29,864 bases of DNA from a virus, in the IMG/VR virus record IMGVR_UViG_3300042288_000192, positions 1 through 29,864 of that record. One strand, 5' to 3'. Made by a program: the position numbers and the translations under genes. Under the pieces are notes generated by a model, which saw only the letters and a list, made by a program, of their open reading frames with translations, was not told the DNA's origin and ran no database searches. The first letter of the stretch is position 1. Every line of letters starts with the position of its first letter. Of this stretch, positions 1 through 29,864 are shown in pieces.

Positions 1-86
1 GCGGCCATCGCCTCGACAGATTTGTTGAGCGCGGCGACCTCGGCTTCTAGGCGACCGAAATCGCGCGGGTCTATGTGATCGCTCAT
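1..86 (-). CDS. Small protein, 5' part only, possibly lysis-related
   Basis: An ATG at 86 overlaps the stop of the upstream fiber-like gene in an ATGA arrangement, so it is translationally coupled. The open frame continues to the window edge and gives 28 complete residues, beginning MSDHIDPRDFGRLEAEVAAL. The leucine/alanine spacing suggests a short coiled coil. In many alphaproteobacterial phages a small protein with such a start follows the fiber gene and is holin- or XhlA-like, but no membrane segment lies in the visible part. The function is therefore a guess from position. The gene is truncated by the window, not by mutation. Confidence 0.6.
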   Translation of the reverse strand, partial: MSDHIDPRDFGRLEAEVAALNKSVEAMA

Positions 87-964
87 GCTGCGATCTCGGT
101 GACGGTGATCGAGGACGACATGACGCCGCCGAACAGCCGCGCGCCGTTGTCGCCGTTGAAGGTGAAGGTCGATCCCGCATTGCTCTGCCCGCCGCGCACC
201 TTGAACGTCGTGGCGGACGTCGTGCCGGCGGTCATGTAGTGACTGAACGATATCTCGATCATCGCGTTGGCGCGGTTGATGATGTCATGCCCGCCCGCCG
301 CCAGCGCATTCGCGGTGCTGTCCTGGAACAGCGCGACCACCATGTCGCCGAACGACGAGGCACAGAACACGGTGACGTCGATGCGAAGCTTGTTGCTCGA
401 GTTCGACGGCGTGATCGTCGCCGTCATCAGTTCCGCGCCTTCCGTGTTCTGCGGGATGGTGTCGTCGTAGGGCATCGCCGTCGTGTTCGTGGCGACGGCG
501 CTGCTCGTCGTGTTGATGACCTGGAGAACCTTGCCCGTCGTCACCGTCGCGCGCTTCAGCTTATTGCTGTCGCTTGCGTCGAGGATGAGGATCTGGTCGC
601 TGGTCGAGTAGGTCACCGACGCCGGCGAGATGCTCGCGAGCTTCAGCGGCGTCAGCGCGCGCGTGTCATCGGTGCCGTTGTTGCTTTCGGTCTGCGTCGC
701 GATCTCGATGCGACCGGCGGCGCTTTCGGTGGCGTCCTCGACGCCGAGGTTGGTGCGCGCTGCTGCGGCGGTCGCCGCGCCCGTGCCACCGTTGGCGACC
801 GAGAGCGGGATCGCGGCGGGACCGCTGGTGATCGTGCTGAGATTGAGGTGGGTGAGCAGGTCATTGAACTTGTCCACCAGGTCCGCGAGGTCAGGACGCG
901 CGAGCTTCGGATCGTCCGTCGCGCTGTCCAAGTTCGCCTTGGATGCGTTCGTCGGGAGCGTCAT
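83..964 (-). CDS. Tail fiber-like / receptor-side structural protein
   Basis: This 293-residue protein starts 4 nt inside the end of the tip attachment gene (ATGA overlap). Residues about 54-75 carry the ANGGTGAATAAAARTNLG-type motif typical of tail fibers and collar-region proteins. Residues about 140-293 look like one compact beta-rich domain full of Thr, Ser and Asn, with alternating hydrophobic strands, as in phage receptor-binding heads or trimerising tips. Its place directly after the J-like gene matches lambda, where fiber genes follow J. I infer a distal virion role, probably host contact. No enzyme motif is visible, so a depolymerase role is not supported. Confidence 0.75.
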   Translation of the reverse strand: MTLPTNASKANLDSATDDPKLARPDLADLVDKFNDLLTHLNLSTITSGPAAIPLSVANGGTGAATAAAARTNLGVEDATESAAGRIEIATQTESNNGTDDTRALTPLKLASISPASVTYSTSDQILILDASDSNKLKRATVTTGKVLQVINTTSSAVATNTTAMPYDDTIPQNTEGAELMTATITPSNSSNKLRIDVTVFCASSFGDMVVALFQDSTANALAAGGHDIINRANAMIEISFSHYMTAGTTSATTFKVRGGQSNAGSTFTFNGDNGARLFGGVMSSSITVTEIAA

Positions 965-3768
965 GCCTGTGGCCCTCGCAGCTCTACATCGATTGTAGCA
1001 TTGCTCAATGTACCAGAAGAATTATACACTTTAAATTCAGCCGCTGGCTCGCTGTTTACTGTCTGCGTTTTGGAGATCAACTCCCACGACCAGCCCGCGC
1101 CGACGTTCTGCAAGGCCAGGATACGCGCGGTGCTGATCGCCGCCAGCTGGCCGCGCGCCCCGATCTTGAAATGACCCGCCGCGACCGAAGAGAACCACGA
1201 CGCCGTCTCGGTCGCCGTGTTCACGTCCTCGTAGGTGTCCGTATACGACGACGAAGAGATGATTGTCGTCAGGCCAGACAGGACCGGCGTCGTGTCAGAC
1301 ACCGAGGCGCGGATCTGGACGTAGCGTTTGCCTTCGACCAGCGCCAGCGCGACCCAGGAGCCGGTGACGGTGCCATCGGCTTGAGTGCCCGTTTTCATCT
1401 CCAGCGTCACCGTGCCGTTGGCGACAGCAGTGACGAGCGGTGTGAAATTGACATCCGCCCCGAGATCGAGGACCGGCGTCTCGTATCGGATCGGGCTGTT
1501 ATTGGTGAGGATGTTGTCCCAGGTCGCGGGCAGCGACGACCAGGCGCTCGGAAGGTTCGACCAGTTCTGCGAGGACGTAGCGTGGAGCGCGTTGTCGGCG
1601 TCGAGGAAGCAGCTGGTCTTCGTCCCCGGCCATGTCAGCGACTGCTCGATCCGCTGGAGCAGCACATCACGCAGTGGCGGATCGCCGAGCACGGCGGACG
1701 CGATGAAGCGCGCGTCGGTGCTTTCGTTGCCCGAGCTATCCACGGTCTTGATGGCAAACCAATATGTTCCGCTGGCGAGATCCGCCGTCTCGTACGGCGA
1801 TGAGATGAGCAGCCCTTCATGCAGCGCCGTCATCGAGGACCAGTCGGTCGTGCTGCTGGTCTTGTAGCGGATGCGGTAGCCGCCGCCGGATCGCACATCC
1901 GCCGGGAGGCTCGCGAGGCTCCAGGTGAAGCGCCGCGTTCCGTCCGCAATACGCGCGACCTGGAACGTATCAGGACGCGGCGGCGGCGCGCTCTTGCCTT
2001 CGACGACATGGCCCGTCACCGTCACCCAGCCCGAGACCACGCCGAGGCCCGAGATCGAACGCACACGCACATCGTAGGCCGTGCTGTCCTCGACTGGCGC
2101 GACGTAGCCGACGGTGACCGACGCCGAGGACAGGACGCTATCCCAGTCGGTTTCGGCGCTCTTCTTCCAGGCGAGTTCGTAGTTCGCCACGCGCGCATCG
2201 CTCGGCGCGGTCCATGTGGCCTTGATGCGGCTGATCACCGAGCCTTCGGCCAGCTGAAGGATCTCGGCGTCGCCGCTCGCCAGGACCAGCGACGTCGGCG
2301 CGCTGACACTGAAGGGGTTCGGCAGATCGGTGTCCGGCGCGGGATCGACTTCTTCCTCGTCGGTGCCCGCCGTCCAGTCGTAGATGGTCGAGGCGGTCTC
2401 GCGCAGATCGAGATCGACGCCGAGACTGCCGTCGCCATCGGTGACGAAGCGCAAGCCGGTGACCTCGAAGGGCTTCGCCGTCCAGCCCATGCGCGTGTTG
2501 GTCAGGCCGACGACGTCACCAGGCACCAGCCGATACGCGGTGAGCTTCGCCGCCAGCTGCACGCTGATCTGTTGCCGCGCCTTGCGTAGCTCGATGCGCG
2601 CGATGCGCTGCGCGGTAGCCGCGCTGGTCGTGAAGGGGAGATCGATATCGCGCCAGAGCTTCTCGCCGCCGTCGTCGGAGACGTAGGTGGCATTCGAGAC
2701 CGGCGGGAAATCCGAGGCTTGCCACTTGTTGTCAGGCGAGACGAACGTCCCCTTGACCCCGTTGGCGAGATCGCGACGGCTCAGTCGCGACGACACGCGG
2801 ATTGGCCCGCGCAGATCAGCCTCGGTCAGCGTGATGGTCGGTGCGGTGTATGCGCCCGCGAAGATCGACCATGTCCCGCCGACCAGCGACGCGCGGCCAG
2901 CCATTGCGCCAGTCATCGATGCGATGATGTCACGCGGGCGCTGCGAGGTGTCGAAGGTGCCATTCATGGTGTATCTGTCTTCGGTGCCGCCCGCCGCCAG
3001 CGTTACGTTTTCGTCGCAGATATTCGCGGCGGCGATCAGGTCGGCTTCATCGATGCGCGCGGCATAGTCCACACCGAGGCCGCGTATCGGGTCGGTCAAG
3101 TAGTCGGCCAAGCAGAGCGCCGCGTTCGCGCCCCACGCGGTCGTGGATGTGCGCGGGTCGTAGACCTTCTTGCCCTTCACGACGGCGGTAATGTTCGGGA
3201 TGCCGGATGCGAACAGGTCGGAATTGTGCGTCAAGCGGACGTAGATGCACGCGCGACCACGCTGCCGGTGGTCAGCGGTCCACTTGTCGGACGCCTCGGT
3301 GATGAGGTCGGCGAACGCCGTTTGCCCGTCGGTGCCGAGCTTCTTCTGAACACGGACGTATCCGGCGTATTTGCCCGTAGCGTTGCCGCTGCCATCAAGC
3401 GGGACGATTTCGTCATCGAAGTAGATGTCGCCGATCTCCTCGCACTCATGACCGGCGAGCGTGATGACGAGGTGGAGCTTGGAATTGGAGTCGGTGGTGT
3501 GAAGGAACGTGATCGCACCGCCGGTCCGCACCTGACCATAGACCACGCGCCACGGCGTGATCGGCTCGCGCACGGTCTGCGTGCGCTGCGCGCCCGCGAA
3601 GGGGTCGGAGAGCTTTGGCCGCTTGGGGCGGAAGATCGCCCCGGCGATGGCCGAGAGCGTCATTGCAACCGCAAGTCCGCCCACTATTCCGACGAGGCTG
3701 GCGGAAACGACGCCGCCAATCCCGATGATTTTCACCGCAGCGGCAATAGCCGGGACAACAAACGGCAT
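961..3768 (-). CDS. Tail tip attachment / host-specificity protein (lambda J-like)
   Basis: I place the start at 3768, where ATG overlaps the preceding stop by one base (TGATG); the frame is open further upstream but reads as low-complexity Arg-rich shadow sequence. The product is 935 aa. Residues 5-45 are hydrophobic and glycine-rich, as in the N-terminus of J-type tip proteins. Residues about 75-470 match the J-family core, including the region around VYDPR at 202-206. Two fibronectin III-like domains follow (about 485-590 and 595-695, each with conserved Trp and Tyr strands), then a beta-rich C-terminus (about 700-935). J proteins form the central tip and decide host receptor specificity. 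The C-terminal third is the likely receptor-facing part. Confidence 0.9.
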   Translation of the reverse strand: MPFVVPAIAAAVKIIGIGGVVSASLVGIVGGLAVAMTLSAIAGAIFRPKRPKLSDPFAGAQRTQTVREPITPWRVVYGQVRTGGAITFLHTTDSNSKLHLVITLAGHECEEIGDIYFDDEIVPLDGSGNATGKYAGYVRVQKKLGTDGQTAFADLITEASDKWTADHRQRGRACIYVRLTHNSDLFASGIPNITAVVKGKKVYDPRTSTTAWGANAALCLADYLTDPIRGLGVDYAARIDEADLIAAANICDENVTLAAGGTEDRYTMNGTFDTSQRPRDIIASMTGAMAGRASLVGGTWSIFAGAYTAPTITLTEADLRGPIRVSSRLSRRDLANGVKGTFVSPDNKWQASDFPPVSNATYVSDDGGEKLWRDIDLPFTTSAATAQRIARIELRKARQQISVQLAAKLTAYRLVPGDVVGLTNTRMGWTAKPFEVTGLRFVTDGDGSLGVDLDLRETASTIYDWTAGTDEEEVDPAPDTDLPNPFSVSAPTSLVLASGDAEILQLAEGSVISRIKATWTAPSDARVANYELAWKKSAETDWDSVLSSASVTVGYVAPVEDSTAYDVRVRSISGLGVVSGWVTVTGHVVEGKSAPPPRPDTFQVARIADGTRRFTWSLASLPADVRSGGGYRIRYKTSSTTDWSSMTALHEGLLISSPYETADLASGTYWFAIKTVDSSGNESTDARFIASAVLGDPPLRDVLLQRIEQSLTWPGTKTSCFLDADNALHATSSQNWSNLPSAWSSLPATWDNILTNNSPIRYETPVLDLGADVNFTPLVTAVANGTVTLEMKTGTQADGTVTGSWVALALVEGKRYVQIRASVSDTTPVLSGLTTIISSSSYTDTYEDVNTATETASWFSSVAAGHFKIGARGQLAAISTARILALQNVGAGWSWELISKTQTVNSEPAAEFKVYNSSGTLSNATIDVELRGPQA

Positions 3769-4187
3769 CAGACGCCCCAGGCAGCGACGATGCAGCGCGA
3801 AGGCATCATCAGTAGCCCCGACTGCGAAAGGCACGCCACACGCGCTCCTGCGACGATCCCGGTGGCCTCGGTCTCGCCGTAGTCGGTGGTGACCAGCACG
3901 ACGTCGCCGCGCTTCGCCATCAGCGTGTTGTTCATCGCTGGCCCGAGAGCCTTGCTCCACACCGCGCGCAGCCCGCCGCCGGACAGCGCGAGCATCGTGG
4001 CGCGCGCGCCTTCTTCGTCGGTGTATTGGCCGCGATAGAGCGCGACGGGATCGACGTCCGTCATCGCACGGACGCAGTCGCCAGCGAACAAGCCGCAGTC
4101 GTGAACGCCCCACTGGAACGGCTTGTCGCGAGCGTCCTCAAACGCAGCGGCGAGCCTCGATGCCCAATCTTCGCGGCGAACGATCAT
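3768..4187 (-). CDS. DUF6950-type NlpC/P60-like tail protein
   Basis: A 139-residue protein between the hub-like gene and J, the position of lambda gene K (peptidoglycan-active tail protein). The conserved FQWGVHDCGLFAGDCV segment (residues 24-39) places the candidate nucleophile at Cys31, and a later RGDVVLV strand fits the NlpC/P60-like fold of DUF6950. The only histidine is His29, just before the cysteine. The downstream catalytic histidine of classical NlpC/P60 enzymes is absent, so hydrolase activity is uncertain. I chose the ATG at 4187 because it makes a TGATG overlap with the upstream stop; an in-frame ATG at 4199 is also possible. Confidence 0.75.
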   Translation of the reverse strand: MIVRREDWASRLAAAFEDARDKPFQWGVHDCGLFAGDCVRAMTDVDPVALYRGQYTDEEGARATMLALSGGGLRAVWSKALGPAMNNTLMAKRGDVVLVTTDYGETEATGIVAGARVACLSQSGLLMMPSRCIVAAWGV

Positions 4188-4741
4188 CAGCGGCCCCATG
4201 TGATCTGCGCGTCCTGGAGGCTTGCAACATACGCGAAACCTAGGTCGCCGGGGTAATCTATCGCCTGATCCTCGGGCGTGTAGCGTCGCTCGCGGGCGCG
4301 CTCCAGGTCGATCAGTTCGCTCTCGTAGGAGATCGCGATGGTGGCGGTGTCCTCGCCGTCCTCGATCGCCGGAACGTCGAGGCGGCCCTCGAACTGCAAC
4401 ACCGGATCGGCCACGACCGAGCCGCCGCTGAAGAACGCGAGATAGACGCGGCCCGTCTTGCCCGATCGCGCATCGCCAAGCGCGGCGGCGAGCAGATCGG
4501 AGGGCACGCCCGATAGCGACACCGTCAGCCCCGAGGCGCGGATCTCGTTCGTCTCATCGATGGCCGAGATGCCGAGTAGTGTGCCGACGCCGGACCATGT
4601 CTTCCCGTCCCAGGACAGGTTCCCGATGCCCGACCAGAGCCGCACCCATCCCGAGGCGAACTCGCCCTCGAACAGGATGCCAACTTCGACGGACGCGGCC
4701 TGTAGCTGCGTGATGACGGATGCGGTGAGGTCGCGGGACAT
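4187..4741 (-). CDS. Minor tail protein, tail-tip/hub component
   Basis: This 184-aa protein starts with an ATG that overlaps the upstream stop by one base (TGATG at 4741). It resembles a conserved family of tail proteins found between the tape measure and J in phages of Alphaproteobacteria. Visible hallmarks are a Trp/Gly-rich N-terminal beta region (WSGIGNLSWDGKTWSG, near residues 36-51), a central SGVPSDLLAAALGD segment, and a C-terminal RRYTPEDQ...YPGD motif followed by a terminal WG. The position corresponds to lambda gene L or the DUF2163-type hub of gene transfer agents. The assignment rests on order and these patterns. Confidence 0.7.
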   Translation of the reverse strand: MSRDLTASVITQLQAASVEVGILFEGEFASGWVRLWSGIGNLSWDGKTWSGVGTLLGISAIDETNEIRASGLTVSLSGVPSDLLAAALGDARSGKTGRVYLAFFSGGSVVADPVLQFEGRLDVPAIEDGEDTATIAISYESELIDLERARERRYTPEDQAIDYPGDLGFAYVASLQDAQITWGR

Positions 4742-5349
4742 CAGATCGCCTCGACCGCCGCGAATGTGATGCCGTAGACCGTGGCTTCGTTCACGTTCCA
4801 CTCGCTGTCATTCGACGCGAGGCGGAACAGTCCAACGGTGTTTGACGTAACGACCACCGCGTTGTCCGCAGGGCTCTCGCGCAGCCTCGGCCAGATATCG
4901 AGCGTCATGGCCCCCGCAGCAGCGGTGGCATCGGCCAGCACCTTGTAAAGCCGCGCGCCGCCGCCCGTGCCGATCTGGAAATAGTCGCCACGCTTGGCGG
5001 TCGCTCCCGCCGAAAATCCGTCAATGGTCAACGCTTCGCCAGTCTGCCCCGCGCCGTTCACCAGCGGTGTCCCGGCCCATGTTCCGCGCGGCGATGTCGC
5101 TGCCGGGTCGCCGAGCAGGAACGTGCCGAACCGCCCCTTCATCGACATCAGAAATCCGATCCATTCTTCTGCGTCGGCGCGCTTCATCGGCGGAAGCGTT
5201 ACATCCGCCTCCCACCATGCGCCCTGGTGACGAACCAGCTGCTGCTGGCCGGTGAATGGGCTGACGCTCGCGCCCACAACATTGCGCGCGCGGATCGAGA
5301 TTGACCGAATGCCGGTGGTTGGGATCGAGAGTGGATAGGTGATCGCCAT
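4741..5349 (-). CDS. Minor tail protein, probable distal tail protein
   Basis: This 202-residue protein directly follows the tape measure (2-nt gap) and is coupled to the next tail gene by a TGATG overlap. The N-terminus contains GQQQLVRHQGAWWEADVTLPP, then MKRADAEEWIGFLMSMKGR. That pattern is common to small distal-tail proteins that close the tail tube and hold the tip. The C-terminal half is beta-rich (GDYFQIGTGGGARLYKVL) and resembles a tail-protein barrel. I infer a role comparable to lambda gpM or siphophage Dit. There is no catalytic motif. Confidence 0.65.
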   Translation of the reverse strand: MAITYPLSIPTTGIRSISIRARNVVGASVSPFTGQQQLVRHQGAWWEADVTLPPMKRADAEEWIGFLMSMKGRFGTFLLGDPAATSPRGTWAGTPLVNGAGQTGEALTIDGFSAGATAKRGDYFQIGTGGGARLYKVLADATAAAGAMTLDIWPRLRESPADNAVVVTSNTVGLFRLASNDSEWNVNEATVYGITFAAVEAI

Positions 5350-5351
5350 GC

Positions 5352-6989
5352 TCAGGTTCCCATTGCCGAAGCGAACGAGCCGCCGCGCATGCGTGCGTCT
5401 GCCACCGCATCGACGGTCTGCCGTTTGATGGCTGGCATCAGCGCGGCGATCTCGGCGCGGACGGTTTGGGCGACGCCGGTTGAGATGTTGATGGTCTGAT
5501 TGACCGTCACTCCACCGCCCATCGACGCGCCGTTTGGCACAACGGTGCCGTTGCCCGCCGGCACGAACACCTCCGGCCCTTCCTCGCCGACAATGATCGG
5601 GCGTCCGCCCGTCACCGTGCCACCGTCGGCAAAGCCGGGAAGGCCAAGATCGGTCGGCGACATCGCCCAGCTTGGCGTCGCAGCTGGGCCAAACAGGCCG
5701 CCGAGGAAGCTTGAGGCCAGGCCAGCAAGTGGCGTCGTGACGGTCTGGCGCAGCACCAGGCGCGCGAGATCCTGCGCGATGCCACCCAGCACGCTGCGGA
5801 AGCCCTGCCCCTTCACGATGGCGTCCTCAAATGCGCTTTCAAACGTCAAGCCAAGGTCGCGCGCAATGTCGCGCGTGCCGCTTGTGGTTTGGTTCAGCCT
5901 ATTCCACGCCTGGTCCGCCGCCGCAGCGTATTCCTCATGCGTCAGGCGACCGGTCATCAGCAGTTCGTTGAGCCGCTCGAGTTCTTCGGCATATGCCACC
6001 GTCGGATCAAGCTGCGCGCGAATGCGGCGCGCTTGCTCGTCCAGCGCCTGAGCGTGGCGATCAACCGAGACCTTGGCCTTGTCCAGTTCGTCGGCGGCGC
6101 GATTGACGAGCGCGGTGTATCGCTCCTGGTCGATGCTGCCCGCCTGGAGCGCGAGGCCGAGATAGGTCAAGCGGCTTTCGTATTCGCGCGTCGCGCGTGC
6201 GGCGGGGTCGAGGCCTTCGATCACAGACTGGATTGTGGCTTGCGTCGCGATCTCGGTTGCGCGCGCCTCTTCCTCGGCTTTGCGTGCGGCTTCTTCGCGA
6301 AGCTGGATCAACTCAGCGATGCCTTGGCCGGTCGCGTTGTAGGCGTCGTCGGAGTACAGCAAAGCCACCGCATTGGCTTGCTCGGCCCTTGTCAGTTCCT
6401 CCAGCTTCTTCGTCAGCTCGGCGATCTTTTGAGCGGCGCGGCCCGCCGCCACCGCCGATCCTTCCAGCCCGACCCCGAGGTCGCCCATCATTCCGCCGCC
6501 GCTTGTCTGCGTCGGCATGCCAGCCTGAAGTTGCTGGATCTCACGTTGCAGGTTCGCAATCTCAAGCCCTGCCGTGAGGCGCGGTGTCGGCGCGGTGATC
6601 TTCGCCGTCTCTTTGTTCAGCCGCTCGATCTCGTCCGTCATGTCGGAGATGGCGTTGCGCGTTTCTTTCGCCGCATCTCCCGCTTCGTACAGCTTATAGG
6701 CAATGGCTCCGATGCCGAGCGCTGCACCGGCAATCGCCCCGCCGGTTCCGAACATCGTCAGGAATTGAGAGCCCTGCTGCACGAATGCAGTCATGGCCGA
6801 GCCACCAGCGGCGACCTGAGACGCAAAGTCGCCGACCTGATATCCGGCTTGTTGCGCCACTCGCCCGACCTGCGCGCCCATGCGGGCGGCAGTGCCCTCT
6901 GTGTCTCGCAGCCGCTTGTTGACTTGGTCGAATGCGGGCGCGGTTTTGTCCTGGGCCTCAAGTTGTAATTGAAGCGGCGGAACAGCCAT
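5352..6989 (-). CDS. Tail tape measure protein
   Basis: This 545-aa protein is the ruler for tail length. It starts with an ATG that overlaps the stop of the chaperone extension (TGATG); a GTG one codon upstream is less likely. The N-terminal third is helical with heptad-like repeats (AFDQVNKRLRDTEGTAARM). A glycine-rich hydrophobic stretch lies at about residues 70-100 (FGTGGAIAGAALGIGAIAY) and could cross a host membrane. Long charged coiled coils follow at about 120-370. The end is typical of tape measures: GFADGGTV, then GEEGPEVFVPAGNG and a glycine/asparagine-rich tail. The order chaperone, tape measure, minor tail is standard for siphophages. Confidence 0.93.
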   Translation of the reverse strand: MAVPPLQLQLEAQDKTAPAFDQVNKRLRDTEGTAARMGAQVGRVAQQAGYQVGDFASQVAAGGSAMTAFVQQGSQFLTMFGTGGAIAGAALGIGAIAYKLYEAGDAAKETRNAISDMTDEIERLNKETAKITAPTPRLTAGLEIANLQREIQQLQAGMPTQTSGGGMMGDLGVGLEGSAVAAGRAAQKIAELTKKLEELTRAEQANAVALLYSDDAYNATGQGIAELIQLREEAARKAEEEARATEIATQATIQSVIEGLDPAARATREYESRLTYLGLALQAGSIDQERYTALVNRAADELDKAKVSVDRHAQALDEQARRIRAQLDPTVAYAEELERLNELLMTGRLTHEEYAAAADQAWNRLNQTTSGTRDIARDLGLTFESAFEDAIVKGQGFRSVLGGIAQDLARLVLRQTVTTPLAGLASSFLGGLFGPAATPSWAMSPTDLGLPGFADGGTVTGGRPIIVGEEGPEVFVPAGNGTVVPNGASMGGGVTVNQTINISTGVAQTVRAEIAALMPAIKRQTVDAVADARMRGGSFASAMGT

Positions 6990-7129
6990 CACCTTTTCTC
7001 CCGCCGGATGCGCTCGTAAGCGATCCAGCCGCGATACTCATCGACCGTCATCGACAGAACGTCGGCGACGCGCATATGGAGCCGATCCGCGAGGCTGTAG
7101 AGCGACAGTTCCTCGGGATCGGCCCTCAG
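6989..7129 (-). CDS. Tail assembly chaperone extension (gpT-like), -1 frameshift part
   Basis: These 46 codons lie in the -1 frame relative to the gpG-like gene and have no credible start of their own. They are reached by slippage at G GGA AAC (7129-7135). The fusion would be 158 aa: 112 residues of the G-like part, then LRADPEELSLYSLADRLHMR and onward to the end IAYERIRREKR. The phrase VDEYRGWIAYERI resembles short chaperone C-termini that bind the tail tube protein. Its stop overlaps the tape measure start by one base. In lambda the analogous gpGT recruits tail tube subunits to the tape measure. Confidence 0.85.
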   Translation of the reverse strand: MRADPEELSLYSLADRLHMRVADVLSMTVDEYRGWIAYERIRREKR

Positions 7130-7464
7130 TTTCCCTCGCGCTCCTCGACCGTCGCCACGCGCGAGATTTCCGCCGCCATCCACTGCACAATCGACGCCGG
7201 ACACCGACGCATGAGCGTATCTCGGTCCTCAAGCGTGAAGACCGGCTCGCCCTTTTCGTCGCGCGCCTTCATGATGATTGCGCCGATGAGGTAGCTGTGC
7301 GGATCGTCCTTGTAGCGGCGGGACAACTCGCGCTGTTCCGCCACCGTCATCGGCGAGACGTAGATCGCATAGGGCTTCCCGTCGGGTTGCGAGACCTCGG
7401 GAACCTCGATCCGGCGCGCGCCGATATCGTTGGCGCGCGCCACCAGTGCTTCGATCAGCCGCAT
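7126..7464 (-). CDS. Tail assembly chaperone (gpG-like)
   Basis: This 112-aa protein sits between the tail tube and tape measure genes. I chose the ATG at 7464, which lies 2 nt past the preceding stop; the frame upstream is shadow of the tube gene. The protein is mostly helical, with VSPMTVAEQRELSRRY around residues 36-51 and a conserved acidic/aromatic middle. It terminates right after the slippery heptamer, so unshifted translation gives G alone and shifted translation gives the G-T fusion. Siphophages use the two forms in a set ratio during tail assembly. No sequence identity to lambda gpG is claimed; the case rests on order, size and frameshift signal. Confidence 0.88.
   Translation of the reverse strand: MRLIEALVARANDIGARRIEVPEVSQPDGKPYAIYVSPMTVAEQRELSRRYKDDPHSYLIGAIIMKARDEKGEPVFTLEDRDTLMRRCPASIVQWMAAEISRVATVEEREGN
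7129..7135 (-). other. Programmed -1 ribosomal frameshift site (G GGA AAC)
   Basis: On the minus strand the last codons of the gpG-like gene read GAG GGA AAC TGA. The seven bases GGGAAAC fit the X XXY YYZ slippery rule and differ from the lambda G/T site (GGGAAAG) only in the final base. The following stop leaves room for slippage, and the -1 frame continues open for 46 codons to the tape measure start. I did not find a clear stimulatory hairpin by eye. Confidence 0.85.
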
Positions 7465-7466
7465 GA

Positions 7467-7865
7467 TCAGTTCGTCTTCGTCAGGGTGCCGGTGCCCTGG
7501 AAGCTGTACGTCGCCTCGACCATGCCGTCGAAGCTGGCCGTGTGCGAGCAACCCGTGACGACCACGACGCCGCTATAGGTCGTCGCCGCCGTCGCGGTGC
7601 CTTCGGGAAGCAACGTCACCGTCGCCGTTCCGGCGTTGGTGCCGAGCGGCGCGAGCGCCATCTGAGCGTTCGCATCGGTCTCGTCCCAGTAGCACGTCAG
7701 CTGGCCCGACCAAGACTTCATGCCGGTGGTGTAGGTGCGGAACGTGTCGCCCATCGTGCTGTCCTCGATGGTGTCCTGCGTGATGTCGAGCGACCACGAA
7801 CGGAGTTCGGCCACCGCGCTGGTGCCGACCCGAACGAGGCCTTCCTGGCCGCGATGGTTTGCCAT
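7467..7865 (-). CDS. Major tail tube protein
   Basis: This 132-residue protein forms the tail tube. It is preceded by a good ribosome site (AAGGAGA, spaced about 8 nt from ATG). The sequence is beta-rich with the pattern of siphophage tube subunits: a start MANHRGQEGLVRVG, a central RSWSLDITQDTIEDSTMGD segment, and repeated amphipathic strands ending in an FQGTGTLT strand. The same patterns occur in the tail tube family that covers lambda gpV-like and type VI-like barrel folds. It follows the tail terminator gene and precedes the assembly chaperones, the classical order. Confidence 0.85.
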   Translation of the reverse strand: MANHRGQEGLVRVGTSAVAELRSWSLDITQDTIEDSTMGDTFRTYTTGMKSWSGQLTCYWDETDANAQMALAPLGTNAGTATVTLLPEGTATAATTYSGVVVVTGCSHTASFDGMVEATYSFQGTGTLTKTN

Positions 7866-7877
7866 TTCGTCGTCTCC

Positions 7878-8321
7878 TTACGATGTCGTCGTGGGGTTGT
7901 TCTCCGCCGTGCGGTAGGTCACGGCGAACGTGAGGCGGACGACGCCGAGCGGTTGGTCGCCGCCGTCCACGATATCGATGTCAGTGCTGGTCAGCGTGCA
8001 ATCGCGCGCCGCGCCGCTCAATTGCGATCCGCCAATGGCGGCCTCGACCTCGGCGGCGATATCGTCAAGGGTCTCGTCAACATCGGCCACGGCGCGCGCC
8101 ATGCCCTCAACGATGATGTCGCAGCGGCGGACCAGCTTGGTCGGCACGCCCATGACGATCTCTCGCTCGCTCGTCTCGCCGCGCGCGTAGACCAATAGCG
8201 CGGGCAGCAGATGCGCGGCGATCGGATAGACCCGAGACCGATAGACGCGCGCGCCGGTCGTCGCGAGGCCGGTAAGCGCCGTCACCATCGCATCGCGGAT
8301 TGCCTCGCGCTGGTGCGGCAT
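7878..8321 (-). CDS. Tail terminator / tail completion protein (gpU-like)
   Basis: This 147-aa protein overlaps the upstream head-tail joining gene by one base (TGATG at 8321). It begins MPHQREAIRDAMVTALTGL, then TGARVYRSRVYP, a signature of small tail-completion proteins in which a helix leads into a short beta-sheet. A second strand pair reads LLPALLVYARGE and later PLGVVRLTFAVTYR. In lambda this slot holds gpU, the hexameric ring that ends tail growth and joins the tail to the head. Here it precedes the tube gene, so the same role is likely. Confidence 0.78.
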   Translation of the reverse strand: MPHQREAIRDAMVTALTGLATTGARVYRSRVYPIAAHLLPALLVYARGETSEREIVMGVPTKLVRRCDIIVEGMARAVADVDETLDDIAAEVEAAIGGSQLSGAARDCTLTSTDIDIVDGGDQPLGVVRLTFAVTYRTAENNPTTTS

Positions 8322-8632
8322 CAGGGCTTCTCCAGCAGCAGCGTCGTGACGCCCGTGCCGTCAGCCTGGACGACGCGGATCGTGTAGGTGGTCGAGCCGA
8401 TACGCAGCGCATCGCCTTCGCGCGTGCCTGTCGGCAGATCAGCGGTGGCGACCATAAAGCGCGGCTGCGACACCGCGAACGGGATGCCGCCGCGCGGGTC
8501 AACAGCCTCGTATTCGTCGTCGTAGATCCCGGCGACCTTCGTGCCGACCGTCTGGCCGGCGCGCGTGACGCGAGCGGCAACACCGAAAATATCGATGTCC
8601 ATCAGCGCCGCGATGTCGCCTTGGATGTTCAT
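8321..8632 (-). CDS. Head-tail joining protein (gpFII-like)
   Basis: This 103-aa protein overlaps the methyltransferase/glycosyltransferase gene by ATGA at its start and the tail terminator gene by one base at its end. It fits the lambda FII family: an N-terminal short helix (MNIQGDIAALMDIDIFG), then a beta-barrel with the conserved middle TKVAGIYDDEYEAVDPRGG and a final strand DALRIGSTTYTIRVV. FII-type proteins fill the connector at the base of the capsid and provide the tail docking surface. Its size equals that of the family. Confidence 0.75.
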   Translation of the reverse strand: MNIQGDIAALMDIDIFGVAARVTRAGQTVGTKVAGIYDDEYEAVDPRGGIPFAVSQPRFMVATADLPTGTREGDALRIGSTTYTIRVVQADGTGVTTLLLEKP

Positions 8633-10173
8633 TTCACGGGCTCCAGCTTGCCGATGTGCTCGAGGTAATTCAGCACCAGTTCCGCCACCTTCTCAGGCCG
8701 CGCGAGCGCCTGGCACGCAGCAGCCTTTGTCGTCGTGTCGCGCGCGCAAAACGAATAGTTCGGCGGATGCACGCGGTGGCATGGATAGCACCCGAGCGCC
8801 AGCGGTTCTGCACTCGCGGTGTTGACCCAGTGCTTCGTCAGGTTCTCGACGCTGCTATGCGACAGCGTCACGATTTTCAGCATCGGCTCAAATGCCACCG
8901 CATTGGCGATCAGGCTTTCGGTGGCGACGACAGCGTCGGCCTGTAGCGCGTACGCCAGCGCATGCCTTACGGGCCACTCCATGCCCGCGTAGATGCCGTA
9001 GGGTTCGACGCCCAGCACGCTCTCATCGCGGATGTCGCCGAGCGCCACTGAATAGACTTTGCGCGCGGCCAGAAGCTCCATCAAACGCTGCGTGTAGGGC
9101 CAGTATTTGACCGGCCCGCTGCCCGCAGGATTGATGACGACGACCGGCCCCGGCAGCTCTGCACGGATGCGCTTGGCCCAGGCCTCCTCGGCGGCGCTTG
9201 GATAGTAGCGCTGGCGGAAATTGGATGGCGGCAGATCGGCGTAGGCGTGAACGGTCTCAAGATAGTTTGCGTTCATCAGCCGATGACGAACGGTCTGCGG
9301 CAGAAAGAACTCGTAGCTGGTTTCGTGCGGCAGCAGCCGGTTCTCGACGCTGCCGATCAGGTTGATGAACTTCGTATGCCGCTTGGCCTGATGGCACCAG
9401 AACGCCACCGCTTCCTCGTTCGGGATCACGGTGTCGCTGAAGACCACCAGGTCATCGATGTTCGGGTCGTGTTTCAGCACCGCGCCGCCAGTCGGCCCGA
9501 CATAGCAGGTGACGTGATAGCCCTGCTCCTTGTAGTTCGCGCAGACGCTCGACGCCCAGAGCGCATCGCCGTGCCCGCCTACGCGCACAATGCCGACGCT
9601 CTTCTCGGGCTTCGGCTCGCTGGCCTTGTCCATCTGACCGGCGCTTGGCTTCTCGCGGCGGTAGACCTGGAGGAAGGAATACTCATCGTCCTGGTCGCGC
9701 GTCTCATTGACAAGCAGCGTCCAGTCCGGCGCGATCTCGCGCATGGCCGCGACGATGTCCTCGGGCGCGAAGTCGTGCTTGTGGTCAGGATTGGCACCGG
9801 GCTGCCCGATGCGCGGATACAGGTCGCAGTGCGGCAGGTAGAGCGTCAGGTGCCCGCCAGGTGCGAGAAGACGCCACCATTCGCGCAACGTTGCGCGGTA
9901 GTCCTCAATGTGTTCAAGCGTGTGCGACGAAAACACCGTGTCAAACGACTGGTCCGCGAACATCGCCAGCCTGGACGCATCGCTGATCGCGATGTCCGGC
10001 CGCATGCGGATGCCGAAAAGCTTGGTGTCCGTCAGGTTATCGACGCCGATCAGATGCGGCCAGACCTTGCGCGGCCCGCACCCGATGTCGAGGCCGCGAT
10101 TGCAGTACCGCAGCACCTCATATTTGACCTTGCTCGCCTCGTCGCCGTTGCTTGTTTCCAGACGCCAAACCAT
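8629..10173 (-). CDS. Methyltransferase-glycosyltransferase (GT9-like) fusion
   Basis: A 514-residue two-domain enzyme. Residues about 25-172 are a class I SAM-dependent methyltransferase: motif I LDIGCG at 28-33, the acidic VD at 44-45, FDTVFSSHTLEH at 77-88 and LAPGGHL at 103-109. A charged linker (about 173-191) leads to a GT9/heptosyltransferase-like part (192-505): IVRVGGHGDALWASSV at 195-210, VVINPAGSG at 345-353, then ADAVVATES at 412-420. A Cys cluster follows (462, 465, 476, 487). The start has a strong SD (GGAGGA). The gene begins just past a terminator behind the capsid gene and overlaps the FII-like gene by ATGA. I infer modification of a virion protein or of host LPS. The sugar and substrate are unknown, and GT residues were recognised by pattern only. 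Confidence 0.82.
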   Translation of the reverse strand: MVWRLETSNGDEASKVKYEVLRYCNRGLDIGCGPRKVWPHLIGVDNLTDTKLFGIRMRPDIAISDASRLAMFADQSFDTVFSSHTLEHIEDYRATLREWWRLLAPGGHLTLYLPHCDLYPRIGQPGANPDHKHDFAPEDIVAAMREIAPDWTLLVNETRDQDDEYSFLQVYRREKPSAGQMDKASEPKPEKSVGIVRVGGHGDALWASSVCANYKEQGYHVTCYVGPTGGAVLKHDPNIDDLVVFSDTVIPNEEAVAFWCHQAKRHTKFINLIGSVENRLLPHETSYEFFLPQTVRHRLMNANYLETVHAYADLPPSNFRQRYYPSAAEEAWAKRIRAELPGPVVVINPAGSGPVKYWPYTQRLMELLAARKVYSVALGDIRDESVLGVEPYGIYAGMEWPVRHALAYALQADAVVATESLIANAVAFEPMLKIVTLSHSSVENLTKHWVNTASAEPLALGCYPCHRVHPPNYSFCARDTTTKAAACQALARPEKVAELVLNYLEHIGKLEPVK

Positions 10174-10188
10174 CAGTCCTCCAGGGTT

Positions 10189-10226
10189 GAAGAAAACGCC
10201 GCGCGCCGATCTCTCGACGCGCGGCG
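10189..10226 (-). terminator. Intrinsic terminator after the capsid gene
   Basis: On the minus strand a 9-bp GC stem (arms 10218-10226 and 10197-10205) can be extended by three inner pairs after one mismatch. It is followed by TTTTCTTC (10189-10196). It starts 16 nt past the capsid stop and ends just before the ribosome site of the next gene. It should lower transcription of downstream genes relative to the capsid gene. Confidence 0.8.
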
Positions 10227-10241
10227 CTAGTCATACTTGGA

Positions 10242-12050
10242 TCAGGTCAACTGATCCAGCATCACCGCGAAGGCGCCCGGCTGGCGGACGCCGAAGTCGG
10301 CGAACTGGTTGAGCGTGATCTTCACTTGGCCGGTGTCGGACTTCGTGTAGGGATCGACTACGATGTCCGGCGCGCCGAACAGGCCCAGGACGGCCATCGA
10401 CCAGTCGGACGAGAAGAACGTCGCCGAGCAGACGGTGGTGCTGGTGCCCTTGGTCAGATTCGCCGGGACGTTGTTGGTCACCGCGACCCGGTAGCCGTTG
10501 ACCGGCTGCGCGCCGTTGTCCCAGATGAACGGCAGGTTGGTGCCGCGCTGCACCTGCTTCGCACGACCACGGACCTTGGTGTTGGTCAGGTAGCCGGCGA
10601 GCCGATCCGGTTCGGCGTTGGCGTTCGCCACCGCGCTTTCCAGATCGACGAAGTGCGCCCACGCGACCGTCGCCCCGTTCGCGCCGGCAGTCGCCGTCGA
10701 AATCGAGGTCGTGTTGCGGAGGCCCAGGATGTTCGGCGCGGTGCCGTTGCCGTTGATCGCCTGGTTCTCCAGCAGGATCGCAGCGCCCATGAGCAGGTCG
10801 TCGCGGATCATCGGCTCCAGAGCCATCGAGGACTGGATGATGGCCTGTTTGGAAACCTCGACATACGCGCCGATGCGCTTGGGCGACAGCGACAGCTTGG
10901 CGATGTTGGGGTTGGTCTCAGCCGCCGACCCGATTTCCGTCAGCATGCCGAGCGTCGAGGCGACCGACTTGCGCGGGATGTCGATGTTGGCGGTCAGACC
11001 CGGCAGGATACGCACGCCGAGACCCGCCATCACCATCGCGTTTCGCAGCGCATCGACGTAGAGATCGCCACGCAGATCGGTGGCGACGAGGTTACCCGCC
11101 TCCGTCGAAGTGCCGACGTTGAAGTCGCGGCGGTAGATGTCGAGCGGGATGTAGAAGCCCTCGGGTGCGCGGCCCATGATTTTCGCCACCGCTTCGCTCG
11201 CCTCGCGCTCCAGGCCCGCATCGGACCAGTCGCCGAGAACCGCCGCGCGCAGAGCGCGCCCGAGGCTGTAGCGCCGCGCCTCGGTCTTCGTCATGCCGAC
11301 ATGGGCGGCGGACGTGTCCGTGTGCCGCGTTTCCATCTTCGCCATGATCAGATCGCGGAACTGCTCGACGCTCTTGCCGTTGCGGACGGCATCGGCGGCA
11401 TCACGCGCCCCGAGATACTTGGAGTACTGGTCGCCGAGGTCGAGGATCGACCGCACGCGTGCGGCCTCGAGATCCGCGCCGGCAGGCTGCTGGATGTTGT
11501 CGCTCATAGTCAGGTTCCTTTCGGATTTGGGTTCCGGTGCCACCTTCGGCGGCTCCGGCAATTGCGGCTGCTGTTCGTCAGCGGCACGGCCCACGCCGAC
11601 CGTGGGATCAGCTGGAATCGCGACGAGCGACAACTCGTACGGCTCCCAGTCGGTCACGCGGATTTCGCGCGACCCGCGAACGGGCTGCGCGTCGTGGATC
11701 ATGTAGCCGACCGAGACGTGCCGGCGAATGCCGTCCTGCACGTCCCGAAACGCTTCCTCAGCGAGTTCGGAGCGACCGAAGCGCACGACAGCGCGCCCGA
11801 TCTTGTCCTCGTCAATGGAAGCCCGCTCGATGACGCCGATTAGCCTGGTCGGGTCGTGATCAAGCAGCAGCGCGCCGCCGCCGGCCAGCCTGCCGAGGCG
11901 AACCGATTGCGGCGCGTGGTCTAGTACCTCCATGCCAAAGGAGCGTTCGTAAGGCTCCTCGGAGGAGAATGCGAGAGGCACCGTGCGGGCCTCCAGGTCA
12001 ACAGAAGCGCGCTCAAAAGTGGCAACGCGCGTATGCTTCGTGCCCTTCAT
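10242..12050 (-). CDS. Fused prohead protease - major capsid protein (HK97 fold)
   Basis: A 602-aa fusion. Residues 1-160 are an HK97-type prohead protease with His65 in LLLDHD, Ser113 in RHVSVGYM and an acidic candidate in EPYELSLVAIPADP (about 136-149). A Pro/Glu-rich linker (160-180) leads to a delta-like helical region (190-290) and the capsid shell. The shell starts near YIPLDIYRRDFNVG and runs to the C-terminus with SLSPKRIGAYVEVSKQ. ATG at 12050 overlaps the portal stop (ATGA). Ser-His proteases normally cut between the delta domain and the shell. An internal ATG at 11507 with a good SD could make capsid protein without the protease. Confidence 0.92.
   Translation of the reverse strand: MKGTKHTRVATFERASVDLEARTVPLAFSSEEPYERSFGMEVLDHAPQSVRLGRLAGGGALLLDHDPTRLIGVIERASIDEDKIGRAVVRFGRSELAEEAFRDVQDGIRRHVSVGYMIHDAQPVRGSREIRVTDWEPYELSLVAIPADPTVGVGRAADEQQPQLPEPPKVAPEPKSERNLTMSDNIQQPAGADLEAARVRSILDLGDQYSKYLGARDAADAVRNGKSVEQFRDLIMAKMETRHTDTSAAHVGMTKTEARRYSLGRALRAAVLGDWSDAGLEREASEAVAKIMGRAPEGFYIPLDIYRRDFNVGTSTEAGNLVATDLRGDLYVDALRNAMVMAGLGVRILPGLTANIDIPRKSVASTLGMLTEIGSAAETNPNIAKLSLSPKRIGAYVEVSKQAIIQSSMALEPMIRDDLLMGAAILLENQAINGNGTAPNILGLRNTTSISTATAGANGATVAWAHFVDLESAVANANAEPDRLAGYLTNTKVRGRAKQVQRGTNLPFIWDNGAQPVNGYRVAVTNNVPANLTKGTSTTVCSATFFSSDWSMAVLGLFGAPDIVVDPYTKSDTGQVKITLNQFADFGVRQPGAFAVMLDQLT
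11507..11521 (-). promoter_or_regulatory. Internal ribosome binding site and ATG for the capsid part
   Basis: Inside the protease-capsid gene the minus strand carries AAAGGAA (11515-11521) seven to eight bases before an in-frame ATG at 11507. Translation from there would begin MSDNIQQPAG and give a 421-residue capsid precursor that lacks the protease. The spacing and core match the best SD sites in the window. Confidence 0.65.
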
Positions 12051-13600
12051 GTGCGGGCCTCCTGTCCGTTTTCCATCTCGTCTTCGGCCTCGTCCTCGGG
12101 GCTGTCTTCAGCCTCGACCGGTTGATCGCCCAGCACGACACCCGCAGCGGCGATCTTAGCTTGTTCGTCAGCAAGCTCGGCGAGAATTTCATCAAAATCC
12201 TGGCCCGTCTTCGCGGCGATGCGGCTGCGCGAGGTAAGACCGGCGGCGAGAAGCGCTTTTTCGGCCTCGGCATCCTTGAGCGGATCGACCCACTGCCAGC
12301 GCCGCCCGAGGAACGTGCTGGCATCGGCGAACTTGTTGAAGCGATCCGCAGGAAGGGCGCGGCCTGATGCTGGCAGCCGGACATCACCGCGCACCAGCGC
12401 GGAGGCTAGCCACTCGCGATAGACCGGCATGACGAGGCTGTCGATGAACCAGCCTTGCAGCACCTGCCACTGATCCCGCGTCTCTATGGTGCCAGCGCGC
12501 ATGCTGGAGTAGTTCACCGCCTCCAGGTCGTTCGCGAGCGTCGCATAGTCTATGTCCAGGCCCGCCGCGATGCCGCGCAAGCAGCCCTTCATGAAGCTCT
12601 CGAAATTGGCGTGCGGATAGTCGGGGTTGAAGCTCTCGAAATCGTATCCCGGCGGCAGTTCCCACATCTCGCCTGGCTCGACCTGCGCGGACAGCGACCC
12701 GGCGATGTTCTGATCGGCAAGCTGGCCGGTTGCCTGTCCGGCGTAGCCACCATCCTCGGCGGCACGCTTGAAAAAGCCCATTTTACTCGCGCCGACGCGC
12801 GCGGCGACGACAGCGGCTTCTTCGTAGCTGTGCAGCATGCCCATGCGGATCAGCACTGCGTGCAGCCACGAATAGCCGCGCACCTGTTCGGCGCGCTCCG
12901 GCAGGAACACATGCCAGATCTGATCCGCCGGGATGCGCTCGTAGCCGGGCATCGTCCAGCCCCAGCTTTCACCGGGATGCGAGGTCTTCACATGGTAGGC
13001 GATGGGCCTCGACATGCTGTCGATCTCGACGCCCATGCGGATGTTGAGACCATCCGGCGTGACCTTGTTCAGCGTCTCGTCAAGCCGATCGATCTCGAGC
13101 AGCTGGAGCGCGAAGCCATTCGGCAGATCGCGCCGCCGCACGATGCGGACCAGCGCTTCGCCGTCGCGAGCCACCGCCTTAATGGTCACGCGAAGCAGGT
13201 GCGCGAACGTCATGCGTCCGCCGATGTCGGCGGTCTTCTGCCATTTCCACCACGCCATTTCGATGGCGCTGTTGGCGACGCTGTCGAGGACGCCGCTGTT
13301 GGTCAGCGCCCGGACCTGGAGCGTCGGGCCTTCGGACCCGACAATGTGCGTCGCGGTGAGCGACAGGAAGCGTCGCGCATATTCGTGGTTGTTGCAGAGC
13401 GCCCGCGCACGCGCGCGAAGGATCGCGAGACCGTTTTCGGCGTCGCTGTTCGCCGAACCGCTCCACGTCGCCAGCGATTGCGTCAACCGATTGACCGCAG
13501 CGCCGGCAAAGCCCGCCGATTGCTGCCGCACCATGCGGCGCGGCGCTGCGACGGGCTTTTCGCCCGCGCGAAACCATTTCAGCGGGTTCAGTTCGACCAT
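12047..13600 (-). CDS. Portal protein (lambda gpB family)
   Basis: A 517-residue portal protein, preceded by AAAGGA and coupled to the capsid gene by ATGA. The start MVELNPLKWFRAG is followed by the typical core: AILRARARALCNNHEYARRFL (about 59-79), THIVGSEG, VARDGEALVRIVRRRD (about 143-158), then LLEIDRLDETLN and the GVEIDSMSRPIAYHV segment. GYERIPADQIWHVFLPERAEQ and RGYSWLHAVL also match the lambda portal family. Portal dodecamers are the DNA gate at one capsid vertex and bind terminase. The C-terminal acidic tail (EDEAEDEMENG) is common in this family. Confidence 0.94.
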   Translation of the reverse strand: MVELNPLKWFRAGEKPVAAPRRMVRQQSAGFAGAAVNRLTQSLATWSGSANSDAENGLAILRARARALCNNHEYARRFLSLTATHIVGSEGPTLQVRALTNSGVLDSVANSAIEMAWWKWQKTADIGGRMTFAHLLRVTIKAVARDGEALVRIVRRRDLPNGFALQLLEIDRLDETLNKVTPDGLNIRMGVEIDSMSRPIAYHVKTSHPGESWGWTMPGYERIPADQIWHVFLPERAEQVRGYSWLHAVLIRMGMLHSYEEAAVVAARVGASKMGFFKRAAEDGGYAGQATGQLADQNIAGSLSAQVEPGEMWELPPGYDFESFNPDYPHANFESFMKGCLRGIAAGLDIDYATLANDLEAVNYSSMRAGTIETRDQWQVLQGWFIDSLVMPVYREWLASALVRGDVRLPASGRALPADRFNKFADASTFLGRRWQWVDPLKDAEAEKALLAAGLTSRSRIAAKTGQDFDEILAELADEQAKIAAAGVVLGDQPVEAEDSPEDEAEDEMENGQEART

Positions 13601-13612
13601 TCGGGATGTCCT

Positions 13613-14173
13613 TTACAGCCGGACTTGAAGCAGAAGCGGCGATGCTTTGCCGGTGTTGAGCCGCGCAGCGGCTTCCTCGTTGGCGAGTTCGCGTTGCCAC
13701 ATGGAGAGCAGCCTCATCATCTCGCCGAGGCTCTCAAACTCAATGTCGCGGCCAGCGATGCTGTATCGCTTTACGCGGCCAGCCGTGGCCTTGAACGTGG
13801 CGAGAGCAGTCTTGAGGTCGTCCACCGCCTTCGCCGCTTGCGTGCGGAATTCCTGCGGCACCGGGTTGGCGGGATTGGCGGTGACGGTGAACGTGCCGCG
13901 CTTGACCGTGAACCTTTCGGACGCGCTCTCGACGTAGGCGGTCCAGTTGTAGACTCCGGGTGCCCAGGTCGCCGTGTTGGTGGCGTTGACCTCAAGCAAA
14001 TGATCGGTGCCGCTCGCCGTGCCGGTTATGTTGTAGTGGTTCGTTGCGTTCCGCAGCGCGTAGTTGAGCGTCCAGCCGTCGGTCGCCAGGTAGTCGTTCA
14101 GCGTGATTTGCCACCGCAGCGTATCGCCCGCGATGATCGTGGTCGGTTCGACGGTCGGCGTCTCAGCGGCCAT
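13613..14173 (-). CDS. Head-tail joining protein, gpW-like, with N-terminal Ig-like domain
   Basis: A 186-aa protein 12 nt upstream of the portal gene, in the slot of lambda gene W. Residues about 8-100 form a beta-sandwich-like domain (TIIAGDTLRWQITLNDYL; WAPGVYNWTAYVESASERFTV). Residues about 115-170 are helical around a short beta hairpin (KRYSIAGRDIEFESLGEMM followed by RLLSMWQREL), which resembles the gpW fold. gpW joins the portal to the tail-docking protein. The extra N-terminal domain is absent from lambda gpW, so I propose a connector protein with an added surface or docking domain. The link is by pattern and position, not alignment. Confidence 0.55.
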   Translation of the reverse strand: MAAETPTVEPTTIIAGDTLRWQITLNDYLATDGWTLNYALRNATNHYNITGTASGTDHLLEVNATNTATWAPGVYNWTAYVESASERFTVKRGTFTVTANPANPVPQEFRTQAAKAVDDLKTALATFKATAGRVKRYSIAGRDIEFESLGEMMRLLSMWQRELANEEAAARLNTGKASPLLLQVRL

Positions 14174-14174
14174 A

Positions 14175-14450
14175 TCAGCGGCTCCTGATGTGGAAGACGG
14201 CGCTCTCTTGCAGCGTCTGGCCGTCTGATGTGGTCACCTCGGCGGTGAACACGAACCCCTTTCCCGTCGCGCCGCCCGTCAACCGCACGCTCGCGATGGT
14301 GCCGCTGACACCGTTGCTGGTGTGCGAGATGCCGCCGGGATTGTGCGACCACGTCACGGCGGTCAGCGTCACGCCGCTGTCGAGCCGATCCGCGAAGTCG
14401 ATGCCGACGAGGACGGTCTCGTTGGCATCCTTGTCAGGCCACTGGATCAT
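14175..14450 (-). CDS. Fiber-tail adaptor-like small virion protein
   Basis: A 91-residue protein starting MIQWPDKDANETVLVGIDFADRL. The W-x-x-K-D-x-x-E and D-F-x-x-R-L pattern, followed by a compact Ig-like domain ending in AVFHIRSR, fits small phage fiber-tail adaptor proteins that dock fibers on the particle. It ends 1 nt before the gpW-like gene and is preceded by another small virion gene 4 nt away. The ribosome site is weak, suggesting translational coupling. Family assignment is by pattern only. Confidence 0.55.
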   Translation of the reverse strand: MIQWPDKDANETVLVGIDFADRLDSGVTLTAVTWSHNPGGISHTSNGVSGTIASVRLTGGATGKGFVFTAEVTTSDGQTLQESAVFHIRSR

Positions 14451-14454
14451 CGGA

Positions 14455-14874
14455 TCAGTTCTGGATGCGGATCGTGCTGGCCGTCAGCGTGAACGTGCCC
14501 GAGGTCGTCGAGACGTCGCTGCCGAAATCGACTACCGCAATGAGTTCGTCCGCCGAGGACGCGCCGCCGCGAGACTTGTAGTAGACCGCCTTGCGCGCGG
14601 TGATCGTGCTGGACGACCACGACGCGCCGCCCAGGACGTATTCCTGTCGGTCGTTCGTGGTGTCCACCGCGCTGACCGTCACGGTCGCCGTCGCGCCGCC
14701 GGTCGTGTAGCCCGCGCCGCTGACCTCGTTGGTCACATCGGACCGCTTGGTGTGCGTGTCCTTGTTCTCGGTGTAGGACGACGTGACCAGCATCACCTTG
14801 AACGTGTCGGTGTCGAGGTCGATATTGCCCTTGCCGAGATCGTTGAAGAAGCTGGTGTAGATCAGGCTCGCCAT
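14455..14874 (-). CDS. Small virion structural protein
   Basis: A 139-residue beta-rich protein with a strong ribosome site (TAGGAGA, which overlaps the upstream TAG stop). The start MASLIYTSFFNDLGKGNIDL, then DTFKVMLVTSSYTENKDTHTKR and a later QEYVLGGASWSSSTITAR, match a small structural family common in lambda-like and other phages. These proteins appear next to fiber or adaptor genes. The exact part of the particle is unknown; it could be a fiber, decoration or collar protein. Confidence 0.7.
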   Translation of the reverse strand: MASLIYTSFFNDLGKGNIDLDTDTFKVMLVTSSYTENKDTHTKRSDVTNEVSGAGYTTGGATATVTVSAVDTTNDRQEYVLGGASWSSSTITARKAVYYKSRGGASSADELIAVVDFGSDVSTTSGTFTLTASTIRIQN

Positions 14875-14885
14875 CGTGATGTCTC

Positions 14886-15848
14886 CTATGCGCTGCGAGC
14901 TATGCGGCCCGCGTCTTTCGATAGCGGCCTACGCGGCGCGCTCTTGCTAAGTCCAATCCGGCCCGTCGATACCGACGCCCCGGTCCTGTTGTCTGCCGGC
15001 GATGTTTCGCCAGCGATGCCTTGCCCCGCTCGGAGCGACGAAACCACGGTGAGCGTGACGCCGTTCACCGTTTCGCCGCCTGTCGCTTCGCCCGCAATGA
15101 TAGACGCTGCGGCTTCAAGCGTTGCGCCGGACGCTGTTGCGCCGCCTTCAGCGGAGCCCGCCAGAAGGCTCGCTGTTGCGCTAAGCGTTGCGCCCGAGGC
15201 CTCGGCATTGCCTGACGCGATACCCGCTACCAGCGACGCGGAAACCGGCAGCACGACGCCATTGGCTTGACTGGCGGCGCTGGCCGCTCCAGCAGTCAGG
15301 CTGGACACGACGGTGAGCGTCGCGCCGTTGGCCTGGCTGGCGGCGCTTGCCGCGCCAGCGATCAGGCTTGCGGTCGCAGAAAGCGTGGCCCCGGTTGCCT
15401 GACTGGATGCCGTAGCAGCTCCAGAGACAAGGCTTGCCGTTGCGGTAAGTGTGACGCCGTTTGCCGTCGTGCCCGCGCTGGCAGTGCCAGCGATCAAGCT
15501 GGACGTGACGGTCAACGTTGCGCCGCTGGCCTGGCTGGCGGCGCTGCCAGATCCAGCGATCAGGCTGGACGTGACAGTGAGCGTGACGCCGTCTGCTGTT
15601 GCGTTGCCCGCCGTTGCGCTGGCCTCGCCAGGCACGAAAACGACCGAGACCGGCAATGCCTCGGCGTGATCGAGCGCCGAACCAAGCAACAGAAGCAGAC
15701 CGCTGTTTGTGCGCGGCAAGCCCGCAGTTGCGTTGACCTGACCAGTCCCCGCGATGAAAGACGCGGTTGCGGTGAACGTGACGCCATTGGCAGTTGCGTT
15801 GGGGTCAACAAATAGCGCCGTGCTGCCAGGAACTCTGACCCGCAGCAT
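14886..15848 (-). CDS. 22-residue tandem-repeat protein, probable virion surface/fiber protein
   Basis: A 320-aa protein dominated by repeats. Residues 85-282 hold nine in-register copies of a 22-residue unit of the form A-x-G-A/V-T-L-T-x-T-A/S-S-L-I-A-G-x-A-x-A. A tenth lies at 20-41, and one or two degenerate copies lie between. The period and alternating hydrophobic pattern suggest stacked beta strands, as in a beta-solenoid or extended fiber. A basic C-terminus (SKSAPRRPLSKDAGRIARSA) follows. There is no signal peptide and no enzyme motif. It sits among virion genes, 1 nt after the lectin-like gene. Copy number could vary by recombination. Confidence 0.7.
   Translation of the reverse strand: MLRVRVPGSTALFVDPNATANGVTFTATASFIAGTGQVNATAGLPRTNSGLLLLLGSALDHAEALPVSVVFVPGEASATAGNATADGVTLTVTSSLIAGSGSAASQASGATLTVTSSLIAGTASAGTTANGVTLTATASLVSGAATASSQATGATLSATASLIAGAASAASQANGATLTVVSSLTAGAASAASQANGVVLPVSASLVAGIASGNAEASGATLSATASLLAGSAEGGATASGATLEAAASIIAGEATGGETVNGVTLTVVSSLRAGQGIAGETSPADNRTGASVSTGRIGLSKSAPRRPLSKDAGRIARSA
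15003..15596 (-). repeat. Nine in-frame 66-bp tandem repeats
   Basis: The DNA encoding residues 85-282 of the repeat protein is nine units of exactly 66 bp, similar but not identical, with no frame disruption. The units most alike are in the middle, where codon spelling is also similar, which suggests recent duplication. This is a coding repeat, not a CRISPR array, because there are no unique spacers. Confidence 0.85.
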
Positions 15849-15849
15849 G

Positions 15850-16626
15850 TCAGTCCCCGATCAGCGGGGGGCGGTTGGCGAAGGGATGGTCAGCGGCGAG
15901 AGGGATGGCCCACTTATGAGAGAGGTATCCTTGAACAAGAGATCGCTCGCGAAAAGAGGCTGCAAGTGGAAGAACAATGCACTCCGCGTAGTCGCCTGTA
16001 AAATTAACCGAGGCGCCAGAAAATGAGGCTGTCATGCCAAATCTTGTAAATGTCTTACTCCATGCACTTGCAGCAAATGGGCTGGCAAGATTTCCATTCA
16101 GCGCATTTCTTAACTCAAGTCCATTATTAACAGAATCAGCTATTGCCCAAGCGCCGTCTGTCATGTTGTATGTTGATCGAAAGCCGCTTTCCAGCCAGCT
16201 AAGGTAATCAGCCGTTTGCTGGCCTCGCACTATGGGAATATAATGAGCGCTTGTTTGCCAGTCAGTGCCTGCGTCCGATTGCGTCCAAATGCGAGCATTT
16301 AGCACTGGGGTCGCCGGGCGAAACGCACAAAATGTGCTTTGAGCTGTGTATGATATTGACAATCCAGTGACGGCGAGACTGGAACTTGAAAACGAAACAA
16401 CATTCAACCCATTCTTTTTTTCAAAACTGTATGTTGGGTAGTCGCTGGCAGTAGAAAGGTTTCGAGCGTTTCCGCTTTTGTCGTTCCACTGCGTAACGTT
16501 GCCTGACAAAATCGTAATTGTGCTTTGGTCGGCTGCATCGAACCAGAAATCCGGCCTCAACACCTCCGGCGTCCACAGCCGCCCCTGTATCCGCGCGCTA
16601 TCGTAGTCCGAGAGCCCGCGCGGCAT
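15850..16626 (-). CDS. Lectin-like (concanavalin A-like) virion protein
   Basis: A 258-aa protein whose middle and C-terminal patterns fit the LamG/concanavalin A-like jelly roll seen in phage structural proteins. These are DFWFDAADQSTITI, then WNDKSGNARNL, then YAECIVLPLAASFRERSLVQG and a closing GYLSHKWAIPLAADHPFANRPP. Such domains bind glycans. The start ATG overlaps the previous stop (TAATG). The gene is AT-rich against its neighbours: I counted 224 G/C in 480 bases at 16021-16500 (47%), where a flanking line gives 65%. That contrast suggests recent acquisition. I infer a role in host surface binding. Confidence 0.72.
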   Translation of the reverse strand: MPRGLSDYDSARIQGRLWTPEVLRPDFWFDAADQSTITILSGNVTQWNDKSGNARNLSTASDYPTYSFEKKNGLNVVSFSSSSLAVTGLSISYTAQSTFCAFRPATPVLNARIWTQSDAGTDWQTSAHYIPIVRGQQTADYLSWLESGFRSTYNMTDGAWAIADSVNNGLELRNALNGNLASPFAASAWSKTFTRFGMTASFSGASVNFTGDYAECIVLPLAASFRERSLVQGYLSHKWAIPLAADHPFANRPPLIGD

Positions 16627-17036
16627 TAGACCACTTCTTCGTTCCAGGGGCGGACGTACAACTCGTTGCTGCTCGACGCCAGCGTCACACCCGCGTTGTT
16701 GACCAGCGACAAGCGCAGCGAGAGCGGCGGCAGCCTGACCTGCACGACATTGACCTTGGCAGACGCGCCGCTCGACAGCGGCAGGACGTAAACATCGCCG
16801 CCGACCTTGTCGCTCGTATCGGTGCCGTCGTTGATCGTGACGCGGATTGAGACCGAGCCGCCGGTCGATGGCGTGATCGAGCCGAGCTTCAGCGTCAGTA
16901 GCGCGTACAGATCGCGATTGGTGCTGTTGTCATAGGTGACGACCGATGACTCGGAACCGTTCGCCAACGAGTTCGCGACCGTCGAGAGGATGTTGCTGCT
17001 GCGGGTGCTGGGCGTGGCCCATTTCGCGACTGCCAT
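16626..17036 (-). CDS. Virion structural protein (beta-rich)
   Basis: A 136-residue protein, almost all short beta strands (DLYALLTLKLGSITPSTG; GDVYVLPLSSGASAKVNVVQ; closing ELYVRPWNEEV). It has no catalytic motifs and looks like a small decoration or fiber-associated protein. I chose the ATG at 17036, which overlaps the preceding stop by one base; the GTG at 17039 is one codon earlier. It ends in a one-base overlap with the lectin-like gene, so the two are probably translated as a coupled pair. Confidence 0.65.
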   Translation of the reverse strand: MAVAKWATPSTRSSNILSTVANSLANGSESSVVTYDNSTNRDLYALLTLKLGSITPSTGGSVSIRVTINDGTDTSDKVGGDVYVLPLSSGASAKVNVVQVRLPPLSLRLSLVNNAGVTLASSSNELYVRPWNEEVV

Positions 17037-17476
17037 CACCGACCTCCACGCGCGAGACCGACGGCCCGCGCGTCAACCACTACACCATTAGCCTCGGCCC
17101 ACGACGGATGCCGCGTGCGCCGCGAGAGCGCCAGCAGCGCCTCGCCCTCTTCGGGCTGAAGGATGCGGCCAGCGACCAGCACCTCCAGCTGCGCGCGTGC
17201 CGATGGCCGGGAGAGGTCGAGGCCGGAGCCCCGGATCAGTTCGAGGCCCCACCGCACCACCGGCGTGGTCTCGGCCAGCACCTCCAGCGCGTCGAGGAAG
17301 TTCGCGCCAGCCGTGGGTCCGAGCGTGTCGAGGATCGAGCCGATACCGATGCGCGTCTCGACCCAGGTCTCGACCGCCGGCAGCGTCGCGTCGGGCTGGT
17401 TCAACGCCGCCGCAGCCGCCCAGTCGGGCAGTGAGGCTACATCTGGACGGGCGAGGCGTTCCGCGAGCGTTTCCAT
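17036..17476 (-). CDS. Hypothetical protein, helical, in the surface-gene block
   Basis: A 146-residue protein beginning METLAERLARPDVASLPDWA, with a conserved-looking centre (WVETRIGIGSILDTLGPTAG). I set the start at 17476, one base past the stop of the 53-aa gene, with a GGGGGATC ribosome site; the upstream frame is shadow. It is mainly helical, with no membrane segment or enzyme motif. I do not recognise the family. Its place between a 53-aa helical protein and a beta-rich virion protein suggests a chaperone or assembly helper for the surface proteins. Confidence 0.65.
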   Translation of the reverse strand: METLAERLARPDVASLPDWAAAAALNQPDATLPAVETWVETRIGIGSILDTLGPTAGANFLDALEVLAETTPVVRWGLELIRGSGLDLSRPSARAQLEVLVAGRILQPEEGEALLALSRRTRHPSWAEANGVVVDARAVGLARGGR

Positions 17477-17477
17477 C

Positions 17478-17639
17478 TCAGATCCCCCGCAGCGCCGCCA
17501 GCGTGGCCTCGGTCTCGGCGATCTCGGTGTCCAGTTGGGCGATTCGGACGACATCCCCAAGCGTTACCGCCGATGTGCGTTGCGCCGTCAGGTTTGCCAG
17601 CCGTGCGATGGCGAGGGCGATCAGATCGGAAATCGTCAT
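17478..17639 (-). CDS. Small 53-aa helical protein
   Basis: The ATG at 17639 lies in an ATGA-type overlap with the stop of the kelch-like gene, and the protein is 53 residues long. It reads MTISDLIALAIARLANLTAQ, then a short charged second helix (VVRIAQLDTEIAETEATLAALR). It looks like a helical hairpin or coiled coil. The coupling at both ends supports expression. The role is unknown; a structural or assembly role is likely from context. Confidence 0.6.
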   Translation of the reverse strand: MTISDLIALAIARLANLTAQRTSAVTLGDVVRIAQLDTEIAETEATLAALRGI

Positions 17640-19078
17640 CAGATCACCATCATGCGAAGATGCACAGTCGAGGTGTTGAGAATCATGTGGATGTAGTCGA
17701 TATCCGTCGCGCCATCGTGATAGGTCACGTCGAAAGCAGTGTCCCCGACGAGAGCCGCACCGTTTGGATAGAGCATTTGCGTGACGCCATCCATTGACGC
17801 GGTGGCGATGTCGTATCGGAACCACCGTCCAGAGACGTCCTTCTGAACGTAGAACGCATCCTTGAGGTACACCCACTTTGTGCCCGTCGTGAACGTCTCA
17901 ACAGCCGGCGAATACGTCATCGCGGCCCAGCTGTTTGCAGCGATGTCGTAGCGATCCAGCAACGCGCCTGCCGCGCCGCGAAACGAGTAGATATAGCGCC
18001 CATTCAGAATGGCGTCTTCGTTCGCCCAGTCGGTCGCAGACACGCTATGCACCCAGTGTCCAGACATGCCGGCGCCGGGAGCGCCACCGCGTGCGACGCC
18101 CGGCGACAACGTCGTCCAGGTTCCGCCGCTGATGCTGTAGCGGTACAGGGTGACGGCGTTGGAGCCCATGTAATAGATGTAATCGTCATTGCCCTCGATG
18201 CTGTAGACTGACGTATTGTCGGGCTGCGTGTTCCACGCAGATCCCACCGTGATGACCGTCGCGGTGTTGCTCGAAATGCTTCGGATCTGGCCCGCGCCCG
18301 TGCCGCTGACGATGCGGATTTGCGAATTGGCCCACTGGTTCGTTGCCCAGGCTTTCGCGCTATTGGTCAACGTCGAAGCGCCGCCAGCAGTCGCGGTTCC
18401 GGTCGCGAACGCGCGGTAGGCGTCATCGATCCACGACGACGTCGAAATCAATCGACTGTCGGTGCCGATGACCGCCGCAGGGGCGACGCCGTCCGTCGCG
18501 CCGGTTTCCGCCGAGGTCCAAGTGTTCAACGCGTAGCAGTAGAACTTGAACAAGTTGGCCGTCGTCGTGCCGGCGGACGCGACGGCGTTCAGAACGTACC
18601 AGCGCGGCGTCAGGAGGCGATACGTCGTGGACGCGCTGAATGCACTGGCCTGTGTCGCGACGGTGATGGTCGCATTCGTGCCGATGGTGTTGGAAACGAT
18701 GGCGAGCGTGGCCCCAGCGTTTGGCCCGCCCGTGATGTGAATGCTATAGCCGCGAAGATCGCGCGCCAGCGTAAGGTTCGTAACGATAGTTGACGTCGTG
18801 CCACTCGTTGCCGTGCCGGTCGGACCGATTGCAGTGCCGACGCCACACGCGCCCGCCGCAAATGCTCCTCCGAGTGCAGGAGACGGAAGCTGGACAAAGC
18901 CGTCCTCGCTTGGATTGTAGAGGTGCGCGACGGTGGCCGACGAAACCAGCATCTGCTGCTGCCGGTAGTGGCGGCTGCTGACGATGAAATGCGCCGCTGC
19001 CGTCGCCTGGGGCGCAGGAGAGAGCATCTCCCACCGCTTCAGATCAAGGATTTTGCGGTTGCCTTGCGTGGTCGCCAT
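17639..19078 (-). CDS. Virion protein with duplicated beta domain and kelch-like repeats
   Basis: A 479-residue structural protein. Residues about 95-156 and 233-294 are two related beta domains: both run STI/STL, an IHITGGPNAG- or IRIVSGTGAG-type turn, then an N-A-T-(I/V)-I/T-V strand and a closing Y-R/S-(I/L). From about 299 the sequence has kelch-like units (YIYYMGSNAVTLYRYSISGG; GRYIYSFRGAAGALLDRYDI), as in a beta-propeller blade set. I infer a particle surface protein, perhaps a fiber or receptor-binding component. The start is 2 nt past the preceding stop, so the genes are in one operon. Confidence 0.68.
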   Translation of the reverse strand: MATTQGNRKILDLKRWEMLSPAPQATAAAHFIVSSRHYRQQQMLVSSATVAHLYNPSEDGFVQLPSPALGGAFAAGACGVGTAIGPTGTATSGTTSTIVTNLTLARDLRGYSIHITGGPNAGATLAIVSNTIGTNATITVATQASAFSASTTYRLLTPRWYVLNAVASAGTTTANLFKFYCYALNTWTSAETGATDGVAPAAVIGTDSRLISTSSWIDDAYRAFATGTATAGGASTLTNSAKAWATNQWANSQIRIVSGTGAGQIRSISSNTATVITVGSAWNTQPDNTSVYSIEGNDDYIYYMGSNAVTLYRYSISGGTWTTLSPGVARGGAPGAGMSGHWVHSVSATDWANEDAILNGRYIYSFRGAAGALLDRYDIAANSWAAMTYSPAVETFTTGTKWVYLKDAFYVQKDVSGRWFRYDIATASMDGVTQMLYPNGAALVGDTAFDVTYHDGATDIDYIHMILNTSTVHLRMMVI

Positions 19079-19080
19079 GA

Positions 19081-19527
19081 TCAGGTCACCGATATGTTGC
19101 GTCGGAGATTGTCGGCGGAAAGCCGCATCAGCGCAGGGATCTGATCCTGCGCGGCGAAGCCACCCATCTGCGTCTGGTTACCCAGCGTCGTCAGCGTCGT
19201 CAGCGTCTGGTTGGACGCGATGCTGACTGTCGCCAACAAGCTCGCGGCGGTCGCTTGGACCACCTCGGCGCGCAGACGCCCCGTCGCAGGATCGACCGTG
19301 ACAAGGCCTATGGTGCGGGTCAGCGTGTTAACCGCCATCCGCATCGCCTCGATGGCCTCGACGAGCTCGCCGTAGGCCGCGATGGGCAGCGGATTGGAAA
19401 CGCTCGTATCCGTTGCGCTGCCGTCTGCGCCGTGCGAGACCTTGACGCGCTGGTATAGCACGCCGCCGATGTCGTCGGCGGCGACCGTCGCGCCGCTGCC
19501 TGGGGTTATGTTGACGTTGTCAGCCAT
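19081..19527 (-). CDS. Virion structural protein after terminase
   Basis: A 148-residue protein that opens MADNVNITPGSGATVAADDI, then GGVLYQRVKVSHGADGSATD. This opening is common to a small structural family of tailed phages. Residues about 50-90 form a helix, and the rest is polar and beta-rich. It starts 3 nt past the terminase stop, so it is the first gene of the surface block. The exact site on the particle is unknown. Confidence 0.72.
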   Translation of the reverse strand: MADNVNITPGSGATVAADDIGGVLYQRVKVSHGADGSATDTSVSNPLPIAAYGELVEAIEAMRMAVNTLTRTIGLVTVDPATGRLRAEVVQATAASLLATVSIASNQTLTTLTTLGNQTQMGGFAAQDQIPALMRLSADNLRRNISVT

Positions 19528-19530
19528 CGA

Positions 19531-21447
19531 TCAGCCTCTCCATCCGCCGCCCATCCAGCCCCCGCGCATCGGTCGCACAAAGGCCGGTCGCGGCGCAGGT
19601 CTTGGTGGCGCTGGCGGCGCATGTTCCGCCGCCGGTTGCTCGATGCGCGCCGCCTCCACAGCAGGAGGCGCGGCGCGCTTGAATGTCGCACTGGCCGAGG
19701 CCAGCCGCGACCAGTTCACTGCCAGCGCTTGCAGCGCCGCGTAGGCATAGACACGGCAGTCCAGCGCCTCGTTGCGCGCGCCTGGCCGTTTGGTCCAGAC
19801 GCGGACCGGAAAGCCCTTGGTGTAGCGTGTGCTGATCGTCTCGGCGGTCAGCTGCGCGAAGTAGTCAGGCTCGCGGTCCGCCGGGAAATGGCAGAACCCC
19901 GCGCCTGGCCGCGTGATCTTGAGCCGCGCGTAGACCGCTTCCTTGGCCGCATCGACGCCGACCAGGAATAGATTGACCCGGCCCGAGTTGTTCTTGCTCG
20001 CCTTCTTCGGCCACACCGGACGCCCCGCGCCCGCCATGCCCTTGATAGCATAAACGCGCCGCCGGTAGCGGTCGCGGCAGTAGGCGTAAACGGCCTGGGT
20101 GTGATGCCCGCCGCTGTCCACCGCAGCAGCCGCAATGCTCAGTTCCGCGCCGTCCTCGCGCCGCAGCGGTGTCGTCAGCATGCGGTCCAAATCCGCCCAG
20201 AGCGCTGGTGCGGACGGATCGCCGTGGATGACGTGCCACCCGAGCGACCAGCTTTCCTCGTCCCGCCCCCAGCCGACGATCTCGACCTCGAGGCGGTTGT
20301 CTTGAACGTCCACGCCGGCTGTCAGCACCAGGACATCGGCTGGCGCGTCCGACCATTCCTCGCGGCGCTCCATGAGGCCGGTGTCGTCGAGCCGCTCGCC
20401 GGCATCTTCCCAGGTCTCGCCGAGGCTGGTGTTCGTCCAAGCCTTGAGCGTCTCGGGCGATTTCTTGGCCTCAAGAAAAGCCCGCGCAATGTCGCCGATG
20501 CGCGACCAGGGCGAATACAGTTCGCTCAGATGAAAGCCCGCAACGCCGTTTGTTGGCACCTCGGCGCGCCATTCTCCGCGCCGGATAGCGTGCCAGCGCT
20601 CGACATCCGACCATTCACAGCCGCAAGCAACGCAATGGATAGCCGCGCGCTCCGGTTCGTTTGGCGGCCAGCGAACAGACGACCACCGCAGCACCTGATG
20701 CTCGCCGCAATGCGGGCATGGCACCCAATATCGGCGCTGATCCGACGCCTCAAACGCCATTTCGATGCGCGAACCGCCCTTAACGGTCGGCGTCGAGGTC
20801 AGAACCAGCTTTCGGTTCCAGAATGTTGCCGATCGCTTGCGCGCCAGCGTCACCGGGTCGCCTTCGGTGCCCGCCGACGCCGGATATCGGTCCACCTCGT
20901 CGCACAAAACCACCCGAATAGGCCTCGATGCCAGCGACGCGGGGCTGTTTGCGCCGCAGATCGTCAGATGTCCGCCCGGAAATGCCTTATGAAGCAACGT
21001 GTTGCCGCTATCGCGGCTTCGCGCGTCCTTGATCTTGCCCCGCAGTGCCGGCGTGTCGCGCAACATCGGCGCAAGACGGTCCTTTGACCACGCCTCGCCA
21101 AGCTCAAGCGTCGGCATCAGCACCAGAACCGGCGCTGGATCCTGCGCGACGTGGAAGCCTATGACATTGTTCACGATTTCGGTCTTGCCGACTTGTGCCG
21201 ACGACATGACCACGACGGTGTCGATGCGCGGATCGCTGATCGCATCCATGATCCCGCGCTGGTATTCGGCGCGGGACGTGATCCATACGCCGGGTTCGGC
21301 GCTAGCCTCGGGGCTCAGACGCCGGTACTGGTCGGCCCATTCACTGACGGTCAGTCGCGGCGGTGCTTTCAGCGCCGCTCGGCGTATCGTTCGCAGTCGC
21401 AGCCTCAATGCCTGCCGCGATTTCTCCTGCGTCTCGGGCGAGTTCAT
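19531..21447 (-). CDS. terL: Terminase large subunit (lambda gpA-like)
   Basis: A 638-aa DNA-packaging motor. The ATPase part has Walker A SSAQVGKT (residues 82-89), Walker B VVLCDEVDRY (179-188) and the coupling segment LTSTPTVKGGSRIE (216-229). A zinc-finger-like pair, CPHCG at 244-248 and CVACGC at 272-277, lies between ATPase and nuclease. The nuclease has TAGVDVQDNRLE (376-387), AVDSGGHHT and a late EALDCRVYAYAAL. The last ~60 residues are Pro/Ala/Arg-rich. ATG at 21447 has an AGAGG site 7 nt away. The start lies 107 nt inside the end of the small-subunit gene. Confidence 0.96.
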   Translation of the reverse strand: MNSPETQEKSRQALRLRLRTIRRAALKAPPRLTVSEWADQYRRLSPEASAEPGVWITSRAEYQRGIMDAISDPRIDTVVVMSSAQVGKTEIVNNVIGFHVAQDPAPVLVLMPTLELGEAWSKDRLAPMLRDTPALRGKIKDARSRDSGNTLLHKAFPGGHLTICGANSPASLASRPIRVVLCDEVDRYPASAGTEGDPVTLARKRSATFWNRKLVLTSTPTVKGGSRIEMAFEASDQRRYWVPCPHCGEHQVLRWSSVRWPPNEPERAAIHCVACGCEWSDVERWHAIRRGEWRAEVPTNGVAGFHLSELYSPWSRIGDIARAFLEAKKSPETLKAWTNTSLGETWEDAGERLDDTGLMERREEWSDAPADVLVLTAGVDVQDNRLEVEIVGWGRDEESWSLGWHVIHGDPSAPALWADLDRMLTTPLRREDGAELSIAAAAVDSGGHHTQAVYAYCRDRYRRRVYAIKGMAGAGRPVWPKKASKNNSGRVNLFLVGVDAAKEAVYARLKITRPGAGFCHFPADREPDYFAQLTAETISTRYTKGFPVRVWTKRPGARNEALDCRVYAYAALQALAVNWSRLASASATFKRAAPPAVEAARIEQPAAEHAPPAPPRPAPRPAFVRPMRGGWMGGGWRG

Positions 21448-21901
21448 CCAATGCCTCTGTTACGCCGCGCTCTATCAGGTCGCGGCATGCGATTTCGTCA
21501 GCCTCGATGGCGACCATCGGAGCCAGTTTTCCCGGCAATGCCAACAGCTTAGACCGGACCGCCGCGTATTCTTCGGCCACGACGCTTTCAACGGACGAGA
21601 TATCGACCAACTCGCCGCGCATCTTGTCGCGTTGCATCTCGGCGATTTCGGCTTCGGCAGCGAGCTTACGGCTGCGAGCCTCGTCTGCGTCGGCGGGCTT
21701 GTTTGATGCTATCGCGCGGGCTTCGGCTTGTGTCTCAAGGAACGCCGTGACCGCTGCCGAATTGAAGATTACTTCGTGGCCGTTTTTGCGGCACACCAGA
21801 CCTTTGCGGACCCACTGGTCAACAGACTGAATCGAGACGCCGAACAAATCGGCAACCTCGGTCTTGTTGATCTCGCGACCGGCTCCCGTCCGCTTTCGCA
21901 C
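21341..21901 (-). CDS. terS: Terminase small subunit (Nu1-like)
   Basis: A 186-residue DNA-binding protein. The N-terminus has a winged-helix/MerR-like reader, INKTEVADLFGVSIQSVDQW (residues 11-30), then VRKGLVCRKNGHEVIF. A long helical part follows (LAAEAEIAEMQRDKMRGELV), as in gpNu1. The first codon is GTG, because the only nearby ATG (21915) is out of frame; GAGGG lies about 7 nt upstream. Small subunits bind cos or pac and recruit the large subunit. The last 35 codons overlap the large-subunit gene in another frame. Confidence 0.88.
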   Translation of the reverse strand: MRKRTGAGREINKTEVADLFGVSIQSVDQWVRKGLVCRKNGHEVIFNSAAVTAFLETQAEARAIASNKPADADEARSRKLAAEAEIAEMQRDKMRGELVDISSVESVVAEEYAAVRSKLLALPGKLAPMVAIEADEIACRDLIERGVTEALDELARDAGEIAAGIEAATANDTPSGAESTAATDRQ

Positions 21902-22024
21902 CCTGCCGCCCTCATGTCAAATAACATATATAGTTCAATGGGTTAGTCGCTAGAAAACCATCGCGGTGCGAATTACCCGAAACGCTGTTTTGCCAAAAGG
22001 GACCCGCTTGGCACGATTCTTGCC
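21902..22024 (-). promoter_or_regulatory. AT-rich spacer with a candidate promoter for the late operon
   Basis: This is a 123-nt gap ahead of terS and the late genes, AT-rich at its terS end. On the minus strand a TATATA (21927-21932) is a near-perfect -10. The -35 candidate TTCTAG (21950-21955), 17 nt upstream, is weak. A packaging site could also lie here, because terS binding sites are often next to terS. I see no clear repeats, so both readings are weak. Confidence 0.35.
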
Positions 22025-22780
22025 CTATCGAGCCCTCGCCGGGTATCGGGCCATGCCCTCAGCCAGCATCTCGGGCCATGCTTTGATCGCCGCCGCGTTG
22101 CCGACATCGTAGAACGCGAAGATCCGCCGGTATGTCGCGCGGGTCACGAACGCCATGACCATCTCGATGCGCCCGGTGCTTTGATTGCGCCGGTAGATGC
22201 CGGGTGCAATCTTGCCCCGCTGCACTGATGCGCTGAAATATTGCTCGCCCGCCCGCTTCACCGCGCGGCGTCGGTTGCGTCGGTCGGTCGAAAGGTTGGC
22301 TCGGTAGCCTTCTTCGCCAAAGGCTCGCAGCTGCGACAGGATGCGAACGATCACCCTAGCCGGGACATTACCGTCCTGGTCGAGGATCGACGCCTCGGCA
22401 CTGCGAGACGGCGCGGCATACTGGTTCGCCTGCATGACGCCCGCCGCAATCAACGCCCGTTCAAAGCGTTTGTGCCGTCGCTGCCCGCCAGCCTCGAGGA
22501 ACCGCAGGTATGTGCCCGCTGGCGTGCCCTTGCCCGCGAATTCTCGGTAGTTCACCGTTGCGCTGGGCTTGGCCTTGGTGGCCGGCACCGTGCGGAGAGA
22601 CCGAAGTGTCCACTCGCGCGGCGAGTGCAGGACGCGCCGCATTTCGTCTCGGATGGCGCTTTCGGCCACCTTGGCCGACTGGGTCAGCGCCCAGACCGCC
22701 GCAAAAGGCACTTTGCGTTTTTGGTCGGCGTAGAAGCGCGCCACTTCGTTGGCGTTCAGATCGGCGCTCGGGATGATCAT
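22025..22780 (-). CDS. Possible minor tail / neck protein (gpZ-like)
   Basis: A 251-aa basic protein. I chose the ATG at 22780 (GAGG about 10 nt upstream); the 30 residues upstream look like shadow. The N-terminal part, FYADQKRKVPFAAVWALTQSA followed by KVAESAIRDEMRRVL, resembles the start of lambda gpZ-type minor tail proteins, where a short helical segment is followed by a mixed alpha/beta body. It then has YREFAGKGTPAGTYLRFLEAGG and a late Arg-rich helix. It sits before terminase rather than in the tail cluster, so the assignment is tentative. Confidence 0.45.
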   Translation of the reverse strand: MIIPSADLNANEVARFYADQKRKVPFAAVWALTQSAKVAESAIRDEMRRVLHSPREWTLRSLRTVPATKAKPSATVNYREFAGKGTPAGTYLRFLEAGGQRRHKRFERALIAAGVMQANQYAAPSRSAEASILDQDGNVPARVIVRILSQLRAFGEEGYRANLSTDRRNRRRAVKRAGEQYFSASVQRGKIAPGIYRRNQSTGRIEMVMAFVTRATYRRIFAFYDVGNAAAIKAWPEMLAEGMARYPARAR

Positions 22781-22832
22781 CTGCGGCGCACCTCGACCGA
22801 ATATCAACAAGATACGCTGATCGCTCCCCCGG

Positions 22833-23414
22833 TCAAGCCCGCCATTCCGTCGCGAGGATCTCCAGCGCATCCCGCAGCATCATGCCCGCCCGTCCGTTGC
22901 GCTGATGGCGCGCCCGGTCCCACTCCGATAGCGATTGCCCCAGCCCGAGGACATCAACGGTGACGAGGACCAGCGCCCCGCGCCCGCCAAGCAGCTGTAG
23001 CGCTCTGCTGACAGCCCGTCCAGCATCGATGCGCCGTTGAATGCCTCCATCCCCCGTGCCCCCGCTTGGTGCGCGCTCCAGGGGCGCGGCCCCAAGTCCA
23101 GCCAGGCCGGCGATCTCAAACAGCGCACGGAACCTCTCACCCGCTGCTCGTTGCTCGCCGTTGATTGTGCCCGCCCTCTCCATCGCCGCCAGCGTATCCA
23201 CGACCCTCCAGGGTCGGGACGCCCGCCCTTGCGCGTCGGTGTATGCCCGACCACCGCCTCGCTCGGTTCGTTCTGGCTCGGCCACCTCGATCCCGTGCTC
23301 GGCGTGCCGCGCGCGCTCGATGGTCGGCGGTATGACCGGCTCGGCAGGATCGACGCTAGGGCGGTTTTTCCGACCGCTGGCGCGGGTTGAGCGTCGGTCG
23401 GCATCTCGGGTCAT
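22833..23414 (-). CDS. DUF6456-like phage regulatory protein
   Basis: A 193-residue basic protein. The C-terminal half carries a pattern I associate with DUF6456 and related HTH-like phage proteins: EQRAAGERFRALFEIAGLAG, then RRIDAGRAVSRALQLLGG, and a final VDVLGLGQSL...MLRDALEILATEW. The N-terminal 60 residues are disordered and Arg-rich. I chose ATG 23414, with GGAG 9 nt upstream; a GTG at 23429 is in frame. It lies between replication and packaging genes, where late regulators are often found. DNA binding is inferred, not shown. Confidence 0.5.
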   Translation of the reverse strand: MTRDADRRSTRASGRKNRPSVDPAEPVIPPTIERARHAEHGIEVAEPERTERGGGRAYTDAQGRASRPWRVVDTLAAMERAGTINGEQRAAGERFRALFEIAGLAGLGAAPLERAPSGGTGDGGIQRRIDAGRAVSRALQLLGGRGALVLVTVDVLGLGQSLSEWDRARHQRNGRAGMMLRDALEILATEWRA

Positions 23415-23431
23415 GCTCTTGGTCTCCACGC

Positions 23432-23962
23432 TCAGGCGGTCAGGAAATCGGGAAGCGGGTCGCCACCGTTCGCCCAGTCGGTCGGCGGCGACTTGTAAGC
23501 GACGACCTCGGCCCCAGGGAACGCTTGCTTTGCCGCCGCGACGATCTCGGTCCTCGGCAGGGCGACGCGAACTAGCTCGTCCAGCGTCCAGACCTCAAGC
23601 CCTCGCCCCTGCGTCGCGACGGCATACGCTTCGGCGCTCGTCCTCACCACCGCGACCACTCGGCCCTCGTAGGTCGTCTCCCAGACCGTCGGCGCGAGCG
23701 GCTCGCCCCCAGCAGCGGTCGCCGCCGCCTCCAGCGCGGCCACCGCCCGCCGGACCGCCGCGCCGTGTCGCTGGATGCCGGCGAGATCGTTGGTTTCGAC
23801 CGCCCGACACCAGGACTGCCACTGGCGGTCCCACCGTGCTCGGAGGTCGTCAGGTACCAGGAGCCGGAGGCGGTCCGCGCCCCACCGTCGCTCGGACGCG
23901 GCGATGGTCTCATCGACGCCGTCCAAGATTGCCTTCGCGAGTGAGTAGTCAGACTGGTTCAT
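23432..23962 (-). CDS. Hypothetical protein downstream of the repeat region
   Basis: A 176-aa protein starting MNQSDYSLAKAILDGVDETI. Its first half is helical with many Trp and Arg (RARWDRQWQSWCRAVETNDL), and its second half is mixed alpha/beta (YEGRVVAVVRTSAEAYAV). I do not recognise a family or a catalytic motif. It is the first gene past the TGCGG-rich region, and its GAGGTGCGGAG ribosome site contains the same pentamer. It ends 17 nt before the next start. Confidence 0.7.
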   Translation of the reverse strand: MNQSDYSLAKAILDGVDETIAASERRWGADRLRLLVPDDLRARWDRQWQSWCRAVETNDLAGIQRHGAAVRRAVAALEAAATAAGGEPLAPTVWETTYEGRVVAVVRTSAEAYAVATQGRGLEVWTLDELVRVALPRTEIVAAAKQAFPGAEVVAYKSPPTDWANGGDPLPDFLTA

Positions 23963-24037
23963 CTCCGCACCTCGACTGCGGCAGTGCGGAGGCCTTTTGC
24001 CCTACCGCAGCAACTGAACCACCTACCGCACCGCACC

Positions 24038-24059
24038 CCGCACCCCATAAGGGGTGCGG
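24038..24059. repeat. Perfect 9-bp inverted repeat with 4-nt loop
   Basis: Arms CCGCACCCC and GGGGTGCGG enclose ATAA. It sits at the centre of a second inverted repeat (AGGTGGTTC type) at 24016-24024/24075-24083, so the region could form a nested hairpin. This is either a DNA-level structure or a site for a dimeric protein. Confidence 0.75.
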
Positions 24060-24102
24060 TGCGGAAGTGCGGAAAGGTGGTTCCGCAGTGATGCGGATTT
24101 AC

Positions 24103-24140
24103 TGCGGAACAGTGCGGAACAGTGCGGAACAGTGCGGAAA
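24103..24140 (+). repeat. Iteron-like 10-bp direct repeats (TGCGGAACAG)
   Basis: Three perfect copies at 24103-24112, 24113-24122 and 24123-24132 are followed by a partial copy (TGCGGAA) at 24133-24139. They abut the stop codon of the primase-helicase gene. The 10-bp period is close to one helical turn, so a bound protein would occupy one face of the DNA. Confidence 0.85.
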
Positions 24141-26369
24141 TCATCGCTGCGACCTCTCTGGAAGCTGGCCGGGATAATAGAACGGGATCTCCCGCCCCTC
24201 GCTCGGCACCTCGTCTCTGACTTCAGTCAAAATTCCGTTCTTAACCCATTCTTTTAACAGCACTTTTGCCCTAGCAATGGCGCCTTTGCCCTCGCCAAGC
24301 TTGCATACCTCCATGACCTTCTTCCCCAGCCACTCGCCCGCGCGATCAGATGCCCTGCACCGCCCTTCCTTGTGAACGTGATTGTAAATCTGCCGCGCGT
24401 GTTCCTCGGTGATTCCATCCCACGCCGACGGCGGCGACCACGGCACGGCGACGCCGACCTTGTCGCCGTGCGGCGAGATGCCGGACCCGTTGCCGAGGTC
24501 CACCGACCGCAGCTCGATCCACTGAGCCGACGCAGCTGGCGGCGCGAGGTTGTTCTTGGCGTTGTCGATCCGCACATAGCGGCGACGATCCGCCTCCTCG
24601 ATCCCGAGCCGCGCGGCCTCGGCGTCGGACATGACGTTCATCACCCTGGCGGTGCGAACGGCCCCGATCATCGCGGAGCCACCTCGGACGCTGTCGATCG
24701 ATCCCTCCTCGCCGTTGAGCTTTCGGAAGTGGTGGACGAGGACAGGGCAGCACGCTGTCATGTCAGCGATCAGCCGCCAGGACGCGAGAACGGCGTTGAC
24801 GGCCTGGTTGTCGTTTTCGGAGACCGCATGAGACGCCACGAACGGGTCCACGATCAGGACGCCGATCTTCTTGCGGCGGATGACCTCCACGATGGCGTCG
24901 ATCATCGGCTGATGGATAACCACCCCGTCGCGCGTCTGATGCGCGGTGGTCAGCGGCTTGTCGCGACCCGCATCGACCAGTAGCCGCCCCGCAATATCCT
25001 CCTGCCGGATGCCGTAATGGATCGCGGCGGCACCGATCCGACGCTCCATCTCGTCCGCCGGATCTTCAAGGTTCATGATCCAGACGCCGGTCCGCTCTGC
25101 TGGCGTGATGCCGACAAGCGGCCTCCCGGTCGCTATCGCGAGCGCCTCTGCGACGTAAAGCGTCGTTTTACCCGCCCCGCCAGGCGCGGCCAGCACGCTG
25201 ACGAACGAGCGAATATAGGTGTCGCCGTACAGCCACCGTCGCAACGGTATCTGCTGCGGAGGCCGCAGCACGAAATCGCGGCCAAGGTCCTCGGGCGGCG
25301 GCTCGGGCGGTTCGTCCCGCTTGGACTCGCCCGCCGCCTCCTCCTGCCGATTTCCCGGCCCCTGGCGCGGCTGTTCCCGCCGCTTGCTCTGGTAGGCCGC
25401 GACGACGTCCTCAAGCGCGCCCATGCCCCCGTTTTCGGCCTTGACGGCGATCTGGTGGCACTTGGCCCGCATCTCCTGCTCGGCGTTGTCGCGGGTGATC
25501 CGCCCCGGCCGCGAGAGATCGACGCGCCGCAGGAACTGCGGCCACGCGACCTCGTAGACCTCCTCGGCGGTCGGCCACGCGCCGTTCTCGCCGGTCAATT
25601 CAAGCGCGACCGCGAAGACGGTGTCCCGCATGTATTCCTCGCGCCCGTCCTCAATCGCGGGCGGCAGAACTCCGAGGCTTCCCGCACCGACCGGCGACGA
25701 TGGAGGCGGCGACGACGCAACCCGATCTCGCGGCGTCGCCCCGATCACCGGCTCGGCGCGGACCAGATCGAGCAGCCACGCCGGCGCGTCGGCGATGCCC
25801 TCGGCCAGGGTATTGCACCAGGACCAGACATAGGGCTGACCCGAGGCGTGGACGGACGGCGGTGCGACCACGAAGCCGCCCTCGCCTCGGATGTCGAGGC
25901 CGGGTCCGAGCTTGCTCGCGCTGTTCCGCACCACGGCGACACCTGGCGGCGCGCGGAAGTATAGATGCAGCCCGCCGCCGCCGGTCTTGACCTCGGCGGT
26001 CTCGGGCAGATCCTCGTTCGCCAGCTGGAGCGCGCGGAGGCTGTCGTCGCCGTCTTTGCCTGGGCCAACATCGACGTCGAGGACGAAGATGTTGCCGCTG
26101 GCCGAGCCCGTCAGGATGCCGACACCGTATCGCGCCCGGTCGCCCGACCACCAGTCGGCCACCTCCTCGCGTGGAGGGCGGCGGCGCTGGAACTGCGACC
26201 AGGTCATCGTCGGGTGCTTGCCCGGGCTCGCGCATCCATCGCGCGCGCCGCAGGAGCAGATCGGCTTGCCTTCGCGATGCGCGATGACGCGGTGGACCGG
26301 GATCGGCATCAGCCCCCGGTCGTAGTAGTCAAGCGCCGCTTCAAGCGGCGTCTGCGATGTCGTGGTCAT
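24141..26369 (-). CDS. Bifunctional primase-polymerase / superfamily 4-like helicase
   Basis: A 742-residue replication protein with an excellent ribosome site (TAGGAGG). The N-terminal part is an AEP-type primase-polymerase: an N-terminal C-x-CG...C...GKHP segment (38-52), FVLDVDVG at 95-102 (metal-binding DVD), GGGLHLYF at 131-138 with His135, and GLDIRGEGGFVVAP at 157-170. A Pro/Glu-rich linker (about 330-360) leads to a RecA-like helicase: Walker A APGGAGKT at 395-402, Walker B VLIVDPF at 504-510, and VHHFRK at 545-550. The C-terminal ~90 residues look like a winged-helix domain. It likely primes and unwinds at the origin. The repeats begin at its stop. Confidence 0.93.
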   Translation of the reverse strand: MTTTSQTPLEAALDYYDRGLMPIPVHRVIAHREGKPICSCGARDGCASPGKHPTMTWSQFQRRRPPREEVADWWSGDRARYGVGILTGSASGNIFVLDVDVGPGKDGDDSLRALQLANEDLPETAEVKTGGGGLHLYFRAPPGVAVVRNSASKLGPGLDIRGEGGFVVAPPSVHASGQPYVWSWCNTLAEGIADAPAWLLDLVRAEPVIGATPRDRVASSPPPSSPVGAGSLGVLPPAIEDGREEYMRDTVFAVALELTGENGAWPTAEEVYEVAWPQFLRRVDLSRPGRITRDNAEQEMRAKCHQIAVKAENGGMGALEDVVAAYQSKRREQPRQGPGNRQEEAAGESKRDEPPEPPPEDLGRDFVLRPPQQIPLRRWLYGDTYIRSFVSVLAAPGGAGKTTLYVAEALAIATGRPLVGITPAERTGVWIMNLEDPADEMERRIGAAAIHYGIRQEDIAGRLLVDAGRDKPLTTAHQTRDGVVIHQPMIDAIVEVIRRKKIGVLIVDPFVASHAVSENDNQAVNAVLASWRLIADMTACCPVLVHHFRKLNGEEGSIDSVRGGSAMIGAVRTARVMNVMSDAEAARLGIEEADRRRYVRIDNAKNNLAPPAASAQWIELRSVDLGNGSGISPHGDKVGVAVPWSPPSAWDGITEEHARQIYNHVHKEGRCRASDRAGEWLGKKVMEVCKLGEGKGAIARAKVLLKEWVKNGILTEVRDEVPSEGREIPFYYPGQLPERSQR

Positions 26370-26492
26370 GCGTGCCTCCTATGCGGTCCGGGCAGACCGA
26401 TGCGGGGGATGTCGCCCCCGCTCGCTCGCCACTTTGCCCAGCCGGTAGGCGACACCGGCACCGACGCGGGGAGGACCGCGCCGATCTCGATA
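26370..26492 (-). promoter_or_regulatory. Structured leader of the primase gene
   Basis: This 123-nt gap lies between the SSB-like stop and the primase start. Three short inverted repeats are visible: 5-bp at 26384-26388/26395-26399, 7-bp at 26402-26408/26415-26421, and 6-bp at 26441-26446/26454-26459. No T-run follows any of them on the minus strand, so they are better read as leader RNA structure than as terminators. The strong ribosome site TAGGAGG lies next to the first. Confidence 0.45.
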
Positions 26493-27158
26493 TCAGAACT
26501 CGGTGTCGTCACCGATGGCGGGCGGCAGCGGCACCGGAGCCGCCTTCGGCGCGGGCGGCGCGGCGACCGTCGAACCGGTGGACGGCGGCGCAACGACCGG
26601 CGCGGGAGCAGCCACAGCGACCGGCGTCGGCCCCGAGGTCAGCGGCAGATCCGCCGGACGCGGCACCCAGTTGACGATCTGGAGGACCGGCTTGTAGTTC
26701 GTGCTCTTCGCGCCGTTGCCCATCGCCTGAACCACCGCCTCGGTGCTCGGACACGCCACCACCGGCAGCTTGCCTTCGCGCGCCTCGGGCGCGGCCATGT
26801 AGGCGTCGTGGAGCGCGTCAATCGCCGCCTGGACGATGCCCGCTTGAGTCAACACCTCGCGGACATCGCCGCCGGCGGTCTTCGACAGCTTGAGCATGAG
26901 CCGGACCGACCGCTTGTGATCGGGGCTCGGCTGCGGCGGCATCGGCGCGGGAACGCGCGCGAACGAGGTCGAGGGCGGCGCGCCAGCGGCGAACAGCGCC
27001 CAGCCGATGTCGATCTGCGCGAGGTCGAAGACGGCGGCGAAGCCGTTGGAGATATCGACAACGCTGTCCTTGCCATCGACGCGGAACCACCGGCCCGCGC
27101 GGGCGTCGTATTTGACGATCGGGGTGCGGTTCGTATTGGTGGGGATACCGAGAGCCAT
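26493..27158 (-). CDS. Probable single-strand DNA-binding protein (SSB-like)
   Basis: A 221-aa protein with a strong ribosome site (AAAGGAAAACGG). Residues about 8-155 are mixed beta, with TNTNRTPIVKYDARAGRWFR and DIGWALFA strands, then KRSVRLMLKLSK and a PVLQIVNWV strand. A Pro/Ala/Val-rich linker (about 166-212) leads to a short acidic/aromatic tail DDTEF, like the DDDIPF tail of bacterial SSB that recruits partners. It lies between the nuclease and primase genes. I have no alignment to an OB fold, so the role rests on architecture and context. Confidence 0.55.
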   Translation of the reverse strand: MALGIPTNTNRTPIVKYDARAGRWFRVDGKDSVVDISNGFAAVFDLAQIDIGWALFAAGAPPSTSFARVPAPMPPQPSPDHKRSVRLMLKLSKTAGGDVREVLTQAGIVQAAIDALHDAYMAAPEAREGKLPVVACPSTEAVVQAMGNGAKSTNYKPVLQIVNWVPRPADLPLTSGPTPVAVAAPAPVVAPPSTGSTVAAPPAPKAAPVPLPPAIGDDTEF

Positions 27159-27191
27159 TTCCGTTTTCCTTTTGCGTGTCGCGTTTCACCT

Positions 27192-27209
27192 GACTGGAAA
27201 GCGCCAGTC
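27192..27209 (-). other. Short stem-loop between nuclease and SSB-like genes
   Basis: 6-bp arms (GACTGG at 27192-27197 and CCAGTC at 27204-27209) enclose a 6-nt loop. It lies within the 61-nt gap between the SSB-like start and the nuclease stop. No T-run follows on the minus strand, so it is not an obvious terminator; it may be a weak pause or processing site. Confidence 0.35.
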
Positions 27210-27219
27210 GCGCTCCGGC

Positions 27220-27963
27220 TCAGAAGCCGAATAGGGCCAGCCCGTTCGCACGGGTCTGCGGATCGGACCAATAGAAGCTGTCGTAGTCGGGACAGACGAT
27301 GGCGGCGAGCTCCTGCGGGTCTGCCGAGACCGCCAGGAACTTGTCGAGCCGCCGCGCGATGTTCGCCAGCGCCGCGAGATGGTCTGCCGGGTTTTCAAGG
27401 ATGTAGACGGCGGATTTCTTCGGCGTGCAGTAGGCGAAGCGCATCGAGTAGTTGCTGAAGGCCCGCGCATACACCGCGCCTTGCCGCGCGTGGGCGACCT
27501 TGATCAACGAGGGCAGCGTGCTGGACGTCTTCAGGTCGATGATGCATCCATGCGCGTGGAACACGAAATCGGTGTACCCGATACACGCCACCGGCACACC
27601 ATCCAGCGCCACCTCGACGCGGTGCTGCCGTCCGTCCTCGGGGACGTCCGGCTGGCCGTAGGGCGCAAGCGCGCCCCATGCCTGGCGCAACATGGGATCG
27701 ATTTTCGCGCGCGCGTCAGCGTCATCGCAGAGTTCGTCATAGCGCGCCGCCGCGAGCGCCGACGCGGCCTCGAGATTGTTGGCGCGCCTGAGCAGCGCCG
27801 CCTCGACGCCCGCCTCGACGGCGGTGCCGACATGCGCGGCGGGACCGACGCGGCCTTTCTTGCCGCAGAGCCGCTCCATGACCCAGAGCGCGGGCTCGGC
27901 GGCGAATAGGTTCAGTGACGACGCGGAAACGTGAGGGATACGGTGAAGCAAGAGACCTGACAT
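27220..27963 (-). CDS. PD-(D/E)XK nuclease (RecB/Cas4-like exonuclease)
   Basis: A 247-residue nuclease. I chose ATG 27963 because GAGGA lies 7 nt upstream; upstream starts at 28008 (ATG) and 28053 (GTG) are less supported. Motifs: an N-terminal HVSASSLNLFAAEP segment (11-24) as in RecB-family nucleases, His44, Asp132 in GYTDF, Asp143 and Lys145 in IIDLKTS, and Q161xxxY165. Only two cysteines remain in likely cluster positions (179, 224), so the Cas4 iron-sulphur cluster is probably absent. It likely trims DNA ends for the phage recombination pathway together with the SSB-like protein and the resolvase. Confidence 0.85.
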   Translation of the reverse strand: MSGLLLHRIPHVSASSLNLFAAEPALWVMERLCGKKGRVGPAAHVGTAVEAGVEAALLRRANNLEAASALAAARYDELCDDADARAKIDPMLRQAWGALAPYGQPDVPEDGRQHRVEVALDGVPVACIGYTDFVFHAHGCIIDLKTSSTLPSLIKVAHARQGAVYARAFSNYSMRFAYCTPKKSAVYILENPADHLAALANIARRLDKFLAVSADPQELAAIVCPDYDSFYWSDPQTRANGLALFGF

Positions 27964-28113
27964 GGATATGTCCTCGATAGGGATTGAGAAGGTGGCGGGA
28001 GCGACCATCGCCCTTGCATGGTGACCGAGGGAGGCGTTGACGCGCCGGAGCACGCTGGACCGCTTGGGAGGCGCGCCCCGCCGGACGCGCGCAGGGAGGA
28101 GCCTCGGCCCGTC
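27964..28113 (-). other. Intergenic spacer, no gene seen
   Basis: This is a GC-rich 150-nt gap between the GapR-like stop and the nuclease start. It contains weak GCGCGC inverted pairs but no T-run, no clear promoter and no supported ORF other than an unlikely upstream extension of the nuclease. I see nothing firm in it. Confidence 0.5.
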
Positions 28114-28362
28114 TCAGATATCGAGCTTCAGCTGCACGCCCAGCCGGTCGGCGTAGAGCCGGACCAGCGCGAGGCGCGCTTCCTCTTTCTGCCGGCGCTT
28201 CTCGCTGTGGCGCATCTCCACCACCTTGACCAGCGCGCCGCCGTCGTAGCCCGCCGCCGTTGCTTCGGCCTTGATCGCCGCTAGATCTTCGCGCGCATCC
28301 TCGACGGCCTGGATCGACTTCTCGATCCGGTCGGCGAAACGGGACAGATCGTCATTGGTCAT
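28114..28362 (-). CDS. GapR-like DUF2312 DNA-binding protein
   Basis: An 82-residue protein close in size and pattern to DUF2312/GapR: an N-terminal helix RFADRIEKSIQAVEDAREDLA, then IKAEATAAGYDGGALVKVVE, a turn and a basic helix MRHSEKRRQKEEARLALVRLY. GapR proteins of Alphaproteobacteria wrap overtwisted DNA and help topoisomerases during replication. It starts 11 nt inside the end of the resolvase gene. A phage copy could aid replication fork progress or interfere with the host nucleoid. Confidence 0.85.
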   Translation of the reverse strand: MTNDDLSRFADRIEKSIQAVEDAREDLAAIKAEATAAGYDGGALVKVVEMRHSEKRRQKEEARLALVRLYADRLGVQLKLDI

Positions 28363-28717
28363 TGTGCATTTCCTCGAGGGTTATCTCGGCGCGCGGATTT
28401 GCGCGATCGAGGTGGTGATACAAGTGCATCTCTCGCACCTGGCGATCGTTCTTGTAGGCGATATCCTGGAGGGCGTCCAGTATCAGCGAGACGTCGAGAT
28501 CTGGACGGCGCGAGGCGTAGTAGACATCTGCGACCATCCGCAGATCGCCTTCCAGCAGTGGCACAAGCGGCGGATAGGTCCGTTTCACGGCGGCGACGTA
28601 GTCGAGCGCCTTCTGGCTCTTGATCAAGCGCGCCTGTCCTCGGATCGTGACGAGCCGCCGCGAGTTCGCCTTGCTCGCCGGCTCGCCATGCAGGATCAAG
28701 CGGACCGAGCGCATCAT
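28352..28717 (-). CDS. RusA-like Holliday junction resolvase
   Basis: A 121-aa protein. I start it at 28717 (ATGA overlap with the DUF6378 stop); a second ATG at 28714 is adjacent. The RusA acidic signature lies at 71-94: RRPDLDVSLILDALQDIAYK then NDRQV, with Asp73, Asp75, Asp81 and Asp91. Canonical RusA has N and K after the second Asp (DxDNxxK); here that stretch is two residues shorter and has no Lys. I recall this spelling from a phage subfamily, so it may be active with another arrangement. It resolves branched DNA before packaging. Confidence 0.8.
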   Translation of the reverse strand: MMRSVRLILHGEPASKANSRRLVTIRGQARLIKSQKALDYVAAVKRTYPPLVPLLEGDLRMVADVYYASRRPDLDVSLILDALQDIAYKNDRQVREMHLYHHLDRANPRAEITLEEMHNDQ

Positions 28718-29001
28718 TCCTCGTTGCCCGCCGCCGCGAGGCGGTGTGCGAGCGCGATGTAGCCCGCCGCATCGACGTAGTCGTCGCGATTGTAGACGCC
28801 CGTCTGCGTGCGCGCGATCTTGAGAAGCGCCATCATGATCGCGACGTCGTGCGGCGTCATCTGCGCATCGCGTGAGACGCGGCACCAGGCGTCCCACATC
28901 GTCGCGATGTTGCTCAAGTTTTCCTCGGCTTTGCCGTGTGTGCGCTCGCGATCCGCCGAGATAATTTCCTCGGCTTCGCGCAGGATGCTCGGTGGCTTCA
29001 T
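28714..29001 (-). CDS. DUF6378 family protein
   Basis: A 95-residue protein starting MKPPSILREAEEIISADRER, with GAGGAG about 8 nt upstream; the longer frame from 29136 is shadow. It then has HGKAEENLSNIATMWDAWCR and MTPHDVAIMMALLKIARTQTG, and the D-x-x-x-D-A-A-G-Y end of the DUF6378 family. Such proteins look like small MazG-like or nucleotide-related helical bundles, with acidic E/D positions facing a possible metal site. Function in phages is not established. It is coupled to the resolvase gene by ATGA. Confidence 0.82.
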   Translation of the reverse strand: MKPPSILREAEEIISADRERTHGKAEENLSNIATMWDAWCRVSRDAQMTPHDVAIMMALLKIARTQTGVYNRDDYVDAAGYIALAHRLAAAGNEE

Positions 29002-29168
29002 TCTGCTCTCCTCAGCGGCTGAACTTGATATCCGCCCCATCCTAGAGCGGTGCGGCGGAACGACGAAACGGCGACGGCGTCGAGATCGAGCGAGGACTGA
29101 AGCGACGGCGGCTCGATGCGCTGGCGACCGAACCACTTTCGCCCAGGCTCGTCGCGCTCCTCATTCAT
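28998..29168 (-). CDS. Hypothetical 56-aa protein filling the gap
   Basis: This small ORF starts at ATG 29168, 8 nt inside the preceding gene's stop, and ends in an ATGA overlap with the DUF6378 start. Its length exactly fills what would otherwise be a 159-nt gap, and both junctions look like phage coupling. It begins MNEERDEPGRKWFGRQRIEP and is basic and Ser/Arg-rich. The upstream ribosome site is weak. I do not recognise it. Confidence 0.55.
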   Translation of the reverse strand: MNEERDEPGRKWFGRQRIEPPSLQSSLDLDAVAVSSFRRTALGWGGYQVQPLRRAE

Positions 29169-29778
29169 ATTTGCTGGTCTTGCTGCCGGTATGCACGCTG
29201 AAGCTAGTCCCGTGCGCTTGTTTGATGCGCCGCCGCGCCGAACAGACCTGAGCGCGGCTGACGCCGAGCGCGGCGGCGATCCTGTGCTGGCTCTCGCCGC
29301 GTAGCGTGCGGCGCTTGACCTCGGCGTCGTCCACCTGGCGCACGAACCGGGACGGCGGCTCATTGTAGATGCCCGGTGACGCGCCGACCATCATCGCCGC
29401 GCTAGACCCGCACGACGAGCGCGCGGGCGGCGGCGAACCGCGCCAGAGGATGCGAGGAGCGGCGACACTACGCGGATGGTCCTCGTACTCAATCTCACCG
29501 GCCTGTGAGCGCCAGCGGTCGTCCATCGTGGCCCAGCTGATGGCGACTTCCTCGGCACAGGCTGGACCGCGAAACGAGGTCTCGGTCGATGCGCGGTAGA
29601 CGACGCTCGGGATCAGGGCGCGCGATTTCGGACCGATGATCCAGCCGTTATACGCGGCGTTGCTCACCGCGTAGGCCAGTCGCTGTTCGTCCTCATGCTT
29701 GAACGCCGCCAGGATCTCGGAGACGGTCATCTGACCGGCGCGGCGCACGGCGTCGGCGATATCTCTCGACAGGCTCAT
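29161..29778 (-). CDS. Two-HTH DNA-binding protein, probable regulator
   Basis: A 205-aa protein with an AGAGAGG site 5 nt before ATG. An N-terminal winged-helix-like domain (about 5-60: SRDIADAVRRAGQMTVSEIL then an NAAYNGWI wing) is separated by a polar, Ser/Ala/Pro-rich middle from a C-terminal HTH at about 151-187 (DAEVKRRTLRGESQHRIAAA, then LGVSRAQVCSARRRIKQ). It lies at the head of the early cluster, next to another probable DNA-binding gene. I infer transcription control or replication initiation at early sites. Confidence 0.65.
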   Translation of the reverse strand: MSLSRDIADAVRRAGQMTVSEILAAFKHEDEQRLAYAVSNAAYNGWIIGPKSRALIPSVVYRASTETSFRGPACAEEVAISWATMDDRWRSQAGEIEYEDHPRSVAAPRILWRGSPPPARSSCGSSAAMMVGASPGIYNEPPSRFVRQVDDAEVKRRTLRGESQHRIAAALGVSRAQVCSARRRIKQAHGTSFSVHTGSKTSKYE

Positions 29779-29864
29779 TGCATCCTCTCTGGATCGATGT
29801 GGAGGCCGAGCGCGCGAGCGAGGCGCGCGACCTGATAATGCCGCCGCGCGGGGATCGCGCCGCG
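29775..29864 (-). CDS. C-terminal end of a possible HTH regulator, partial
   Basis: The minus strand from the window edge reads open for 29 codons, ending in a TGA that overlaps the next ATG (ATGA). It reads RGAIPARRHYQVARLARALG, then LHIDPERMQ. The GxIPARxH...A...G phrase is common at the ends of short HTH proteins of phages and plasmids. Only the end is present, so the assignment is tentative. Confidence 0.5.
   Translation of the reverse strand, partial: RGAIPARRHYQVARLARALGLHIDPERMQ

What the first reader, a model, noticed from the sequence alone, without database searches (positions are those of the whole stretch)
8629..10173. Methyltransferase-GT9 fusion embedded in the head/tail operon
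A single 514-aa gene joins a SAM methyltransferase (LDIGCG, HTLEH motifs) to a heptosyltransferase-like glycosyltransferase with a Cys cluster. It lies between the major capsid gene and the head-tail joining gene, coupled to the latter by ATGA. This position argues for a role during assembly, such as glycosylation or methylation of capsid or tail proteins, or a late change of host LPS that blocks reinfection and re-adsorption. I know of LPS-modifying enzymes in phages, but not of this fusion as a member of the morphogenesis operon.
Basis: partly seen in the sequence, partly recalled or inferred. Interest (0 to 1): 0.8.

Follow-up and report, generated by a model that had tools for sequence, protein, structure and literature searches.

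The report
Phage head-operon methyltransferase–glycosyltransferase fusion
Hundreds of uncultured bacterial viruses from two unrelated head-gene lineages carry, just after the gene for their shell protein, one gene that fuses a methyl-adding enzyme to a sugar-adding enzyme of the heptosyltransferase family, which suggests that they build a methylated sugar coat on the virus particle (or, less likely, on the host surface).

Summary
The gene is real, but it lies on the minus strand (10173→8629). Its 514-aa product joins a class I SAM methyltransferase (residues ~1-175) to a GT-B glycosyltransferase (~192-506). Pfam misses GT9 in the window protein, but 29 of 55 relatives hit it, and the AlphaFold model (pLDDT 93) retrieves GT9 enzymes as top hits for that half (3TOV, WaaF, WaaC, TibC). 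The residues expected for catalysis are invariant and dN/dS is ~0.06.

It is not a recent insertion. The same fusion occurs in more than 200 IMG/VR contigs and in proteobacterial prophages, but in none of 50,697 phage records. Of 89 relatives with upstream sequence, 87 have the major capsid gene upstream, in two unrelated head modules. The fusion tree splits cleanly by head type.

Between capsid and head-closure genes, relatives also hold TylF-type O-methyltransferases (at least 11 gains or losses on the tree), a GT2, or an unrelated MptE-like/FkbM set. I read this as a slot for glycan-building enzymes.

Best explanation: modification of a virion protein, most likely capsid, with a methylated sugar (~0.5). 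Host LPS modification is the main rival (~0.3). Acceptor, donor and activity are untested. The Cys cluster is a GT9 trait and does not show a protein acceptor.

The parts
8629..10173 (-). Methyltransferase-GT9 fusion gene, 514 aa
9649..10173 (-). N-terminal class I SAM methyltransferase domain, residues ~1-175 (D29/G31/G33, D45, H84-E87-H88, invariant D130-H131-H133-D134)
   Evidence: Methyltransf_11 E 2e-12; invariant columns; model
8656..9600 (-). C-terminal GT-B / GT9 domain, residues ~192-506 (G202-D203, K356, E419, H439-S440, Cys cluster 462/465/476/487)
   Evidence: Foldseek PDB hits 3TOV, 1PSW, WaaC, TibC; PF01075 in 29/55 relatives
10174..10241 (-). Capsid-to-fusion spacer with a strong terminator-like hairpin (stem of about 15 pairs incl. 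G-U, GAGA loop, T-rich tail) and a GGAGG-type ribosome-binding site
   Evidence: sequence; z-score -4.84, 0 of 200 shuffles as stable; hairpins of unrelated sequence in the same spacer of many relatives
10242..12050 (-). Major capsid protein gene (602 aa; HK97-type, long N-terminal region)
8321..8632 (-). Head-tail joining protein FII / head closure Hc1, start overlaps the fusion's stop as ATGA
12047..13600 (-). Portal protein (lambda family)
   Evidence: PF05136 E 3e-94

Best explanation
The gene encodes a two-domain enzyme made late in infection that adds a sugar to a virion protein, most likely the major capsid protein whose gene precedes it, with its GT9 domain, and methylates that sugar (or its acceptor) with its methyltransferase domain. 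Shown by computation: the two domains and their intact active-site residues, purifying selection, and conserved linkage to the capsid gene in two unrelated head modules. Inferred: enzymatic activity, late expression, a heptose or hexose nucleotide-sugar donor taken from the host, a virion-protein acceptor, and sugar O-methylation. Relatives carry extra O-methyltransferases or glycosyltransferases beside it, which would extend or vary the glycan. Likely purposes (inferred) are particle stability, avoiding binding to debris, or evading recognition.
For: (1) Fold and family: AlphaFold model pLDDT 93, pTM 0.89; Foldseek returns GT9 enzymes for the C-terminal half and SAM methyltransferases for the N-terminal half. 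(2) Invariant residues in 55 relatives match the GT9 catalytic Asp (D203 in GD), the sugar/phosphate-binding Lys (K356) and the SAM motifs. (3) dN/dS about 0.06 for both halves against the 93% relatives. (4) Position: of 89 relatives with upstream sequence, 73 have the type A capsid gene upstream (59 within 320 nt), 14 the unrelated type B capsid gene; 1 has the capsid gene downstream and 1 none found. In a second sample, 68 of 68 with a detectable capsid gene have it upstream. (5) The fusion tree splits by head type with one change (100% SH-aLRT), and fusion distances track capsid distances (Mantel r 0.78; partial r given portal 0.46, versus 0.02 for portal given capsid). (6) The same slot holds TylF O-methyltransferases beside the fusion in both lineages (at least 11 changes on the tree), a GT2 (L088), and, in phages with a related capsid but no fusion, an MptE-like gene, an unassigned 197-aa gene and an FkbM methyltransferase (L228, L229). 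(7) Precedent: capsid glycans in mycobacteriophages Che8 and Rita (PMC11256854; PMC12619734).
Against: No acceptor or donor is shown. Related capsids at 36-50% identity do without the gene (48 of 71 informative loci), so it is not needed for head assembly as such. No fusion-specific capsid domain was found, only five lineage-confounded columns and a 5-column insertion. The GT half aligns best with WaaF-like LPS heptosyltransferases, not with the protein-modifying TibC-like branch. Linkage to capsid could reflect late expression alone.
Confidence: 0.5

Rival explanations
1. The enzyme modifies host LPS or another surface glycan late in infection (adds and methylates a terminal sugar), so that released progeny do not bind debris or already infected cells.
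For: The GT half aligns over its full length with host WaaF-like heptosyltransferases (hhalign probability 96%, 305 columns) but not with a TibC-like one; GT9 enzymes are classically LPS heptosyltransferases; where hosts are named they are almost all proteobacteria; LPS-modifying phage genes are well known (e.g. epsilon15, cited in PMC5537653).
Against: The place after the capsid gene is kept in two unrelated head modules and the fusion co-varies with the capsid. No sigma-70-like promoter was found in the region, so expression in a lysogen for serotype conversion looks unlikely. No membrane-spanning segment (highest 19-residue hydropathy 1.3), although WaaC and WaaF are also peripheral.
Confidence: 0.3
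2. The two domains do separate jobs: the methyltransferase methylates a residue of capsid or another late protein, and the GT9 domain glycosylates something else, or one of the two is now structural.
For: Methyltransf_11 is a broad family without a fixed acceptor.
Against: Both halves are under the same purifying selection and the full-length relatives found keep both halves; the extra neighbours are TylF (sugar O-methyltransferase family) and GT2, which points to a shared glycan.
Confidence: 0.1
3. Phage DNA hypermodification by a methyltransferase-glycosyltransferase pair.
For: Virus-encoded glycosyltransferases that hypermodify DNA are known (Pyle et al. 2024, cited in PMC12619734).
Against: GT9 is not among the DNA glycosyltransferase families known to me; no nucleotide-precursor enzyme was recognised next to the gene; a head-operon place is unusual for base modification (own knowledge).
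Confidence: 0.04
4. A neutral or selfish cargo gene that merely sits in a permissive late-operon slot.
For: Capsid relatives without the gene often have the slot nearly empty, and the slot's other content varies.
Against: dN/dS about 0.06, deep co-inheritance with head type, and invariant active-site residues in 55 diverse relatives.
Confidence: 0.06

Closest known systems
GT9 heptosyltransferases (WaaF 1PSW, WaaC 2H1H/6DFE, 3TOV)
   Same: GT-B fold, GD motif with catalytic Asp, K-x-W-P Lys; the C-terminal Cys cluster lies at the same place as in many host GT9 enzymes
   Different: Fused to an N-terminal methyltransferase; the D-[TS]-G-x-x-H motif of host enzymes is replaced by E-[ST]-x3-N or similar; encoded in a phage head operon
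TibC/AAH bacterial autotransporter heptosyltransferases (BAHT)
   Same: GT9-type core and four Cys in C-x2-C...C...C; Lys to first Cys 106 residues versus 109 in TibC (PMC4358343)
   Different: Cys spacing differs (x10/x10 versus x15/x11), a methyltransferase takes the place of the N-terminal beta-barrel, and a TibC-like host protein does not align while WaaF-like ones do
Virion glycosylation of mycobacteriophages Che8 and Rita (Freeman et al. 2023, cited in PMC11256854)
   Same: Phage-encoded glycosyltransferases; a possible glycan shield on the capsid
   Different: Mycobacterial hosts, other glycosyltransferase families (own knowledge), no methyltransferase-GT9 fusion; in Maravista the genes lie near the 3' end of the genome, not beside the capsid gene
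TylF / FkbM O-methyltransferases
   Same: Occur in the same slot and may act on the same glycan
   Different: Separate genes, of other families than the fused Methyltransf_11 domain

Membership tests
GT9 glycosyltransferase (PF01075) | Profile match above the curated cut-off | tested here: inconclusive
   Window protein: no hit. 29 of 55 relatives hit at E<=0.1, best 6e-7; L059 27.6 bits against a cut-off of 22.
GT9 glycosyltransferase (PF01075) | GT-B fold most similar to solved GT9 structures | tested here: met
   Foldseek: 3TOV E 2e-11, 1PSW E 4e-11, WaaC, TibC
GT9 glycosyltransferase (PF01075) | Catalytic Asp in the N-lobe GD motif and donor-binding Lys in the C-lobe | tested here: met
   D203 and K356 invariant in 55 relatives
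GT9 glycosyltransferase (PF01075) | Heptose (or other sugar) transfer activity | not testable with these tools
   needs biochemistry
Class I SAM methyltransferase (Methyltransf_11) | Profile match and SAM-binding motifs | tested here: met
   PF08241 47.9 bits against a cut-off of 21.2; D29/G31/G33 and D45 invariant
BAHT (TibC) protein heptosyltransferase | Four-Cys metal finger after the catalytic core | tested here: inconclusive
   Four invariant Cys at the same place, but the spacing differs and ordinary host GT9 enzymes have a similar cluster
BAHT (TibC) protein heptosyltransferase | N-terminal beta-barrel fused to the catalytic domain | tested here: not met
   The N-terminal half is a methyltransferase
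Phage virion glycosylation system | Glycan present on a virion protein and dependent on the gene | not testable with these tools
   needs mass spectrometry of particles
Phage virion glycosylation system | Enzyme encoded with structural genes and co-inherited with them (supporting, not defining on its own) | tested here: met

The most novel reading that the evidence does not exclude
A widespread, previously undescribed virion-glycan system of phages of Gram-negative bacteria: a methyltransferase-GT9 fusion, fixed beside the capsid gene in two unrelated head lineages, builds a methylated sugar on the capsid, and exchangeable neighbours (TylF, GT2, FkbM, MptE-like) diversify it.
Probability: 0.42. 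Interest if true: 0.78.

Novelty: new variant of a known kind. Interest (0 to 1): 0.62.

Why it matters
Glycosylated phage particles are known in few cases, mostly in mycobacteriophages. If the role is right, hundreds of uncultured phages of Gram-negative bacteria carry a fixed sugar- and methyl-adding enzyme beside their capsid gene, and the variable slot gives natural variants for asking what particle glycans do. Prophages in named isolates (Paraburkholderia, Aromatoleum) make it testable. If the target is LPS instead, it would be a late, capsid-linked way of altering the host surface, also unusual.

Tried and rejected
- GT half against Pfam, NCBIfam, PHROGs and phage records: no hit alone.
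- Cys cluster as proof of a TibC-like protein glycosyltransferase: rejected, since host WaaF-like GT9 enzymes have a similar cluster and the TibC-like host protein L149 does not align with our profile while WaaF-like ones do.
- Search for a capsid domain or conserved acceptor residue specific to fusion-bearing phages: only five columns (Y396, Q402, S537, D549, Y568) and a 5-column insertion, confounded with lineage; inconclusive.
- 'Recent insertion': rejected by distribution, selection and tree.
- Papers on this fusion beside capsid genes: none found in the open library; the Freeman et al. 2023 paper itself is not held.
- The consensus terminator scan did not list the hairpin after the capsid gene; folding shows it, probably because the stem absorbs part of the T run.

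Full report
What is there. The 514-codon gene lies on the minus strand at 10173-8629, in a minus-strand head/tail operon: terminase 19531-21447, portal 12047-13600, major capsid 10242-12050, this gene, FII/Hc1 joining protein 8321-8632, then tail genes. Its stop overlaps the next start as ATGA. The window is an IMG/VR-type virus record of 29,864 bases.

Domains. The N-terminal half is a class I SAM methyltransferase (Methyltransf_11 E 2e-12). The C-terminal half has no Pfam hit in the window protein, but 29 of 55 aligned relatives hit Glyco_transf_9 at E<=0.1, L059 above the curated cut-off. A profile search of PDB sequences gives weak GT9 hits, 3TOV and WaaF. The AlphaFold model is confident (pLDDT 93, pTM 0.89), and Foldseek gives GT9 enzymes 3TOV, WaaF, WaaC and TibC as best hits for that half. 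D203 (GD motif) and K356 match the catalytic Asp and donor-binding Lys of GT9 and are invariant, as are four Cys. Where host GT9 enzymes have D-[TS]-G-x-x-H, this family has E-[ST]-x3-N or similar (sequence comparison). Both halves are under strong purifying selection (dN/dS about 0.06 against the 93% relatives).

The Cys cluster. TibC, a protein heptosyltransferase, binds iron with Cys339/342/358/370 (PMC4358343). Our C462/465/476/487 lie at nearly the same distance from the Lys (106 versus 109 residues). But host WaaF-like GT9 enzymes have C-x2-C-x4-C-x6-C at the same place, and our profile aligns over its full length with those (probability 96%) and not with the TibC-like host protein L149. 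The cluster is therefore a GT9 trait, not evidence for a protein acceptor.

Distribution. 223 IMG/VR stretches encode relatives of the window protein, of which the best 80 were fetched. A search with the distant relative L095 matched 205 stretches and fetched a further, mostly different, set of 80. Full-length copies lie in prophages or MAG contigs of Burkholderiales and other proteobacteria. None of 50,697 phage records holds the fusion at that sensitivity; only the methyltransferase part matches, mostly in cyanophages.

Position. Among 89 relatives with upstream sequence, 87 have a major capsid gene upstream: 73 of the window's type (A; 59 within 320 nt) and 14 of a different type (B; phrog_1357 capsid, SU10-type portal PF23899, phrog_578 Hc3 downstream). 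One locus has the capsid gene downstream and one has only a portal upstream. In the second sample all 68 loci with a detectable capsid gene have it upstream. 'Unrelated' here means that portal, capsid and closure proteins are not matched across the two types by tblastn; both capsids probably share the HK97 fold (a weak PF05065 match in type B). The counts include near-copies and are not independent. The fusion tree separates A and B by a single branch (SH-aLRT 100), so the simplest history is one crossing between head modules, with the enzyme staying with each since. In type A, fusion distances follow capsid distances (Mantel r 0.78); adjacency alone could give part of this.

The slot. Capsid relatives at 36-50% identity often lack the fusion: 48 lack it, 23 have it, 9 end at the contig edge. 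In the phage isolates with related capsids that were read, the slot holds only small genes. But in several relatives the same slot holds other enzymes. TylF O-methyltransferases lie beside the fusion in both head lineages (PF05711 E 1e-14 to 1e-19), with at least 11 gains or losses on the tree. L088 has a GT2. L228 and L229, without the fusion, have an MptE-like protein (by similarity to L222, weak PF01973), an unassigned 197-aa protein that I read as GT-A-like by eye, and an FkbM methyltransferase. An unassigned ~205-aa family (VETGTxxGD) is also frequent. Recurrent pairing of glycosyl- and methyltransferases in one slot is the best evidence that they build one methylated glycan.

Expression. 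A very stable hairpin with a T-rich tail lies between capsid and fusion (z -4.8), and hairpins of unrelated sequence sit in the same spacer of many relatives. No sigma-70-like promoter was found in 8300-10500. I infer a partial terminator after the capsid gene, as after T7 gene 10 (own knowledge), which would give enzyme-level rather than capsid-level expression.

Function. Shown: the domains, intact active sites, selection, linkage. Inferred: a late enzyme that adds and methylates a sugar on a virion protein, most likely capsid (0.5). The main rival is late modification of host LPS (0.3), supported by the WaaF-like sequence affinity. Precedent for capsid glycans comes from mycobacteriophages (PMC11256854; PMC12619734). 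The decisive test is mass spectrometry of particles with and without the gene.

Noticed in passing
window 10174-10241 (-): Terminator-like hairpin directly after the capsid gene, with non-homologous hairpins at the same place in many relatives; possibly a partial terminator that lowers expression downstream of capsid.
   Followed up: partly
L066:7563-8189; L043, L044, L047, L057, L060, L061, L063, L065, L067, L069, L072, L075, L080: A ~205-aa family (MGTL..F....VETGTxxGD...FWLDAHFPGA) with no Pfam hit recurs beside the fusion, on either side of it; it looks like a class I methyltransferase by eye.
   Followed up: partly
L228:1777-3758, L229:2807-4785: In phages with a related capsid but no fusion, the slot between capsid and Hc1 holds an MptE-like gene, an unassigned 197-aa gene (GT-A-like by eye) and an FkbM methyltransferase.
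   Followed up: partly
L222:2846-5737; L236 (Roseobacter phage CRP-831): Very long capsid proteins (963 and ~974 aa); in L222 the N-terminal part carries Peptidase_S78 and Hva1_TUDOR matches, i.e. protease and capsid in one chain.
   Followed up: no
window 14886-15848 (-): A 320-aa protein made largely of repeats of the type 'ASGATLSATASLIAG'; structural role unknown.
   Followed up: no
L149 (genome of Paraburkholderia sp. C35): A host GT9-like protein with C-x2-C-x15-C-x11-C, exactly the TibC spacing; probably a TibC-type enzyme.
   Followed up: no
L096: A type A capsid and fusion on a short contig binned as Conexibacter (an actinobacterium), more likely mis-binned than a Gram-positive host.
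   Followed up: no
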